Below the pieces are notes generated by a model. The model was not told the DNA's origin, ran no database searches, and was given only the letters and a program-made list of their open reading frames with translations. From positions 1 to 64,000 of the forward strand of contig NZ_LFQU01000019.1 of NCBI RefSeq assembly GCF_001275135.1: a DNA stretch of 64,000 nt. Direction: 5' to 3'. Source of the stretch: Xylanibacter rarus. GTDB taxonomy: Bacteria; Bacteroidota; Bacteroidia; Bacteroidales; Bacteroidaceae. A program made the position numbers and the translations under genes. Below, one piece after another: positions 1-64,000 of this stretch (positions are counted from its first letter, which is position 1; the number at the start of each line of letters is the position of its first letter).

Positions 1-52
1 CTAGGTTCACTAATGTTTTGTTCTTGTGCCGAGACCGTCAAAAAGCCATATT

Positions 53-162
<110 letters not shown>

Positions 163-175
163 TTTTTTCAGAGTT

Positions 176-217
176 GAGTCCCTGACGTCAGTTATGATGT
201 CAGGGACTCTTTTTTTG
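176..217 (+). terminator. rRNA operon terminator
   Basis: A perfect 11-bp inverted repeat (176-186 with 199-209, GAGTCCCTGAC) is followed directly by a run of seven or more T. It lies 14 bases after the 5S rRNA and ends the rRNA transcript. Confidence 0.9.
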
Positions 218-235
218 TTTGATTCCCACTGAGGA

Positions 236-289
236 TGAGATTAATGAGACTTATGAGACTAATAAGACTAATGTGACGGATGGGAATGA
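236..289. repeat. Six degenerate 9-bp tandem repeats
   Basis: Consecutive 9-mers TGAGATTAA, TGAGACTTA, TGAGACTAA, TAAGACTAA, TGTGACGGA and TGGGAATGA run without gaps. A related four-unit run lies at 43452-43487. The array is noncoding and of unknown function. Confidence 0.75.
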
Positions 290-1064
290 TAAGTAATGGG
301 AATTATTATTTTAACCAAAATCGCTTTCTATGTTCAAATCCAAATATTTTAACCGTCATTTTTATAATTATGCAGATATCCGATATTTAGAAATGGAAGG
401 TTTTCTGTAGTGATATCCAATGCATGAAGTGCTGCACTTTCAGGCCATGGCAATAGGATATGCGTGAGTGCAGGTGAAATGGTGAGTCCAATGAGGTTTT
501 ATTAATGTTTCTGCCTTAGGCGGCAGATGGCTTGTTGGAATGAAATAGAAATGAGAATTGTTCAAAGATAGTTAGTTCTTGCGCTGTTTGGCGCTGATTT
601 CGCATATAGCAAGACAACATTTGATAATTCCTTATACGAGCAAATAATTAGGCGGAAGGACGTTTGAGGTTGCATTGGCTGTGCATAAAGGAATGTATGA
701 GTGATAAAACAACTGAAGCCGGACGAACAACTCAATATAAAGCTACAATTATCGAGGATGCTTATTGGCAGATTTTCATAAATGATTCCGCCCGCCTGAC
801 CTTATGCAGAAATGCTTTATTAGTCAGGCGGGCGGAAGCGTATTTCTTTTCTGTATTATATCTCTTGGCTTATGCTCCGAAGATTATATTTTGATATATT
901 GCTTATTGTGGTTAGATTTATGCCTTTCCTTGGGCCTTAATCATATTTTGTTTACGGCGGATTTACTTTATTGTTTTCTCTCCGTTCTGTTATTCTGTCC
1001 GAATATTGCTGTTTGATATCCTCAATACGATAGTTTTGTTTCTTTCTGAGGCATTTTAAACGCA
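290..1064. other. Gene-poor spacer with a strong hairpin
   Basis: I see no credible gene here. The short open frames lack a start context and resemble nothing I know. The one striking element is a perfect 15-bp inverted repeat, 786-800 against 823-837 (TTCCGCCCGCCTGAC), with a 22-nt loop and no T-run directly after it. Confidence 0.6.
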
Positions 1065-1916
1065 TTACAACGGGATTATGCCAGGCAGGGGGATATGCAT
1101 ACCGGCAATATCTATTTTATGCTCTCTGGCGTAATTCAGAATGCGCTTGCGTGTCCTTATTGCCTTTTCTTTGTCCATATCGTATGAGGCGCAATATTCG
1201 GGATGGCTTAGCTGGAGTGCCATTCCGTGAATTATGTCGCCTGCAACCAATACTTCATTGTCTACATTGTAGATGGTGTGGCCGGGAGTGTGACCGCTGC
1301 CATCAAGCGCAATTACGTTGCCGGGAAGAGTGTCGCCAAACTCGAAAAGGTGCAAATGCTTTTCGTATGCCTTCATTGTCTTCACGACCTGAGCCTTTGC
1401 TTCATCCGGCATTTTCATCCAACTTTCATATTCTTCACGTGAAGCATAGACTTCTGCATTGGTGAACACAGGCTTGTCGCCTTTCATCATGCCGCCGATA
1501 TGATCGCCGTGAAAGTGTGTGAGATAGATGAACTTGATGTCTTCAGGCTTATTGCTCAGGGCCGTAAGCAACTGGCTGTCCGACTTTCCGAGTCCGGTGT
1601 CGAACAGTATTGTTGCTTCTTCTGTCTTGACCAATATGGCATTAACAGACGACTTGATGCCGTTGCGTATGCCAAGGCTGTCAATAAGGCTTTCTGGTAT
1701 GTCGCCAAAAAGACTCAGCTGCATTGTGCGCTCTGCCTTGTTGTCCCTGATACAGGTAACCGTAACTTCGTTTACCTTGACGGTTTCAGATATATTTGCT
1801 TGGTCTGCCATTTTAGGTTGACTGATAACGACATTCTCTTCTACGTTGCCACCATTTGCCACATGCGGCACAATGGCCGCCAGCAGCATGACACATAAAG
1901 CTAATGGCTTGTTCAT
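1065..1916 (-). CDS. MBL-fold metallo-hydrolase, exported
   Basis: This 283-aa protein has the metallo-beta-lactamase fold signature. The dinuclear metal motif HFHGDH is at residues 134-139, followed by PGHT (His213), AGD (Asp227) and His274, so the metal ligands look complete. An N-terminal hydrophobic stretch ending near residue 22 looks like a signal peptide, placing the enzyme in the periplasm. The family includes lactonases, glyoxalase II-like enzymes and beta-lactamases, and the substrate cannot be told from sequence. The start ATG has a purine-rich GGAGAG directly upstream. It lies 21 bp downstream of sdaA on the same strand and may be cotranscribed with it. Confidence 0.85.
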   Translation of the reverse strand: MNKPLALCVMLLAAIVPHVANGGNVEENVVISQPKMADQANISETVKVNEVTVTCIRDNKAERTMQLSLFGDIPESLIDSLGIRNGIKSSVNAILVKTEEATILFDTGLGKSDSQLLTALSNKPEDIKFIYLTHFHGDHIGGMMKGDKPVFTNAEVYASREEYESWMKMPDEAKAQVVKTMKAYEKHLHLFEFGDTLPGNVIALDGSGHTPGHTIYNVDNEVLVAGDIIHGMALQLSHPEYCASYDMDKEKAIRTRKRILNYAREHKIDIAGMHIPLPGIIPL

Positions 1917-1937
1917 CTCTCCGCAGTCTTTATGTTG

Positions 1938-3152
1938 TCACTTAACGATATTAAAGCCCTTAGCCAGTCCGCCTTCGCTTGTCTCCTTGTAAAGAGAAGG
2001 AATGTCGTGGCCGGTGTGCTTCATCACGTCTACTACTTTGTCGAACGAAACGCGGTGGATGCCGTCTGAGAATGCTGCATACAGGTTAGAGTCGAGGGCT
2101 CTTGCTGCAGCGTAGGCATTACGCTCGATGCACGGAATCTGCACAAGTCCGCACACAGGGTCGCACGTCATGCCGAGGTGATGCTCAAGACCCATCTCTG
2201 CTGCATACTCAATCTGCGACGGACTGCCGCCGAACAGCTGGCATGCTGCTCCTGATGCCATGGCGCAAGCAACGCCTACCTCTCCCTGGCAACCTACGTC
2301 GGCTCCTGAGATTGAGGCATTCTTCTTTACTATGTTGCCGATAAGTCCGGCTGTGGCAAGGGCATGAAGTATGCGGGTGTCATTGAAGTTGTGACCTCTC
2401 GAAAGATGATACAACACGGCTGGGAGCACACCGCTGGCGCCGCAGGTGGGAGCTGTTACGATGGTGCCGCCCGAAGCGTTCTCCTCGCTTACAGCCAGCG
2501 CGTAGGCATAGACCAGACCTCTCGACTGCAGCGACTGCTTGTAGCCTGAAGCCTTGACATAATAAGTGGGAGCCTTGCGGGTGAGATTGAGCGGACCGGG
2601 CAAACGTCCTTCGTGGTTAAGACCACGCTCTACTGCCTGCTGCATCATATGCCATACCTCGAGAAGATAGTCCCAGAAGCCTGAATCCTCACACTGGTCG
2701 ACATATTCCCAATAGTTGCGTCCCGTCTCGTAACACCAGTTCATGATGTCGCTCATGGTGTTCATGTCGTACACCTCGGGCGTATTGAACATGTCGTCGC
2801 GGCCCTTGCCTTCAGACAGGGCGCCTCCGCCGATGCTGTAGACTGTCCACTCGTCTGCCACTTTATCTTCATCGGCATAAGCAACAAATTTCATTCCGTT
2901 GGGATGATAGGGCAGAAACACCGACGGCTGCCAGTCGATTTCTACCGGAGCCGCTGCCGACAGCACTTCTATGATGGCCGTGTCTGTCATGTGGCCTTTG
3001 CCTGTGGCTGCCAGACTGCCGTATAGAGTAACCTTAAACTGCTTGGCTGAAGGGTTCTTCTCCAAAAAAATCTTAGCTGCTTTCTGCGGCCCCATTGTAT
3101 GACTGCTCGACGGGCCTTTACCTATCCTGTATAATTCCCTTAATGATTTCAT
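1938..3152 (-). CDS. sdaA: L-serine ammonia-lyase, single-chain iron-sulfur form
   Basis: It deaminates L-serine to pyruvate and ammonia using a [4Fe-4S] cluster. At 404 aa it is the fused alpha/beta type. The N-terminal GPSSSHTMGP (residues 13-22) and TAPTCGASG (231-239) motifs are typical. Cys286, Cys328 and Cys339 have the 42- and 11-residue spacing I recall for the cluster ligands of the Legionella enzyme. The protein begins directly with the beta-domain sequence MKSLRELYRIGKGPSSSHT, which supports the start. A well-formed Bacteroidota promoter lies 25-56 bp upstream. The enzyme is cytoplasmic and feeds serine carbon into pyruvate. Confidence 0.96.
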   Translation of the reverse strand: MKSLRELYRIGKGPSSSHTMGPQKAAKIFLEKNPSAKQFKVTLYGSLAATGKGHMTDTAIIEVLSAAAPVEIDWQPSVFLPYHPNGMKFVAYADEDKVADEWTVYSIGGGALSEGKGRDDMFNTPEVYDMNTMSDIMNWCYETGRNYWEYVDQCEDSGFWDYLLEVWHMMQQAVERGLNHEGRLPGPLNLTRKAPTYYVKASGYKQSLQSRGLVYAYALAVSEENASGGTIVTAPTCGASGVLPAVLYHLSRGHNFNDTRILHALATAGLIGNIVKKNASISGADVGCQGEVGVACAMASGAACQLFGGSPSQIEYAAEMGLEHHLGMTCDPVCGLVQIPCIERNAYAAARALDSNLYAAFSDGIHRVSFDKVVDVMKHTGHDIPSLYKETSEGGLAKGFNIVK

Positions 3153-3176
3153 ATCTTTGTTTTCTTAATGTCTTTG

Positions 3177-3208
3177 CAAATATAATAAGAAAACACGTTA
3201 ACGGCAAA
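3177..3208 (-). promoter_or_regulatory. Bacteroidota-type promoter of sdaA
   Basis: On the minus strand TTTG (complement of 3205-3208) is followed after exactly 20 bases by TATATTTG (complement of 3177-3184). This matches the TTTG/TAnnTTTG consensus of the Bacteroidota housekeeping sigma factor. Confidence 0.8.
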
Positions 3209-3291
3209 GCCCTGCGGCGTTTTTATGCAACGGTCTTGACATGAATCATGACAGAGGTTAGGGCCAACCGCTATTCATGCGGTACGAAAAT

Positions 3292-3351
3292 GTGCCCCTG
3301 CACGGCGCTTTATGCAGGTGAAAACCCGAAAACGCTGACATGCAGGGGCAC
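3292..3351. repeat. Inverted repeat in the sdaA upstream region
   Basis: GTGCCCCTGCA (3292-3302) is repeated inverted at 3341-3351. A third partial copy, ATGCAGG, lies inside the loop. It could form a terminator-like stem, but no T-run follows. Confidence 0.5.
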
Positions 3352-3440
3352 TATACCTAATCCCAAATCTGTCATTCGGCCGCACATGACTTTATCTGTT
3401 TTGTGCATTCATGCTTTCAGTCAGCCTTTCTGTTTCTATT

Positions 3441-3540
3441 GAGCGGATTTTCGTCAGACTCTTCTTGACTTGGCCCTTTGTGCCTGCAAAATGACTGACG
3501 AAAATCCGCTCGATATAAGGCAAAAATACGGACGGAATAC
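3441..3540. repeat. Dispersed inverted-repeat element, copy A
   Basis: Perfect 17-bp arms (3441-3457 and 3495-3511) surround a 37-nt centre containing CTTCTTGACTTGGCCC and TGCCTGC. A conserved tail with GGCAAAAATACGGAC follows. Related copies are at 17607-17710 and 48014-48110. The rest of the 3209-3664 gap shows no gene. Confidence 0.8.
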
Positions 3541-3664
3541 TAATAACGCTTCGTGCTGAACTATTTGTCCGGCAGCCGTACCGCCTTAGCTTGCCATGAA
3601 CGGCATAAGCGAAATGGCGTGGCGGCGAGGGAGGCTAAAGGGTGTAAGGACACCTTGCCGGACA

Positions 3665-5782
3665 TTATCTGATACCATTGTCGTTGTCGCTGTTGCTCAG
3701 CTTGCGCTGGTCGGCCTTATACTTGCGTCCGTGGCTGAAGTTGTACGACAGAGTGAAATAGATCATGTTGCCGTTGTCCTTTATCTGCGTAACTCCCGTG
3801 TTCTTATAATAGCGGCTTGTGGTGCTGCTCTCGTATATGTTGCCCTGCGCATAGCCTACGAGGATGCCGCCGACGCCCACCTGAAGGTTCTTGTATTTGT
3901 AGCTTACGTTAAGGTTGAAGTTGCGCTCGCCTCCCGTCATGCTCTCGCCGAAGAAACTTTTCGGAGCATTGTATATGTCGGCCGACGCGCTCCAGTTGCC
4001 CAGCATCAGATAAGCCGAAGCCCTCCAGCGCCATGCGTTGAAGTTATGCGAGTAGCTAAGTCCGCGGCTTTCGTATCTGTTATAGCTGCCATACAGCGCT
4101 ATGTTGAGCACGTTCTTTATCGGGCGCAGTATCAGGTTGGCCGCAACGGTTTTCTGTGTGAAGCTCTCCTGGTTTTCAGGTCTTGCTGTTATGACGTATG
4201 TTCCGTCTTCCTGCATCACCGGGCTGTAGGTGTTCATGATGATGTCGGGCGCATAATACCAGCTGCCGGTAAGGCGGAAGTCGAAGAGGGGCATCGACCA
4301 GCTTACCATAAGGCTGTTGTTGTAAGAGTTGTATGGCGCCAGATCCCTGTTGCCGTCGTAGGCCACAGCCTCGTTCATATACTGCTTTACCTCCGTGAGC
4401 TGCGACAGCGACGGCATGTTCTGTCCCATGCTTCCGCTGTATCTGATGAATACATTCTTTATCGCACTTGTCGAGAGGCTAAGCTGCGGCCTTGCCGTCC
4501 ATTTGTTGAATCCTGTCTCGCCCTGATGTATCGATGTGTAGCTGGCACCTATGCCCGCCTGATAGTTTATCACGCTGAGGTTGCCCTGCAGCTGCGCAAA
4601 CATATACAGGTTGTCCGAGTTGAGGTGTGCGTCGGTCTCATTGGTGCCCGAGTAGTCGTTTTCGGTCCTGCTCACAGAGTATCTCGCCCCAGCCGTGAAG
4701 GCTGTCTTCTTCATGGTCTTGGTATACATTGCCTCGCCTATCAACGAGTATTTGCGTCCGTCGGCAATGTAGCTGTAGTCGCTCAGCGGCTCTGACTTGA
4801 CCGACTGCTCAGGCGACTCGTTGAAGAGATAGTTGCTCATCAGGTATTTGTAGTCGGTGCCGATGTACGTGCCCACAAGGTTTGCCATGATGTTCTGGTT
4901 GTGCGGCAGGTTGACCGAGTAGTAGATGTCGAGCGACGGCGTGCGGTCTTTGTTCACCACCTTGTTGTAGAGATACCTGTCGGGCTGCCCCGTCTCCTGC
5001 ACCAGCTGGCGCATGTCTCTGTTGGGACTGTTGTAGTTGTTGTAGAATAAGCGCACGTCGAACACATACTTGCCGGGGTCGGCCAGGCTGTAGCCCAGCT
5101 GCAGATTGTTCATCGTGTACATGAAATCAGAGTTGTAGCCTATATAGTTTACGCTCTTCTGCGTTCCGTCGGGCAGATAGTAAGTGCTGTTGTTGCTGAT
5201 GCTGCGCTCGTCGTAGCCGCGGTAGCTGAATCCGTAGTTAATGCTGAACTCTGACTTCTTGTAGTTATATTTAAAGTAAGCGCTGCTGTTGTTGAATCCT
5301 GTGGCAAAGGCCTGCATCGTGCTTGCCCCGCCCACGTAGCCCGCGCTGCGCCGCTTCACCACATAGTTGATCACGGCCTTCAGTCCGCTGTCAGAGTATC
5401 TTATTCCTGGGTTGTCGATATATTCTACGCGCACCACCTCGTCGGGCCTGAGCGCCATGATGTCCTGCGTGCTGGCCACGATGTCGTTGATGCGCACCTG
5501 CACCGAGCCGCCCTCCATGCTCGACACGGTCTGCATCACGGGGTCTACCCTTATGCCGTCGAGCGTCATGAGGTTGAGCAGTTCAAATCCGTTCGACGAC
5601 GCCTTCACCATCTCCTTCGTAGGTATTATCAGCTGCCGGTCAACCTTCTTTATCACTCTCATGCCCTTCACCGTTATTTCGCCCAGTGTCAGCGTTGTGT
5701 CCACCTCGAGCGAGTCGGTCTGAGCCGCGGCTGTTCCGGCCGTGCATGCCATAAGGGACAGTATTAATATTATGTTTCTCAT
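3665..5782 (-). CDS. TonB-dependent receptor-like outer-membrane beta-barrel protein
   Basis: This 705-aa outer-membrane protein has a signal peptide (cleavage near AAAQ, residue 21). A short plug-like domain follows (about residues 30-145, LGEITVKGMRV, then NPGIRYSDSGLKAVINYVVKR), then a long barrel rich in alternating aromatic strands and Tyr/Asn turns, as in the OMP_b-brl_3 group. The carboxypeptidase-regulatory domain common in larger relatives is missing. The terminal NFSHGRKYKADQRK tail is polar. It has no SusD partner nearby, so the ligand is unknown. A promoter about 270 bp upstream implies a long 5' leader. Confidence 0.8.
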   Translation of the reverse strand: MRNIILILSLMACTAGTAAAQTDSLEVDTTLTLGEITVKGMRVIKKVDRQLIIPTKEMVKASSNGFELLNLMTLDGIRVDPVMQTVSSMEGGSVQVRINDIVASTQDIMALRPDEVVRVEYIDNPGIRYSDSGLKAVINYVVKRRSAGYVGGASTMQAFATGFNNSSAYFKYNYKKSEFSINYGFSYRGYDERSISNNSTYYLPDGTQKSVNYIGYNSDFMYTMNNLQLGYSLADPGKYVFDVRLFYNNYNSPNRDMRQLVQETGQPDRYLYNKVVNKDRTPSLDIYYSVNLPHNQNIMANLVGTYIGTDYKYLMSNYLFNESPEQSVKSEPLSDYSYIADGRKYSLIGEAMYTKTMKKTAFTAGARYSVSRTENDYSGTNETDAHLNSDNLYMFAQLQGNLSVINYQAGIGASYTSIHQGETGFNKWTARPQLSLSTSAIKNVFIRYSGSMGQNMPSLSQLTEVKQYMNEAVAYDGNRDLAPYNSYNNSLMVSWSMPLFDFRLTGSWYYAPDIIMNTYSPVMQEDGTYVITARPENQESFTQKTVAANLILRPIKNVLNIALYGSYNRYESRGLSYSHNFNAWRWRASAYLMLGNWSASADIYNAPKSFFGESMTGGERNFNLNVSYKYKNLQVGVGGILVGYAQGNIYESSTTSRYYKNTGVTQIKDNGNMIYFTLSYNFSHGRKYKADQRKLSNSDNDNGIR

Positions 5783-6050
5783 GTTATTACGATTTTGTGG
5801 GGTTGCTTGATGTGTTGTCTGCTACGGTAAACATGTGTTGCCGCTGCCGCTTTAGTGCGGCGTCAGCTTTTGGCTGCAAGCTGAGTTTGTGTTGTCTTGC
5901 TTTCAGTCAGAGCCTTTCGCTGTTGCCATGTGTCAGCCGCCTTCATGTGGGCGTATGCCTGTGTTGCCGTCGTTCATAGTCTGCCGTTTTTTAGTTAAAC
6001 CTAAATAAAATATGTCTGTATCTTTATGCCGGTAAAATACTTACATACCG

Positions 6051-6081
6051 CAAATATATGCAATTATTCTGAATTTGGCAA
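6051..6081 (-). promoter_or_regulatory. Promoter of the outer-membrane barrel gene
   Basis: On the minus strand TTG (complement of 6079-6081) is separated by 20 bases from TATATTTG (complement of 6051-6058). The leader to the ATG at 5782 would be about 260 nt. Confidence 0.65.
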
Positions 6082-6198
6082 GTGATATTGCCGTTATTGT
6101 CGACATAATGTCGGATATGGTGCATTATAGGTGTCATACAGATACTTAATATCTTCAGCCTGTGTAAAAATGAAATGCTGTACGGATGCAAACAGAAA

Positions 6199-6278
6199 GG
6201 CCGTCACCATGCCCGGAGAGGCGCTTTTACCGGCTATGAAAACATCGTAAGCGATGCAACCGGCACGCCCTGACGGCC
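6199..6278. other. Structured intergenic segment
   Basis: GGCCGTCA (6199-6206) pairs with TGACGGCC (6271-6278). Inside lie two ACCGGC-type boxes around 6240 and 6260. No gene is apparent between 5783 and 6782. This segment, the 22-bp array and the promoters are all I can see there. Confidence 0.4.
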
Positions 6279-6333
6279 GTTTGGGATGACGGAAAATACT
6301 GCCGCTGTAACGCCTTGATATTCAACGCGTTGC

Positions 6334-6420
6334 AAAAGGTCGCCTTTTAGCGTGCAAAAGACGCCCTTTTAGAGGCTGAAAGCATACCTTTTAGGAGCCG
6401 AAAGGTGCCCTTTTGGCTGT
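6334..6420. repeat. 22-bp palindromic repeat array, four units
   Basis: Four consecutive units with the core AAAAGG..(C)CTTTT (for example AAAAGGTCGCCTTTT, AAAAGACGCCCTTTT, AAAGCATACCTTTT) are spaced 22-23 bp apart. Each core is an imperfect palindrome. The same family occurs at 17796-17883, 47923-48010 and about 62967-63130. Confidence 0.75.
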
Positions 6421-6782
6421 GCCGCGCACGGCCTGATGTGCGGCATGGGCAGCCTGCGCCATGTCAGTGGCGTTACGTCGCGCAGCCGGCGGCCTTGCAG
6501 ATGCTTTCAGTGACTTATGGTGAGGTCAGACGGCTGCAAAGTGATGTATTATCACAGAATGTCGCATTTTTTTGAATAAAAATGCTTTTTTCGAATAAAA
6601 ATATATATATTTGCATATTACAACACGGCAATGGCGCAATATGAAAAACAACTTTGCTGTTGGGTGGCTTATGCTTTGTCAGTGTATGGCACCGGTGTCT
6701 CCGGGCATTATTGCCGGCGGAGGTTAGCGCCAATGCATGCTGTATATTATATAATGTGTCCGACTTTGGCAAAGGCGATAAC

Positions 6783-7430
6783 ATGATGACTACAGATAAG
6801 ACGACATACAGTGCGGCAAGTTCATGCGGCAAGCTGCGGCGCATGCTTGTGTGGCTGAGCCGCATGCGCCATAGCCGCGGCTTTGGCGTGCAGTCGCCGT
6901 GGGCCTACCGCATGGTGCGCTATGTCATCAACGAGCATTATCCCTATTACGCCTACGACGACCTGGCGCTGAGCTATCCCGGCCTGGGCGTGGTGGAGCG
7001 CAAGATGTGCGAACTGTGCCTCAGGCTTGCCAACAGCGTGCAGCCCTCGCTCGTTGTCAACTTCGACGATGCCGGCGGCGCTTACGGCGCATATTTCGGT
7101 GCCGGATGCCGCAAGGCGCGCATCGAGAGCGTCAGTTCGGCCTTGTCGCCCGTGCGCCTTTCCGACATGATTGGCGGCTGCAGCGGCCGCTTCGTGGCAA
7201 GGCTCGTTCCGTGCAGCGGGCTTGCCGACCAGCTGGCCTCCATATGCAGTGCGGCCCGTGCCGGTTCGGCGGTGGTGGTTCACGGCATACATTCCGACAG
7301 CAATGCGCGCGGCATATGGCGGCGCATAGTGAGCGATGAGCCCGGCGTGGTTACGTTCGACCTGTATTACTGCGGACTTATGTTTTTCGACGAGAAACGT
7401 TATAAACAAAATTACATAATTAACTTTTAA
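6783..7430 (+). CDS. Methyltransferase-like protein of the HSRGFG-SPWAYR group
   Basis: This is a 215-aa cytoplasmic protein. I chose the ATG at 6783 because upstream codons (from 6654) look non-coding. The N-terminal HSRGFGVQSPWAYRMV resembles the conserved start of Bacteroidota SAM-dependent O-methyltransferase-like proteins (HGFGIHSPF). The end, FDLYYCGLMFFDEKRYKQNY, also fits that group. The usual glycine-rich SAM motif is weak, so catalytic activity is uncertain. A -7 box TATATTTG lies at 6606-6613, giving a leader of about 160 nt. The adenosyltransferase gene follows after 7 bp, so the two are probably cotranscribed. Confidence 0.6.
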   Translation: MMTTDKTTYSAASSCGKLRRMLVWLSRMRHSRGFGVQSPWAYRMVRYVINEHYPYYAYDDLALSYPGLGVVERKMCELCLRLANSVQPSLVVNFDDAGGAYGAYFGAGCRKARIESVSSALSPVRLSDMIGGCSGRFVARLVPCSGLADQLASICSAARAGSAVVVHGIHSDSNARGIWRRIVSDEPGVVTFDLYYCGLMFFDEKRYKQNYIINF

Positions 7431-7437
7431 ATCCATT

Positions 7438-8007
7438 ATGGCTATGAAGATGACGAAGGTATATACAAAGACCGGCGATAAAGGCACCACAAGCTTGGTG
7501 GGAGGTGTCAGAGTAGAGAAAACAAACGCACGCATTGAGGCCTACGGCACAGTCGACGAGCTCAGCGCCCATCTCGGCATGCTGGCTTCTTTCTTGAAGG
7601 ATGGCGAGGACAAGGAATTTATCTACAGAATACAGCGCAACCTCTTTACCGTATGCTCGTATCTGGCCACCGACAAGACACAGACAGCCCTTGCGCCGTC
7701 GTACACGCTTAATCCGGAAGAAGTTACAGCCGTCGAGGAGGAGATTGACATCATCACGGCCAACATACCTCCGCAGACAACGTTCATCCTGCCCGGAGGA
7801 TCACACGGAGCAGCCCTTGCCCACGTGTGCCGCACGGTGTGCCGCAGGGCAGAGCGCCGCATATTCAAGCTCAACGAGATGACCGAGCTCGACCCCGAGG
7901 TGCTGCAGTATGTGAACCGTTTGTCGGATTATCTTTTCGTATTGGCGAGAAAATTAAACTTTATTTACGGAGTGAGAGAAAAAATCTGGAAGAAACCTTG
8001 CAAATAA
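7438..8007 (+). CDS. Cob(I)yrinic acid a,c-diamide adenosyltransferase, PduO type
   Basis: It transfers the adenosyl group of ATP to cob(I)alamin to give adenosylcobalamin in the cytoplasm. The protein is 189 aa. It starts with the N-terminal ATP-binding signature TKTGDKGTTSLVGG and carries the mid-protein Y-GTVDELSA motif. The C-terminal helix block CRTVCRRAERR and the YVNRLSDYLFVLARK motif are typical of the trimeric PduO/MMAB family. A start at the second in-frame ATG (7447) is also possible. No cobalamin riboswitch is visible upstream. Confidence 0.93.
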   Translation: MAMKMTKVYTKTGDKGTTSLVGGVRVEKTNARIEAYGTVDELSAHLGMLASFLKDGEDKEFIYRIQRNLFTVCSYLATDKTQTALAPSYTLNPEEVTAVEEEIDIITANIPPQTTFILPGGSHGAALAHVCRTVCRRAERRIFKLNEMTELDPEVLQYVNRLSDYLFVLARKLNFIYGVREKIWKKPCK

Positions 8008-8027
8008 GAAAAAATATAGTACTTTTG
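7998..8027 (+). promoter_or_regulatory. Promoter of the DUF2795 gene
   Basis: TTG at 7998-8000, a 19-base spacer and TACTTTTG at 8020-8027. The TTG overlaps the end of the preceding gene, and the start codon is 31 bases downstream of the -7 box. Confidence 0.65.
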
Positions 8028-8058
8028 TGGGTGATTAAAAACGTAAATTTTAAAGGTT

Positions 8059-8280
8059 ATGTATTGGACACTTGAATTAGCTTCAAAACTCGAAGATGCA
8101 CCGTGGCCCGCAACAAAAGACGAGTTAATCGACTATGCAGTCCGCTCGGGTGCTCCTCTGGAAGTGCTGGAAAATCTGCAGGAAATAGAAGACGAGGGCG
8201 ATGTTTACGAGAGCATCGAGGATATATGGCCAGACTATCCTACCAAGGAGGATTTCTTGTTTAATGAAGACGAATATTGA
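8059..8280 (+). CDS. DUF2795 domain-containing small protein
   Basis: A 73-aa very acidic protein. The part containing LEDAPWPATKDELIDYAVRSGAP and LENLQEIED is the DUF2795 fold, and the tail is Asp/Glu-rich (DEDEY end). It has its own promoter and is closed by a terminator at 8294-8328, so it is a single-gene unit. The family is widespread in Bacteroidota and its function is unknown. The high codon quality and strong isolation signals suggest it is well expressed. Confidence 0.85.
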   Translation: MYWTLELASKLEDAPWPATKDELIDYAVRSGAPLEVLENLQEIEDEGDVYESIEDIWPDYPTKEDFLFNEDEY

Positions 8281-8293
8281 TTTAATTTGATAA

Positions 8294-8328
8294 AAAAGGG
8301 CAGCTCAGAGAAAAAGAGCCGCCCTTTT
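8294..8328 (+). terminator. Terminator after the DUF2795 gene
   Basis: AAAAGGGCAGCTC (8294-8306) pairs with GAGCCGCCCTTTT (8316-8328) with one mismatch, flanked by an A-run on the left and T-run on the right. It separates this gene from the T9SS operon. Confidence 0.8.
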
Positions 8329-8365
8329 GCATACAATAAAATTGCATGACTTGCGTTATATTGTC

Positions 8366-9304
8366 GTGCGAATACGTCTTTTAACCATATTAACAGTGAT
8401 GATGCTGGCCTCGGCAAGGGTCAGCGCGCAGTATGATGCGTCTTTCAGTCACTACTGGGACCTTGAGCCTTACTATAACCCGGGCTCGGTGGGCAAGGCC
8501 TCAAAGCTAAACATTGCGGCGGTGTATGCCCTAAGCTTTGCAGGATTCGAGAACAATCCGCGCTCAATGTACGTGGGCGCCGACATGCCGCTGTATTTCC
8601 TTAAGAACTATCACGGCGTGGGCCTCTCGCTCTTCAACGACCAGATAGGTCTGTTCACACACCAGCGCCTGGCGCTGCAGTATGCCTACAAGCACAAGCT
8701 CTTCGGCGGAATGATAAGTGCGGGCGTACAGCTGGGGCTGCTCAGCGAGGGCTTCGACGGCTCGAAGCTCGACATTGAAGACTCGAGCGACCCGGCCTTC
8801 ACCACATCAGACGTCAACGGAAGCGCCTTCGACGTGGGCTTCGGACTTTATTACACGCACGGCCCCTGGTATGTGGGCGTGTCGGCCCAGCACCTCACCG
8901 CTCCGCTGGTTGAACTGGGCGAAACAAACGAATTGCAGATAGATCCTACATTTTATTTGACCGGCGGATACAATATTAAACTAAGAAATCCGTTTCTTAC
9001 AATACATCCGTCTGTGCTGCTGCGCACCGACGGGGTGGCCTGGAGAGGCGACGTGTCGGGCCGGCTGGTCTATACAAACGACAAGAAAATGCTCTACGGG
9101 GGCGTGTCTTACAGCCCCACAAACTCGGTTACGGTGCTGGTGGGCGGCAGCTTCCACGGCATCAACATAGGCTACAGCTATGAGGTGTACACCTCGGCCA
9201 TCAACATGGGCAACGGCAGCCACGAGCTTTTCATCGGATATCAGACTACACTCAACCTTTATAAAAAAGGAAAGAATAAACATAAAAGCGTGAGAATATT
9301 ATAA
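8366..9304 (+). CDS. porP: PorP/SprF family type IX secretion membrane protein
   Basis: An outer-membrane beta-barrel protein of the T9SS. After the signal peptide it begins AQYDASFSHYWDLEPYYNPGSVG, the classical PorP/SprF opening. The C-terminal part is a series of short Gly/Tyr-rich strands. No ATG gives a complete signal peptide. The open frame runs back to a TTG at 8327, but that codon sits in the terminator, so I prefer the GTG at 8366 (MRIRLLTILTVMMLASARVSAQ-type leader). It is the first gene of porP-K-L-M-N, 3 bp ahead of porK. In related systems PorP/SprF proteins bind PorK-N or attach to surface substrates. Confidence 0.88.
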   Translation: MRIRLLTILTVMMLASARVSAQYDASFSHYWDLEPYYNPGSVGKASKLNIAAVYALSFAGFENNPRSMYVGADMPLYFLKNYHGVGLSLFNDQIGLFTHQRLALQYAYKHKLFGGMISAGVQLGLLSEGFDGSKLDIEDSSDPAFTTSDVNGSAFDVGFGLYYTHGPWYVGVSAQHLTAPLVELGETNELQIDPTFYLTGGYNIKLRNPFLTIHPSVLLRTDGVAWRGDVSGRLVYTNDKKMLYGGVSYSPTNSVTVLVGGSFHGINIGYSYEVYTSAINMGNGSHELFIGYQTTLNLYKKGKNKHKSVRIL

Positions 9305-9307
9305 GAT

Positions 9308-10750
9308 ATGAAAAAGATAAATACAATAATTGCCCTTGGCGTGATAGTGCTCACCACGCTCTCTGCATGCTTCGGCGGACGCTCCGCATCGGTAGGACGC
9401 GGAGGCGAGGTGGTAGGAGTAGGCGGGCGTGCCTTCACCGAGCCTACGCCTTACGGAATGACACTTATAAAGCGAGGCTTCCTCAAGATGGGTATGGAGA
9501 AAGAAGACAGCCTGTGGGGAAAGCAGACTCCGGTAAAGGAAATATCGGTTGACGGTTTCTGGATGGACGAAACCGAGGTTACAAACTCTGAGTACAAGCA
9601 GTTTGTGTTCTGGGTGCGCGACTCTATCCTCCGCACTCGTCTTGCCGACCCGTCTTATGGCGGCGACGAGAGCTACATGATAACCGAAGACAAGAACGGC
9701 GACCCCGTAACCCCGCACCTCAACTGGAAGAAACCGTTGCCGCGCAAGCCTAACGAGGACGAGCTGAGAGCCATCGAGAGTCTCTACGTTACAAATCCCG
9801 TTACAGGAGAGAAGATGCTCGACGCCAGCCAGATGAACTACCGTTATGAGGTCTACGACTATACAGCCGCTGCGCTGCGCCGCAACAGACTTAACCCTGC
9901 TGAGCGCAACCTCAACACCGACATACCGGTTAATCCCGACGAAGTGGTGATGATTTCAAAGGACACTGCTTACATCGACGACGAAGGACGCATCGTAAGA
10001 CAGACCATCGACCGCCCTCTCAGCGGCCCGTGGGACTTCCTCAATACATACATCGTCAACGTATATCCTGACACAACATGCTGGGTCAACGACTTTGTCA
10101 ACTCTGACAACGAGACCTATATGCGCCTTTATTTCAGCAGTCCTACATATAACGACTATCCCGTTGTGGGCGTAACATGGGAGCAGGCCAACGCGTTCTG
10201 CGCATGGCGCACCGACTATCTGCTCAAGGGTCTTGGCGGAGAGGCACGCTACATACAGCGCTATCGCCTGCCCACAGAGGCCGAGTGGGAGTATGCCGCA
10301 CGTGGTAAGGAAGGCACAGAGTTCCCATGGGAGACTGTCGACGTTAAGAACGATAAGGGCTGTTTCTTTGCCAACTTCAAGCCCGACCGCGGCAACTACA
10401 CCGAAGACGGCAACCTTATAACCAGCCGTGTGGGCATCTTCTCGTCTAATTCAAACGGACTGTTCGACATGGCGGGCAACGTGGCGGAGTGGACCAGCAC
10501 CACATATACCGAGGCAGGTATCGACGCCATGAACGACCTTAACCCCGAACTGCGCTACAACGCGGCCAAGGAAGACCCCTACAAGCTCAAGAAGAAGAGC
10601 GTGCGCGGAGGTTCATGGAAAGATCCCGAGTCGTACATCCGTTCGGCATGGCGTACATGGGAGTATCAGAATCAGCCCCGTTGCTACATCGGTTTCCGCT
10701 GTGTCAGAAGTCTGGCAAGCACAACAAGTTCAAAACAGAAAAAGAAGTAA
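9308..10750 (+). CDS. porK: Type IX secretion ring lipoprotein PorK/GldK
   Basis: A 480-aa outer-membrane lipoprotein that forms the periplasmic ring of the T9SS with PorN. The signal peptide ends in the lipobox LSAC (Cys21). The rest is a formylglycine-generating-enzyme-like (FGE/SUMF1) fold: GFWMDETEVTNSEYKQF near residues 85-100, then RLPTEAEWEYAARG, GLFDMAGNVAEW and VRGGSWKD, ending with RCYIGFRCVRS. In this family the fold is structural and not an active FGE. The gene is tightly packed between porP and porL (3-bp gaps), so all five genes are probably one transcript. Confidence 0.95.
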   Translation: MKKINTIIALGVIVLTTLSACFGGRSASVGRGGEVVGVGGRAFTEPTPYGMTLIKRGFLKMGMEKEDSLWGKQTPVKEISVDGFWMDETEVTNSEYKQFVFWVRDSILRTRLADPSYGGDESYMITEDKNGDPVTPHLNWKKPLPRKPNEDELRAIESLYVTNPVTGEKMLDASQMNYRYEVYDYTAAALRRNRLNPAERNLNTDIPVNPDEVVMISKDTAYIDDEGRIVRQTIDRPLSGPWDFLNTYIVNVYPDTTCWVNDFVNSDNETYMRLYFSSPTYNDYPVVGVTWEQANAFCAWRTDYLLKGLGGEARYIQRYRLPTEAEWEYAARGKEGTEFPWETVDVKNDKGCFFANFKPDRGNYTEDGNLITSRVGIFSSNSNGLFDMAGNVAEWTSTTYTEAGIDAMNDLNPELRYNAAKEDPYKLKKKSVRGGSWKDPESYIRSAWRTWEYQNQPRCYIGFRCVRSLASTTSSKQKKK

Positions 10751-10753
10751 GAC

Positions 10754-11677
10754 ATGACAGAATACAGCAAATATAATATCATCTACCGCCTGCAGAGGTG
10801 GCTCGACAGCGTACCGGGACAAACGTTCCTGAACTACGCTTACAGTTGGGGTGCGTCTATCGTTATCCTTGGTACATTGTTCAAGCTCACTCACCTTCCC
10901 GGAGCCAACATCATGTTGTACTTCGGTATGGGCACTGAGGTTATAGTGTTCTTCATTTCGGCCTTCGACCGTCCTTTCGACAAGACAGCCATAGGCAAGG
11001 AAATACCCACTCATATTGCTGAGGAAGAGTATGGCGACGAAGAACTTGACATGGCTGATGCCGACGGATTTGACTCTCCGGCGGCTGCTCCGCGTGTTGC
11101 CGGTGGTGGCGTTCAGGGCGGAAATGTGGTTTATATCAATGGTGGCGGTGCTCAGCCGCAGCCTGCTTCGGCAGCTGTTGCTTCTTCTGACGACAGCGTT
11201 CAGCCGTCAGCCGGAGACCAGTCGTCTGCCGGTGGCGAGTTCGTTGCAGGCCAGCCATATGCCGCTGCAGCAGGAACTGCTCCGCAGGGAATGCCCGCTC
11301 AGCAGCCTTCTACAGGCTGGATAACAGCCCAGCAGCAGGTATCGCCTGAGATGGAAGAAGCCACAAGCAACTATGTTGAAGAACTCAAGAAACTTACAGA
11401 CATGCTGGCCAAGGTGTCGGAGCAGAGCGCACGTCTTACACGCGACTCAGAGGAGATGGAAAATCTCAACCGCACTCTCACCGGTATATGCAAGGTTTAC
11501 GAGATGCAGCTTAAGGGCGCAAGCTCTCAGATCGGCACTATCGACCAGATAAACGAGCAGTCGCGCAAGATGGCTTCACAGATAGAACAGCTTAACAAGA
11601 TTTATGCCCGCATGATAGAGGCCATGACCGTAAACATGCGCGCAGCAACAAACAACGGAAACAACGCAGAAGTATAA
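10754..11677 (+). CDS. porL: Type IX secretion motor protein PorL/GldL
   Basis: An inner-membrane part of the proton-driven T9SS motor, partner of PorM. Two transmembrane segments lie at about residues 31-46 and 52-70. The second contains GTEVIVFF, with the glutamate (residue 62) that corresponds to the conserved membrane carboxylate implicated in proton use. Residues about 88-200 are an acidic then Ala/Gly/Gln/Pro/Ser-rich low-complexity linker. The C-terminal 110 residues are coiled-coil (EELKKLTDMLAKVSEQSARL). At 307 aa it is within or slightly above the usual size. Only the linker is unusual. Confidence 0.94.
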   Translation: MTEYSKYNIIYRLQRWLDSVPGQTFLNYAYSWGASIVILGTLFKLTHLPGANIMLYFGMGTEVIVFFISAFDRPFDKTAIGKEIPTHIAEEEYGDEELDMADADGFDSPAAAPRVAGGGVQGGNVVYINGGGAQPQPASAAVASSDDSVQPSAGDQSSAGGEFVAGQPYAAAAGTAPQGMPAQQPSTGWITAQQQVSPEMEEATSNYVEELKKLTDMLAKVSEQSARLTRDSEEMENLNRTLTGICKVYEMQLKGASSQIGTIDQINEQSRKMASQIEQLNKIYARMIEAMTVNMRAATNNGNNAEV

Positions 11678-11689
11678 AAACGCAAGGCA

Positions 11690-13240
11690 ATGGCAATAAA
11701 GAAAAGACCGGTATCTCCACGCCAGAAGATGATAAACCTTATGTATGTCGTCCTCATGGCCATGCTTGCGCTTAACGTCTCGACCGAAGTGCTCGAGGGC
11801 TTCTCTATTGTGGAGGAGAGCCTTCACCGCACCACCTCAAACGTTTCGTCAGAGAACGAATCGCTTTATGGCGACTTCGAGACTCAGATGAAATCAAACC
11901 CTCAGAAAGTGAAGGCATGGTTTGAGAAGGCCACTGCCGTCAAGCAGATGAGCGACTCGCTGTTCAACTTTGCACAGCAGCTGAAGGAGGCTATTGTGAA
12001 AGAGGCTGACGGAGAAAAAGGCGACGTGCTTAATATAAAGAACAAAGAAAACCTCGAAGCTGCCAACCAGATAATGCTTTCGCCTGCTTCGGGCAAGGGC
12101 GAACAGCTCTTCAACGCCATCAACTCATTCCGTGAGCGCATCTTGAAGATGGTTACCGACGAGCGTCAGAAAGCAATCATAGCCAGCAATCTTACCACGA
12201 TATTGCCCAAAAACGCGCGGACAATGGGTAAAAACTGGCAGGAATACATGTTCGAGGATATGCCTGTGGCAGCGGCTGTTACGCTTCTGACCAAGCTGCA
12301 GAGCGATGTCCGCTATGCTGAAGGCGAGGTGTTGCACACTCTTGTGGCCAATATCGACATGAAAGACATACGCGTCAACAAGCTAAGTGCTTTCGTGATA
12401 CCCAATGCACAGACGATAGTGCGCGGCGACAAGTTCTCGGCTCAGATCGTTATGGCAGCGGTAGACACTACGCAGCAGCCACAGATATACATCGGCGGAA
12501 GGCAGATGAACCTGCGCAACAATACCTATGAGATTGTAACCGGACGCACCGGCGACTTTAATCTCACGGGTTATATCACAATGCGCAACGGCAGCGGCGA
12601 TGTGATTCGCCGTGATTTCTCACAGAAGTACACCGTGGTAGACCCCAGCGCAACGGTTTCTGCCGACCTCATGAATGTGCTTTATGCAGGCTACAGCAAT
12701 CCTATCAGCATAAGCATCCCGGGCGTTCCGCTCAACAAAGTATCGGCATCGATGAGCGGCGGCACGCTTCAGCCAGTGGGTCCGGGCAAGTATATAGCCC
12801 GTCCGACAGCCGTAGGAAAGGATGTAACGATAAACGTAATGTCGCTGCAGACAGGCAGCGCCAAGCCGGTAGGCCAGTTTACGTTCCATGTGCGCAAGCT
12901 TCCTGATCCTACACCATACATCGCCATCGGCGACAACCGTTTCCGTACGGGCGGCTTGGCGAAGGCTTCGCTCATGTCGGTAGGAGGCATCAAGGCCGCC
13001 ATTGACGACGGACTGCTCGACATTCCGTTCAAGGTGCTGAGCTTTGAGACCGTGTTCTACGACAACATGGGTAACGCTGTGCCAATGGTTTCTAATGGCG
13101 ATTCGTTCACGCAACGCCAGCGGGAGACCTTCCGCGGACTGTCGCGCAACAAGCGGTTCTATATCACCCGTATCACAGCCGTAGGTCCCGACGGAATTAA
13201 GCGCACGCTGCCGTCGACAATGGAAGTTATTGTGAAATAG
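11690..13240 (+). CDS. porM: Type IX secretion motor protein PorM/GldM
   Basis: A 516-aa inner-membrane anchored periplasmic shaft protein. The start KKRPVSPRQKMINLMYVVLMAMLALNVSTEVLEGF (given in parts: RQKMINLMYVVLMAML is the membrane segment, about residues 11-30) is diagnostic of GldM. The rest spans the periplasm in four beta-rich domains (for example residues 220-330 and 330-420) and touches the PorK/N ring. It follows porL by 12 bp and precedes porN by 58 bp. Confidence 0.95.
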   Translation: MAIKKRPVSPRQKMINLMYVVLMAMLALNVSTEVLEGFSIVEESLHRTTSNVSSENESLYGDFETQMKSNPQKVKAWFEKATAVKQMSDSLFNFAQQLKEAIVKEADGEKGDVLNIKNKENLEAANQIMLSPASGKGEQLFNAINSFRERILKMVTDERQKAIIASNLTTILPKNARTMGKNWQEYMFEDMPVAAAVTLLTKLQSDVRYAEGEVLHTLVANIDMKDIRVNKLSAFVIPNAQTIVRGDKFSAQIVMAAVDTTQQPQIYIGGRQMNLRNNTYEIVTGRTGDFNLTGYITMRNGSGDVIRRDFSQKYTVVDPSATVSADLMNVLYAGYSNPISISIPGVPLNKVSASMSGGTLQPVGPGKYIARPTAVGKDVTINVMSLQTGSAKPVGQFTFHVRKLPDPTPYIAIGDNRFRTGGLAKASLMSVGGIKAAIDDGLLDIPFKVLSFETVFYDNMGNAVPMVSNGDSFTQRQRETFRGLSRNKRFYITRITAVGPDGIKRTLPSTMEVIVK

Positions 13241-13298
13241 TTCTCTTGCCCGAGGCCGGACAGCAGACCCGGGCTGAGATAAAAATAAAAACATAAAT

Positions 13299-14390
13299 AT
13301 GACAAGATTCATGTTCTTTAAGAAGATAGCAAATGGCCACAAGACGGTGGCTGGCGGACCCACCTTGCGTGTGTGCGCAGTGCTGCTTTTGCTGGCAGCA
13401 TGCATGGCAGAGGCGTCTGCACAGCCGGCGGCGCGCCGCAGACAACAGCAGCAGAAAAACGAGTCGAACGCACAGACGCTTACCACCCGTGCCCGCATCT
13501 CTTATCCGACGGCAGCCCGCATGTCTGAGGATGTGGTGTGGCGCCGCGACATTTATCGTGAGATTAATCTCGAGGAGGACGCCAATGCCGGCCTTTATTA
13601 TCCGGTAGAGCCTGTAGGTTCGCAGATGAACCTGTTCACATACATCTTCAAGCTGATGATGCGTGGCGACATAAAGGCATATGAGTACCGTCTGGACGGC
13701 AACGAGGTGTTCACCGATTCTGCCCGTGTAAAGCCCCTGGCCTTTCTCGACAACTATCACATATACTACGAACGCAACGGAGGCCGAGTGCGTCTGGACA
13801 ACAGCGACATTCCGTCGCGCGAGGTTAAGTCGTTCTATGTAAAGGAGAGCGCATATTACGACCAGGCTTCTGCCACCTTCCATACAAAGGTCTTGGCGCT
13901 GTGTCCTATCATGTCGCGTGAGGACGACTTCGGCGACGGAGCGCAGAAGTATCCTCTTTTCTGGGTGAAATACGACGACCTGGCTCCTTATCTGAGCAAG
14001 CAGATAATAATGACGAGCAACCTCAACAATGCCGCCACGATGAGCATGGACGACTATTTTACGCGCAACATGTATAAGGGCAAGATATACAAGACCACGA
14101 ACATGCTTGGCAAGACGCTCAGCCAGTATTGCCACACTGACTCTGCCATGATCAAGGAGCAGAAGCGCATTGAGGGCGAGCTTGCCGCCTTTGAGAAAAA
14201 CATCTGGGGCGACCAGGCACGCAAGGACTCGCTCGACAGCATTGCAAAGGCCGAAGTGAAGGTGAAGGGCAAGAAGGTGAAGAAGAACCGCCGCTCGTCT
14301 ACAACGGTGAAGAAGAGCCGTTCGTCAAGCAAGAGCTCTTCAGGCTCATCATCGGCAGCACGCGTTACGGTGCGCAGACAGAGACACTGA
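13299..14390 (+). CDS. porN: Type IX secretion ring protein PorN/GldN
   Basis: A 363-aa periplasmic protein that forms the T9SS ring with PorK. A signal-like hydrophobic segment ends near AEASAQ (residue 40). It is preceded by an unusually long polar N-terminus, so a later start is possible. The core has the GldN motifs VVWRRDIYREINLEEDANAGLYYP and YKGKIYKTTNMLGK. The last 60 residues are Lys/Ser-rich (VKGKKVKKNRRSS and SSSKSSSGSSSAAR), which is a tail I would not expect in the ring core. It closes the porP-N operon. Confidence 0.93.
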   Translation: MTRFMFFKKIANGHKTVAGGPTLRVCAVLLLLAACMAEASAQPAARRRQQQQKNESNAQTLTTRARISYPTAARMSEDVVWRRDIYREINLEEDANAGLYYPVEPVGSQMNLFTYIFKLMMRGDIKAYEYRLDGNEVFTDSARVKPLAFLDNYHIYYERNGGRVRLDNSDIPSREVKSFYVKESAYYDQASATFHTKVLALCPIMSREDDFGDGAQKYPLFWVKYDDLAPYLSKQIIMTSNLNNAATMSMDDYFTRNMYKGKIYKTTNMLGKTLSQYCHTDSAMIKEQKRIEGELAAFEKNIWGDQARKDSLDSIAKAEVKVKGKKVKKNRRSSTTVKKSRSSSKSSSGSSSAARVTVRRQRH

Positions 14391-14458
14391 TATAATACAA
14401 GATAACGACTGCCCCACGACGGGGCAGCCAAATTTATAAACACTTAAAATGAAAGCTT

Positions 14459-15082
14459 ATGAAAAAGTTATTTACACTGATTGTTCTTGTAGCGGCAACC
14501 TATTTCGCCGTGCCGGCAAACGCACAGCTGAAGTTTGGTATCAAGGGTGGTCTTAACATCACAGACATGTCGCTCAGTAATGATGTATTCGAGACATCAA
14601 ACCGCACCGGATTCTTCATCGGTCCGACTATCAAGTTCACACTCCCCATCGTAGGCCTTGGCATCGATGCTTCTGCGCTCTACGACCAGCGTGAAGGCGA
14701 GGTCAATGTTGAGGCTGACGACAACACTCTGGTGTCAACAAGACTGAAGCAGAAGTCAATCAATATTCCTATCAACCTCCGTTATGACATCGGTCTGGGA
14801 AGCCTTGCTGCCGTTTATCTCGCAGCCGGACCTCAGTTTGGATTCAACGTTGGCGACAAGAACCAGAGCCTGTATAAGGACGTGGCAGAATGGAGACTCA
14901 ACACCTCTAACTTCAGTGTAAACGTTGGTGCAGGTGTAATGCTGTTAGGCCATCTGCAGGTTGGTGCCAACTATAACATCGTTTGCGGCAAGACAGGCGA
15001 GATAACCGTTCTCGACGGTGCTGAGAGCGTGCTGCGCGGCCGTTCAAACACATGGCAGATTTCTGCTGCCTACTATTTCTGA
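14459..15082 (+). CDS. Porin family outer-membrane beta-barrel protein
   Basis: A 207-aa protein with a signal peptide (cleavage after PANAQ, residue 22) and an eight-stranded OMP_b-brl type barrel. It begins LKFGIKGGLNITDMS and ends SAAYYF with a terminal aromatic. It lies 68 bp after porN and is followed by a terminator, so it may be the last gene of the T9SS transcript. PorT-like proteins of this fold belong to the T9SS, but I cannot show that this is PorT. Confidence 0.82.
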   Translation: MKKLFTLIVLVAATYFAVPANAQLKFGIKGGLNITDMSLSNDVFETSNRTGFFIGPTIKFTLPIVGLGIDASALYDQREGEVNVEADDNTLVSTRLKQKSINIPINLRYDIGLGSLAAVYLAAGPQFGFNVGDKNQSLYKDVAEWRLNTSNFSVNVGAGVMLLGHLQVGANYNIVCGKTGEITVLDGAESVLRGRSNTWQISAAYYF

Positions 15083-15120
15083 TCCGGGCAAATTCTTTAA
15101 AAGCATAGAATAATTCCATT

Positions 15121-15160
15121 GGAGACATTTCTGCGTCGGCATGAAATGTCTCCTTTTTTT
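15121..15160 (+). terminator. Terminator after the beta-barrel gene
   Basis: GGAGACATTTC (15121-15131) pairs perfectly with GAAATGTCTCC (15143-15153), followed by seven T. It ends the T9SS-region transcript. Confidence 0.9.
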
Positions 15161-15213
15161 GTACCTCTTTATTCCGCCATTTATGGTTTTTGTGCAAACA
15201 AGCACTTTCTTCT

Positions 15214-15245
15214 TTTGTGCATTTGGGCATAATTCTGTATTTTTG
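15214..15245 (+). promoter_or_regulatory. Promoter of priA, nearly leaderless
   Basis: TTTG (15214-15217), a 20-base spacer and TATTTTTG (15238-15245). The ATG at 15254 is only eight bases beyond the -7 box, so the mRNA would have almost no leader. Confidence 0.75.
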
Positions 15246-15253
15246 CACAACAG

Positions 15254-16078
15254 ATGACTTACGCAGATATCATACTTCCGCTGCCGCTTGACAGCCTGTT
15301 CACCTACTCCGTGCCCGACAGTCTTGCCGGACGCGTGGGGCAGGGCATAAGGGTGCTCGTGCCGTTTGGCAAGAGCAAGACATACGTGGGGCTGGTGGTG
15401 AGGACACACAACAACAAGCCCGACTTCAATGTTAAGGACATATCTACCGTGATGGACGACGCTCCTGTGGTAAATGCCGTGCAGCTTGAGCTGTGGCGAT
15501 GGATGGCCGACTACTATCTGTCGTCTGTTGGCGACGTGATGAACGCTGCCCTGCCGTCGGGACTCAAGAGCGAGGACGGATACACGGCAAAGACCGAGAC
15601 CTATGTGTCGCTTGCGCCCGAATATCACAGCGAGCGCGCCATACGTGTGGCTCTCGACGTGCTGAAGCGTGCTACGGCCCAGCTTAAGGTGTTTGAGACA
15701 TTCCTCACGCTCTCTCACTGGGACACCATAAGCGGCGACACATGTGCCGAACCCGTGGCCGAGGTGAGCCGCGACGAGCTTATGAACGAGACACACTGCA
15801 CTTCGGCAGTGTTCAGAAATCTTGTCGTAAGAAAATTCCTGAACACCTACGAGCGCGAGATAGGCCGGCTGAACAATGCCGGAGAGCCGCATCCCGAGCT
15901 GATAAAGCCGCTCAACGAGGCTCAGCAGACGGCCTACAACAATATAGTTTTCAGCTTTCTGAAAAAAAACCGTGGTGCTGCTTCACGGCGTAACGTCGAG
16001 CGGCAAGACCGAAATCTACATACATCTCATACGCCAGGCCATCGAGCGCGGGCAGCAGGTGCTCTATCTGCTGCCTGA
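15254..16078 (+). CDS. priA: Primosomal protein N' (PriA helicase), N-terminal part, frameshifted
   Basis: It encodes the N-terminal DNA-binding domain of PriA (begins YADIILPLPLDSLFTYSVPD; GQGIRVLVPFGKSKTYVGLV), which recognises stalled forks. The frame runs past a poly-A run at 15962-15969 into non-homologous sequence. Up to about residue 238 (NIVFSFLKK) it matches the family, and after that it does not. The expected continuation, TVVLLHGVTSSGKTE, is in the frame one base on. Removing one of the eight A would restore the whole 756-aa protein. It may be a sequencing error, a recent mutation, or slippage that is tolerated. Confidence 0.9.
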   Translation: MTYADIILPLPLDSLFTYSVPDSLAGRVGQGIRVLVPFGKSKTYVGLVVRTHNNKPDFNVKDISTVMDDAPVVNAVQLELWRWMADYYLSSVGDVMNAALPSGLKSEDGYTAKTETYVSLAPEYHSERAIRVALDVLKRATAQLKVFETFLTLSHWDTISGDTCAEPVAEVSRDELMNETHCTSAVFRNLVVRKFLNTYEREIGRLNNAGEPHPELIKPLNEAQQTAYNNIVFSFLKKNRGAASRRNVERQDRNLHTSHTPGHRARAAGALSAA

Positions 16079-17525
16079 GATAGCGCTCACCGTGCAGATA
16101 CGCCAGCGCCTTCAGCGCGTGTTCGGCAACCGCCTCGGCATATACCATTCAAAGTATTCCGACGCCGAACGCGTGGAGATATGGAAGAAGCAGCTGTCTG
16201 CCGCGCCCTACGACGTGATACTCGGTGCGCGCTCGGCCGTGCTCCTGCCGTTCACCAATCTCGGCCTTGTCATCATCGACGAGGAGCACGAGACATCGTT
16301 CAAGCAGCAAGACCCCGCCCCGCGCTATCATGCCCGCAGCGTGGCCATAATGCTTGCGCGCAAGTTTGGCGCAAAGGTGCTGCTCGGCTCTGCCACGCCT
16401 TCGCTCGAGAGCTGGAACAACGCCCATACGGGCAAGTTTGGCCTGGTGAGCCTTATGCAGCGTTATAACGACATACGCCTGCCCGAGATTGAGGTGGTGG
16501 ACATTAAAGACCTGCAGCGCCGCAAGATGATGAGTGGTCCGTTCTCGCCCCGCCTGATGGCAGCCGTGCGCAAGGCCTTGGACAACGGCGAGCAGGCCAT
16601 ACTGTTTCAGAACCGCCGCGGCTTCGCGCCGATGATAGAGTGTCGCGAGTGTGGATGGGTGCCACACTGCGACAAGTGCGACGTGTCGCTCACATACCAT
16701 AAGAGCCTCGGACAGCTTACGTGCCACTATTGCGGCACGACATACACCGTGCCCGAGGTGTGCCCCTGCTGCGGAAGCCGCAACCTGCGTGGGCGAGGAT
16801 ATGGCACGGAGAAGGTGGAAGACTACGTGATGGAGCTGTTTCCCGATGCCCGCGTGGCACGCATGGACCTCGACACCACCCGCACGCGCAACGCCTATGA
16901 GAGGCTGATAAGCGACTTCTCGGCTCATAAGACCGACATTCTGATAGGTACGCAGATGGTGAGCAAGGGCCTCGACTTCGACAAGGTGAGCGTGGTAGGC
17001 ATATTGAATGCCGACAGCATGCTCAACTATCCCGACTTCCGTGCCTACGAGCATGCCTTCATGATGATGGCGCAGGTGGCCGGACGCGCCGGGCGCAAGG
17101 GCAAGCAGGGTCTCGTGATACTGCAGACCAAGAGCCCGCAGCTGCCTGTCATAACGCAGGTGGTGCGCAACGACTGCGAAGGACTGTTTGCCGACCAGCT
17201 CGAGGAGCGCCAGGCGTTCTGCTATCCGCCGTTCTGCCATCTGATATATGTCTTTCTGAAGCATCGCGACGACGCCGTGGTGGCCTCCGCTTCCATGCGT
17301 CTCGGCGACATACTGCGCGGCTGGTTCGGCAGCCGTGTGCTCGGTCCCGACAAGCCTTCGGTGTCGAAGGTGAAGACGCTCAACATACGCAAGATTATGC
17401 TGAAGCTCGAAAACGGCATCGATCTTGCCAAGGTGCGCCTCTATCTGCGCAAGGCACAGGCCATGATGGGGCAGGACGCCAAGTATCGTTCTGTTCAGAT
17501 TTACTTCGATGTCGACCCCCTTTAA
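15972..17525 (+). CDS. priA: Primosomal protein N' (PriA helicase), C-terminal part, frameshifted
   Basis: It carries the helicase core of PriA: Walker A GVTSSGKTE, DEEH box IIDEEHETSFKQQ, SATPSLES, then a Zn-binding insert with eight cysteines (CRECGWVPHCDKCD, CHYCGTTY, CPCCGS). Next come the helicase motifs GTQMVSKGLDF and QVAGRAGRKGKQG and the C-terminal domain. The first codon GTG at 15972 is only where this frame opens after the frameshift. The true gene starts at 15254. PriA restarts replication at forks and is usually essential or nearly so, so the break is notable. Confidence 0.9.
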   Translation: MVLLHGVTSSGKTEIYIHLIRQAIERGQQVLYLLPEIALTVQIRQRLQRVFGNRLGIYHSKYSDAERVEIWKKQLSAAPYDVILGARSAVLLPFTNLGLVIIDEEHETSFKQQDPAPRYHARSVAIMLARKFGAKVLLGSATPSLESWNNAHTGKFGLVSLMQRYNDIRLPEIEVVDIKDLQRRKMMSGPFSPRLMAAVRKALDNGEQAILFQNRRGFAPMIECRECGWVPHCDKCDVSLTYHKSLGQLTCHYCGTTYTVPEVCPCCGSRNLRGRGYGTEKVEDYVMELFPDARVARMDLDTTRTRNAYERLISDFSAHKTDILIGTQMVSKGLDFDKVSVVGILNADSMLNYPDFRAYEHAFMMMAQVAGRAGRKGKQGLVILQTKSPQLPVITQVVRNDCEGLFADQLEERQAFCYPPFCHLIYVFLKHRDDAVVASASMRLGDILRGWFGSRVLGPDKPSVSKVKTLNIRKIMLKLENGIDLAKVRLYLRKAQAMMGQDAKYRSVQIYFDVDPL

Positions 17526-17606
17526 TCCCAATCAGGACATCAGACCGCACGTCGTGTTGTCTGTTTCGTGTATTCCGGCTCTCTGCCATCTTTCCGTTTT
17601 CTGTTG

Positions 17607-17710
17607 CCGTTTTTCCGTCCGCTTTTCTTGACATGGCGTACTATGCCTGCTAAATAACAGACGGAAATACGCTCAGAATAAAGCAAAACAACAGGCAGAA
17701 TACTGATGCC
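17607..17710. repeat. Dispersed inverted-repeat element, copy B
   Basis: It is aligned with the copies at 3441-3540 and 48014-48110 through TTTTCCGTCCG, TTCTTGACATGGC, TATGCCTGC and CAGACGGAAATACGCTC. The arms are degenerate here (partial pairing), and the tail keeps GCAAAACAACAGGCAGAATAC. Confidence 0.7.
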
Positions 17711-17795
17711 GGTTTAGGTTTAACCACGTCATTCTTAACCGGCTGCAGAGCCTGCTGTTGCCGCTGAAAAAATGGTTGATTATATATGTATTTCC

Positions 17796-17883
17796 AATAT
17801 GTGGTCTTTTGCCTTCCAAAAGGCCACATATTGCAACGTAAAAGGCCACCTTTTAGACGATAAAAGGCGGCCTTTTGCAAAAG
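17796..17883. repeat. 22-bp palindromic repeat array, four units
   Basis: Units of exactly 22 bp at 17796-17817, 17818-17839, 17840-17861 and 17862-17883 share the core AAAAGGCCNNNTTTT. One unit is inverted or diverged (AATATGTGGTCTTTT). It lies in the convergent gap between priA and the FadL-type gene. It is 85 bp from copy B of the dispersed inverted repeat. Confidence 0.85.
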
Positions 17884-17939
17884 TAAGATTATGATGCTCG
17901 TAACGCACTGATAATCAGCGGCATTACATTGCGTAGGAA

Positions 17940-19610
17940 TTAAAAGTCGATGTCAAGTCCGATACCGAACACACGGTTAGTGCGTGTGAACGTGTCGGCG
18001 CCGTACAGCATGCTCTTTCCTGTCGACGGGTCAGGCGTGGTCAGCAGTGCCGTGGTCTTGTCTACGGCCACCTGTGCAGCCTCCGGGCCCAGCAGCTCGT
18101 TGGCCACGTTGCCGATAACCTTTCCTGCCAGTCCGGAGATGTTGTAGTAGTCGTTGGTCTCGCGCTTGTAGTCCTTGTAGAATGTCTGGAAGTAAGCCAG
18201 GTTGAGCTTCATCTTCTCGGTCAGCTTAATGCCCACGCCCAGGCCCACAGAGCAAGAGCTTACGTTGAAGCTGATGTCCTCCATGTAGCTGTCGGTGAAG
18301 TCATACTCCGTAAACTGCGCTCCGGCGCTCACCTGCACTCTCTTGTTGATGTCATACTCTGCACCGAAGAGATACTCGTTGGTGTTGCCTCCGAGCTTGT
18401 CCTGGTGGTTGTCAAACTGCTTTGCGTCTGTGTCAAAGTAGTGGTGCCATCCGGCAGAGATGCGCAACTGCTGCAGCGGCGACCACTGTGCTCCCAGCGT
18501 CAGCAGAGCCGGCGAGTCTTCAGCCACCTCAATTCCGTCGGTATAGCGGTTGAGTTGCTCCAGGTTCTTGGCGCTCTCGCTGTTGGCAGAGCGGTTCTTC
18601 AGGCGCATGCGCGTCTTGAATTCATACTTTGCTGCAAAGTTAAAGTCTCCCGTCTTATAGTCAACACCGATTATCGGCGCGATGCCCCATCCGGTCTGGT
18701 CGCAGTTTAGCGTTACGTCCTCTGTGGCAGAGCCGAGCGCACCCAGCATCACGGCCTTCACCTTATAGTCCTTTGCCAGCTGTGCATATTTGGCTGCGTT
18801 GGCCATGTCGCCTGCCTGCTGATACATGTTGGCCATCTCTGTGTATGTGCCCACAGCCACGGCAGTCTGTGCCGAAAGGTTCTTGAACGTCTCGGGCGCG
18901 CTTACCATCTCGCCGTTTATGTTGGCCTTGATGTTCTTCACGTAGCCGTAATAGTTAGAGTTGCCGTATAGCACACGTGCGCCCAGATATACCGACCAGT
19001 GGTCGTTCAGCTTGCGTGCCGCTCCGAGCGTAAAACCGTAATAGTATTGGCGTCCGCGCATGTATGTGTCCATGTCATACTGCGACACCGTGGGTAGGCC
19101 CAGCGAGCCCAGTCCGAGTTCGTTTGTCAGCACGTCGAGGTTCTGCGACAGCAGCGGCAGCAGGGCTATGTTGCCCTCAAACGACGACAGGCCGTCGTCG
19201 AACACACACTTGCCGCCTCCGCCCGTGATGGCGAAGTTAAACTGGAAGCTCCAGTTGTTTTTGTTGTATGCCGCCTGTATCGACGGTATGATTGGGGCGT
19301 TGGCCTCGCCCTTGAAAGTCTTGGTGGTGTTGCCGAAGTTCTTGGCTCCATAGGCAAACGGAGCGAACGTTGAGGTTATCTCACGCGTCTGGTGAGCGTT
19401 CTGGATGTTGAGCGACAGATGGAATCCGTTGTTCATAAATGCCACTCCGGCAGGGTTGCTGTACACACCGGCAATGCCGATCACGGCATCCTGAGCCGGA
19501 TTTCGCAGGAAAGCAATGTTCTGATTGGTGTTAGTAAGAATACCGCCTGCGCTGGCCGTTGCGGCTGCTGACAGTGCAAGAGCTGCGCAGATTAATTTTG
19601 TTTTATTCAT
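17940..19610 (-). CDS. FadL/OmpP1-type outer-membrane transport protein
   Basis: A 556-aa outer-membrane barrel of the FadL/TodX family, which takes up hydrophobic compounds. I chose the ATG at 19610 because the preceding 13 codons lack signal character. From there a clean signal peptide (KTKLICAALALSAAATASAGG) precedes the hallmark hatch sequence NIAFLRNPAQDAVIGIAGVYSNPAGVAFMN (about residues 35-65). The C-terminal end FGIGLDIDF is a typical final strand. The insert around residues 270-350 contains a helical AKYAQLAKDYK stretch. The substrate is unknown. Confidence 0.88.
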   Translation of the reverse strand: MNKTKLICAALALSAAATASAGGILTNTNQNIAFLRNPAQDAVIGIAGVYSNPAGVAFMNNGFHLSLNIQNAHQTREITSTFAPFAYGAKNFGNTTKTFKGEANAPIIPSIQAAYNKNNWSFQFNFAITGGGGKCVFDDGLSSFEGNIALLPLLSQNLDVLTNELGLGSLGLPTVSQYDMDTYMRGRQYYYGFTLGAARKLNDHWSVYLGARVLYGNSNYYGYVKNIKANINGEMVSAPETFKNLSAQTAVAVGTYTEMANMYQQAGDMANAAKYAQLAKDYKVKAVMLGALGSATEDVTLNCDQTGWGIAPIIGVDYKTGDFNFAAKYEFKTRMRLKNRSANSESAKNLEQLNRYTDGIEVAEDSPALLTLGAQWSPLQQLRISAGWHHYFDTDAKQFDNHQDKLGGNTNEYLFGAEYDINKRVQVSAGAQFTEYDFTDSYMEDISFNVSSCSVGLGVGIKLTEKMKLNLAYFQTFYKDYKRETNDYYNISGLAGKVIGNVANELLGPEAAQVAVDKTTALLTTPDPSTGKSMLYGADTFTRTNRVFGIGLDIDF

Positions 19611-19637
19611 CTTTAATAACCTTAAATAAATTGGCTG

Positions 19638-19645
19638 CAAAGGTA
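19638..19645 (-). promoter_or_regulatory. -7 box of the FadL-type gene
   Basis: TACCTTTG on the minus strand. The -33 region about 20 bases upstream reads TTTA instead of TTTG, so it is a weak promoter or needs an activator. Confidence 0.5.
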
Positions 19646-19769
19646 TCATTCTTGTTCTTTATTTCCTAAAATGCAGTCTTTTGTTTAATTTTTATTAACA
19701 AGATAGCGGCGTGTTAATGCACAAATATATAGATGTGTGCAAGTTTTTGTGTCATACACGTGCATAAAT

Positions 19770-19814
19770 AAAAGGTCGCCTGCGCTGCATCTACAACAGC
19801 GTTGGCGACCTTTT
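19770..19814. terminator. Bidirectional hairpin between pgpH and the FadL-type gene
   Basis: AAAAGGTCGCC (19770-19780) pairs with GGCGACCTTTT (19804-19814), with extra pairs CGCTG/CAGCG inside. It follows the stop codon of the phosphodiesterase gene by 18 bases on the minus strand. Confidence 0.8.
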
Positions 19815-19832
19815 CAGCTGTGCCGTCGGCCC

Positions 19833-21923
19833 TTATTGCTTTGCGGGCGGCGTGTTTTCGGTCTTGTTGTTTTTCTTTGCCAGTTCCGGATAGCTTGTGC
19901 GCGTGTGGTATATCGACTTCAGTCGCTCCGTCAGCACCTGCTTTGCCACGGCTATGTCGTGGAAGGTTATCGGGCAGTAGACAAAGTATCCCTCGCTCAC
20001 CTGCTGGTCTATGAGCCTGTTCACCAGGTTGGATATGCTCTCCTCGGTGTATTCAGGCAGCGACCTCGATGCCGCCTCCACCGTGTCGGCCATCATCAGT
20101 ATGGCCTGTTCGCGCGTGAACGGGTCGGGGCCCGGATATGTGAAGAGCGAGTCGTCCACGGGTTCGTCGGGGTGTTCGTTCTTGTACGATATGTAGAAAT
20201 ACTTTGTCTTGCCGCTTCCGTGGTGAGTGTTTATAAAGTCCTTTATTATGCTCGGCAGATTAAACTTCTCAGCCATTTTCAGTCCTTCGGTTACGTGGCT
20301 TATCACGATCTGTGCCGCCTCTATGCGCGGCATCTTGTCGAGCGGGTTGGTGCCCACCTGGTTTTCGGTGAAGAAGGCCGGGTTCTTCATCTTCCCTATG
20401 TCGTGATACATGGCTCCAGTTCTCACGAGCTGCGCCTTAGCTCCGATCTTGTTGGCTATCTCGGCGGCAAGGTTGCTCACCATGACAGAGTGCTGGAATG
20501 TGCCCGGAGCCACCTCGCTGAGCTGGCGCAGCAGGTCCTTGCTGGTGTTTGACAACTCAATGAGCGTAACGTTTGATATGAACCCGAACGCCTTCTCGAT
20601 GATGAGCATCATCGGGTAGGCAAAGAGCAGCAGCACGCCGTTCACGATAAAGTATTTATACATGCTGTGGTCCATCGACGTGATGTTGTTGTCCTGCATC
20701 AGCTGCAGCGCGAAATACATGGCGCTGCTGCCTATCGTCACGAGCACGGCCGTCTTGAACAGCTGCGCCCTCTGCGACAGTTCGCGCAGCGAATAGATGG
20801 CCACGAGGCCCGCCACAAGCTGCACGATGATGAACTCATACTGATATTTCACGGCGGCGGCACATATCAGAATCATCGTTACGTGCGATATGAAGGCCGT
20901 TCGCGAGTCCATGAACACTCGTATGAATATCGGTGCTATGGTGAACGGCAGCACGTAGACGTTCAGTATGCTGTGGCTCATCATCACCGACACGAGTATC
21001 GGGAACAGCGTTATCATCGTGTAGAGCATGGTGATGCTGCGCGGCTTTTCAAAGTAGTCCTTGCGGAACAGGCCGAGATACGTGGTGAACAGCATTATGA
21101 GCGTGGCCACGAAGAGTATCTGTCCGGCTATTGTCGACGGTATGGCGCTCACCGTTGCGCTGCGCCTCTGCGTCTCCTTCTCAAACGAGTTGAGCACCCT
21201 GTACGTGTGGTCGTCCACAATTTCGCCGCGGTCTATTATCTTCTGTCCGCTGAGCACCATTCCGCTTGCCAGCGGTATCGTGCTGAGCAGGTCGGCCTTC
21301 TCGGTCTCGCTGCGCTCCTCGTCATAGTTGAGGTTAGGCTGTATATATTCGTTCAGGTTGCATTTCTGCAGTATCTGCCTCTGTTCGGCCAGCTTCTGGT
21401 CGGTGAACAGCTGTTCATAGGCCGTCATCGTCGAGTAGATGCACATTATTTCGGCGTTGGTGGCCTTCTTGCCGCTCACAATCCTTATGGTGCTTGTGGT
21501 GTCCTTGCTTATCTCTGAGTATTCGGGCGTGTCCATTATTCCTGCCTGATACAGGCGGTGAAGCCTGTCGGCAATGGTCGTAACATAGTTGTAGGGCAGT
21601 CCGGGTATGCCCTCCTTGTATTTGCTCAGAAACTTGCCGATCTGCTCCTTCTCTACAGCCGTGTTATAGTTGTAGTAAGGCTCAAATGCCTTTATTATGC
21701 TGTCTTGCTCTCCTTTAATGGCCTCGTCGGTCTTGTAGATAGGAAAGTCGAACTTGGCTATCAGCGAACTGTACATCCACGGCTTGCCTATGTCGTATCT
21801 GAACTGCGGTCCGCTGTTGCGCGGAAGGAAGCCCACGATGATGATCACGGCCGTAACCACCAGCGACACTCGTGTCAGGATGTTTCTGAAATAATGTTTG
21901 TCAGTTTTGTTGAATTTGCCCAT
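19833..21923 (-). CDS. pgpH: PgpH-type membrane HD-domain phosphodiesterase
   Basis: A 696-aa inner-membrane protein of the 7TMR-HDED/HD type. These enzymes hydrolyse cyclic-di-AMP. An N-terminal membrane segment (residues about 18-34), an extracytoplasmic domain, a block of membrane helices (about 255-450) and a C-terminal HD domain with FQHS (476-479), YHDIGK (HD at 507-508) and THHGSGKTKYFY are visible. The ATG at 21923 is preceded by GAAATAAGG-like sequence. The gene is divergent from gltX. Nothing suggests loss of activity. The c-di-AMP assignment comes from the family, not from this protein. Confidence 0.88.
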   Translation of the reverse strand: MGKFNKTDKHYFRNILTRVSLVVTAVIIIVGFLPRNSGPQFRYDIGKPWMYSSLIAKFDFPIYKTDEAIKGEQDSIIKAFEPYYNYNTAVEKEQIGKFLSKYKEGIPGLPYNYVTTIADRLHRLYQAGIMDTPEYSEISKDTTSTIRIVSGKKATNAEIMCIYSTMTAYEQLFTDQKLAEQRQILQKCNLNEYIQPNLNYDEERSETEKADLLSTIPLASGMVLSGQKIIDRGEIVDDHTYRVLNSFEKETQRRSATVSAIPSTIAGQILFVATLIMLFTTYLGLFRKDYFEKPRSITMLYTMITLFPILVSVMMSHSILNVYVLPFTIAPIFIRVFMDSRTAFISHVTMILICAAAVKYQYEFIIVQLVAGLVAIYSLRELSQRAQLFKTAVLVTIGSSAMYFALQLMQDNNITSMDHSMYKYFIVNGVLLLFAYPMMLIIEKAFGFISNVTLIELSNTSKDLLRQLSEVAPGTFQHSVMVSNLAAEIANKIGAKAQLVRTGAMYHDIGKMKNPAFFTENQVGTNPLDKMPRIEAAQIVISHVTEGLKMAEKFNLPSIIKDFINTHHGSGKTKYFYISYKNEHPDEPVDDSLFTYPGPDPFTREQAILMMADTVEAASRSLPEYTEESISNLVNRLIDQQVSEGYFVYCPITFHDIAVAKQVLTERLKSIYHTRTSYPELAKKNNKTENTPPAKQ

Positions 21924-22029
21924 TTCTATTCGTATTAAATGCTTTACACTGCGAAAATAATAAAAAAATACGCCACTTTGCTAAAAAAGTTGTAATTTTG
22001 CACAAAATTTATCTTATCTTCATTAATAA

Positions 22030-23547
22030 ATGGCAGAAAGAAAAGTAAGGGTGCGCTTTGCACCAAGTCCTACCGGGGCGTTGCATATAGGCGGCGTACG
22101 TACCGCATTGTATAATTATCTTTTCGCCCGTCAGCATGGCGGCGATTTCGTTTTCAGAATAGAAGATACAGACTCAAACCGTTTTGTTCCGGGCGCAGAG
22201 GAGTATATCATAGAGTCGTTCAGATGGCTTGGCATCAAGTTTGACGAGGGTGTCAGCTTCGGCGGCGAACATGGTCCTTACCGTCAGAGCGAGCGTCGTG
22301 CGATATACAGAAAATATGTCGACCAGCTGCTCGATGCCGGCAAGGCATACATTGCCTTCGACACGCCCGAGGAGCTTGAGGCAAAACGCCAGGAGATAAA
22401 GAACTTCCAGTATGATGCCCATACGCGAATGATGATGCGCAACTCGCTCACATTGCCGGCCGAAGAGGTTGAAAGGCTGATAGCCGACGGCAACCAGTAT
22501 GTGGTGCGCTTCAAGATTGAGCCGGGCGAGGACGTTCACGTTAACGACATGATACGCGGCGACGTTGTTATAAAGAGCGATATTCTTGACGACAAGGTTC
22601 TTTATAAGAGCGCCGACGAACTTCCTACATATCACCTTGCAAACATTGTTGACGACCACCTGATGGAGATTAGCCACGTTATCCGTGGCGAGGAGTGGCT
22701 GCCGAGCGCACCGCTGCACGTGCTTCTTTACAGAGCCTTTGGCTGGGAAGACACTATGCCGCGCTTTGCGCATCTGCCTCTGCTGCTCAAACCGGACGGA
22801 AAGGGCAAGCTGAGCAAGCGCGACGGCGACCGCCTGGGCTTCCCCGTGTTCCCGCTGGAGTGGCACGATCCTAAGACCGGCGAGGTTTCTAACGGCTTCC
22901 GCGAGCAGGGATATTTCCCCGAGGCTGTCATCAACTTCCTTGCACTGCTGGGCTGGAATCCGGGCACAGAGCAGGAGATGTTCACTCTCGATGAGCTTGT
23001 TGAGCAGTTCGACATAACGAAGTGCAGCAAGGCCGGAGCGCGTTTCGACTATCAGAAGGGCATCTGGTTCAATCACGAATACATCCTGCGCAAGAGCAAT
23101 GAGGAAATTTCTAAGCTGTTTGCGCCTATCGTTGCAGGCAACGGCATCGACGAGTCTATGGAGCGCATAACCAAGGTTGTTTCTATGATGAAAGACCGTG
23201 TAAGCTTCGTCAAGGAGCTTTGGCCGCTCTGCTCGTTCTTCTTCATTCCTCCTACAGAGTATGACGAGAAGACCGTGCGTAAACGCTGGAAGGAAAATTC
23301 GGCTCAGGTTATGGGCGAGCTTGCCGAGGTGCTTGAGGGCATTGACGACTTCTCGCTCGAGAATCAGGAGCACATCGTCATGGCTTGGGTTGAGAGCAAG
23401 GGCTACAAGCTGGGCGACGTGATGAATGCTTTCCGTCTTACTCTTGTGGGCGAAGGCAAGGGTCCGGGCATGTTCGACATTTCTGCTTTCCTCGGCAAGG
23501 AAGAGACGCTGCGCCGTCTGCGCCGTGCAATCGAGGTGCTTAAATAG
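22030..23547 (+). CDS. gltX: Glutamate--tRNA ligase
   Basis: A 505-aa class I aminoacyl-tRNA synthetase that charges tRNA-Glu. The HIGH-type motif [12 protein letters not shown] is at residues 11-22, and the KMSKS-equivalent KLSKR is at residues 260-264, both intact. [14 protein letters not shown] and the C-terminal anticodon-binding helical region are also present. It is slightly longer than the bacterial norm, as in other Bacteroidota. A -7 box TAATTTTG lies at about 21994-22001. It is followed after 22 bp by waaA. Confidence 0.97.
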
Positions 23548-23569
23548 ACCTAACAAACAAGCATAAGCC

Positions 23570-24787
23570 GTGTACGAAATTGTTATCAGCCTTTACACGC
23601 TGGGCGTGGCCGTGATGAGCCTGTTCAACGATAAGGTAAAGAAGATGTGGCGGGGCGAGCGCGAGGCCTTCAGAGTGCTAAGGAACAGCGTTGACCCCGG
23701 CTCACGCTATGTGTGGTTCCATGCGGCGTCGCTCGGAGAGTTTGAGCAGGGTCGTCCCATCATGGAGCGCCTGCGCCGCGAGCATCCCGAGCTTAAGATT
23801 CTTCTTACGTTCTTCTCGCCCTCAGGATATGAGGTCAGAAAGAACTATGAGGGAGCCGACATAATATGCTACCTGCCGCTCGACACGTATTTCAATGCGC
23901 GCAGATTCCTTAATCTGGTGCATCCCGAAGTAGCTTTTTTCATCAAGTATGAGTTCTGGTGGAACTATCTGCACATACTGAAGCGCCGCAATGTGCCTGT
24001 CTACAGCGTGAGCAGCATATTCAGGCCCAATCAGGTGTTCTTCCGCTGGTATGGCCGCACCTACAGCAATGTGCTTAAGTGCTTCACACGTTTCTTCGTT
24101 CAGAACGAAGTCAGCAGACAGCTGTTAGCCAAGCTCGGCATCACTGAGGTTGAGATTACGGGCGACACGCGTTTCGACCGTGTGCTGCAGATAAAGAGCC
24201 AGGCCAAGAGTCTGCCTATAGTTGAGGCTTTCAGACAAGACTATAAAGTGTTTGTGGCCGGAAGCAGCTGGCCTCCCGATGAGGACATCTTCATCAAATA
24301 TTTCAACGTCCGCGACGACTGGAAGCTGATTATTGCCCCGCACGTTATCGGCGAGGACCATCTTCAGCAGATATTGTCTAAGCTGAAGGGCAAGGCCGTG
24401 AGGTATACCGAGGCCACTCCTGAGAGCGTTGCCGATGCAAAGATTCTCATTATCGACTGTTTCGGTCTGCTCTCCAGCATCTATGGCTACGGCCATGTGT
24501 CGTATGTTGGCGGCGGTTTCGGTGTCGGCATACACAATGTGCTCGAGGCGGCGGTATGGAATATACCGGTGATATTCGGTCCTAACAACGAGCGTTTCCA
24601 GGAAGCGCAAGACTTGCTTGCATCGGGCGGCGGCCGTCAGATTGACGGCTATCAGCAGTTTGAGAGCCTGATAAACAGCTATATAGCCGACGACAGCCTC
24701 CGCAAGGCAGACGGCGACAAGGCTGCGCAATATGTAAGCAGCAAGGCCGGAGCAACGGGAAAGATACTCTCGGCAGTTAAATTCTGA
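23570..24787 (+). CDS. waaA: 3-deoxy-D-manno-octulosonic acid (Kdo) transferase
   Basis: A 405-aa inner-membrane glycosyltransferase that adds Kdo to lipid A in lipopolysaccharide synthesis. The GTG start (23570) is followed by a hydrophobic helix (YEIVISLYTLGVAVMSLF). The family motifs RYVWFHAASLGEFEQ and IKYEFWWNYL lie in the N-terminal half. The GT-B C-terminal motif VGGGFGVGIHNVLEAAVW near residues 315-335 is intact. It sits 22 bp after gltX in the same direction, then a terminator. Confidence 0.94.
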   Translation: MYEIVISLYTLGVAVMSLFNDKVKKMWRGEREAFRVLRNSVDPGSRYVWFHAASLGEFEQGRPIMERLRREHPELKILLTFFSPSGYEVRKNYEGADIICYLPLDTYFNARRFLNLVHPEVAFFIKYEFWWNYLHILKRRNVPVYSVSSIFRPNQVFFRWYGRTYSNVLKCFTRFFVQNEVSRQLLAKLGITEVEITGDTRFDRVLQIKSQAKSLPIVEAFRQDYKVFVAGSSWPPDEDIFIKYFNVRDDWKLIIAPHVIGEDHLQQILSKLKGKAVRYTEATPESVADAKILIIDCFGLLSSIYGYGHVSYVGGGFGVGIHNVLEAAVWNIPVIFGPNNERFQEAQDLLASGGGRQIDGYQQFESLINSYIADDSLRKADGDKAAQYVSSKAGATGKILSAVKF

Positions 24788-24816
24788 TTTTTTTGTTGGC
24801 TAATGAATATAAGGAC

Positions 24817-24860
24817 ACAGCGCGCCTGCCGTTCACACGGCGACGCGCTGTTGTCTTTTT
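24817..24860 (+). terminator. Terminator after waaA
   Basis: ACAGCGCG (24817-24824) pairs with CGCGCTGT (24844-24851), with an inner GCCGT/ACGGC stem, followed by TGTCTTTTT. Confidence 0.8.
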
Positions 24861-24978
24861 GTGTTTTTCTTTGTATGTGATGTAAGGTCTTTTATATTTT
24901 AGCCGCAGTCTTTCTGCTGCTTTGACCTGCACATTCTCCCGAGATATATGATGAAGTCAGGCGTGCAGAATCCGTTTT

Positions 24979-25899
24979 TCATCTTATAGGCCTTCTGTCA
25001 AACGAGTACATGTTTCTTCTGTATTCGCTTGGCGACATGCCTGTCTGCGACTTTACAAACTTGCCGAAGAATGATATGTTAGGAAAGTTCATCGTGTCCG
25101 AAATTTCCTTTATTGTCATGTTTGAGTATCTCAGTCTCTTTATTATCGCGTCAATGGTAAACTGGTGAATCCAGCTCAGCGCAGTTCTTCCGCTGACCTT
25201 TTTCGACAGCGACGAAAGATATTTGGGCGTTATGCACAGTTTTTCGGCATACGCACTCACCGATCGCTCCATGCCTCCGTTCTCGGCCAGCAGCTCCATG
25301 AAGCGCCTGAACAGCAGGTCGCCCTGTCTTATCACCCCGTTGTATATAGTATTGTCTGTGCATGATGCTATAAGTTCGGCCAGTTCATAGAACGCAAACT
25401 GAAAGAGCGAGCGCATTATTTCCCTGTGAAACAGCCCGTCCATGCTTTCCAGCTTAAACTGCAACAGACTGTAGAATCTGTTCATCAGTATCTGTTTTTC
25501 GCTGTTGAGGCTTATCACGGGGTGATGAGATGCGTATAATACGATGTTCCAAAAGTTTTTGCTGAGGTCAAGACTTCTGAAAAGAGCCTTGCTCGAGAGT
25601 CCGAGAATCTTCAGGTCGATGTCGTCTGATGTATTTATGTCGGTTACGAGCGAGTTAGGCAGACATATCATTATATTGCCTTTTTCAAGTCTGTGGTAAG
25701 AGTCGTTGATGCAGCACTCAACTCTTCCTCTGGCACAATATATAACTATCAGCAACTCAAGCTTACAGGGGTTGTCCGTGGGGATGTTCTTCAGGCTTTC
25801 CATTACCACGATGTCTCCGTCGTAATAGTCGGTCTGGGCTTCGTTGATTATTGATTCGATGTCTACTTTAAGTTCGTTATCTGTCATAAGTTGCGTCAA
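24979..25899 (-). CDS. AraC-family transcriptional regulator
   Basis: A 306-aa cytoplasmic regulator. The N-terminal 190 residues resemble a cupin-like sensor (ELLIVIYCARGRVECC). The C-terminal 100 residues are the double helix-turn-helix AraC domain: KLCITPKYLSSLSKKVSGRTA, then MTIKEISDTMNFPNISFFGKFVKSQTGMSPSEYR. It is divergent from the RND efflux operon at 26095, which suggests it controls that operon. Two dyads in the shared spacer (25948-25963 and 25968-26037) are candidate operators. The effector is unknown. Confidence 0.9.
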   Translation of the reverse strand: MTQLMTDNELKVDIESIINEAQTDYYDGDIVVMESLKNIPTDNPCKLELLIVIYCARGRVECCINDSYHRLEKGNIMICLPNSLVTDINTSDDIDLKILGLSSKALFRSLDLSKNFWNIVLYASHHPVISLNSEKQILMNRFYSLLQFKLESMDGLFHREIMRSLFQFAFYELAELIASCTDNTIYNGVIRQGDLLFRRFMELLAENGGMERSVSAYAEKLCITPKYLSSLSKKVSGRTALSWIHQFTIDAIIKRLRYSNMTIKEISDTMNFPNISFFGKFVKSQTGMSPSEYRRNMYSFDRRPIR

Positions 25900-25946
25900 A
25901 ATTTGTTCTTCGGGTGCAAAGATAGGTATTAACTGAAACAGTGCAA

Positions 25947-25968
25947 CTATCTAAAAGTAGATAATAGT
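25947..25968. promoter_or_regulatory. Dyad in the AraC/RND spacer
   Basis: TATCTA (25948-25953) and TAGATA (25958-25963) flank AAAG, and the symmetry extends outwards as ACTAT/ATAGT. It is a plausible AraC-type operator. The -7 box of the efflux operon (TAATTTTG near 26056) lacks a -33 TTTG, as would fit activation. Confidence 0.5.
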
Positions 25969-26094
25969 GTTCCTAAATTCTTTGCAGTGTTCATATTCTC
26001 CACTTTTGGATTTTTTGTTTAGGAAATAAGAACACAAGAGTAAAAGCCTTTATCCGTAATTTTGCAAAAAAATTTTTGAACAAATACAAAGGAA

Positions 26095-27120
26095 ATGAAC
26101 AAAGCAAGTTATTTAGCAATCCTTGCGCTGTCGGTGGTGCTTCTTGCATCATGCTCCGGCAAGGAAAAGGCGAGAGAGGTGATGCCGGTTAAGGTGAAGA
26201 CAGAGAAGGCAGAGCCGGTACCCGTAAGTGGAAGTCAGGAATTTTCGGGCACGGTAGAGGCCTCAGACGATGCCGCTCTAAGTTTTGCTTCGGGCGGAAC
26301 CGTAACAAAGGTATATGTGTCTGTGGGCGATATGGTAAAGAAAGGTGCCCTCATAGCCGAGGTTGATCCTGTCAGCGTGCGCAATGCCTACAATGCAGCC
26401 AAGGCCGTGAGAGAGCAGGCTGAGGATGCCTTCAGGCGCATGAAGCAGCTGCACGACGAAGGAAGCCTCACCGAGATGCAGTGGATAGAAGTGCAGAGCA
26501 AGCTGCGCCAGGCTGTGTCAACCGAGAACATTGCCCGCAAGAGTCTGACCGACTGCCGTCTTTATGCCCCATACAGCGGATACGTGGCCGAAAAACTTGT
26601 CGAGGCAGGGCAGAACGCCGCCCCCGGTATGCCCGTGATAAAGCTGGTAAGTATTAATAAGGTGAAGATAAAGATTGCCGTGCCCGAAGACGAGATGTCT
26701 GGCATAAAGGTTGGTCAGAGCGCCCTCGTGCGCGTGCCGGCACTGCAGAACATGAGCTGCAGCGGACGCGTGGCCGAGAAGGGTGTGGCTGCCGACCCGC
26801 TGTCGCGCTCTTATGAGGTGAAGATAGAAGTGTCTAACTCTGGCCATAAACTGCTGCCGGGCATGGTGTGCGAGGCCTATGTGGGCGACAATCTTTCAGC
26901 CACGGCCGTGGCCCTGCCTGCCAATGTGATACTGATAGACACCGACAACCGCACCTTTGTGTGGACTGCCGTAGGCGGAAAGGCTCACAAGACTTATGTG
27001 GAGGTGGGCGAGAGCGTAGGCAGCCGCGTGGTGATTAACAGCGGAATAAGCGCCGGCGACAAGGTTATTGTCGGCGGACAGCAGAAGGTCAGCGAGGGAA
27101 CTAAAATAGCAGAACTATGA
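26095..27120 (+). CDS. RND efflux periplasmic adaptor lipoprotein
   Basis: A 341-aa membrane-fusion protein that bridges the RND pump and the TolC-type channel. The lipobox VLLASC (Cys20) marks lipoprotein modification. Biotinyl-lipoyl-like halves occur at LSFASGGTVTKVYVSVGDMVKKG (about residues 62-85) and LYAPYSGYVAEKLVEAGQ. A coiled-coil hairpin (AAKAVREQAEDAFRRMKQLHDEG) lies between them. It overlaps the pump gene by 4 bp (ATGA), so the two are translationally coupled. Confidence 0.93.
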   Translation: MNKASYLAILALSVVLLASCSGKEKAREVMPVKVKTEKAEPVPVSGSQEFSGTVEASDDAALSFASGGTVTKVYVSVGDMVKKGALIAEVDPVSVRNAYNAAKAVREQAEDAFRRMKQLHDEGSLTEMQWIEVQSKLRQAVSTENIARKSLTDCRLYAPYSGYVAEKLVEAGQNAAPGMPVIKLVSINKVKIKIAVPEDEMSGIKVGQSALVRVPALQNMSCSGRVAEKGVAADPLSRSYEVKIEVSNSGHKLLPGMVCEAYVGDNLSATAVALPANVILIDTDNRTFVWTAVGGKAHKTYVEVGESVGSRVVINSGISAGDKVIVGGQQKVSEGTKIAEL

Positions 27121-30100
27121 CAAAGAAGAAAAGAAACATCGTAGAGTGGGCCATGCACTATCGCCAGATAGTGATAATGGTGGCATGCTGTCTCGTGGCC
27201 TTCGGCGTCTACGGTCTGGCTGACATGAACAAGAACGAGTTTCCCGACTTCACGGTGCGCCAGGGTGTGGTTGTAGCCGTCTATCCGGGTGTGTCGGCAC
27301 AGGACGTTGAAGAACAGCTCACAAAGCCGCTCGAAAACTACATATTCTCATATAAGGAAGTAAAGAAAGAGAAGACCAAGTCGTACAGCCGCAACGGCAT
27401 GGCCATAATACAGATTGAGCTTAACGACGATGTGTCGGGCACCGACAAGGACAACTTCTGGAGCAAGTTCAAGCACGGCATCAACACGTTCAAGGCTCAG
27501 CTGCCTTCAGGTGTGCTTGCGCTCATGGTTCAGGACGACTTCGGCGACACGTCGGCCCTGCTCATAACCATGGAGAGCAAGGACAAGACCTACCGCGAGC
27601 TCAACGACTATATGGACGACCTGAAAGACAGGCTGCGCCGCATTGAGAGCATCGGCCGCATGAACGTATTGGGAATGCAGAAGGAGCAAATATCAATATA
27701 TCTCGACAGCGACAAGATGTCCCACTACGGCATAGGCACCAACACCATTGCCGCCAGCCTCTTTGCCAAGGGCTTCGTTACCACTGCCGGCACGCAGAAG
27801 GGCAACGGCTACGACAGTCCGATACAGGTGGAGCGCTCGCTCAACGTGGTGGGCGATGTTGAGCAACTCGTTGTCTACTCCGATCCGTCAGGCAACGTGG
27901 TACGTCTGAAGGACGTTGCCAAGATAAGGCGCGAGTATCCCCAGCCGTCGTCGTATGTAACCAACAACGGACAGAAGTGTCTTGTGCTGAGTGTGGAGAT
28001 GAAGAAGGGCCGCAGCATAACGGCCATGGGAGCTGACATAGAAAAGGTGATGGACGAGTTTAAGTCGACATTGCCGTCAGACGTAACCATCTTCACCATA
28101 ACGGACCAGACCAAAGTGGTAAACGACAGCGTCGTAAACTTTCTCCGTGAACTTCTCATTGCCATAGCAGCCGTCGTAATAGTGATAATGCTGTTCTTGC
28201 CGATGCGCGTCGCTCTTGTGGCGGCGTCCACCATCCCTATCTCTATTTTCATCTCATTAGGTTTGTTCTATGCGTTCGGCATAGAGCTCAACACGGTTAC
28301 GCTGGCTGCTCTTATTGTTACGCTTGGCATGATTGTCGACAACTCCATCGTGATAATCGACAGCTACATGGAGATGCTTGCCGAGGGCAAGTCGCGCTGG
28401 ACGGCATCTATCAGCAGTGCCACCCATTTCTTCAAGTCGATATTTTCGGCCACGCTTGCCATAAGCATCACGTTCTTCCCGTTCCTGCTTACTATGAACG
28501 GTATGTATCACGACTTTCTGCTTTATTTCCCGTGGTCCATCACCATCGTGCTGCTCATATCGCTTCTGGTGGCAGAGCTTATAGTGCCGTTCCTTCAGTT
28601 CTACTTCATACGCAAGCCTGTTGGCACAGGGGGTAAGAAGAAGTTCTCGTTCCTCGACCTCGTTCAGCGCTATTACGACTGGCTCATAGGCCGCTGCTTT
28701 GCCCATCCTTACATCACCGTTTCTGTCGGCGTGGCAAGCATAGTGATTGGTTCAGTCATGGTGTCACAGCTGCCGCAGAAGATGATGCCTACGGCCGAGC
28801 GCAACCAGTTTGCCGTTGAGATTTACCTTCCCGACGGCACGTCGCTCAAGCGCACCGCTGCCGTTGCCGACAGTCTGGAGCATATTCTGCGCAAAGACAG
28901 CCGCGTGGTGTCGGTGGCATCGTTCAAGGGCACTTCGTCGCCGCGTTTCCATGCAGCCTATGCGCCGCAGTTTGGCGGATCTAACTATACACAGTTTATC
29001 GTCAATACGAAGAGTAACCACGATACTGAGACCCTGCTGAAAGACTACCGCATGAAGTATGCCACACACTTCCCCGACGCTTATGTGAGGTTTAAGCAGC
29101 TGTCTTATTCGCAGGATGCCAATCCTGTTGAGCTAAGGCTTACGGGCGATGACTGGCAGCAGCTTAAGTCGGTTGCCGACTCCGTAACGCGCCTGTGGCG
29201 CAACAATCCTTACCTTATGCTTGTGCGCAACGACGTCAATGAGCCTCTGCTGACCACCGACGTAGTGCTCGACGAGACCAAGGCCGGCCGCATGGGCGTA
29301 ACCAACGCCATGGTTGAGGCCACGCTCGCCACGCGCTATAACAGCAGCGGCATAAGTCTCGGCACGATATGGGACGGCGACTATAACTACGGAGTATGCC
29401 TTAAAGGCACTAATGCCGACTCGTCTGCTATGAAAGACGTTGCCGACGAGCTTATACCCGTCAGCGGCGGACTCTCCGTGGTGCCCTTGCGTCAGATAGC
29501 CGATATTAAGCCTGTATGGGCTGACGGACAGATAGCTCACCGCAACGGTCTGCGCACCATCACCGTGATGGCAGATGTTGTCAACGATAAGAATGTAATG
29601 GAGCTGACCACCGAACTGCAGAAAAACTTCGACACGTCGCGCCTTCCTTCTGGCGTTACGGCCGAGTGGGGCGGCGAGTATGCCGAGTCGCAGGAGTCGC
29701 TGCCGCAGATTCTGTCGGCTCTTGCCGTGGCTGTGGTCATCATCTTCTTCATTCTTGTATGGCACTTCCATCGCATCAACACCGCCGTCCTGCTGCTCGT
29801 GTCGCTTGCCATGACAATATTTGGTACGAGCTTGGGTGTTGTTATTTCAGGCGTAACGTTCAGTCTTACGTGCTTCCTCGGCATAATCAGCCTGATGGGT
29901 ATATTGGTGCGCAACGCCATAATAATGTATGACTATGCCGAAGAGCTGCGCGAAAAGGAGAAACTGACCGCCCACGAGGCCATCTTCCTTTCGGCCAAGC
30001 GTCGTATGCGTCCCATCTTCCTTACCTCGGCGGCTGCCTCAATGGGTGTCATCCCGATGATTCTCGGCGGCAGCGGTCTGTGGATGCCCATGGGTTCTGT

Positions 30101-30224
30101 TATATGTTACGGCACGCTGGTTACGATGCTGCTCATACTCACCGTGCTGCCTGTGGCCTACTGGCTGCTGATGAGCGGATCGACAAAGCGTCGTGAGGCA
30201 GGACTGAAACTTGAAAATGAATGA
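27117..30224 (+). CDS. RND efflux pump, inner-membrane subunit
   Basis: A 1035-aa AcrB/MexB-type proton antiporter of the HAE/HME group. It has 12 transmembrane helices in two halves and two large periplasmic loops. The TM4 motif GMIVDNSIVIIDSY has the aspartate used for proton relay. The second half has FSLTCFLGIISLMGILVRNAIIMYDY. The length is normal. The substrate cannot be read from sequence, but heavy-metal signatures in TM4 are absent, so drugs or toxic organics are more likely. The ATG overlaps the adaptor's stop. Confidence 0.94.
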   Translation: MTKKKRNIVEWAMHYRQIVIMVACCLVAFGVYGLADMNKNEFPDFTVRQGVVVAVYPGVSAQDVEEQLTKPLENYIFSYKEVKKEKTKSYSRNGMAIIQIELNDDVSGTDKDNFWSKFKHGINTFKAQLPSGVLALMVQDDFGDTSALLITMESKDKTYRELNDYMDDLKDRLRRIESIGRMNVLGMQKEQISIYLDSDKMSHYGIGTNTIAASLFAKGFVTTAGTQKGNGYDSPIQVERSLNVVGDVEQLVVYSDPSGNVVRLKDVAKIRREYPQPSSYVTNNGQKCLVLSVEMKKGRSITAMGADIEKVMDEFKSTLPSDVTIFTITDQTKVVNDSVVNFLRELLIAIAAVVIVIMLFLPMRVALVAASTIPISIFISLGLFYAFGIELNTVTLAALIVTLGMIVDNSIVIIDSYMEMLAEGKSRWTASISSATHFFKSIFSATLAISITFFPFLLTMNGMYHDFLLYFPWSITIVLLISLLVAELIVPFLQFYFIRKPVGTGGKKKFSFLDLVQRYYDWLIGRCFAHPYITVSVGVASIVIGSVMVSQLPQKMMPTAERNQFAVEIYLPDGTSLKRTAAVADSLEHILRKDSRVVSVASFKGTSSPRFHAAYAPQFGGSNYTQFIVNTKSNHDTETLLKDYRMKYATHFPDAYVRFKQLSYSQDANPVELRLTGDDWQQLKSVADSVTRLWRNNPYLMLVRNDVNEPLLTTDVVLDETKAGRMGVTNAMVEATLATRYNSSGISLGTIWDGDYNYGVCLKGTNADSSAMKDVADELIPVSGGLSVVPLRQIADIKPVWADGQIAHRNGLRTITVMADVVNDKNVMELTTELQKNFDTSRLPSGVTAEWGGEYAESQESLPQILSALAVAVVIIFFILVWHFHRINTAVLLLVSLAMTIFGTSLGVVISGVTFSLTCFLGIISLMGILVRNAIIMYDYAEELREKEKLTAHEAIFLSAKRRMRPIFLTSAAASMGVIPMILGGSGLWMPMGSVICYGTLVTMLLILTVLPVAYWLLMSGSTKRREAGLKLENE

Positions 30225-30248
30225 TAAAAGTAAAAATAAGAAAGCGTT

Positions 30249-31544
30249 ATGAACAATGATATAAAACTAATCGGGCGCGCCCTCTGCGGTCTGCTTGCCG
30301 TTCTTAGTCCGGCAGCTGTGCAGGCTCAGACGGGCCTCACGCCCGAGATGTGCCGCAGCATGGCCGTGAGCCATAATGCCAAGATGGTCAACGCCAAGAA
30401 TGCAGTGGCTGAGGCAGAGCAGACAAAGAAAGAGGCCTTCACCAACTATTTTCCCATTGTCAGTGCCACCGGCATGGGCTTCAATGCCGACAAGGGCATG
30501 GCCAAGATGCAGCTTCAGCCCGACATGGCCATGGAGATGTGCAAAAACGGACTCATGGGAGGCGTTACGGCAGTTCAGCCCCTGTTTGCCGGCGGACAGA
30601 TTGTCAACGGCAACAAGCTTGCCGGACTGGGCGTTGACGTGAGCAAGCTGCAGCTCGAAAAGTCGGAAAACGACGTGGAACTTACAGCCGAACAGTATTT
30701 CTGGCAGCTCGTGGCTCTTAACGAGAAACTCAACACGCTGCACGTGGCTGACACTATGCTTACGCGCATTTATCGTGATGTGAACAACTCTGTCAACGCC
30801 GGCGTGGCGCTGAAGAACGACCTGCTGCAGGTGCAGCTCGAGAAGAACGACAACATGAGCAACCGCGTAAGCCTTGAGGGCAACATCGCGGTGGCAAGAA
30901 TGCTGCTCGCACAATATCTCGGACTCGAGGACAGCAGCTTTGTCCTCGTGTCAGACATCAGGGTGGGAGAGATGCCCGAGTCGCCCGCCTCGCTGAAGAG
31001 CGACCACCGGTCGGCACTGCAGCTTACGCCCGAATACCGCCTGCTCGAAAAGAACGTTGAGGCTACGAGGCTGAAGCAGAAGCTCGACGTGGGCAAGAAC
31101 ATGCCTACGGTGAGCGTAGGCGCCGGATATATGTATCACGACCTGCTCGACTGCAGCCGCTCGTTTGGCGTGGTGTTTGCCACGGTCAACGTGCCGCTGT
31201 CGGCATGGTGGGGCGGAAGCCACGCCATAAAGCGCCGCAAGATGGAGGTTGCCGACGCGCAGACCGAGCTTACGGACAAGTCGCAGTTGCTCGTCATCGG
31301 CATGCAGAAGGCATGGAACGACCTCAACACGGCATACACTCAGCTGGGCATAGCCTGCAAGTCGATAGAGCAGGCTGCCGAAAACCTGAGGCTCAACAAC
31401 AGCTACTATCGCGCCGGAACCGCCACCATGACCGACCTGCTGAAGGCTCAGACGCAATACACGCAGAGCCGCGACCGCTTCGTTGAAACTTATTGCAATT
31501 ATAAAATACTGACTCTTCAATATCTTCAGTTAACAGGTAGATAG
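30249..31544 (+). CDS. TolC-family outer-membrane efflux channel
   Basis: A 431-aa outer-membrane channel of the TolC/NodT family. The signal peptide ends near VQAQ (residue 27). Two long coiled-coil hairpin regions follow (VNAKNAVAEAEQTKKEAF and AENLRLNNSYYRAGTATMTDLLKAQTQ). The end TLQYLQLTGR is typical of the family. It is the third gene of the adaptor-pump-channel operon, 24 bp after the pump, and is followed by a strong terminator. Confidence 0.92.
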   Translation: MNNDIKLIGRALCGLLAVLSPAAVQAQTGLTPEMCRSMAVSHNAKMVNAKNAVAEAEQTKKEAFTNYFPIVSATGMGFNADKGMAKMQLQPDMAMEMCKNGLMGGVTAVQPLFAGGQIVNGNKLAGLGVDVSKLQLEKSENDVELTAEQYFWQLVALNEKLNTLHVADTMLTRIYRDVNNSVNAGVALKNDLLQVQLEKNDNMSNRVSLEGNIAVARMLLAQYLGLEDSSFVLVSDIRVGEMPESPASLKSDHRSALQLTPEYRLLEKNVEATRLKQKLDVGKNMPTVSVGAGYMYHDLLDCSRSFGVVFATVNVPLSAWWGGSHAIKRRKMEVADAQTELTDKSQLLVIGMQKAWNDLNTAYTQLGIACKSIEQAAENLRLNNSYYRAGTATMTDLLKAQTQYTQSRDRFVETYCNYKILTLQYLQLTGR

Positions 31545-31559
31545 TATTGTTTTGACTTG

Positions 31560-31593
31560 CGCCCGGAGAGAATTCTTCGGGCGTGTTTTTTTT
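31560..31593 (+). terminator. Terminator after the RND operon
   Basis: CGCCCG (31560-31565) pairs with CGGGCG (31578-31583), and an inner GAGAATTC palindrome extends the stem. A run of eight T follows. Confidence 0.8.
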
Positions 31594-31705
31594 GTCTGTC
31601 TGTTGTGCATGTTTTACCGAAAATATTACCATTATCCCGTTTTTCGTGCTGCTGCCGTGCCGTAAGTGCGGCGAAAGATGTAACTTTGCAGCCATACTTA
31701 AAACA

Positions 31706-32803
31706 ATGAAAACAATGTGGTTTGTTCTTTTCTTCGTGCTGCCGTTCGTCGGCCTTGCCTATGTTCTGTGGCATGTGTGGTACCTCCTGCCGCTGTCGGC
31801 GGGCTGGCGCTGGGCCGTGGTGAGCGTTGGTCTGGCGGCTTTTCTCACCCTGTTTCTTAACTTTTCGCGTGCCATCGACGGCCTTCCCCTCAATCTGGCT
31901 TCGGCATGTTACGAGGTGGGCAACTCCTCCATATTCATCCTTCTTTATCTCGTTATCGCCTTTCTGCTGCTCGACCTCGGGCGGCTTCTTCACATAGTGC
32001 CGCGCTCATGGCTCTATTCCAACTGCATCGTGTCCACGGTGCTGTTTGCCGTCGTAGCGCTTGTGTTCATTGCCGGCAACATTCATTATAACAACAAGGT
32101 GCGTCATACCATACAACTCACCACCGACAAGCATCTCGGACGCCCCGTCAAGGTGGTCATGATGAGCGACCTTCATCTCGGCTATCACAATCGCCGCAAG
32201 GAGCTGGCGCGCTGGGTGGACATGATTAACGCCGAGCATGCCGACCTTATTCTTATTGCCGGCGACATGATAGACATCAGCATGCGTCCGCTCATCGAGG
32301 AGAACATGGCGTCAGAGCTGCGCCGTCTCAACGCTCCGGTGTATGCCTGTCTTGGCAATCATGAGTATTACAGCGGCGAGCCGCAGGCGCAGAAGTTCTT
32401 TGCCGACGCCGGCATAACGCTGCTGCGCGACAGCATGGCATGCGTGGGGCAGCTGTGCATCATAGGCCGCGACGACCGCACCAATCCGCGCCGCCGCAGC
32501 GTGGCGGAGCTTATGCGCCGTGCCGACAAGAGCAGATACACCATTCTGCTCGACCATCAGCCCTATCATCTCGACCGCTCCGAGCGTGCCGGCGTTGACT
32601 TTCAGCTTAGCGGCCACACCCATCGCGGGCAGCTATGGCCCATATCGTGGATAACCGACCGCATCTACGAGTGCTCTTACGGACCGTGGCAGCGCGGCAA
32701 CACGCAATATTATGTAAGTTCGGGCCTTGGCATCTGGGGCGGCAAGTTCCGCATAGGCACCTGTTCAGAGTATGTTGTGGCTACGATAACGGGGCGCAAA
32801 TAG
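31706..32803 (+). CDS. Membrane metallophosphoesterase
   Basis: A 365-aa calcineurin-like phosphoesterase of the YkuE type. I use the ATG at 31706 (WFVLFFVLPFVGLAYVLW begins the first membrane helix). The longer frame to 31583 has no coding character upstream, and a -7 box TAACTTTG at 31681-31688 lies between. Four membrane helices occupy residues 5-150. Then come the metal motifs MSDLHLGYH, IAGDMIDIS, GNHEYYSG and SGHTHRGQLWP. These act on the periplasmic side in relatives with lipid-related substrates. The substrate is unknown here. Confidence 0.9.
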   Translation: MKTMWFVLFFVLPFVGLAYVLWHVWYLLPLSAGWRWAVVSVGLAAFLTLFLNFSRAIDGLPLNLASACYEVGNSSIFILLYLVIAFLLLDLGRLLHIVPRSWLYSNCIVSTVLFAVVALVFIAGNIHYNNKVRHTIQLTTDKHLGRPVKVVMMSDLHLGYHNRRKELARWVDMINAEHADLILIAGDMIDISMRPLIEENMASELRRLNAPVYACLGNHEYYSGEPQAQKFFADAGITLLRDSMACVGQLCIIGRDDRTNPRRRSVAELMRRADKSRYTILLDHQPYHLDRSERAGVDFQLSGHTHRGQLWPISWITDRIYECSYGPWQRGNTQYYVSSGLGIWGGKFRIGTCSEYVVATITGRK

Positions 32804-32929
32804 CCGTCGTCAGAAAAAGTCCCTGAAAATCGTAACATTTTACATAATTTTCCCTTTCAGATTAGATATTTAAGTCCTAAAATAAGCCTATCCATTAAGG
32901 AATATTTATCGATTTACTTTCGAATTGTT

Positions 32930-32967
32930 AGTGGCCGAGTTACGCATTGTAACTCGGCCACTTTTTA
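32930..32967 (+). terminator. Strong terminator before the defence island
   Basis: AGTGGCCGAGTTAC (32930-32943) pairs perfectly with GTAACTCGGCCACT (32949-32962), then TTTTT. A 17-bp palindrome AAAAGTGGCCCACTTTT (32971-32987) of the 22-bp repeat family type follows. Confidence 0.9.
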
Positions 32968-32987
32968 TGCAAAAGTGGCCCACTTTT

Positions 32988-33358
32988 CAAGCCTAACTCA
33001 TAGCCTTTTTTCGTGGATTCTGATGGAATAGGAGAGACGGACCATGATATTAAGAGTAAAGGAACGGTTTTTTTGTGTTATTGAATGGGAAAGCAACATG
33101 GTAAATCATTAGAAGCTATACTCATGTTGGCATATATCCGTCAATACAGAGAATATTTTTCTTGTAATACATCACGCTTATTAGTCAATAATTATTTATC
33201 TTTGCATACGTAACGGAATATGAACATTGCATTGTAAATAATCTAAGCAATAAACATTTGGACAACTTGAAATTGCTATGAAGTAAACATCTTTTTATAC
33301 AAATTTCTGACAGAATGCAATTGTTTATTATTGTAGCATTATAATTAAAATAGACACA
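32988..33358. other. Upstream region of the defence island
   Basis: No gene is visible. A -7 box TATCTTTG lies at 33197-33204. Its -33 region is poor, giving a leader of about 150 nt to the ATG at 33359. The sequence is AT-rich. I found no tRNA or integrase marking the left end. Confidence 0.5.
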
Positions 33359-35116
33359 ATGGCAAAAAAGACAAAGTCGTTTTCACATATAGAGGCGCAG
33401 GATGCGCTCGAGAAGTTAAATGAAAGCAGACCTTCAGGAGAAGAGCTGATATATAGTCTTCTCCGTATATTTTGTGGTTACGGTGATGGCAATATAAAAC
33501 GCATCCGCGACGGAGTGGGCAATAAGGCAAAAGACGGACGAACTGTGCTTATACCAAATCTGATAGCATATCGCCCGAAAGGTGAGCTTGACTTCTATGA
33601 TGAGATAAAGGATATGCAGGCAGACAAAAAGATAATAAAGCATACGCCTCGTCTTTTTGTAGTAAGCGACGGAAGTAAAATTGTGGCTCTCGACCCTAAA
33701 GAGCAAGATATATATGAAAACGAAGTAGGGTTGTTGTGGAAAGATTTTGAGTTTTTTTGCCCGCTTGCCGGTATAGAGAAAATAAGAAATGTTGAAGAAG
33801 CTGAAGCTGATATAAAGTCAGCGGAGCTTATGGCTAAGATATTTGATGAGATAAGGCGTCATAATGATATTAAGGATAAAGAAGAGATGCATAATCTTAA
33901 TATCTTTATGTCGCGCCTCTTGTTCTGCTATTTTGCTGAAGACACGAACCTGTTTCCTGAACAGAATCTTTTTACAAATGCCATAATACAGTTTACTGCT
34001 GAAGACGGACACGACCTTGCAGAGTTTATCGACAGGGCTTTTTTTGCAATGTCTACCGACAATCCTGACGTACGTAATACTTTGCCTAAGCAGTTTTCTG
34101 TTTTTCCATACGTCAACGGCGGATTGTTTAAAGAACGCATACCCATACCAGTGTTGAGCCGTCGTACACGTGTGCTTATGATTAAGTGTGGTGATTTTGA
34201 TTGGAAAGACATTAATCCCGACATATTCGGCTCTATGATTCAGGCTGTCGTAACTCCAGAGATGCGTGCCGGGCTGGGTATGCATTATACGTCTGTGCCT
34301 AACATTATGAAACTTATCTGTCCGTTGTTTCTCGATGATTTGCGTGATGAATTTACTGTGGCGAAAGACACAAAAGACATAAAGCGTTTGCGCAGACTGT
34401 TGGCAAGGCTTGGAAAAATAAAGTTTTTCGATCCGGCTTGTGGTAGTGGCAACTTCCTTATCGTTACATATAAGCGTATTCGTGAACTTGAAATTGAGAT
34501 ATGGGAAGTTTTGCGCAAACTTGGAGAATCAGAACTGCCGATGTCTAATATAAGTCTGCAACAGTTTTATGGCATCGAGATTGACGATTTTGCATGCGAT
34601 ACGGCTACGCTTTCTCTTTGGTTAGCTGAACATCAGATGAATAATAAGTTTTATTCTGCATTTGGTGTCCATGTTGACGCTTTACCTCTTCGTCCGAGCG
34701 GACACATTGTGTGCCAGAATGCGTGTCGTGTTGATTGGAATACAGTTTGTCCGCACACGCCAGATGAGGAAGTTTATGTTATGGGGAATCCTCCGTATTT
34801 AGGGAGTAGGCGACAAAACAAAGAACAGAAAACAGACATGGAGATTTTATTCAAGGAAAATTTTGGTGAATTAGATTATATTTCATGTTGGTTTTTTGCA
34901 GGCTCAAATTATATTAAAAACACCAAAGGTAAATATGCTTTTGTATCAACAAATTCAATATGCCAAGGATTACAGATGTCAATATTGTGGAAAAGGATTG
35001 TAGCCAATAATGAAGCTATCAATTTTGCATATACTTCATTCAAATGGTCTAATAATGCAAGATTGAATGCTGCTGTAACTGTTATTATTGTTGGTGTATG
35101 TAATGAAAAAATATAA
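33359..35116 (+). CDS. MmeI-like DNA methyltransferase, N-terminal part (frameshifted)
   Basis: It encodes residues 1-585 of an MmeI-family (type IIG-like) adenine-N6 methyltransferase. An N-terminal MmeI_N region without a clear PD-(D/E)XK nuclease triad comes first. A helical spacer follows (MSRLLFCYFAEDTNLF, FPYVNGGLF, HYTS). The methylase core has SAM motif DPACGSGNF (358-366), GIEIDDFACDTATLSLWLAEHQMN, and the catalytic NPPY at 477-480. The frame ends in a stop at 35114 while homology continues one base back in frame (from 35107). It is the first gene of the island operon. GC falls from about 45% around 34400 to about 28% around 35000. Confidence 0.85.
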   Translation: MAKKTKSFSHIEAQDALEKLNESRPSGEELIYSLLRIFCGYGDGNIKRIRDGVGNKAKDGRTVLIPNLIAYRPKGELDFYDEIKDMQADKKIIKHTPRLFVVSDGSKIVALDPKEQDIYENEVGLLWKDFEFFCPLAGIEKIRNVEEAEADIKSAELMAKIFDEIRRHNDIKDKEEMHNLNIFMSRLLFCYFAEDTNLFPEQNLFTNAIIQFTAEDGHDLAEFIDRAFFAMSTDNPDVRNTLPKQFSVFPYVNGGLFKERIPIPVLSRRTRVLMIKCGDFDWKDINPDIFGSMIQAVVTPEMRAGLGMHYTSVPNIMKLICPLFLDDLRDEFTVAKDTKDIKRLRRLLARLGKIKFFDPACGSGNFLIVTYKRIRELEIEIWEVLRKLGESELPMSNISLQQFYGIEIDDFACDTATLSLWLAEHQMNNKFYSAFGVHVDALPLRPSGHIVCQNACRVDWNTVCPHTPDEEVYVMGNPPYLGSRRQNKEQKTDMEILFKENFGELDYISCWFFAGSNYIKNTKGKYAFVSTNSICQGLQMSILWKRIVANNEAINFAYTSFKWSNNARLNAAVTVIIVGVCNEKI

Positions 35117-35238
35117 ATAAGAAAATAATTTATAATAATGGACATTTAAAATATGTAAAAAATATTTCTCCTTTATTAATTGATGCACCAACAGTTTTTG
35201 TTGAAAGTGTTTCAAAACCTCTATGTAAAGTACCTGGT

Positions 35239-36033
35239 ATGAATTTTGGAAACATGCCTGCAGATGGGGGATTTTTATTGTTTTCATCGAATGAAAAAAA
35301 TGATTTCATTCAGAAAGAACCTCAAAGTTCCGCTTATTTTCGACAAATATATGGGTCTGATGAATTTATTAATGGGAGAGAACGCTGGTGTTTGTGGTTG
35401 TATGGCAAAAAAATAGATGATTTTGAACAAATGCCTTTAATAAAAGAACGTATAGATAATGTACGTAAAATCAGATTGAGATCTTCACGCCCACATTTAG
35501 CAGAAACTCCGCATCTTTTTGCTCAGATAACGCAACCATTAGGTATTCCTTTTATTATAATTCCAAGTGTCTCTTCTGAACGACGTGAATACATTCCTAT
35601 GGGGTATTTAGATAGTTCTAAGTTGGCAACTAATCTATGTATGGTAATTGGTACTAAGGATATTTTTCTTTTTGCTGTTCTTACCAGTAAGATGCATATG
35701 GTATGGGTTAAGACTGTGGGGGGAAGATTAAAGACTGATTACCGTTATTCTGCACAGCTTTGTTATAATACTTTCCCTTTTCCTGCTATCAGCGAATCGC
35801 AGAAATCGGAGTTGGAAGAATTGGCACAAGAGGTTTTGGATATTCGTGACGAACATTTTGACATGACACTTGGCGAAATGTATAACCCAGAAACAATGCC
35901 TGACGATTTAAAAGATGTACACCGTCGGCTTGACCTCGCCGTTGAGCGTTGCTACCGCCTTGAACCTTTCACCTCGGACGAAGAACGCCTTGAATGTTTG
36001 TTTAATTTGTATGTTAAAATGACGAAGAAATGA
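35239..36033 (+). CDS. MmeI-like DNA methyltransferase, C-terminal part (target recognition)
   Basis: It is the remaining 264 residues, plus about 44 upstream codons open from 35107 without a start, so this is a fragment and not a separate gene. It carries the target-recognition domain (FGNMPADGGFLLFSS, SDEFINGRERWCLWLYG) and the C-terminal helical domain (YRYSAQLCYNTFPFPAIS, then RLDLAVERCYRLEPF). The target-recognition part is very AT-rich and the last 250 bases return to normal. Its stop codon overlaps the ATG of the next gene (ATGA). Confidence 0.8.
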   Translation: MNFGNMPADGGFLLFSSNEKNDFIQKEPQSSAYFRQIYGSDEFINGRERWCLWLYGKKIDDFEQMPLIKERIDNVRKIRLRSSRPHLAETPHLFAQITQPLGIPFIIIPSVSSERREYIPMGYLDSSKLATNLCMVIGTKDIFLFAVLTSKMHMVWVKTVGGRLKTDYRYSAQLCYNTFPFPAISESQKSELEELAQEVLDIRDEHFDMTLGEMYNPETMPDDLKDVHRRLDLAVERCYRLEPFTSDEERLECLFNLYVKMTKK

Positions 36034-37039
36034 AGAATAAAGATACACTTATTTATATTGATGACATTTTTTCGGAAGAAAAAAGAAAAGCAGTTTATGC
36101 ATGTTCCATGATTGTTCAAATGAATCAATTGGTTCGCATGTATTTTCTCGATCACATATCTTAAAACCAATAAGTAAAGACCTTAATATATACCAATTTA
36201 ATCAAAGGCCATTAATATTCCTTAGTAATAAGCATGATGTCTTTTGTTATAAATTAGAACCTATTAGAAACGCTTTTATATTTAAAGGTTTTTGTCAAAA
36301 ACATGATAATGATTTATTTAAATCTATTGAACCGCACAATGGATTTGTCGATTGGTCACAGAAAAAGTCTCAATATTTATTAAGTTATCGAACAATTTGT
36401 CGGGAAATTTATGCTAATAATGTTGTTATAAATGTTATTGATACAATTTCTAAAGATAATTATGCAAAACGGCAATCAATCAATCTTTTTAGTTTAGAAA
36501 AACAATTAATAACATTACAATATACAAGAGAAAATTTATTTTACTATAAATCTTTGTTGGAAAAAGATATTCTTAAGGAAGATTTTTCAAGTATAAGTTT
36601 TAAATATATTGAGTTACCTTTTCAATTTGACCTTTGTGTTTCTGCCCCAATCTACATTGATTATGGTAATGGTCTATGTTTTAATTCTGATTGTCAAGAA
36701 TTAAATATTGTAAATATATTTCCTTATTATGGCAAAACAATTATACTTTTTGGCTATTTACAAAAGTTTAATAATCAATGGATGGATGGTATCTTGCCTA
36801 AGTTCAAATCACCATATCCACATATTGTAAGTTCTGCTTTTGTAGATATACTTTATCGGGCAGAATTTAATGCTATGTCCCCATCTTTATATGATTCTCT
36901 TGATAAAGACTTATTAAATGAATTCTTTAGAACGTGGAAAAAGGAAGTAAATAATTTTTCTGATGATATGCAAGAGGTATCACATTTATTTTATTATACT
37001 TTAAATGAGCTTATGCCAAAATCATGGAAAGATTTATAG
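36030..37039 (+). CDS. HNH-like protein with SH motif, frameshifted
   Basis: The ATG at 36030 overlaps the methyltransferase stop and starts KNKDTLIYIDDIFSEEKRKAVYA. A one-base shift near 36094 is needed to join the frame that begins at 36101 and carries CSNESIGSHVFSRSHIL. With that shift the joined sequence reads CFHDCSNESIGSHV, a Cys-x3-Cys...SH metal-binding motif seen in a family of hypothetical HNH-type proteins. The rest, about 300 residues, I do not recognise. GC is about 27%, far below the flanking genes. It may be a nuclease subunit of the island or an inserted passenger. Function is unproven. Confidence 0.55.
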
Positions 37040-37124
37040 AAATATCAATATGAAAATTGAATATATTGTTTTTACGAGAGCACAATAGTATTTATTATCA
37101 AGATACAAAGATGATGATAATTTT

Positions 37125-37373
37125 ATGGATTTAGAAATAAACGATAAAAATTTGTATCTGTTGTTACCGGGTAAAGTTAGTAGGATGGTGCAAATTTATT
37201 CGCATGAATATAATATTCCTATCATAGAGGCTTTGAAAAGATTTTATCTTTCAGATACTTACAAAAAATTAGCAGATGAAACAACAAAATTATGGCATTA
37301 TGGTGCTGTTGCTTTGTATCAAGAATTTATTGACGAACTAAAAAATAAAGAAAACGAAAATGGCAATAAATAA
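37125..37373 (+). CDS. Small hypothetical protein of the island
   Basis: An 82-aa protein beginning DLEINDKNLYLLLPGKVSRMV, with SDTYKKLADETTKLWHYGAVALYQEF near the C-terminus. It slightly resembles the small companions of DUF3791/DUF3990 modules, but I would not assign it. It overlaps the helicase start by 14 bp, so it is probably translated with it. In the same frame upstream a 12-codon frame (37050-37088) ends in TAG, so the gene may once have been longer. GC is low, like the previous gene. Confidence 0.5.
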   Translation: MDLEINDKNLYLLLPGKVSRMVQIYSHEYNIPIIEALKRFYLSDTYKKLADETTKLWHYGAVALYQEFIDELKNKENENGNK

Positions 37374-39339
37374 TCTTGTAAACATCCAATATGCCCAAAC
37401 TGGAGAATCGAGCGCAACCAACGAAATGGGAATGCGCGAGATGCAGGCAATGGTTTATGAACAACGTCAGCGTCAATATCTGTTGGTGAAAGCTCCGCCG
37501 GCATCAGGCAAGAGCCGCGCCATGATGTTTGTAGCACTCGACAAGTTGGCTAATCAGGGAATAAGGAAAGTGATAGTGTCGGTACCTGAAAAGTCTATCG
37601 GACGTTCGTTTAAAGACACAAAACTGAAAGATTTTGGATTTTTTGAAGATTGGAAGGTAGCACCTTATTATAATTTGTGCGATTCGCTTGGTTCGGAAAC
37701 TTCAAAGCGTAAGAAGGTGCATGAGTTTTTGTTGCCGGCAACATCGGCAAAGATTCTTGTTTGCACACACAGCACATTGCGTAACGCAATGAAAGACGTG
37801 CCTAACGAGCAGCTTAATGACGTATTCTTCGGTATAGACGAATTTCATCATACTTCTGCAGATGCGAACAATAATCTCGGAGAACTTATACGCAGACTGC
37901 TTAATGAAACGTCTGCACATGTATTGGCAATGACAGGAAGCTACTTCCGTGGCGACGCCATACCTGTAATGCGTCCTGAAGATGAAGAGAAATTCCAACC
38001 CTCTATCAACTATAATTATTACCAACAGTTGAGCGGATACAAGTATCTGAAGAGCCTCGGCATTGGTTATCAGTTCTTTACAGGTAAATATATTACGGCA
38101 ATTCCTGAAACGCTCGATACGACAAAGAAGACACTGATACATATACCTAACGTAAATTCAAAGACTTCGTATGCGTTGAAGTATGATGAAGTTGCAGACA
38201 TAATAAAATGTATTGGTGAAATAGTAGAAGAAGATTATGAACACCATATTTACCATGTGCGAACTTCAGACGGACGCATTCTTAAAGTCGGCGACCTTGT
38301 GGAAGATGAACAGTCGCGTAGGGATGCATTGCAGGCTTATCTGCAACGTATGAATTCACGTGACGCTCTTGACATACTTATTGCTCTTGGAACAGCCAAA
38401 GAAGGTTTCGACTGGGCATGGTGCGAGTGTTGTATAACTATCGGCATACGGTCTTCTTTAACTGAAATAGTTCAGATTATTGGACGTTGCACCCGCGACT
38501 GTGAAGGAAAGACGCATGCACAGTTTATTAATCTGATACCTTGCCCGGACGCTGCACAGGATGATGTTTCTATGGCAGTAAACGATTTTCTTAAAGCTAT
38601 TTCTGCTTCATTGCTTATGGAACAGGTGATGGCTCCACGCTGGACATTCAAGACGAAACGTGACGACGAGGATGAAGATAAAGAGGATAACAAAATAGGC
38701 GGTAAAAACAACAAACACACGATTGAAGTAAAAGGTCTGCCCGTTCTTTCAGAAAGGGCACAAGCAATATTGGACAACGACCTTGACACTTTGATTGCAT
38801 CAGCACTTTCAGATAAGAAAATCCGTGACGCAATAATCGGTACTGAAAAGAATGAAATGATAACACAGGTGTATTTCCCTAAATTAATATCCGAGAAATA
38901 TAAGTTTCTGAATCAAGAGGAAGCTGAGGACCTGTCTAAATATGCAGTTTTGACGATTGCGACACAGGGAGAGGATATAAAGACTGATGACAGTGGAAAT
39001 AAGTTTATAAGACTTGCTAACCGTTTTGTTAATCTGGATGATTTGTCTATAAATCTTATTGATTCGATAAATCCGTTCCAGCGTGCATACGAAATTCTGT
39101 CAAGGTCATTGACTCCTGAGGTTCTTCGCACGATACAATATGAGATTGAATCAACCCGTGAAGATATGACAAAAGAAGAAGCTGTAATTCTGTTTAAAAA
39201 GTATTTGCCTAAATGGCGTGAAGAACATGACGGAAAAGTGCCGACAATAAATGAAGCAGACGCTAACGGCAGAAGAATAGCTTTGGCCATTGAATACATA
39301 CGTAAACTTAAACAGCAGTCACTTGCAAATAAAAGATGA
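37360..39339 (+). CDS. DEAD/DEAH-box helicase of the island
   Basis: A 659-aa superfamily 2 helicase. The motifs are Walker A APPASGKS (residues 45-52), Walker B/motif II IDEFHH (159-164), motif III TGSYF, motif V TAKEGFDW (345-352) and motif VI QIIGRCTRD (372-380). A C-terminal extension of about 280 residues is rich in charged residues (a DEDEDKEDN stretch near 425-435), with no domain I recognise. GC is about 50% at the start, unlike the two genes before it. It overlaps the next gene by 4 bp (ATGA), so the nuclease is coupled to it. Confidence 0.85.
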   Translation: MAINNLVNIQYAQTGESSATNEMGMREMQAMVYEQRQRQYLLVKAPPASGKSRAMMFVALDKLANQGIRKVIVSVPEKSIGRSFKDTKLKDFGFFEDWKVAPYYNLCDSLGSETSKRKKVHEFLLPATSAKILVCTHSTLRNAMKDVPNEQLNDVFFGIDEFHHTSADANNNLGELIRRLLNETSAHVLAMTGSYFRGDAIPVMRPEDEEKFQPSINYNYYQQLSGYKYLKSLGIGYQFFTGKYITAIPETLDTTKKTLIHIPNVNSKTSYALKYDEVADIIKCIGEIVEEDYEHHIYHVRTSDGRILKVGDLVEDEQSRRDALQAYLQRMNSRDALDILIALGTAKEGFDWAWCECCITIGIRSSLTEIVQIIGRCTRDCEGKTHAQFINLIPCPDAAQDDVSMAVNDFLKAISASLLMEQVMAPRWTFKTKRDDEDEDKEDNKIGGKNNKHTIEVKGLPVLSERAQAILDNDLDTLIASALSDKKIRDAIIGTEKNEMITQVYFPKLISEKYKFLNQEEAEDLSKYAVLTIATQGEDIKTDDSGNKFIRLANRFVNLDDLSINLIDSINPFQRAYEILSRSLTPEVLRTIQYEIESTREDMTKEEAVILFKKYLPKWREEHDGKVPTINEADANGRRIALAIEYIRKLKQQSLANKR

Positions 39340-40529
39340 TAAACTGGGACGAAGAACTTGAACAAATATTTGAAGATCCACTTTTTGCTGATGTTACGGC
39401 TCCAAGAAAGAAAGTGACTTCAAGCGACCGGCTTATTGCCGGATTTCAGAAAATATTAGAGTTTGTTGAAACAAACAACCGATTACCACAGAATTGTGAT
39501 AATCGTGAGGAAAGAACACTATATAATCAGCTTAAAGGTATTCTTAAAGACCCTAAGAAGGTAGAGAAATGTAAGCCTTACGATACCGCCAATATATTAA
39601 GCGAACGGAACGAAGATGAAATTTCTGATTCGGAAAAGAACTGTAAAAGTGAAACGGAACTTCTTGACGAAATTTTTAATGACCCAATATTTGATGGCAT
39701 AAGTTCTGATGATAATTCTTTGTTCGAACTTCCGGATTATATGAAAAAGCGTCTTGAAGAGCGTAAGGAAGCTGACTATGTTGCTCAAAGGGTGAAATGT
39801 GAAGATTTTGATAAGTTTGAGGCTGGATTTAAAGAAGTTCATGCTGGTCTGAAATCAGGTAAATATAGATTGATTAAATTCAAGGAAGCTCATATTGCAC
39901 AAGGGAGATACTTCTTGGAAGATGGAATATTGGTTTATATTGCAGGGCTTGATCAAATAGAAAAGAATAGACACGGAAGGAAAGATAGCCGTACCCGATG
40001 TGTATATGAAAATGGAATGGAATCGGGAATTTACATGCAGACCTTATGTAAAAATCTTTATAGTACAGGCTATACAATACAAAACGTTTCGGATGTTGAA
40101 GAAGATTATCTGGAAAAGAAATTTTCAATAAATTCAAATGATGTGGAAAGTGGTATAATCTATGTGCTGCGTTCTTTGTCAAAAGATCCTGAAATAGCCT
40201 CAATAAAGAATCTTTATAAGATTGGTTTTACTACGACGACAGTAGATGCACGCATAGCCAATGCAAAGAATGAGCCGACATATCTTTGTGCAGACGTTGA
40301 AGTTGTTGAGATATGGAGAGTTTATAATGTAAAAAGTTCAGTCTTTGAAGCACTTATACATAAACTCTTTGATAATGTTCAGTTGCAGGTCGTTGTTGAT
40401 GGGAAAAAGCCTAAAGAATGGTTTGTCGTTCCGTTCAATGTTATTGAACAAGCGGTTAAATATATTATTAGTGGAGTCCCTATTGCATACGATGAAACTG
40501 TGCAGCAAATAGTTGTTTTAAAAGAATAA
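39336..40529 (+). CDS. GIY-YIG / T5orf172-type nuclease protein of the island
   Basis: A 397-aa protein. Its C-terminal domain (about 273-368) has GIIYVLRS, LYKIGFTT (294-300), Arg306, EALIHKLF (Glu338) and EWFVVPF, the signature of the T5orf172/MUG113 branch of GIY-YIG nucleases. The N-terminal part has two copies of an acidic motif: LEQIFEDPLFADV (8-20) and LDEIFNDPIFDGI (110-122). A helicase-associated-like helical region lies between the two copies. The nuclease probably supplies the cleavage activity that the methyltransferase lacks. It is the last gene before the inverted repeat at 40550-40647. Confidence 0.8.
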   Translation: MINWDEELEQIFEDPLFADVTAPRKKVTSSDRLIAGFQKILEFVETNNRLPQNCDNREERTLYNQLKGILKDPKKVEKCKPYDTANILSERNEDEISDSEKNCKSETELLDEIFNDPIFDGISSDDNSLFELPDYMKKRLEERKEADYVAQRVKCEDFDKFEAGFKEVHAGLKSGKYRLIKFKEAHIAQGRYFLEDGILVYIAGLDQIEKNRHGRKDSRTRCVYENGMESGIYMQTLCKNLYSTGYTIQNVSDVEEDYLEKKFSINSNDVESGIIYVLRSLSKDPEIASIKNLYKIGFTTTTVDARIANAKNEPTYLCADVEVVEIWRVYNVKSSVFEALIHKLFDNVQLQVVVDGKKPKEWFVVPFNVIEQAVKYIISGVPIAYDETVQQIVVLKE

Positions 40530-40549
40530 AGAAAAGTGATATAATAATA

Positions 40550-40647
40550 AAGACTAAAACTTTCTTGTTGACCATAATCCATTGCCGTTACGCAATATGC
40601 GGTGCGCACGACATTCTTATTATTGTCAACAAAAAAGTTTTAGTCTT
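40550..40647. repeat. Long inverted repeat at the right edge of the island
   Basis: The 23-bp arms at 40550-40572 and 40625-40647 match at 22 positions (AAGACTAAAAC...TTGTTGAC). They flank a 52-nt loop. It begins 21 bp after the last island gene and 37 bp before the thioesterase stop. It may be a bidirectional terminator or the end of a mobile segment. No matching arm was found at the left edge. Confidence 0.75.
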
Positions 40648-40683
40648 GTTGTTTTGTTATTTATGCCTTTCGGCTGTAGCTTC

Positions 40684-41055
40684 TTACAGCTTACTCATAA
40701 ACTTCTCGCGGTCAACGATGAAGCGCAGGTGAGTGCCTTCGCCTATCACGGCGTCGCCCTGCATGGCTTTGACTGTGAAATACAGTTTACGGCCGTCTAC
40801 CTTTGTCAGCGTGGCTTCTGCCTTGACCTCAGCTCCTAATGGCGTAGGCTTCAGGTGTGATGACTCTATGTGTCCGCCTACGGTGGTGCTTCCTTCTGGC
40901 AGTTCGGGGGCAACGGCCAACATTGCGGCGTTCTCCATCAGCGCCATCATGGCCGGCGTAGCCAACACGGGCATGTCGCCCGAACCCATGGCCTTGGCGG
41001 TGAGAGCTTCGGTCACCGTCAGGCTGCTTGTGTGTGTAAGTCCTGTTTCCAGCAT
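40684..41055 (-). CDS. Hotdog-fold thioesterase, FlK-like
   Basis: A 123-aa thioesterase. I chose the ATG at 41055 (LETGLTHTSSLTVTE) because the promoter at 41087-41117 would put the RNA start near 41080, too close to the ATG at 41082. Motifs are ATPAMMALMENAAM, STTVGGHIESSHLKPTPLG and GEGTHLRFIVDREKF, typical of fluoroacetyl-CoA-thioesterase-like proteins in Bacteroidota. The physiological substrate is an acyl-CoA of unknown type. Confidence 0.88.
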   Translation of the reverse strand: MLETGLTHTSSLTVTEALTAKAMGSGDMPVLATPAMMALMENAAMLAVAPELPEGSTTVGGHIESSHLKPTPLGAEVKAEATLTKVDGRKLYFTVKAMQGDAVIGEGTHLRFIVDREKFMSKL

Positions 41056-41086
41056 AATATTTATAGATGATTTTATTTTCAATGTT

Positions 41087-41117
41087 CAAAAATACATAAT
41101 CTTTACTTTACGTGCAA
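41087..41117 (-). promoter_or_regulatory. Promoter of the thioesterase gene
   Basis: On the minus strand TTG (complement of 41115-41117), 20-base spacer, TATTTTTG (complement of 41087-41094). Confidence 0.7.
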
Positions 41118-41135
41118 GCTATTAAGTGCCGATTT

Positions 41136-41167
41136 TTTGTTTTGCAATATAAAATAAACTAACTTTG
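41136..41167 (+). promoter_or_regulatory. Promoter of the carbonic anhydrase gene
   Basis: TTTG (41136-41139), 20-base spacer, TAACTTTG (41160-41167). The predicted start of RNA lies just after it, which excludes the upstream TTG start codon at 41165. Confidence 0.8.
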
Positions 41168-41197
41168 CATCGTGAACATAAAAAAGATAATAACATT

Positions 41198-41707
41198 ATG
41201 GCATTAATAAAATCAATAAAAGGTCTGACACCCAAATGGGGCAAGGACTGCTATTTCAGCGAAAACGCCACTGTTGTTGGCGAGGTTAACATGGGCGACG
41301 AATGCTCAATATGGTTCAACGCCGTTGTGCGCGGCGATGTGGCTCCCGTAACCATAGGCAACCGTGTAAACGTGCAGGACGGTGCCTGCGTGCATGTTAC
41401 CAACACCACCGGTCCGGTTATTATTGAAGACGACGTGAGCATAGGCCACAACGCCACCGTGCATGCCTGCACGATACGCCGCGGAGCGCTGATAGGCATG
41501 GGCGCAACGGTGCTCGACAATGCCGAAGTGGGCGAGGGCGCAATAGTAGCTGCCGGCGCACTGGTGCTGCAGGGCACAAAGATTGGTCAGCACGAGATAT
41601 GGGGCGGAGTGCCTGCCAAGTTTATCAAGAAGACACGTCCCGACCAGGCAGAGAGCTTTGCCAAGCATTATGTTGAATACTCTAAGTGGTATCTTGAGGA
41701 AGAATAA
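41198..41707 (+). CDS. Gamma-carbonic anhydrase family protein
   Basis: A 169-aa left-handed beta-helix protein. The ATG at 41198 (ALIKSIKGLTPKWG) fits the promoter and the family start. Repeated hexapeptides run through residues 15-140. The metal ligands fit VNVQDGACVHV and SIGHNATVHAC, and the end is GGVPAKFIKKT. Members hydrate CO2 or are inactive structural relatives of acetyltransferases. Here the three histidines appear intact. Its own promoter and a minus-strand terminator downstream make it a single-gene unit. Confidence 0.9.
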   Translation: MALIKSIKGLTPKWGKDCYFSENATVVGEVNMGDECSIWFNAVVRGDVAPVTIGNRVNVQDGACVHVTNTTGPVIIEDDVSIGHNATVHACTIRRGALIGMGATVLDNAEVGEGAIVAAGALVLQGTKIGQHEIWGGVPAKFIKKTRPDQAESFAKHYVEYSKWYLEEE

Positions 41708-41816
41708 TTAAGTTGTGGCTGACGGCAGACAGCCGTGTGCCGGACGATGCTCTTTCGGCATAGAGTCAGCGCGGCATGCCGGTAAGGTCATAATTGCTGT
41801 AACGCACAAAAAAAGT

Positions 41817-41849
41817 GACGCCCCGCAGGAATCATTCCTGCGGGGCGTC
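41817..41849 (-). terminator. Terminator of the lipoprotein/TonB operon
   Basis: GACGCCCCGCAGGA (41817-41830) pairs perfectly with TCCTGCGGGGCGTC (41836-41849). On the minus strand it is followed by a run of T (plus-strand A-run 41808-41815). Confidence 0.9.
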
Positions 41850-41880
41850 GTTGTCTTATAGGGGTCTTTAAATCTAGGAA

Positions 41881-43419
41881 TTAATAGTCTGTGTTCTGAG
41901 GATCAAAGTTTGTCCATCCGTCGAGCCATGTGTCGCCTGCAGCGAAAGCTCCGATGTAAGAAACCTGGTCGAAACCGCTCAGCAGAGAGTTTGTGAATGC
42001 TGCAGCGCTGAGCAGCGGGCTGCCTGATGTCGGGATATATCCTGTTGTGTCGAACCAGCCTGTAGCAGCCTCATAGAACTTGTTGCCGCTCTGAGCCTTG
42101 AAGAATGTGCTTGAGAATGAAGGCTGAGATTCGTCAACCTGTTTTGTCTCGTAGTTGTAGAGGCCGTCTACATAAATCTTGTTGAAGTCAGTACCAACGG
42201 CGTTGACATTAGCCAGCCAGATGTTCTCGAGCTTCAGGTTGCCTGCTGTTGCTGCGCCCTGTGTGTCGCCCTTCTCGTTGTCGATGATGATACCGATAGG
42301 CCAGCCTATTGCAACAGAGTTGAAGCAGTTGAGGTGAGTGTCGCGGCGTATGTGCATTGCAGCCTGGAACTTGCCGAGGCTTGAGCCGTTGTTGGGATAG
42401 TAGTTGCCGCCGTTGATGTAAGAAGCGTCGTTTACGAACGAAGCGTCTGTAGCCATCGGGCCTACGAGTGTCATGTTAGAGAATACGGCAGATGTGTGAG
42501 GCTCGCTGTTAGAACCGTCGGCGTTGTTGTCGCTCTCGAAGCTGTTGCTCTGTGATACGTCGGCAATCTTAGAGTCGCGTACTGACAGACCGAACTGAAC
42601 TTTTCCGCTGAATCCGTTGTCTGTGTCGAAGTCGTCGTCCCAGCCTTTGTATGCTACAAGATATTTGCAGTTTACTGTTCCGCCGAACCACTCATAAGAG
42701 TCGTCGTTGGTATATGACACCTGTACGTGGTCGATCTTTGTGCCGCTTCCTACAGAACCGAGTGTAAGACCGTTGATCTCCTGGTCGGTCTGGAAAGGAT
42801 AGCCTGCAAACTCGATGCGCACGTAGCTCAGCACGCCTGAGTTGTCGGCGTCGTCGTTACCTCCGTGCTTGGTGCGCGGACCACCTTCAATCTGCATTTC
42901 GCTCTTGTTGTTCTTAGCTTTACCGCAGATGATGATGCCACCCCAGTCGCCCGGACGGCGGTTGCCTTTAGCCTCTTCTGATGTAAACACGATAGGTTCT
43001 GTTGCTGTTCCCTGTGCGATGAGCTTACCGCCGCGCTCAGCTATGAGCGAAGCCTTTGTCTGCTTGTCGCCCTTGATTACGGTTCCCGGCTCTATTGTAA
43101 GCTCGGCTCCGTCGGCTATGTAAACCCATCCTTTCAGGATATATGTGCCTTTCTTGATAGTCTGCTTTCCTGTGAAAACAAACTCCTGGTCACCGTTTCC
43201 GATCTGTGTACCGTTGTCGTTTACGTTGGCGTCGCCGTCTGCCGTGAACAGCAGGTGGTCGCAGGCCTTGATACCGCCGTTGGTGGTCCAGTTGACACCG
43301 CTCTGTGAAGTGCCAGAATTGTCGTCGTCGCTGCAAGAGCTCATTGTGAGCGCCATTGCCATGATGCCTAAGCATCCGTAAAGTTTAAACTTGTCCATTT
43401 TCATCTTTTTGTTAAACAT
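41881..43419 (-). CDS. Surface lipoprotein with beta-helix-like domain
   Basis: A 512-aa lipoprotein whose signal peptide ends in MSSC. After an acidic linker (SDDDN) the sequence has GWVYIADGAELTIEPGTVIKG, RPGDWGGIIICGKA and GGNDDADNSGVLSYVRIEFAGY. It is full of Gly/Asn-rich short strands, as in right-handed beta-helix proteins. In Bacteroidota such proteins are found next to TonB-dependent receptors, as here (43508-46306). They probably act together in uptake at the surface. The substrate is unknown. ATG codons at 43401 and 43398 are possible alternatives. Confidence 0.78.
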   Translation of the reverse strand: MFNKKMKMDKFKLYGCLGIMAMALTMSSCSDDDNSGTSQSGVNWTTNGGIKACDHLLFTADGDANVNDNGTQIGNGDQEFVFTGKQTIKKGTYILKGWVYIADGAELTIEPGTVIKGDKQTKASLIAERGGKLIAQGTATEPIVFTSEEAKGNRRPGDWGGIIICGKAKNNKSEMQIEGGPRTKHGGNDDADNSGVLSYVRIEFAGYPFQTDQEINGLTLGSVGSGTKIDHVQVSYTNDDSYEWFGGTVNCKYLVAYKGWDDDFDTDNGFSGKVQFGLSVRDSKIADVSQSNSFESDNNADGSNSEPHTSAVFSNMTLVGPMATDASFVNDASYINGGNYYPNNGSSLGKFQAAMHIRRDTHLNCFNSVAIGWPIGIIIDNEKGDTQGAATAGNLKLENIWLANVNAVGTDFNKIYVDGLYNYETKQVDESQPSFSSTFFKAQSGNKFYEAATGWFDTTGYIPTSGSPLLSAAAFTNSLLSGFDQVSYIGAFAAGDTWLDGWTNFDPQNTDY

Positions 43420-43451
43420 CTTATAGTGAATAATTTTTTATTTTTCTTTTA

Positions 43452-43487
43452 TGGGAGTAATATGACTGATGGGAGTGATGGGGCAGA
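43452..43487. repeat. Four degenerate 9-bp tandem repeats
   Basis: Units TGGGAGTAA, TATGACTGA, TGGGAGTGA and TGGGGCAGA fill the gap between the TonB receptor and lipoprotein genes. They resemble the run at 236-289. Confidence 0.65.
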
Positions 43488-43507
43488 TGTTCCGCCTTAT
43501 CCCTTTA

Positions 43508-46306
43508 TCAGAACTTATACACGGCGCTCACTCCTATGTTGCGGCCGGGCTTGTATACTCTTGTTATCTGCTCTACCTCGCGGCTTGTTCCGTTTGAGTA
43601 GTGAACGTCGGCAAACTGCTTGTAGTAGACTTTCTGTGCCAGCAGGTCGCGTATGCTTAGCTTCACTTCCCAGTGCTTGCCGAATTTCTTCGATGCCGAG
43701 AGGTCTATCACGTCGCGGGGCATCTCGTAGCTGTCGGGCACTCTCAGAGTCTCGTTGCCGCTTGTTGTTCCTTCGCTGCGTCCTACTCCGATTATTCGTT
43801 TGCCTATGCGGTTGTATAGCAGTGCTATGTCAAGCTGCATCTTGTCGTTCTTGTAGAATATTCCGGTGTTTACGAGGTAAGGCGACTGACCCTGCATGGG
43901 GCGGTTCTCCTCCTTTGAGCCTTCTTCAAACTTCACGCGGCTCTTAATCAGCGCTCCGTTGAACGACCAGCTGAAGCCGGGCAGGCCTATGAACGAGAGA
44001 TCCTTGCGTATGTCGAGCTCTATACCGTAGTTGTTGGCGCGCTTAGCGTTCATGTAAGAATACACAAGACTTGTTCCGCCCGTAACGGTGTAGGTCCACT
44101 CGATAGGTGAGTCGAAGTATTTGTAGAATGCCGCTATTGAGATAAGCTCGCCCTTAGAGGGATAGAACTCGTAGCGGAAGTCGACGTTCTGTATGTAGCA
44201 TGGCTTCAGGTCGGTGTTACCCTGCACGTCTGATGCCAGGTCGAAGTCGTAGAACACTGAGGGCGACACCTCGCGGAATTCAGGACGGTTGACCGTCTTG
44301 CCGTATGACAGACGCAGCTGGTGCTTGTCGTTAATCTTGTAGGTGGTGTTCACCGAGGGGAACAGGTCGCTGTACTCATAGTTGTGGCTGAAGGGGCTCT
44401 CGGCGTTGTCGCGTGTGTTTGTTATCAGCTCCATGTGGTCATATTCGTAGCGCAGTCCGGCGTAGATGTTCAGCTTGCCGAGCGGAATGTTGGCTGCGAA
44501 ATATCCTGCTCCGAGATAGTTGTTGCCCTTATAGTTGTTGCGCATGTGCTGTTCCTCGAGCAGATACAGGCGGTCGGCACCGAAGTAGCTCTCGTCGCTG
44601 AGCATCTCCGACAGGTCGTTCTGGCGGAATCCGTCGGGCAGAGTGTTGCTGGCAGCGTTCCAGTTGTAGATAAAGTCGCGTGTGGTGTACTTACGTGTGC
44701 GGTATTCGCCGTAGGCTCCAAACTTGAGCGACGGTGTGAACGATCCGAACTTGAATTCGTGCTTGTCGTTCACTGCTGCCGAAACGATGTGCTCGTCGAG
44801 CTTTGTCCATTCGCGCGATATGTCGTTGGGGCTTGTCAGCTGCATCACTCCCGGCTCCAGAGCGTCGTTTATGAGATAGCGGCGGCGGTCGGGCACGTTG
44901 CGGTTGGCATAAGAGTAGCTTGCGCTCCAGTCGAGCTCATCCAGCGCAAAGGTGTGCTTTCCGGTTATCTGTCCGTTGTATGTGGTGCGGCTGCGGTAGT
45001 AATATTCAGCCGAGTTCTCGTTGTCCGACTGTGCGCTCAGTCCCTCGCGCCATGTGTAGCGGTCGTTGCCAATCTGGTTGAAGATGTTCTTCAGCTGATA
45101 CTTGCTGTTGCCGTCGGCAGAAAGTAGGGTGAAGTTGAGCATGGCTCCCAGTCGCACGTTGTGGTTATACTGGTCGTCTACAGAGTAGCGCAGATAGTTC
45201 GACTGGTCTTTGTCGGCATCATACACGCCGTAGAGGTTGTTCTGCATGTCTTCATACTTGCGGTATTCGTTGCTGTAGTTGAAGGCAGCAATCATTCCGA
45301 GCTGGCGGTCGCCCAGTTTCCAGCGGCGTCCCAGCGAGCCCGACAGCTTCAGGTCGCCCAGCGGACTCATCGTCCTTACGCGCCAGTCGTTGTTAAGACC
45401 GTTGTTCAGCAGGTCGACACCGTTGCCGGCAATGCTGTTCATCGTGGCTTTTATGCCGCCGTTGAGTCCGCGCATGCCGCTGTCGAAACCGAGGAAGTCG
45501 GTGCCCGAGCCCTTGGCATACTTGAAGTCGGAGAATGAAGAAATGTCGTTCCAATTGCCGCCGACAGACAGCTCGGCTGTGTTTTCCGCCGGAATGTCCT
45601 TTGTCGTTATGGTGATGAATCCGCCGGTGTAGTCAGCCGGATATTCGGGCGACGGCGTCTTCACAATCTGCATGTTGTCTATCTGTGAACTTGGAATAAG
45701 GTCGAACGAGAAAGCCCTTGAGTCGGCTTCCGAGCTAGGCACGGCTCCGCCGTTGATCCAAACGTTGTTGTAGCGCTGCGAGAGTCCGCGCACCATGACA
45801 AACTTGTCGTCGATGAGGCTCACGCCCGGCACTCGGCGTATCACCTCTCCTGCGTTAGTGTCCTGTGTCTTTGTTATTTCCTGTGCCGATACGTTGCTCA
45901 CTATGACGGGACTGCTCTTGGTCATCTGTATTACCGCGATCTCCGTATTCTTCCTAGCCACGCCGGTAACCGTAACCTCCTTCAGCGTCTGTTCGTCGGG
46001 TGTGAGCTTTATCTCTAACACCTGTGGCTGAGCTTCAGCCCGAACCCCGTCAATTTTTTTAGTCTTGTAAGAGATGTATTTTATGGTTAAAGTATAATTT
46101 GCGTTTTCGTCGAGTCCGCTGAACGTGAACAGTCCGTCGATGTCTGTTGCAGCCGCTTTGGCCGTTCCTTCAATCTGCACGGTTGCTCCGATGAGCGCCT
46201 CGCCTGTCGTACTGTCTGTAACTTTTCCCTTAATGTCTGCCGCGTATGCTCTGAATGCTGTCAGGATGAATATCAGCGCCACGGCTAATCTTAACCTTTT
46301 AATCAT
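43508..46306 (-). CDS. TonB-dependent receptor with carboxypeptidase-regulatory domain
   Basis: A 932-aa outer-membrane receptor. The signal peptide ends near AYAA (residue 23). A CarboxypepD-regulatory-like domain follows (about 24-105, GKVTDSTTGEALIGATVQIEG). Then the plug (EVTVTGVARKNTEIAV, then VIRRVPGVSLIDDKFVMVRGL), then a barrel ending ISAVYKF-like (GRNIGVSAVYKF). It is cotranscribed with the lipoprotein 88 bp downstream. Two inverted and direct repeats upstream (46356-46415) suggest an operator. The ligand is unknown. Confidence 0.88.
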   Translation of the reverse strand: MIKRLRLAVALIFILTAFRAYAADIKGKVTDSTTGEALIGATVQIEGTAKAAATDIDGLFTFSGLDENANYTLTIKYISYKTKKIDGVRAEAQPQVLEIKLTPDEQTLKEVTVTGVARKNTEIAVIQMTKSSPVIVSNVSAQEITKTQDTNAGEVIRRVPGVSLIDDKFVMVRGLSQRYNNVWINGGAVPSSEADSRAFSFDLIPSSQIDNMQIVKTPSPEYPADYTGGFITITTKDIPAENTAELSVGGNWNDISSFSDFKYAKGSGTDFLGFDSGMRGLNGGIKATMNSIAGNGVDLLNNGLNNDWRVRTMSPLGDLKLSGSLGRRWKLGDRQLGMIAAFNYSNEYRKYEDMQNNLYGVYDADKDQSNYLRYSVDDQYNHNVRLGAMLNFTLLSADGNSKYQLKNIFNQIGNDRYTWREGLSAQSDNENSAEYYYRSRTTYNGQITGKHTFALDELDWSASYSYANRNVPDRRRYLINDALEPGVMQLTSPNDISREWTKLDEHIVSAAVNDKHEFKFGSFTPSLKFGAYGEYRTRKYTTRDFIYNWNAASNTLPDGFRQNDLSEMLSDESYFGADRLYLLEEQHMRNNYKGNNYLGAGYFAANIPLGKLNIYAGLRYEYDHMELITNTRDNAESPFSHNYEYSDLFPSVNTTYKINDKHQLRLSYGKTVNRPEFREVSPSVFYDFDLASDVQGNTDLKPCYIQNVDFRYEFYPSKGELISIAAFYKYFDSPIEWTYTVTGGTSLVYSYMNAKRANNYGIELDIRKDLSFIGLPGFSWSFNGALIKSRVKFEEGSKEENRPMQGQSPYLVNTGIFYKNDKMQLDIALLYNRIGKRIIGVGRSEGTTSGNETLRVPDSYEMPRDVIDLSASKKFGKHWEVKLSIRDLLAQKVYYKQFADVHYSNGTSREVEQITRVYKPGRNIGVSAVYKF

Positions 46307-46337
46307 ACTTTGAAATGCTTTCTATCGTTTACGGCTG

Positions 46338-46415
46338 CAAAGTTATATGCGGCATGTTGCAATAAGGTTAACGCCATGTTATGAAAGACTGACAAACGTG
46401 TTGCAATGGCGTAAC
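46338..46415 (-). promoter_or_regulatory. Promoter and repeat operator of the TonB receptor
   Basis: The minus-strand -7 box TAACTTTG is the complement of 46338-46345. Just upstream GTTGCAAT occurs at 46356-46363 and 46400-46407. A dyad GTTAACGCCAT (46367-46377) / ATGGCGTAAC (46406-46415) covers the missing -33 element, so an activator or repressor may bind there. Confidence 0.5.
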
Positions 46416-46508
46416 GTTTATTTTCATTGTGTGACAGCTTCTACGCGGGCATAAATCATTGACGCAGGAATGAAATAAAAACGCCCTGCCGCCGTTCTTA
46501 TAATATAT

Positions 46509-47540
46509 ATGATAACACTACTGCTGGCGGTCGCACTGACGGCCGCGCCATACGACAGCACCTCGGTTGCCGCAGACGACACGATAGCGGCTAAAGACAG
46601 ACTTAAGGCCGAGGCTTACCGGGCTAAGCGCGAGATAGACAAGATACTCGACATGCGCGACAGCCGGGCGCGGAGCCGTGTAGACACAAACTATATTGAG
46701 CGCACGCCGCAGCGGCTGCGCTTCAGGCTCACGCTCAACGCCTCGGGCTCTGACGTACGCACGCGGGGCGTCAACGCCGACGGCAACTTCAATACGGAGA
46801 TGAAGGCGCAGAACAAATACACCGTAAGTCTCAGCGCCGCTTACCGCGGACTGTCGCTCAGCGTGGCCATGAACCCGGCACATCTTGCGGGCGAGAAGAA
46901 AGACTATGAGCTGAACATGAACGCCTACGGCAACAAGTTGGGCGCCGACGTGATATTCCATTCGGCAAAGACTTTCGAGGGCAATGTCCACACTCAGCGC
47001 GGCGACATCAGCATACCGGCCGGACTGATAAGCCAGAACATGCTGACGCTCAACGCCTATTATGCCTTCAACGGCCGCCGCTTCTCTTATCCTGCCGTGT
47101 TCAGCCAGTCGTGGATGCAGAAGCGCAGCTGCGGAAGCCTCATGCTCGGCGCCTCGTTCATGGGCGGAGTGCTCAAGGCGCGCCACGACGACGTTATAGG
47201 CAACCCAGAGTCGAGGCTAAGCATACTCTGCGTCGGCTTAGGTGCAGGCTACGGCTACAACCTTGTGCTGCGTCACGGCTGGCTCATACATCTGTCGGCG
47301 CTGCCCGAACTTGTGGTCTACAGCCGAAGCCGGCTGACAACAGGCGGCAGCCGCACCAGGATGCCCTACAGGTTTCCGAACATAATAGCCGTGGGGCGCA
47401 TTGCCGTGATCAGGCATTTCGGCCGCTATTTCGCCGGGTTTACCTCTGTCGTAAACACCTCGCAGCTTGGCGACCGCGACGAGCTGCTGCTGAACATCAC
47501 CAAGTGGCGCGCACGCATCTTTATAGGCATAAAGATCTGA
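46509..47540 (+). CDS. DUF4421-like outer-membrane protein
   Basis: A 343-aa protein with an N-terminal hydrophobic leader (ITLLLAVALTAA). DTNYIERTPQRLRFRLTLNASG (about residues 60-80) and a series of short amphipathic strands follow, with an end like ARIFIGIKI. I assign it to DUF4421, a Bacteroidota outer-membrane family of unknown function, with moderate certainty. It is divergent from the TonB receptor gene and has about 200 bp upstream. Confidence 0.6.
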   Translation: MITLLLAVALTAAPYDSTSVAADDTIAAKDRLKAEAYRAKREIDKILDMRDSRARSRVDTNYIERTPQRLRFRLTLNASGSDVRTRGVNADGNFNTEMKAQNKYTVSLSAAYRGLSLSVAMNPAHLAGEKKDYELNMNAYGNKLGADVIFHSAKTFEGNVHTQRGDISIPAGLISQNMLTLNAYYAFNGRRFSYPAVFSQSWMQKRSCGSLMLGASFMGGVLKARHDDVIGNPESRLSILCVGLGAGYGYNLVLRHGWLIHLSALPELVVYSRSRLTTGGSRTRMPYRFPNIIAVGRIAVIRHFGRYFAGFTSVVNTSQLGDRDELLLNITKWRARIFIGIKI

Positions 47541-47632
47541 GGCGTGCCGGCAGGATGTGAATAACTCTACACAGACGCTTTCGGCTTTTGGAACGCGTCG
47601 GCCGATGAATCTCGTATATTTTTTTGAACAGA

Positions 47633-47816
47633 AACTCGTCACTCGTCACATTCGTGTGTAAGACGTTGATAGTCAGTCTCTTGTAGTGTGACGAGTTGAA
47701 AATCCAACTCGTCACATAAGCGTCGCAAACCTGATGCGTGATGAGTTGAAACGGCAACTCGTCACACTGCAATGCGTTGATTGTCAGATGATTAAACCAT
47801 TATGTGACGAGTGATG
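47633..47816. repeat. GTGACGAGTTG hairpin cluster
   Basis: Two hairpins, TGTGACGAGTTG-N6-CAACTCGTCACA at 47687-47716 (perfect) and TGATGAGTTG-N6-CAACTCGTCACA at 47737-47766, are exactly 50 bp apart. Flanking partial copies (ACTCGTCACTCGTCACA at 47634-47650, GTGACGAGTGATGAG at 47803-47817) belong to the same family. Confidence 0.8.
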
Positions 47817-47922
47817 AGTTTTTAGGAAAAATATTTTTTCGTACAGATTTGTTATATTTACTGATTTAGGTTGACCAGCTCTCCGCCTGCTCCTGACTGA
47901 GGTAGACTCAGCCCATGCAGGC

Positions 47923-48010
47923 AAAAGCTATCCTTTTGTGTCGTAAAAGACCACATTCTGCAGTCTGAAAGCATACCTTTCGCAAGGCAAAAGACCGCAT
48001 ATTGCCAGGC
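47923..48010. repeat. 22-bp palindromic repeat array, four units
   Basis: Units begin at 47923, 47945, 47968 and 47989 with cores such as AAAAGCTATCCTTTT, AAAGCATACCTTT and AAAAGACCGCATATT. Spacings are 22, 23 and 21 bp. It abuts copy C of the dispersed inverted repeat. Confidence 0.75.
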
Positions 48011-48013
48011 AAG

Positions 48014-48110
48014 GTTTTCGTCAGATTTTTCTTGACATAGCCCGTTATGCCTGCGAAAAATCTGACTAAAATCCGCTAAGCAAAAATACAGACCAAATCT
48101 TTATGCCCGA
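48014..48110. repeat. Dispersed inverted-repeat element, copy C
   Basis: TTTTCGTCAGATTTTTC pairs with GAAAAATCTGACTAAAA. The centre CTTGACATAGCCC and ATGCCTGC and the tail AAGCAAAAATACAGAC match copies A and B. Confidence 0.75.
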
Positions 48111-48219
48111 TTTGGGATAAAAACACCGGAGGGACATGCGTCATGCCGCATGCCCCTCCGTCAAACTGAATCATAAAAAACATGTATTAAGCCGTATGCG
48201 GCCGATGCCGCATTGGGGG

Positions 48220-48393
48220 TTAATCTTCACCCCAGATGCTCTTGTGCTCAGGCGCGAGCATAGGGTTGTCGCTGACTTCGTCGTTCCATCCGAGATCTGT
48301 ATCTGATGTCGGGGGAATATTAGAGGCCTGCATCAGGTTGCCTTCAAACTTTACTTCTACTATTTTACATTCCGGTTTTATATACTTTTCCAT
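48220..48393 (-). CDS. Small peptide gene (57 aa)
   Basis: This ORF is on the minus strand after the secreted-protein gene, 40 bp downstream of its stop. A strong AAAGGAG Shine-Dalgarno lies 9 bases before the ATG, which is unusual for Bacteroidota and argues for real translation. The protein starts EKYIKPECKIVEVKFEG and ends APEHKSIWGED. I recall small Prevotella proteins beginning KKYIKP with a Ser/Gly-rich middle, but their function is unknown. It may be a secreted or peptide precursor gene. An antisense frame on the other strand is likely a shadow. Confidence 0.6.
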   Translation of the reverse strand: MEKYIKPECKIVEVKFEGNLMQASNIPPTSDTDLGWNDEVSDNPMLAPEHKSIWGED

Positions 48394-48433
48394 AATATGT
48401 TTCTCCTTTATCTGTCTTATTTAATGTTGTTGT

Positions 48434-50245
48434 TTATTTCACTGCTACTTTCTTACCGCCTACGATGTATATGCCTTTGGGCAGCTTGTCGAGGCTCTTG
48501 CCTGCGTAGACGCCGGTTACGGTGTAAATCTTCTGGCTGTTGTCGTTGCCGTTCATAACGCCGTCTATGCCAGTTGTGCCGCCGTCGCCGTCGAGCGAGA
48601 AGCCTTCAGGAGCCTGCGATGCGTCTGTTATGTCGATGGCAAGGAATGCGCGGTTGGCTGTGTATTCGAATGCTGCGCCGTCGGCTGCGCCCCAGTAGAA
48701 TCCGCATTTGCCGTCGTTGCCAAGTGCAAGCTTGTAGTATTTAACGTTGGTTCCCTCAACAAATGTCATTCCGTCTGCGTCAACGTTGTCTGCGCCATAG
48801 AGCATGTTGCCTGCAGGAGCCGTTTCTTCAGATGTAGTGTAGTTCACAGTGTAGTCGCCTTTCTCGCCTTTAAGCACGATAGGAGTCTTAGCAGGAACAA
48901 CAGTGCCCGGCTGATAGTTGTAGCTTACGGTGAGCTGGCTTGTCTCATTGTTGGCTTTAGTTACAATTCCGCCCTGCACATTTTCCGGCATTACAAACGC
49001 CTTGTCGGTGTAGTATGTGGCGAAGCCGGCGTCGGTGATATTAAATGCAACTTTTTTATAAAGTTGTACTTTTAAAGTTCCAGAGTCAGATGTATATAAT
49101 CTAAAATCATTTGTATTACTATTATAACGAATTTCACGATTACCATTAATGTTGGTAATTGAGGCATTTCCGTCTCTTGTAAATGATATATTCCAATTTG
49201 TATTTTTATTAATTGCGAATGAGGTGCTGCTTTCGTATCCAATCTGACCTTGGATAGTTTCTAAGATATAGTTGCCGTCTGTTCCTTCTGATAAAACTAT
49301 TTCATATGGATTTTCATTGTTGTTTTCCGTATCAAATCTTGCAAAACCATCCTGCAAATATGTATTAGTAATGTTACCATGTCCATCTTCATCAATAAAT
49401 CCAAGAGCAGTATTATTGCTTTCATTTATTATAACATACGTAGCCCCTATGCTTATTTCGTCAATTGATGTTATCTTTTTATATACAGATTTTGTAAGAT
49501 TAAGTTTTGTATATGTGGCTGATACCTCACTGCTATTTTCCAATACTCCGTTAGGATCAACTGTTATGGCGCGTATTGTTGTTGTAGCATCTATAGTAAG
49601 TCCTTCGCTCGGAAATTCAGTTGAGTTGGCGTCGAGTGTAGCCTCCGGGTCTGTAGTATAAACAATCTTTCCGCCTTCAGTGGCTGTTGAGGCTGTAACG
49701 GTCAATGTGTTTGCGAACGATGTGCCTGATGCTGGATTGAATGTCGGGGCTGAACATTGAGTGGTTGAAGATTCTTTAATATATGTAATGGCTATTTTTT
49801 GTATTTCGCAAGAACTTTTAGTGTTGAATGTAACTTTCTTTTCTTTCCCTGTCCATAAATTTCCATTCGTTTCGTTAAAGTATATTTTTGAACCTTCAAA
49901 GTCAATATTAGTTATATATCCGTCTGTTGGTGCTTCGAAAGAAATAGAACCTCCATTCGTATAGCATCTTAATGTATATTTTCCTTTGCTATTCCATATT
50001 CTTGTATATTCGGAACCTTTAGTACAGCTAAATGTAATTTCTTGATATGTAAATGGGGTTGTAATGTTTACCCCCTTTCCACTTTCAGGTGGTGTAAAAC
50101 CCATGTCGATAATACCCTCTTCTGTGGAGAAATCAAATGTTACAGTTTTCGTCTCTTGTCCCCATACATTTACCGAGGCCAAGCACATAAGGGTCAGCAG
50201 CCAGAGCGCCAATCCTCTTCTTTGTGTGTGTAAAAGTTTTTTCAT
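48434..50245 (-). CDS. Secreted protein with CHB_HEX_C-like domain and T9SS sorting domain
   Basis: A 603-aa secreted protein. The signal peptide ends VWGQ (residue 29). A galactose-binding-like N-terminal domain (FDFSTEEGIIDMGF) comes first. A CHB_HEX_C_1 segment (APTFNPASGTSFANTLTVTAS) follows at about 170-245, then an unrecognised middle. The end LPKGIYIVGGKKVAVK is the T9SS type A C-terminal sorting signal of Prevotella type. It is therefore a likely client of the T9SS encoded at 8.4-14.4 kb. The -7 box TATATTTG lies at 50364-50371 on the minus strand. Confidence 0.78.
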   Translation of the reverse strand: MKKLLHTQRRGLALWLLTLMCLASVNVWGQETKTVTFDFSTEEGIIDMGFTPPESGKGVNITTPFTYQEITFSCTKGSEYTRIWNSKGKYTLRCYTNGGSISFEAPTDGYITNIDFEGSKIYFNETNGNLWTGKEKKVTFNTKSSCEIQKIAITYIKESSTTQCSAPTFNPASGTSFANTLTVTASTATEGGKIVYTTDPEATLDANSTEFPSEGLTIDATTTIRAITVDPNGVLENSSEVSATYTKLNLTKSVYKKITSIDEISIGATYVIINESNNTALGFIDEDGHGNITNTYLQDGFARFDTENNNENPYEIVLSEGTDGNYILETIQGQIGYESSTSFAINKNTNWNISFTRDGNASITNINGNREIRYNSNTNDFRLYTSDSGTLKVQLYKKVAFNITDAGFATYYTDKAFVMPENVQGGIVTKANNETSQLTVSYNYQPGTVVPAKTPIVLKGEKGDYTVNYTTSEETAPAGNMLYGADNVDADGMTFVEGTNVKYYKLALGNDGKCGFYWGAADGAAFEYTANRAFLAIDITDASQAPEGFSLDGDGGTTGIDGVMNGNDNSQKIYTVTGVYAGKSLDKLPKGIYIVGGKKVAVK

Positions 50246-50694
50246 AAAATTAGTGTTATAAATTAGTCGATTTTTTAATAGTTAATATCTTGTATTATAT
50301 CTTATGCAGGTGAGATTTTGTGTGCCTCAAGAGATAATTCAGAATTGTAATATATCCAAGGTGCAAATATATGGATATAATTCCAATAAATATAAAAAAT
50401 GTGAATAAATTATTGCTTTGAAACTAATTTATAATGAAAACGTAAAACTGTATATGTTACGTGCTTGTTTGTCGATTTGTTTTTGCGCCTTAATCTTATT
50501 CGTTATATGAGTTTTGCGGCATGTCGTGGCTTTATACTTTTGTAGGTAATAAAGCTAAAATGACGTTAAAGACTTTGTGTTTTGGCGTGCAGCAGGATGG
50601 CATAAATGCATATTTTATTATTTTTGTGGAAACATTAAACACCGGCGCTGTACGGGCTGTATTAGCTGCGACACGCCAAATATAATACGAGGAT
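50246..50694. other. Divergent promoter region
   Basis: An AT-rich spacer with no gene. It holds the minus-strand -7 box at 50364-50371 (secreted protein) and the plus-strand TTTG (50513-50516)/TACTTTTG (50535-50542), 18-base spacer, for the M16 protease. Confidence 0.5.
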
Positions 50695-53595
50695 ATGATG
50701 AAACATACTGTTTTGCTGACATTCTTTATGGCGCTGACCGGTCTTTCGGCACACGCCGCCGGCTATGACGACAAGGCCATGCAGGTGAAGGAGATAAGGC
50801 TGAGTAACGGACTGACCGTGTGGATAAACGAAGACCACTCGCTGCCTAAGGTGTTCGGCGCCGTGGTGGTGAAGGCAGGAGCTGCCGACAGCCCAAATAC
50901 GGGCATTGCACACTATTTTGAGCATATGATGTTCAAGGGCACAGACAAGATTGGTACGGTGGACTATGAGAAGGAACGGCCGTGGCTCGACTCGATATCC
51001 GCCAAATACGACCAGCTGGCGCAGACCGCCGATGAGGCAACGCGCCGGCAGATACAGGCCGACATAAACCGGCTTGGGGCAAAGGCTGCCGAGTATGCCA
51101 TACCCAACGAGTTCAGCAATCTTGTGTCGCGCTACGGAGGTTCGGGGCTTAACGCAGCAACGAGCCTCGACTATACCGTATATTACAACACGTTCCTGCC
51201 GCAGTATGTAGACCAGTGGGCGTCGCTCAACAGTGAACGCCTTGTCAGTCCTGTGTTCCGCCTGTTTCAGAGCGAACTCGAAACCGTGTACGAAGAGAAA
51301 AGCATGTATTCCGACAATGTGCTGATGAGCGCATACGAACGCGTGATGGAAAACTTCTTCGGCGGCACGCCTTATGCCTATCCGATAATAGGCAGCACCG
51401 AAAGCCTGAAGAATCCGCGGCTGAGCGAGATGCAAAGCTTCTACGACCGTTATTATGTGGCAGGAAACATGGCGCTGATACTTGCCGGCGATGTGTGCGC
51501 CGACTCCATAATGCCGCTTCTTGAACGCACTTTCGGACGGATAAGGGCAGGCGAGGCTCCGGTGCGCAGCGAGTTTACGCCCGTGTCGCTCGCATCGCAG
51601 CCCGAAGTAAGGCTGCGCATACCTTATCCCATAGTTAAGGGCGAGCTTATGGCATTCCGCACACCGCCGCACGGGCATGCCGACGAGGCTGCGCTCGACA
51701 TAGCCGTAAGACTGCTGACAAACAACTTTGGTTCGGGCAAGTTCGACTCTATAAGCAACAACGGCGGCGCGCTTATGGCCACGGCCATGACTGCCGCGCT
51801 GAAGGATGCCGGCATAACGTTTGTGGCGGGAGTGCCGAGTCTGCCGTTCGGCTCGCGCAAGAAACTTATGCGCAGGTGCATGGAGCAGGTGGACAAAGTG
51901 AAGAATGGCGACTTCGGCGACAGCGACCTGCAGGCGCTGAAGATGGAAGCCGGACGAGAGCTGAAGCGCAAGCTGGAAGATGCCGACAAACGTGGATGGA
52001 TGATGGTTGAGGCTTACGGCAACGGCGAAGAATCATGGGCGGAGTATCTTGCACGTGAGCAGGCTGTTGAGAATGTGAGCCGTGACGACGTGATGCGCGT
52101 GGCGCGCAAATATTTCAACAATGAATACATGGACTTCGTGAAGAAATACGGCAGCTATCCTTCCGACAAGGTGTCGCAGCCGGGATATAAGCCCATGCCT
52201 GCAAAGAACATAACGGCGCAATCGGCTTATGCCGCCATGCTCGACTCAATGGGGCACAAGGATGTTGAGCCGCGCATAATCGACTTCGACCGTGACGCCT
52301 CTCGCATAAGTCTCGGCCGCATGGCAGAACTTTATGCCGTAAAGAATAACGTCAACGACGTGTTCACCCTGCAACTTATCTATCACAAGGGAAAGGTGGC
52401 CGACCCGCGTCTTGGGGTGCTCGAATCGTATATCGACGCGCTCGGCACCGACTCGCTTACAAGTCAGCAGCTGCGCCGTGCCCTGCAGAACGTCGGTTCT
52501 ACGCTCGGTTTCAGTGCCGGCAACAATTCGTTCACCATATCCATGCAGGGCTTTGAGCGCAACCTTGAGCCTTCGTTGAGGCTGTTGGCCCATTTCCTCT
52601 CGTCGGTTAAGCCTGACAAGAAGCAGATGTCTGAACTGAAACGTGCGTGGCGTCTTAACGACATGGCGTTTGTGAAAGACAATTCGAGCATTGCAAAGGC
52701 TGCACTGTCGAAGATAGTCTACAGCGACAAGTCGGCTTATCTCAACCGTGTGTCTGTCGGTGATGTCAAAAAGATGAAGCCCGAAGAACTTGTCAGCCTG
52801 TTTGACAGTCTGCAGAACGTGCAGTTGTCTGTCGTTTATTGCGGCAGCCGCGACGCGGCATCTGTGGGGCAGGAGGTCAGCCGTCTGTTGCCTGTTGACA
52901 AAGCTTGTGAGTCATATGCCGACACATACAAGCCGCTGATGCAGTATGACGCCCCGGCAGTGTATATATTAGACAACCCAAAGGCGCGCCAGACCGTAGT
53001 GGCCACATACACGCCGCTTGCCCCACTGTCATACCAGGGCGGGCGCACTTGTCTGCAGTTGTGGAGCCGCTATTTCGGAGGTGACATGTCGTCTGTGATG
53101 TTTCAGGATTTGCGCGAGCTGCGCTCGTTTGCCTATTACGCTTACGGCACGACCGAGTTGCCGTCGCCCGTGCTTCATGCTGACGCTCCCGTAGGCTTCA
53201 CTACAATGATGGGCACTCAAGCCGACAAGACGATGGAGGCAGTGGCAACGCTCGACAGTCTGTTTGCCTGCATGCCCGTGCGTGACAAAAACATGAGCGA
53301 CGCCCGCCGCTCGATGCTCAACGGCATAAACAACGGTTATCCCTCGTTCCGCAGCATAGGTCAGACCATAGCCCTGTATCGTGCGCAAGGCTATAAGGCC
53401 GATCCTGACGCCGCCCTGGCGGAGTCGTTGAAGACCGTTACAGACGAGGATGTCTACGACTATTATAATAAAAATGTGAAAGGTCGTCCCTACATCCTGA
53501 TTATTGTAGGCGACAAGTCGAAACTCGACATGCAGAAACTTTCAAAATACGGAAAGATAACAGAATTGAAGTTGGAGGAAATATACAGAATGTAA
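50695..53595 (+). CDS. M16-family zinc metalloprotease, exported
   Basis: A 966-aa two-domain inverzincin. The signal peptide ends SAHAA (residue 22). The inverted zinc motif HYFEH (His73, Glu76, His77) and the downstream glutamate in LETVYEEKSMY are intact in the N-terminal half. The C-terminal half is the inactive partner domain typical of M16 proteins. The peptidase is probably periplasmic and degrades peptides. It has its own promoter, and an AGGA box precedes the double ATG start. Confidence 0.92.
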   Translation: MMKHTVLLTFFMALTGLSAHAAGYDDKAMQVKEIRLSNGLTVWINEDHSLPKVFGAVVVKAGAADSPNTGIAHYFEHMMFKGTDKIGTVDYEKERPWLDSISAKYDQLAQTADEATRRQIQADINRLGAKAAEYAIPNEFSNLVSRYGGSGLNAATSLDYTVYYNTFLPQYVDQWASLNSERLVSPVFRLFQSELETVYEEKSMYSDNVLMSAYERVMENFFGGTPYAYPIIGSTESLKNPRLSEMQSFYDRYYVAGNMALILAGDVCADSIMPLLERTFGRIRAGEAPVRSEFTPVSLASQPEVRLRIPYPIVKGELMAFRTPPHGHADEAALDIAVRLLTNNFGSGKFDSISNNGGALMATAMTAALKDAGITFVAGVPSLPFGSRKKLMRRCMEQVDKVKNGDFGDSDLQALKMEAGRELKRKLEDADKRGWMMVEAYGNGEESWAEYLAREQAVENVSRDDVMRVARKYFNNEYMDFVKKYGSYPSDKVSQPGYKPMPAKNITAQSAYAAMLDSMGHKDVEPRIIDFDRDASRISLGRMAELYAVKNNVNDVFTLQLIYHKGKVADPRLGVLESYIDALGTDSLTSQQLRRALQNVGSTLGFSAGNNSFTISMQGFERNLEPSLRLLAHFLSSVKPDKKQMSELKRAWRLNDMAFVKDNSSIAKAALSKIVYSDKSAYLNRVSVGDVKKMKPEELVSLFDSLQNVQLSVVYCGSRDAASVGQEVSRLLPVDKACESYADTYKPLMQYDAPAVYILDNPKARQTVVATYTPLAPLSYQGGRTCLQLWSRYFGGDMSSVMFQDLRELRSFAYYAYGTTELPSPVLHADAPVGFTTMMGTQADKTMEAVATLDSLFACMPVRDKNMSDARRSMLNGINNGYPSFRSIGQTIALYRAQGYKADPDAALAESLKTVTDEDVYDYYNKNVKGRPYILIIVGDKSKLDMQKLSKYGKITELKLEEIYRM

Positions 53596-53597
53596 TT

Positions 53598-53740
53598 TTT
53601 TAATTCATAATTCACAATTCATAATTCATAATTGGGAACGCTGATTTTAATTCATAATTCACAATTCATAATTGGAACTGATGATTTAAACTCATTCCTA
53701 ATTATAAAGTGTAATCATAATTATCCATTCTCAATTCTCC
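53598..53740. repeat. AATTCATAATT repeat spacer
   Basis: Two near copies of a TTTTAATTCATAATTCACAATTC-type block (53598 and 53645, period 47) plus related AATTCTCCATTCTCAATT stretches lie between the protease stop and the terminator. They are noncoding. Confidence 0.6.
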
Positions 53741-53754
53741 ATTCTCAATTATAC

Positions 53755-53787
53755 AAAAAAATCCCGGCTTTTGGCCGGGACTTTTTT
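53755..53787. terminator. Bidirectional terminator between the M16 protease and mdh
   Basis: TCCCGGC (53762-53768) pairs with GCCGGGA (53774-53780), with an A-run at 53755-53761 and a T-run at 53782-53787. It serves both converging genes. Confidence 0.85.
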
Positions 53788-53798
53788 GTATAAATTAA

Positions 53799-54791
53799 TT
53801 ACAGGTTCGGGTTAATCTTGTTCCACTCAGAGATTTCAGGAACGATGTTCAGAGTAACCAGCTCGTCGCGCATCTTGCAGAGGTGCTCGTAGCTAGCGTC
53901 GAGTTTAGCGTTCTCCTCAGCAGTTCCCTGCGGCATCTCATAGTGAGCACCGGTTGTGTCGAGAGTAGTCTTCATAGCCATCATGATGTGGTTGTATTTC
54001 TCGTTAGAAACATAAGTTCCAACAGGGAAACGGAAAGGCTCGCCACCCATCACGGCACGAATCATCTCAACAGAGAGATAAGCCGGGCTCTGGAATGAAG
54101 AACGTCCGCGGAGCTCGATAATCTTGGCACCACCCTTAGTAACGTCAACCTTCATCTGCTCCCACTCCTCGTTTGTGAACTCAGGTGTGCCGATGATTTC
54201 TGTCAGAGGTTTGCCGTCGATAGTTACGTGTGAGCCGAATACTGCCATCTGCTCTCCGTGACCGCCGTATGTAGCGCAACCTTCGATCTCGCTCTGCATA
54301 ACGTTGAACTTCTTTGCCAGTGCGCTCTGCAGACGTGTAGAGTCAAGAGCTGCAAGAGTTGTAACCTGTGAAGGTTTCAGGCCAGAGTACAGCAGAGTTA
54401 CAAGACCTGTAAGGTCAGCCGGGTTGAAGATGATAACAACGTGCTTAACGTCAGGGCAATATTCCTTGATGTTCTTGCCAAGTCCTTCAGCAATCTCGCA
54501 GTTGCCTTTCAGCAGGTCCTCGCGTGTCATGCCGGCCTTACGTGGAGCACCACCAGAAGAGATGATATACTTAGCGTTTGTGAAAGCTTCTTTTACATCA
54601 GTTGTAGCTGTTATCTTCACATCGCCGAAACCGCTCTGGCGCATTTCCTCAGCAACGCCTTCCGGTGAGAAAACGTCATAAAGGCAGATGTCGTTAGTCA
54701 GACCCATTGTGAGGGCTGTTTGAACCATGTTTGAACCAATCATTCCGGCTGCGCCGACGATTGTAAGTTTTTCGTTAGTTAAGAATTTCAT
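53799..54791 (-). CDS. mdh: Malate dehydrogenase
   Basis: A 330-aa NAD-dependent lactate/malate dehydrogenase superfamily enzyme. The N-terminal dinucleotide fold (IVGAAGMIGSNMVQ, residues 11-24) is intact. Substrate-binding and catalytic motifs IFNPADLT, LDSTRLQSAL and TYGGHGEQM (the catalytic histidine) are visible. The Bacteroidota type is divergent from enterobacterial Mdh. It works in the oxaloacetate/malate branch. The -7 box TAAATTTG (complement of 54908-54915) lacks a clear -33 box. Confidence 0.95.
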   Translation of the reverse strand: MKFLTNEKLTIVGAAGMIGSNMVQTALTMGLTNDICLYDVFSPEGVAEEMRQSGFGDVKITATTDVKEAFTNAKYIISSGGAPRKAGMTREDLLKGNCEIAEGLGKNIKEYCPDVKHVVIIFNPADLTGLVTLLYSGLKPSQVTTLAALDSTRLQSALAKKFNVMQSEIEGCATYGGHGEQMAVFGSHVTIDGKPLTEIIGTPEFTNEEWEQMKVDVTKGGAKIIELRGRSSFQSPAYLSVEMIRAVMGGEPFRFPVGTYVSNEKYNHIMMAMKTTLDTTGAHYEMPQGTAEENAKLDASYEHLCKMRDELVTLNIVPEISEWNKINPNL

Positions 54792-54954
54792 AATAACTTG
54801 TGTTTTATTATTGTTAAGACATTCAATTGTCCTTGTTTTTTACCGTAATCGCAGGCATGGTGTGTCATACCTCTTTTTTAATAGTCCGATATGCGGCTTT
54901 ACTTTTGCAAATTTAGTAAAAAGAATGGATATAAAATATTTATTAGTATTTTAG

Positions 54955-54986
54955 TTTGTTATTAAATTTAAAAAGACATATCTTTG
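54955..54986 (+). promoter_or_regulatory. Promoter of the TPR-HTH regulator
   Basis: TTTG (54955-54958), exactly 20 bases, TATCTTTG (54979-54986). The leader to the chosen ATG at 55269 is about 275 nt and contains GC-rich stems (GGGCAAGCCTGCCC near 55039 and CCGGCTGTGCCGG near 55104). Confidence 0.8.
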
Positions 54987-55268
54987 TAATGTCTATTTTG
55001 CAAAATCATATAAAATATTATGTGATTTCGTCTAAAATGGGCAAGCCTGCCCTTATATAGGGTACATACTGTGTCTCCAGGCGTCCTTAATCGTCAGGAG
55101 ATGTCCGGCTGTGCCGGCTTGCAGACCATAAATCGTGACGGGAGTTTCGGCTCATCCTATTTTAATATATATGGTGGTTCCGGATGTCATGGCTTGCAGC
55201 TGCACAGATGTCAGTATGGCGTGTGTTGTATTCATATTGTATGTTTTGCTTTTCTTGTCAGTAATATT

Positions 55269-56891
55269 ATGAAAAGATTTTGCTTTTTGCTGGTGTTGTT
55301 GCTTCATGTTGTCTGCATGCATGCCTTGTATCGGGAGTTTGAAGGCAGGACTCACTATGAGGACTCTCTGCTGGAAACAGCCAAGAGACTGTCGGACAAG
55401 CGTAATTATAAAGAGTCTTTTGAGGTGCTGACAAAGCTGCGTGAGATGGCTGAACGCAAGAACGATTACGAGATGGTGTTCCATTGTCATATCAACTGGG
55501 CGTTCAATCTTGCCGAGATGCTCAATTATGACGACGCTTTAGACTATCTGTCGAAGGCATATAAGATTTCGGTGGAGAAACTCAGCAAGCGCGAGGAGAT
55601 GTCAACCCTGAACAACATGGCATATCTTTACCTGAAAAGCAACAAGTATTTGCAGGCAAACGAATATTTCAAGCGCAACTATAATTATGCAAAAGAGATA
55701 AAGGATACAACCTTTCTGCGGGGATCTGCGCTCAACGTGGCCATTTCGGCGATAGATATGGGCAATCTTGAGGAGTGTAGGGTATATATGAATATAACCG
55801 AGCAGCTGGTTAAGCCCAATACAGAGGAATGGATGTCCCTGCAAGCCCTGAAGACTGACTATTTGTTTGAGACGCATCAGTATAAAGCTCTCATATCTTT
55901 TGCAAAACGTGTCATAAAGATGAACCTGTATCCGGATATAAGGCAGGACATAAGAATAAATATGTGTAAGGCCTATATCGAGATGAGAGACTATGACAGT
56001 GCAGTGGCAATGGCTAATGAAGGCATCGCTAACGAGACTGACCTTGTCAGAAAGCAGCCTTTCTATGAAATTCTCAGTGAGGCATATCTTTGCATGAAAC
56101 AATATAATCTTGCGTTTGCATACAAAGACTCGTTCATCGTAGCCAAAGACTCCATGCAGGTGCGTATCGACAGGGTGGCTTTCGAAAACAGCAGTATTCA
56201 GTTTGAACTGCTTAGGAAGGAGAAAGAGATAAGTGAATATCATGCCCGGGAAACCCGCACGCAGATTCTGATTGTCTTTATCGTGGTGCTGGTTGTCGTG
56301 CTGATATGGGCCTTGTCTAACCACATGGTTAAGGTGAAGCAGCGTCAGAAGATTGTGGAGCTTCAGCTCGAACAGGAGAAGAAAAATCAGGAACTGCTGG
56401 CGAAGAAACTTGAAGAGCAGGAGGCACAGAGCATGCTTGACCAGAAAGATTTTCAGCTTCAGCTTGAGAAGAAGAACCGCGAACTGATGTCTAAGGCTCT
56501 GTTCATGGCAAACAGAAACGAGGCCGTGCTGAATATTATAGACTCTTTGTCGAAGGATGTGAACATCGAAAAGAACTCACAGCTCGATTTAAATATCCGT
56601 GAACTCAAGTCGCATCTTTCTGAAAATAAAGAATGGAGCTATTTTACAACTTATTTTGAAGAATCTAACAAAGAATTTGTCCTTCGGCTTAAAGAAAAGC
56701 ATCCTAATCTTACCGCAAATGAGATAAGATTTATTTCTTTGGTGTATATCGGCCTGAATAATAAGGAAATATCCTCCCTTTTGAACATAACATCGGAGTA
56801 TTGCAAAAAGAAAAAACAGAAAATTGCAAGAAAAATGGGACTTGAAGATACACATTCTATGTATCAATATCTTTTTTCTTTTAATGTGTAA
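55269..56891 (+). CDS. Membrane TPR protein with C-terminal HTH (one-component regulator)
   Basis: A 540-aa regulator. I start at 55269 because KRFCFLLVLLLHVVCMHAL is a clear signal-like helix, and the frame back to 55071 lies in the leader. Then come tetratricopeptide repeats (about residues 30-290: YKESFEVLTKLREMAERK; ALDYLSKAYK). One membrane helix at about 330-352 (ILIVFIVVLVVVLIWAL) and a cytoplasmic coiled coil follow. The C-terminal LuxR-like HTH (LTANEIRFISLVYIGLNNKEISSLLNIT...) is the last 65 residues. It lies next to the leucine-rich-repeat T9SS cargo gene and probably regulates it. Confidence 0.75.
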   Translation: MKRFCFLLVLLLHVVCMHALYREFEGRTHYEDSLLETAKRLSDKRNYKESFEVLTKLREMAERKNDYEMVFHCHINWAFNLAEMLNYDDALDYLSKAYKISVEKLSKREEMSTLNNMAYLYLKSNKYLQANEYFKRNYNYAKEIKDTTFLRGSALNVAISAIDMGNLEECRVYMNITEQLVKPNTEEWMSLQALKTDYLFETHQYKALISFAKRVIKMNLYPDIRQDIRINMCKAYIEMRDYDSAVAMANEGIANETDLVRKQPFYEILSEAYLCMKQYNLAFAYKDSFIVAKDSMQVRIDRVAFENSSIQFELLRKEKEISEYHARETRTQILIVFIVVLVVVLIWALSNHMVKVKQRQKIVELQLEQEKKNQELLAKKLEEQEAQSMLDQKDFQLQLEKKNRELMSKALFMANRNEAVLNIIDSLSKDVNIEKNSQLDLNIRELKSHLSENKEWSYFTTYFEESNKEFVLRLKEKHPNLTANEIRFISLVYIGLNNKEISSLLNITSEYCKKKKQKIARKMGLEDTHSMYQYLFSFNV

Positions 56892-56970
56892 CCTCCTGTT
56901 TTTAGGGCAAAAAAGAGATATATCCCCATAAAAACACTACTAGGGTCCCCTTTTTATCCCCCTAATAAGC

Positions 56971-57001
56971 TTGAAGTTTAATCAGAATGTGCCTATCTTT
57001 G
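56971..57001 (+). promoter_or_regulatory. Promoter of the leucine-rich-repeat protein gene
   Basis: TTG (56971-56973), 20-base spacer, TATCTTTG (56994-57001). Directly upstream ATATCCCC and TTTATCCCCC repeats and GGGTCCCC (56915-56962) are candidates for a regulator site. Confidence 0.7.
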
Positions 57002-57020
57002 GAGCGAATTAAATTTTTTA

Positions 57021-60000
57021 ATGCTTATGAAGAATTTGTTTACAAGCAGGGGAACTGATAACAGGTTGTTGTCTACCCTTTTGATGTTGTTGGTGGCGTT
57101 GTGGACTGTTCCACATTATAGTAATGCCATGAACGTTCAGGCTCCTGACGGAGAGGACGAGTGCGTATTGGATCTGAAAACTGCAGGAACGACAATCTCA
57201 TTCAATGTTGGTACGTCTGATGCTGAGAGTGGTTCTATCAAGGTTGACTTCGGTGGTGGTAATGTAAAAGATTATGAAATAGGAAAAAAGGATACCATAT
57301 TGATAGATGGGGAAGTAAGTGATGGCAGCGTTAAGGTTTATGGAAGCAAGACGCTCATAACATTTCTCTATTGCCCAATGGTTTCTTTGACGGGATTAAA
57401 CGTGTCAAACTGCGAAAACCTAGAAATGCTTAGTTGCTATGGAAATGGCTTGTCTGTATTGGATTTGACAAAGAACAGCAAACTTTATTATATTGATTGT
57501 GGACACAATGTCTTGTCGGAGTTGGATTTAACACAAAATCCTGCACTTCTTTATGTTGATTGTCAAGATAACCGTCTTAAGAGTTTGGACATAACAAAGA
57601 ACGAGGAACTTTTGTATCTTTATGCTCAGACAAATTTTGAAATGGGGAATATTGATTTCTCTCATAACAAGAAAATACGTGAGATTCTTGCCTATGGCTC
57701 TACTAATATGACAAGTCTTGATGTCTCGAATAATCTTGATTTGTTACGTCTTTCTGTAGATCAAACAGGGCTGTCAACACTTGATTTGAGTAAAAATACG
57801 GAATTGTTAATACTTAATATCGGTCTTACAAAAATAACTTCAATCGATTTGAGTAAAAATACGAAATTGAGAGAGTTGTATCTTGATCAAAGAAGCCCAT
57901 ATGAATATCGTCATAAAACACTTGATTTGAGCAATAATCCTGAATTGATTAGATTATTTGCTTCTGATAATGATTTTACTGAGTTGGATCTTTCTAAGAA
58001 TCCAAAATTACAGTCTCTGTTTATTAATGGCAATAATCTGAAAAATCTTGATCTTTCTAATAATCAAGAGGTTATTGAGTTGATGATTAGGAATAATAAT
58101 TTTACTTTTAATACATTGCCTTTGGCTTATGATGCATTAAATAATTATTCGTATTATCCTCAAAAAGAAATGGCTGTTAATAAAGAACTTTCTATAGAAG
58201 AAACTTTAGATCTTTCAAAGGATGTATATGATTCTGAACATGAAACAACAGTTACTGTTTACCTTACAGATAGCAATAGTCCTTATGGCTCAAGCACAAG
58301 ACTTACTGAAGGTACAGATTATACATATGATAAGGGCGTAATTACATTTTTGAAAGCTCAAAGTGATAGTGTTTATTGTACTTTTAGGAATGATAAATAT
58401 CCAGGCCTTGAATTAAAAACAATCCGTTTCCTCGTTTTGAATCCTGAGGATGTTGGTAAGTCAACACTTGCGGTTGATATGACTACTGGTATGACTGTTG
58501 GTGAGACATTTGCAATGAACTTGTCTACATTCGGTAAAGATGAAAAGGTGGAAGTTGACTTTGGCGACGGTGAACTTAAAGAGTTTACTCTGTCTGATGC
58601 ACTGCAGAAGGTTAGCGGCGAAGTTAAGGGTGCAAACATAAAGGTTTATACGGCTTCTGGTGTTCAGCTTAAAGACTTTGATGCTTCAGGAATGAAACTT
58701 ACCAGTGCGAATATATTTAAATCCAAGGCTATAAGAAATCTTAATCTTAATAATAATGAGCTTTCTGAAATAGACCTGTCTGGTAATTTGAAATTTAATT
58801 CTGTTCAGCTTGACAACAATAAACTTACAACTTTGAGCTTAAGAGCGCTTACGAACACTAAGATGCTTAGTTGTGATAACAACCAACTTGAGAGTATAGT
58901 CTTTGAGTCTTCAGCTCCGGTACTGGCTGATATCAGCTGTTCTGGTAATAAACTTAAGAACCTGTCTTTCTTAAGCAGAGCATCTTCTGTAGAGTTTCTG
59001 GATTTCTCTCATAATGAGATTTCGGAGTATATGTTTATTAATTTAAGAAACATCGTTGACCTTAATATGTCATATAATAAGTTTAAAACTGTAGATTTGC
59101 AGTATAATATTAAACTTGAAAAATTGAACATTGAAGGAAACTACTTTACATACAGCACACTTCCTCTGACTACGGCTCAGGAGTTTGCTTATGGTAATCA
59201 GAATCCTGTAACTATTGCAGAAAAATCATTCATGGTAGATTTGTCTAAGGAGACAACGTTTAAGGGTAAGAATACCAAGTTTACATGGAAGACTGAAAGC
59301 GGAAATGTAATGGAAGAAGGTGTAGACTACAGCATTGAAAATGGTATTACTACATTCTTAAAAGTACAGGAAGAGAAAGTATATGCAGAGCTGACAAACG
59401 AGGCTTATCCTGATCTGACTCTTACAACAACTCTTGTTGAAACTTCAAGCAAGCCGCAAGAAGTGTTGGCTGGCTTTGTTGGTGCCGGTGAAGTGGGTTC
59501 TGAAGTAAGGATGATATTGGCTGCCAAGACTCCTAAGACTATTTATGTAGATTTCGGTGACGGTAAATTGGCTGAATGTATGTTGGGTAGTGGAAATACA
59601 ACATTGACATCACAACTTGGCGCCAACAAGAACATAACAATTTATGGCTATGATGAGTCTTATAGTGATATTACTGTCCTGAGTATGTCTAATGTTGCTT
59701 TGGAAAAAGTTGATATATCTAAGCTGAAAGATTTGACTACGCTGACATTATCCAACGCAGGTTTAACAGAGATTGATTTGAATAATAATACTCTCCTTGA
59801 GTTCTTGACATTGGCTGACTGCAACCTGGAGCAGATAGACTTGTCTAAGCTTACCAATCTTACAAACGTGTCATTAAGTAATAACAAGCTTTCGGCAATA
59901 GACCTTAGCAACAATACAAAGTTGGCAACACTGCAACTTGGTGGCAATAATTTTGAAACTTTAGTTCTCCCTGAGCTTCCTGCATTGTATCAGCTGAGTG

Positions 60001-60692
60001 TTTCTGATAATAAACTGAAGACTCTTGATGTTACTAATTGCCCGATATTACGCGAGCTTTATTGCAATGGTAATAACCTTTCTTCTCTCGATATGTCTGG
60101 TCAGACGGGTAAGTTCAGTATGGTATACGCTTACGACAACAACTTTAAGTTCAGCACTCTGCCTGTATTCGACATCCATAACCCGATGAACTATAAGTAT
60201 ACTCCTCAGAAGGACGTTGAGATTACTGTTGACGGTGGTAAGGTTGACCTGAGCAGCGAGTATATGGTGGCTGAGAATCCTACAGTTTACACATGGACAA
60301 CAGAATCAGGCGCAACTCTCGTTGAGGGCACTGACTATACTATTGACAACGGCGTTACAACATTCATGAAGAACTTCGACGAGAATGTTTACTGCTCTAT
60401 GACCAATGCGGCTTATCCTGAACTGACGCTGAAGACTATAGGCGTTAAGCCTGAGACAACAGGTATCGGCGGAATAACTTCAGGCGAAGGCATTAAGGTT
60501 GAAAACGGAAACATCGTGATCACTGTTGACGGCGAGGCTAAGGTGCTCGTATACAACACAGCCGGCATGATGGTGCGTTCATTCGACGTTGAGGGCGGAA
60601 CCGTTGTAGTAGATGGTCTGGCAGGCGGCGTTTACATGATAGACGTAAGATGCGGCAGCCAGCGCATAGTTAAGAAAGTTATGCTTAAATAA
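57021..60692 (+). CDS. Giant leucine-rich-repeat T9SS cargo protein
   Basis: A 1223-aa secreted protein. After the signal region (residues about 1-37) come three modules. Each begins with a VDFG[GD]G strand (residues about 76, 512 and 843). Each continues with bacterial LRRs of type LxxLDLSKNxxL and closes with a domain containing a TLPL/TLPV-Y/F stretch and EG-DY-(T/S)-GV/I-TF. The third module ends near 1143. The tail (VLVYNTAGMMVRSFDVEGG, then GGVYMIDVRCGSQRIVKK) is a T9SS sorting domain. It is probably a surface or secreted binding protein. The adjacent membrane regulator probably controls it. Confidence 0.8.
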   Translation: MLMKNLFTSRGTDNRLLSTLLMLLVALWTVPHYSNAMNVQAPDGEDECVLDLKTAGTTISFNVGTSDAESGSIKVDFGGGNVKDYEIGKKDTILIDGEVSDGSVKVYGSKTLITFLYCPMVSLTGLNVSNCENLEMLSCYGNGLSVLDLTKNSKLYYIDCGHNVLSELDLTQNPALLYVDCQDNRLKSLDITKNEELLYLYAQTNFEMGNIDFSHNKKIREILAYGSTNMTSLDVSNNLDLLRLSVDQTGLSTLDLSKNTELLILNIGLTKITSIDLSKNTKLRELYLDQRSPYEYRHKTLDLSNNPELIRLFASDNDFTELDLSKNPKLQSLFINGNNLKNLDLSNNQEVIELMIRNNNFTFNTLPLAYDALNNYSYYPQKEMAVNKELSIEETLDLSKDVYDSEHETTVTVYLTDSNSPYGSSTRLTEGTDYTYDKGVITFLKAQSDSVYCTFRNDKYPGLELKTIRFLVLNPEDVGKSTLAVDMTTGMTVGETFAMNLSTFGKDEKVEVDFGDGELKEFTLSDALQKVSGEVKGANIKVYTASGVQLKDFDASGMKLTSANIFKSKAIRNLNLNNNELSEIDLSGNLKFNSVQLDNNKLTTLSLRALTNTKMLSCDNNQLESIVFESSAPVLADISCSGNKLKNLSFLSRASSVEFLDFSHNEISEYMFINLRNIVDLNMSYNKFKTVDLQYNIKLEKLNIEGNYFTYSTLPLTTAQEFAYGNQNPVTIAEKSFMVDLSKETTFKGKNTKFTWKTESGNVMEEGVDYSIENGITTFLKVQEEKVYAELTNEAYPDLTLTTTLVETSSKPQEVLAGFVGAGEVGSEVRMILAAKTPKTIYVDFGDGKLAECMLGSGNTTLTSQLGANKNITIYGYDESYSDITVLSMSNVALEKVDISKLKDLTTLTLSNAGLTEIDLNNNTLLEFLTLADCNLEQIDLSKLTNLTNVSLSNNKLSAIDLSNNTKLATLQLGGNNFETLVLPELPALYQLSVSDNKLKTLDVTNCPILRELYCNGNNLSSLDMSGQTGKFSMVYAYDNNFKFSTLPVFDIHNPMNYKYTPQKDVEITVDGGKVDLSSEYMVAENPTVYTWTTESGATLVEGTDYTIDNGVTTFMKNFDENVYCSMTNAAYPELTLKTIGVKPETTGIGGITSGEGIKVENGNIVITVDGEAKVLVYNTAGMMVRSFDVEGGTVVVDGLAGGVYMIDVRCGSQRIVKKVMLK

Positions 60693-60731
60693 GTTTTTTA
60701 GGTTCTTAATGTAGTAAATTTTTCTGTGATG

Positions 60732-60771
60732 TCAGCGGGCAGGGGTTATCCCTTGTCCGCTGATTCTTTTT
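60732..60771 (+). terminator. Terminator after the leucine-rich-repeat gene
   Basis: TCAGCGGGCA pairs with TGTCCGCTGA with a short GGG/CCC continuation inside (60732-60763), followed by TTCTTTTT. Confidence 0.85.
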
Positions 60772-60855
60772 GTCTTAATCCTAAAAATGCTAAGTGTAGA
60801 TGCAAACGGCTTCTAAGGTATCTGCTAAAAAATAATCAGGTTATTTCTGTTTTAG

Positions 60856-60887
60856 TTTGCTGTTAAGTCTAAAAAGAATTATCTTTG
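60856..60887 (+). promoter_or_regulatory. Promoter of the aminopeptidase P gene
   Basis: TTTG (60856-60859), 20-base spacer, TATCTTTG (60880-60887), with the ATG 31 bases beyond the -7 box. Confidence 0.8.
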
Positions 60888-60917
60888 TTCAGACTATTCT
60901 GAAAAATCTTATTCATT

Positions 60918-62705
60918 ATGACGAACACTATTATAGAACAAAGACTGGCAGCCCTGCGCGACGTGATGCGCCGCGAGAGCATCGATGCGTTTATATTCCC
61001 TTCTACCGACCCTCACAACGGCGAGTATGTGCCCGAACACTGGGAGGGGCGCAAGTGGATATCCGGCTTCAACGGTTCGGCGGGAACAGCCGTTGTTACT
61101 ATGGACGCTGCCGCGCTGTGGACCGACTCGCGCTATTTCCTTGCCGCTGCCGAGCAGCTCGAAGGCACGGAGTTTAAGCTGATGAAAGAGCGTGTTGAGG
61201 GCACGCCGTCGATAATAAAGTGGCTCGGCCAGAAGCTCTCTTTCGTTTCGAGTCCTGTTGTGGGCATCGACGGCATGGTCAATTCAGAGGCTTCGGTGGC
61301 AGAGCTCATTGCCGGACTTAGGAATGAGGGCGGCATAACCGTAAGAACCAACTTTGACCCGCTCGGGCAGATATGGACCGACCGTCCGCCGGTGCCGCAG
61401 AACAAGATAACCGTTCATCCGCTGGAGTATGCCGGAGAGTCGTGCGCTTCGAAACTGGAGCGCATACGCGCAATGCTGAAGGACATGAACGCCTGCGGAA
61501 TGCTTGCCGCCGCGCTCGACGACATAGCCTGGACGCTCAACCTGCGAGGCTCTGATGTCCACTGCAACCCTGTGTTTGTGTCTTATCTGCTCATAACGTC
61601 ACGCCATGCCACGCTGTTCGTTGACGGTGCCAAGCTCGACGACGGCGTGCGTGAGTATCTGAAGGGCGAGGGCGTAGACACCGCAAATTATAATAAGGTG
61701 AAAGATGCCCTGGCTGCATATTCTGAATATAACATACTGCTCGATCCGTGCGAGATAAACCATACATTGTTCAGTGCCGTTAGATGCGAGAAGGTGGCGC
61801 AGCCGTCGCCCATACCATATATGAAGGCCGTCAAGAACAGTGCCGAGATAGAAGGCTTCCGCCGCGCCATGCTGCGCGACGGCGTTGCGCTGGTGAAGTT
61901 TCTGCGCTGGCTTAAGCCTGCCGTTGAGGCCGGCGGTGAGACCGAGATGAGCGTCGACCGCAAGCTGACATCGCTGCGCGCGGAGCAGAAGCTGTTTAAG
62001 GACATATCGTTCGACACCATTGCCGCCTATCAGGAGCATGGAGCCATTGTTCACTATGAGGCAACGCCCGAAACCGACGTGCCGCTGCGTCCCGAAGGGC
62101 TTATTCTGATAGATTCGGGTGCGCAGTATCTCGACGGGACCACCGACATAACGCGCACCATAGCCTTGGGCGATGTAACCGAGGAGCAGAAACTCGTCTA
62201 TACGCTTGTGCTGAAAGGCCATATACAGCTGGAGATTTGCAAGTTTCCGCGCGGCGCCAGCGGCACACAGCTCGATGCGCTCGCCCGCAAAGACATGTGG
62301 CGCTACGGCTTCAACTACATGCACGGCACTGGCCACGGCGTAGGCTCATATCTCAATGTCCACGAAGGTCCTCACCAGATACGCATGGAATACAGGCCTG
62401 CACCGCTCGTTGAAGGCATGACCGTTACCGACGAGCCGGGCATATATCTTGCCGGACGCTTCGGCGTGAGGATAGAGAACACGCTGCTCACCGTGCCATA
62501 TCGCGACACCGAGTTTGGCTCGTTCCTCGGCTTCGAGTCGCTTACGCTCTGTCCGATAGACCTCGCTCCGGTTAAGAAAGAGATGCTGTTGCCTGAAGAA
62601 AAAGAGTGGCTCAACGCATACCACCGCACCGTCTACGACCGCCTTTCGCCGCATCTCGAAGGCGAAGACCGCGAGTGGCTGGCATCGGCTTGTGCCGAAA
62701 TCTGA
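60918..62705 (+). CDS. pepP: Aminopeptidase P-family (Xaa-Pro aminopeptidase)
   Basis: A 595-aa M24B peptidase that removes N-terminal residues before proline. It has two creatinase-like N-terminal domains and a pita-bread catalytic domain. The catalytic domain carries DSGAQYLDGTTDITRT (metal Asp pair), HGTGHGVGSYLNVHEGP (metal His) and EPGIYLAGRFGVRIEN (metal Glu pair). All ligands appear present. The length matches the long three-domain form. No signal peptide is seen, so it is cytoplasmic. A terminator-type hairpin lies at 62791-62835. Confidence 0.94.
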   Translation: MTNTIIEQRLAALRDVMRRESIDAFIFPSTDPHNGEYVPEHWEGRKWISGFNGSAGTAVVTMDAAALWTDSRYFLAAAEQLEGTEFKLMKERVEGTPSIIKWLGQKLSFVSSPVVGIDGMVNSEASVAELIAGLRNEGGITVRTNFDPLGQIWTDRPPVPQNKITVHPLEYAGESCASKLERIRAMLKDMNACGMLAAALDDIAWTLNLRGSDVHCNPVFVSYLLITSRHATLFVDGAKLDDGVREYLKGEGVDTANYNKVKDALAAYSEYNILLDPCEINHTLFSAVRCEKVAQPSPIPYMKAVKNSAEIEGFRRAMLRDGVALVKFLRWLKPAVEAGGETEMSVDRKLTSLRAEQKLFKDISFDTIAAYQEHGAIVHYEATPETDVPLRPEGLILIDSGAQYLDGTTDITRTIALGDVTEEQKLVYTLVLKGHIQLEICKFPRGASGTQLDALARKDMWRYGFNYMHGTGHGVGSYLNVHEGPHQIRMEYRPAPLVEGMTVTDEPGIYLAGRFGVRIENTLLTVPYRDTEFGSFLGFESLTLCPIDLAPVKKEMLLPEEKEWLNAYHRTVYDRLSPHLEGEDREWLASACAEI

Positions 62706-62790
62706 TGCCGTGAATCTTGCTTTTTATTGATTTACATGCTAAAATATGTAACATAACACCTCATCGGCAGTTGTTTTCCTGTAACTTTAT

Positions 62791-62840
62791 AAGCGGAAGT
62801 CGTCCTTTAAGGAAGACCTTGGGCTACTTCCGCTTATTTT
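62791..62840 (+). terminator. Terminator-like hairpin after pepP
   Basis: AAGCGGAAGT (62791-62800) pairs with ACTTCCGCTT (62826-62835), with TCCTTTAAGGA inside and ATTTTA after. Confidence 0.7.
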
Positions 62841-62966
62841 ATGTTTACAAGATGTATGGTATAAGACAGACGCTCATGATCTGAAACATTGTCAGCTCAT
62901 CAGGTATTTTGCCGTTCAAAGTGTCATCACAAAAATGTCATGATTTTCTGCCGAAATAGAAAACGG

Positions 62967-63130
62967 AAAGCGCTTTTATGGCTTGCATCGGTAAAGTATA
63001 TTTACATTATCATGCAAAAGGCATGCTTTTGAAAAATTACTCGGCAACTTTTTAGTGGAAAAAGCACCGCTTTTAAAGCGGAAACAGGCCTGTTTTTTTA
63101 TTGAAATAATAGCTTTTTTGTCCGAAATGG
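62967..63130. repeat. Degenerate 22-bp repeat array
   Basis: At least six units spaced about 21-26 bp share AAAG(N)CTTTT-like cores (AAAGCGCTTTT, AAAAGGCATGCTTTTG, AAAGCACCGCTTTT, AAACAGGCCTGTTTT). It belongs to the same family as the arrays at 6334, 17796 and 47923, but is more degenerate. Confidence 0.6.
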
Positions 63131-63400
63131 GACAAAAAATGTTGCACATATTGCCGGATTTTACCGTAACACATTGTAACACATAGGATTACGTTTGCAC
63201 GCGAAAACTGCCCGAATTTTCGTCCAACAGATTTTAAATTTCAAATATCTCAGTATGAGAGCGTCAAAGAAAATCAAAAAGGAAGCTAAGTCCGTTTTTA
63301 TTCAGCAATGTGATTTGTTCAGGTTTTCTTCTTTCATGAAATATTATCTTCAGGTTGCTGCATGCTGATGCCGGCAAATAAAAAATAACGTGTTTAAAGT

Positions 63401-63431
63401 TTTGATGAGACAAAAAATATTTTTATATTTG
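63401..63431 (+). promoter_or_regulatory. Promoter of the terminal beta-barrel gene
   Basis: TTTG (63401-63404), a 19-base spacer and TATATTTG (63424-63431). The leader would be about 210 nt. Confidence 0.65.
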
Positions 63432-63649
63432 TAAAATATTGCTAAATCTGCAGTCGGAACCTGTTTTAAAAGAATATTTGAACCCGTGAACGATACCGGA
63501 ATATCGCCCCATAAGAATGTCGAATGAGCAATGCTGAAGGGGAAAAGAGTGTGAAGAGAGGTCTTTTTATACATTTATATAAATGTCTGATTCTGTCAGG
63601 CCATGTGTTCTGACTGCTGGTGTGGAATTTTAATCATTATAAAAATAGT

Positions 63650-64000
63650 ATGAAAAAACTTTTTGCTTTAATTGCTGTTTTTCTTATGCCTCTGACGATG
63701 TTTGCGCAGCGTCAGGCAGGCGAATTTTCTTTGCAGCCAAAGATAGGACTAACTTTTTCAAATGTAAGCGGCATTGACAATACTGCGTATAAAGCCGGGA
63801 TAAAGGCAGGAGTGGAGGCCGAATATATGGCTACAAAATGGCTCGGAGTAACTTTAGGGATTGATTATTCGGAGCGCGGATGCGGTTTCGACAAGTTTAT
63901 CTGGGGGTATGCTTATCTTAAAGGGCCTTTGGAGGATCCCGGAACCGGACAAATAGACGATGACATGTATGATAAAGAACTTAAATTCTGGCAAGAAGAT
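63650..64000 (+). CDS. Outer-membrane beta-barrel protein (partial, runs off the window)
   Basis: This is the first 117 codons. The signal peptide is KKLFALIAVFLMPLTMFAQ. The barrel begins EFSLQPKIGLTFSNVSG and continues with AGVEAEYMATKWLGVTLGIDYSERG, typical of the OMP_b-brl porin-like family. It is cut by the window edge. Regulation seems to be by the promoter at 63401-63431. Confidence 0.75.
   Translation, partial: MKKLFALIAVFLMPLTMFAQRQAGEFSLQPKIGLTFSNVSGIDNTAYKAGIKAGVEAEYMATKWLGVTLGIDYSERGCGFDKFIWGYAYLKGPLEDPGTGQIDDDMYDKELKFWQED

Follow-up and report, generated by a model that had tools for sequence, protein, structure and literature searches.

A DnmA-YeeB-YeeC-family gene cluster in Xylanibacter rarus with a split methyltransferase gene and a variable slot between its first two core genes

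A gene cluster of Xylanibacter rarus belongs, as its domains, its gene order and the published description indicate, to the DnmA-YeeB-YeeC family. The cluster occupies positions 33359 to 40529 of the 64,000-nucleotide stretch of contig NZ_LFQU01000019.1 that was analysed here (the window). In our judgement, its three core genes probably represent a restriction-modification system of Type I-like design with rearranged parts, this copy being most likely inactive, and the HNH-like and small genes that accompany the core being passengers. The initial annotation had proposed an undescribed defence system. Its novelty cannot be upheld, because the same trio has already been published as DnmA-YeeB-YeeC (PMC7261158, PMC9973331); what stands as the best reading is a restriction-type operon with separate parts for recognition and methylation, translocation, and nuclease activity.

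All of the genes lie on the plus strand, and overlapping start and stop codons recur along the cluster, as had been noted. The dnmA/yeeA-like methyltransferase, previously taken for one gene, is present as two ORFs in different frames: part 1 (33359..35116, 585 aa), which carries MmeI_N, helicase-spacer and methylase domains and has a frame change at its end, and part 2 (35239..36033, 264 aa), which carries the target-recognition and C-terminal domains. The HNH-like gene (36030..37039) begins at an ATG, 36030, that overlaps the methyltransferase stop codon (36031-36033), and the small gene (37125..37373, 82 aa) runs 14 bp into the yeeB-like SF2 helicase/translocase gene (37360..39339, 659 aa). 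The stop codon of the latter is overlapped by the ATG (39336) of the yeeC-like T5orf172/GIY-YIG gene (39336..40529, 397 aa), an overlap of 4 bp. The interval between methyltransferase and helicase (36034..37359, without strand), referred to here as the cargo slot, is variable among relatives.

Both parts of the methyltransferase are related to MmeI. Part 1 matches the Pfam families MmeI_Mtase (E-value 7.9e-99), MmeI_hel (6.1e-21) and MmeI_N (4e-10) as well as the PADLOC model REase_MTase_IIG (2.6e-177), and part 2 matches MmeI_TRD (9.8e-72) and MmeI_C (3.7e-25), in agreement with the MmeI-type core first recognized from the DPACGSGNF and NPPY motifs, both of which are present. A profile built from 14 methyltransferases matches MmeI (PDB 5hr4) over nearly its whole length (1.3e-281). 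In the profile alignment to 5hr4, MmeI residues D70, E80 and K82 (numbered by counting along the alignment), which we take to be its catalytic nuclease triad, align with T, R and K in the window protein, and these positions are not conserved among the 14 sequences of the profile. This bears out the earlier remark that no clear nuclease triad is visible. A Type IIL/IIG enzyme, with a PD-ExK nuclease and a methylase in one chain, was rejected as an identity, the triad being absent despite the match to REase_MTase_IIG. The likeness to Type IIL MmeI thus extends over nearly the full length, including the recognition and C-terminal domains, but the window protein has no triad, cleavage would need the separate GIY-YIG protein, and a helicase is added.

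The predicted identities of the last two core genes were likewise confirmed by Pfam, with matches of the helicase to DEAD (2.1e-09) and ResIII (3.8e-09), and of the GIY-YIG protein to T5orf172 (8.9e-14) and MUG113 (4.1e-12). The helicase motifs GKS, DEFHH, TGS and QIIGRxTR are invariant in 13 of 13 sequences, and G273, Y276, KIG at 295-297, R306, E338 and E361 of the GIY-YIG protein, which include its catalytic-type residues, are invariant in 14 of 14. Across 11 loci, these two proteins co-diverge closely (r 0.92, Mantel p 0.0001); for the two methyltransferase parts the correspondence is weaker (r 0.61 and 0.58). No close relative of solved structure was found for the helicase, for which the profile search yielded DHX58 alone, over 59 positions (1.5e-4), and such searches with the GIY-YIG protein returned chance-level matches only. 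Among the INPHARED phages, the helicase found just two partial matches.

Conservation of the core as neighbours was assessed in loci collected by starting from the helicase alone. Of 66 loci that extend at least 3 kb upstream of the helicase, 65 have a methyltransferase match there, and in 82 of 85 the helicase is directly followed by the GIY-YIG gene. Two exceptions show that the trio need not be complete: G032 has helicase and GIY-YIG genes, but its 17.6 kb of upstream sequence contain no methyltransferase match, and L119 has no GIY-YIG match within 3 kb downstream of the helicase. The three core genes co-occur in Bacteroidota, Pseudomonadota, Bacillota, Actinomycetota and Cyanobacteriota, and a recurrence this broad means that the cluster is not a product of chance. 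The helicase also matches 263 plasmid records, 153 of them over at least 80% of its length. The comparison of plasmids covered seven of these records. A Pediococcus plasmid of 7.7 kb has only the core trio in its PLSDB gene table, which is incomplete, and the same order of the three genes is seen on plasmids of Niallia (a genus of Bacillaceae), Arthrobacter, Vibrio, Sinorhizobium and Synechococcus. Among 14 control genomes, that of B. subtilis matches both MmeI_Mtase (as do seven controls in all) and T5orf172 (two controls in all).

PMC7261158 and PMC9973331 describe DnmA-YeeB-YeeC as a conserved cluster lacking the MmeI nuclease motif, for which a Type I-like scheme had been proposed, and B. 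subtilis DnmA as performing m6A methylation at a non-palindromic site. Against a restriction function speaks their report that, in B. subtilis, the trio neither protected against three phages nor hindered transformation. PMC9973331 also cites an effect of the trio on phage sensitivity in Vibrio crassostreae. The window cluster resembles that of B. subtilis in gene order, in its MmeI-like methyltransferase without nuclease motif, in having an SF2 helicase gene next in the core (here after 1.3 kb of cargo) and then a T5orf172/GIY-YIG gene, and in its setting in a low-G+C island. It differs in that a frame change divides its methyltransferase gene, that two cargo genes precede the helicase, and that the host belongs to Bacteroidia.

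Other known systems fit less well, and the earlier statement that the cluster is neither BREX nor DISARM proved correct. For BREX, the best PADLOC match to PglX scores 33.9 bits versus 589.5 for the IIG model, NCBIfam PglX scores 42.9 bits against a cut-off of 500, and neither BrxC nor PglZ is among the PADLOC matches listed for the six ORFs (for ORF 1, the best 25 of 41). For DISARM, DrmMI reaches at most 53.1 bits and DrmD at most 17.2 among the matches listed, and DrmA, DrmB and DrmC do not occur among those listed for the same six ORFs (again the best 25 of 41 for ORF 1). Type I systems (HsdR/M/S) combine a recognition and methylation complex with an SF2 translocase, and cleave in dependence on the methylase complex, the nuclease being a domain of HsdR. 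The likeness to the window cluster lies in the proposed logic, the helicase and GIY-YIG motifs being compatible with ATP-driven translocation and cleavage. The difference is that in the window cluster one protein unites specificity and methylase, and that a separate GIY-YIG protein would be the nuclease.

By this logic, the MmeI-like protein, with target-recognition and m6A methylase domains in one chain, would mark sites of the host. Where incoming DNA carries no such marks, it would recruit or license the SF2 helicase, which would travel along the DNA and bring the T5orf172/GIY-YIG protein to cut. Complex formation, translocation and cleavage by the trio are inferred. In this genome, an intact helicase and nuclease could be carried harmlessly because recognition sits in the same broken methyltransferase.

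That this copy is most likely inactive follows from the frame break between the methylase and recognition domains. The two methyltransferase ORFs match positions 29-595 and 645-910 of a single 912-position PADLOC model (PDLC03598), and both halves lie in one ORF in 35 of the 36 other loci where both were matched by tblastn. Unbroken ORFs measure 835-979 aa in the 34 loci not cut by a contig end; for instance, the gene is one ORF of 892 aa in L004 and of 893 aa in L002. The HNH-like gene also appears to be frame-changed near its 5' end relative to its natural start: the ATG at 36030 is in a different frame from that at 36101, from which 312 aa are open, and the relative in L004 is a single 338-aa ORF that starts in the same 4-bp overlap. 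Programmed -1 frameshifting was considered and set aside, inspection of the sequence revealing no convincing in-frame slippery site. Provided that the frame changes do not stem from errors of assembly, this copy is probably inactive.

It is possible, if somewhat doubtful, that the assignment to the DnmA-YeeB-YeeC family is right and the copy nevertheless intact and active, the frame changes being assembly or homopolymer errors, or being bypassed or reversed through slippage or phase variation. Both frame changes fall at or beside runs of six A (starting at 35106 and 36079), and the helicase and GIY-YIG genes have open frames and intact motifs, as genes still under selection would. However, elsewhere in the window long open ORFs (29 in all) contain 14 A/T runs of at least six bases, four of them of at least seven, seven-base runs within both methyltransferase ORFs leave them open, and the methyltransferase of L003, from a separate assembly, is split at the same boundary between methylase and recognition domains.

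Two further alternatives concern what the core genes do. The first, which we regard as unlikely, is that they persist as a remnant, retained either for the methyltransferase alone or for no function at all. PMC9973331 does conclude that B. subtilis has an orphan methylase whose associated restriction genes are dead, but the window presents the reverse, a broken methyltransferase with open helicase and GIY-YIG genes, and the latter two co-diverge across 11 relatives. The second is that helicase and GIY-YIG protein form a nuclease that attacks foreign DNA independently of methylation, the methyltransferase being a protector that is separable from it. The helicase-GIY-YIG coupling and co-divergence, tighter than those of either with the methyltransferase, and the occurrence of both in G032 without a methyltransferase match would suit such a pair. 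We nevertheless think it improbable: loss of dnmA alone caused no growth defect in B. subtilis (PMC7261158), and YeeB/YeeC therefore spare unmethylated self DNA in that organism.

The HNH-like gene and the small gene probably do not belong to the three-gene system, but are passengers in the slot between core genes 1 and 2. The label 'HNH-like' reflects a Cys/His motif noticed by eye and gained no support from the libraries: no family is matched in Pfam, PADLOC or NCBIfam, and nothing convincing in PHROGs (best E-value 0.038). The gene has a G+C content of 0.26, and its product is 54% identical to the ORF at the same place in L004, the only one of 45 other loci in which tblastn matched it. The L004 homologue in turn matches four of 393 order-level genomes, the window's own among them and one at only 9.7e-4, and no viral contig was matched. 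The small protein matches PADLOC PDC-M13C (2.3e-29), and tblastn matched it in two of the 45 loci, L002 and L057. In L057 it follows a DUF3990 gene (1.6e-48) that matches PDC-M13A/B, recalling the PDC-M13/DUF3990 pair of PADLOC; no DUF3990 gene was called in the window, so the small gene here is an orphan partner only.

Of the gene set as first described, the core holds together as a conserved neighbourhood, but the HNH-like and small genes rarely co-occur with it, and the exact five-gene set seems not to be a unit, the core existing without both. That all five form one undescribed system with these two proteins as needed effectors is very unlikely and was rejected: start and stop codons do overlap, and three loci link the small gene to the start of the helicase (the window and L002 by an overlap of 14 bp, L057 by a single continuous frame), but the cargo genes are not conserved in the slot, which holds quite different genes in other loci, and at most 110 bp separate methyltransferase and helicase in 36 of the 68 informative loci, too little for either gene.

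The slot is the most novel part of the locus, the core being already known; no published description of it was found in the limited literature searched. A gap of at least 300 bp separates methyltransferase and helicase in 24 of 53 clusters, versus helicase and GIY-YIG gene in one of 53, and in 32 versus one of the 68 informative loci. The contents of the slot in relatives include SduA, TmtA, SIR2-HerA, AbiJ-like, Schlafen-like and RhuM genes and toxin-antitoxin-like pairs. We tentatively suggest that the operon may serve as a platform with a dedicated slot for co-directional modules, many of them defence genes, that have been swapped repeatedly, the helicase-nuclease junction being closed. Such modules may be translationally coupled to, and thus co-expressed with, the methyltransferase, and may act as a back-up when restriction fails.

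The methyltransferase scores as Type IIG in PADLOC, although it has no MmeI-type nuclease, and the correct reading would show single-gene Type IIG calls of this sort to be three-gene systems. The family also presents a published puzzle, a conserved trio that is inactive in B. subtilis and reported to be active in Vibrio, and intact plasmid-borne copies exist with which to address it. If the cargo slot is general, reading between two core genes would be a simple search for new defence genes.

The locus at 33359-40529 on the plus strand of the window, which the initial annotation put forward as a candidate undescribed system, is a further copy, probably broken, of a restriction system type that is already known; the same trio is already published. 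PMC7261158 and PMC9973331 describe Bacillus subtilis DnmA (YeeA), YeeB and YeeC, with m6A at GACGAG, and state that the MmeI endonuclease motif is absent from DnmA. In the 368 neighbourhoods analysed there, helicase and T5orf172 genes lie most often at +1 and +2 of dnmA, and the trio had earlier been suggested to be Type I-like. The same papers report no effect of the B. subtilis trio on transformation or on three phages. They cite work in Vibrio crassostreae where dnmA and yeeB deletions raise phage sensitivity towards certain subclades and leave it unchanged towards the rest. Judged by domains, gene order and published description, the window locus matches this trio part for part and in order. 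B. subtilis, among the named control genomes, is positive for both MmeI_Mtase and T5orf172, and the trio stands back to back on one Bacillaceae plasmid.

The window is contig C19 of a 3.79-Mb genome in 85 contigs. Six plus-strand ORFs of this locus were compared with the Pfam, PADLOC and NCBIfam libraries. The initial annotation treated the methyltransferase as one gene; it is in fact two ORFs in different frames, matching consecutive parts of one 912-position PADLOC model, PDLC03598: 33359-35116 (MmeI_N, hel and Mtase domains; positions 29-595) and 35239-36033 (MmeI_TRD and C domains; positions 645-910). The third ORF, HNH-like (36101-37039), returned no family from any of the three databases. 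PADLOC assigns the fourth, a small gene (37125-37373), to PDC-M13C. The fifth encodes an SF2 helicase, for which PADLOC offers nothing better than PbeA (32 bits); the sixth encodes a GIY-YIG-type protein (T5orf172/MUG113). A second T5orf172 gene of this genome lies at G000:C3:151648-151923.

Both methyltransferase halves occupy a single ORF in 35 of the 36 other loci where both were matched, being 835-979 aa in the 34 loci not cut by a contig end; the nearest unbroken relatives are those of helicase-bearing loci L004 (892 aa) and L002 (893 aa). The 36th locus, L003, carries a separate frame change (approximately 8430-8470) that likewise splits the gene where its methylase and recognition parts meet. 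The HNH-like ORF of L004 is 338 aa, its start overlapping the methyltransferase stop by 4 bp. The window ORF lacks an N-terminal part present in L004, and the corresponding ATG (36030) is retained in another frame; of two window frame changes about 1 kb apart, the first (35106-35240) breaks the methyltransferase and the second (36079-36101) apparently breaks the HNH-like ORF. Each of them coincides with or adjoins a run of six A bases, so that an error of assembly, slippage and genuine decay are all candidate explanations.

A helicase scan of 84,980 species genomes gave 25 loci. With the window's own genome counted, the helicase is matched in 22/399 whole genomes of the family and 13/395 of the phylum; of these 13, three match weakly (E 4e-4 to 9e-4) and another over just 61 residues. 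Matches also occur in 263 plasmid records. In IMG/VR viral contigs there are 26 helicase loci (L105-L130, one merely a fragment), and INPHARED phages gave 2 partial ones. The table of 85 loci comprises the window, the 25 from the species-genome scan, a further set of 20 (L060 and L091 joined as G032), a further set of 6, 7 of the 263 plasmid records and the 26 viral-contig loci; two contigs are counted twice (L020/L093 and L022/L073), and clustering at 90% helicase identity leaves 64 clusters. Because all loci were found by helicase, the genes beside it count as independent evidence. Of the 66 loci where 3 kb or more precedes the helicase, 65 have a methyltransferase match on that side (a mere fragment in L097, a gene cut by IS26 in L098), G032 being the sole miss. 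In 82/85 the helicase has a GIY match no more than 412 bp away, the misses being L127 (contig end), L119 and L130. In G032, AlbA_2, HerA and SIR2 genes precede helicase and GIY, and the 17.6 kb of upstream sequence gave no methyltransferase match. In many same-family loci (L061, L062, L063, L066, L067, L069-L071, L074, L075) the GIY protein is a small N-terminal ORF (approximately 75-95 aa) plus a separate ORF of 300-430 aa.

Alignments including the window covered 14 methyltransferases, 14 GIY proteins and 13 helicases. Invariant are the methyltransferase DPACG.G.F and NPP residues, the GIY-YIG-type residues G273, Y276, K295-I296-G297, R306, E338 and E361 (window numbering), and the helicase motifs GKS, DEFHH, TGS and QIIGR.TR. 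Alignment to MmeI (5hr4) found no triad kept across the family: D70, E80 and K82, which we take to be the MmeI catalytic triad, stand opposite T, R and K in the window, bearing out the initial remark that no clear nuclease triad is present. This absence makes cleavage by the methyltransferase unlikely and favours the GIY-YIG protein, which would most likely be the cutter.

In a comparison of 11 loci, the correlation of identities is r 0.92 for helicase and GIY, versus 0.61 for helicase and methylase part and 0.58 for helicase and recognition part; the lower values would be consistent with methyltransferase exchange. G+C over the locus is low (0.26-0.43 in 500-bp steps versus a window mean of 0.48). 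A calcineurin-like phosphoesterase gene lies 5' of it and a hexapeptide-repeat protein gene is one 3' neighbour. The phosphoesterase is matched in 39/40 same-genus genomes (the window's own counted, some weakly); none of 10 same-genus phosphoesterase regions examined, two of them cut by a contig end, matched the trio, and in three the phosphoesterase adjoins the hexapeptide gene, in a relative orientation unlike that of the window. Insertion of an island therefore fits, with the empty site unproven. Just 3' of the operon, a roughly 23-bp inverted repeat seen by eye (40550-40647) is possibly a terminator or island edge.

Both neighbours of the helicase are visible at 68 loci. In these, the gap from methyltransferase stop to first helicase match is at least 300 bp in 32 and at most 110 bp in 36, versus at least 300 bp in one at the helicase-GIY junction. 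By cluster the figures are 24/53 versus 1/53 (discordant clusters 23 versus 0, exact p 2.4e-7). Slot ORFs were read in 17 relatives, G032 and two plasmids, and all those with matches are on the operon strand. They include AbiJ_NTD4/PDC-S32 (L002), Gp49 with an HTH partner after the HNH-like gene (L004), SduA with a Schlafen AlbA_2 protein (L011), a PDDEXK_3 protein with AlbA_2 (L012), TmtA with a HigB-like/HTH-M78 pair (L013), Bro-N with RhuM (L015, L070), AlbA_2 (L059), RhuM (L062), a polyvalent-protein kinase (L071), an AAA_11/AAA_12 helicase (L075), DUF3990 with a PDC-M13 small gene (L057), SIR2, HerA and AlbA_2 (G032) and a RelE/ParE pair (Synechococcus plasmid). Slot ORFs of L003, L020 (one ORF searched) and Sinorhizobium L102 gave no match; those seen in L063, L065 and L066 lay outside the family search. 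Besides the window, six loci (L002, L003, L004, L057, L059 and L062) have a first cargo ORF whose start overlaps the methyltransferase stop by 4 bp. The clearest sign of swapping comes from L012 and L015, whose core stretches are 90-95% identical in DNA and whose cargo differs. These counts show a position bias for the slot, which may or may not be specific to defence genes.

The PDC-M13C-type small gene of L057 adjoins DUF3990 and continues in a single frame into the helicase (L057:1506-3725, minus strand). Its counterparts in L002 and the window share 14 bp with the start of the helicase gene, and no DUF3990 ORF is among the ORFs listed at either; the window gene is best read as a leftover.

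Loci like that of the window may be labelled single-gene Type IIG by PADLOC, since PDLC03598 scores the nuclease-less methyltransferase (33359-36033) as a Type IIG restriction enzyme (E 2.6e-177). The interesting part of the locus is the under-described cargo slot between its core genes.
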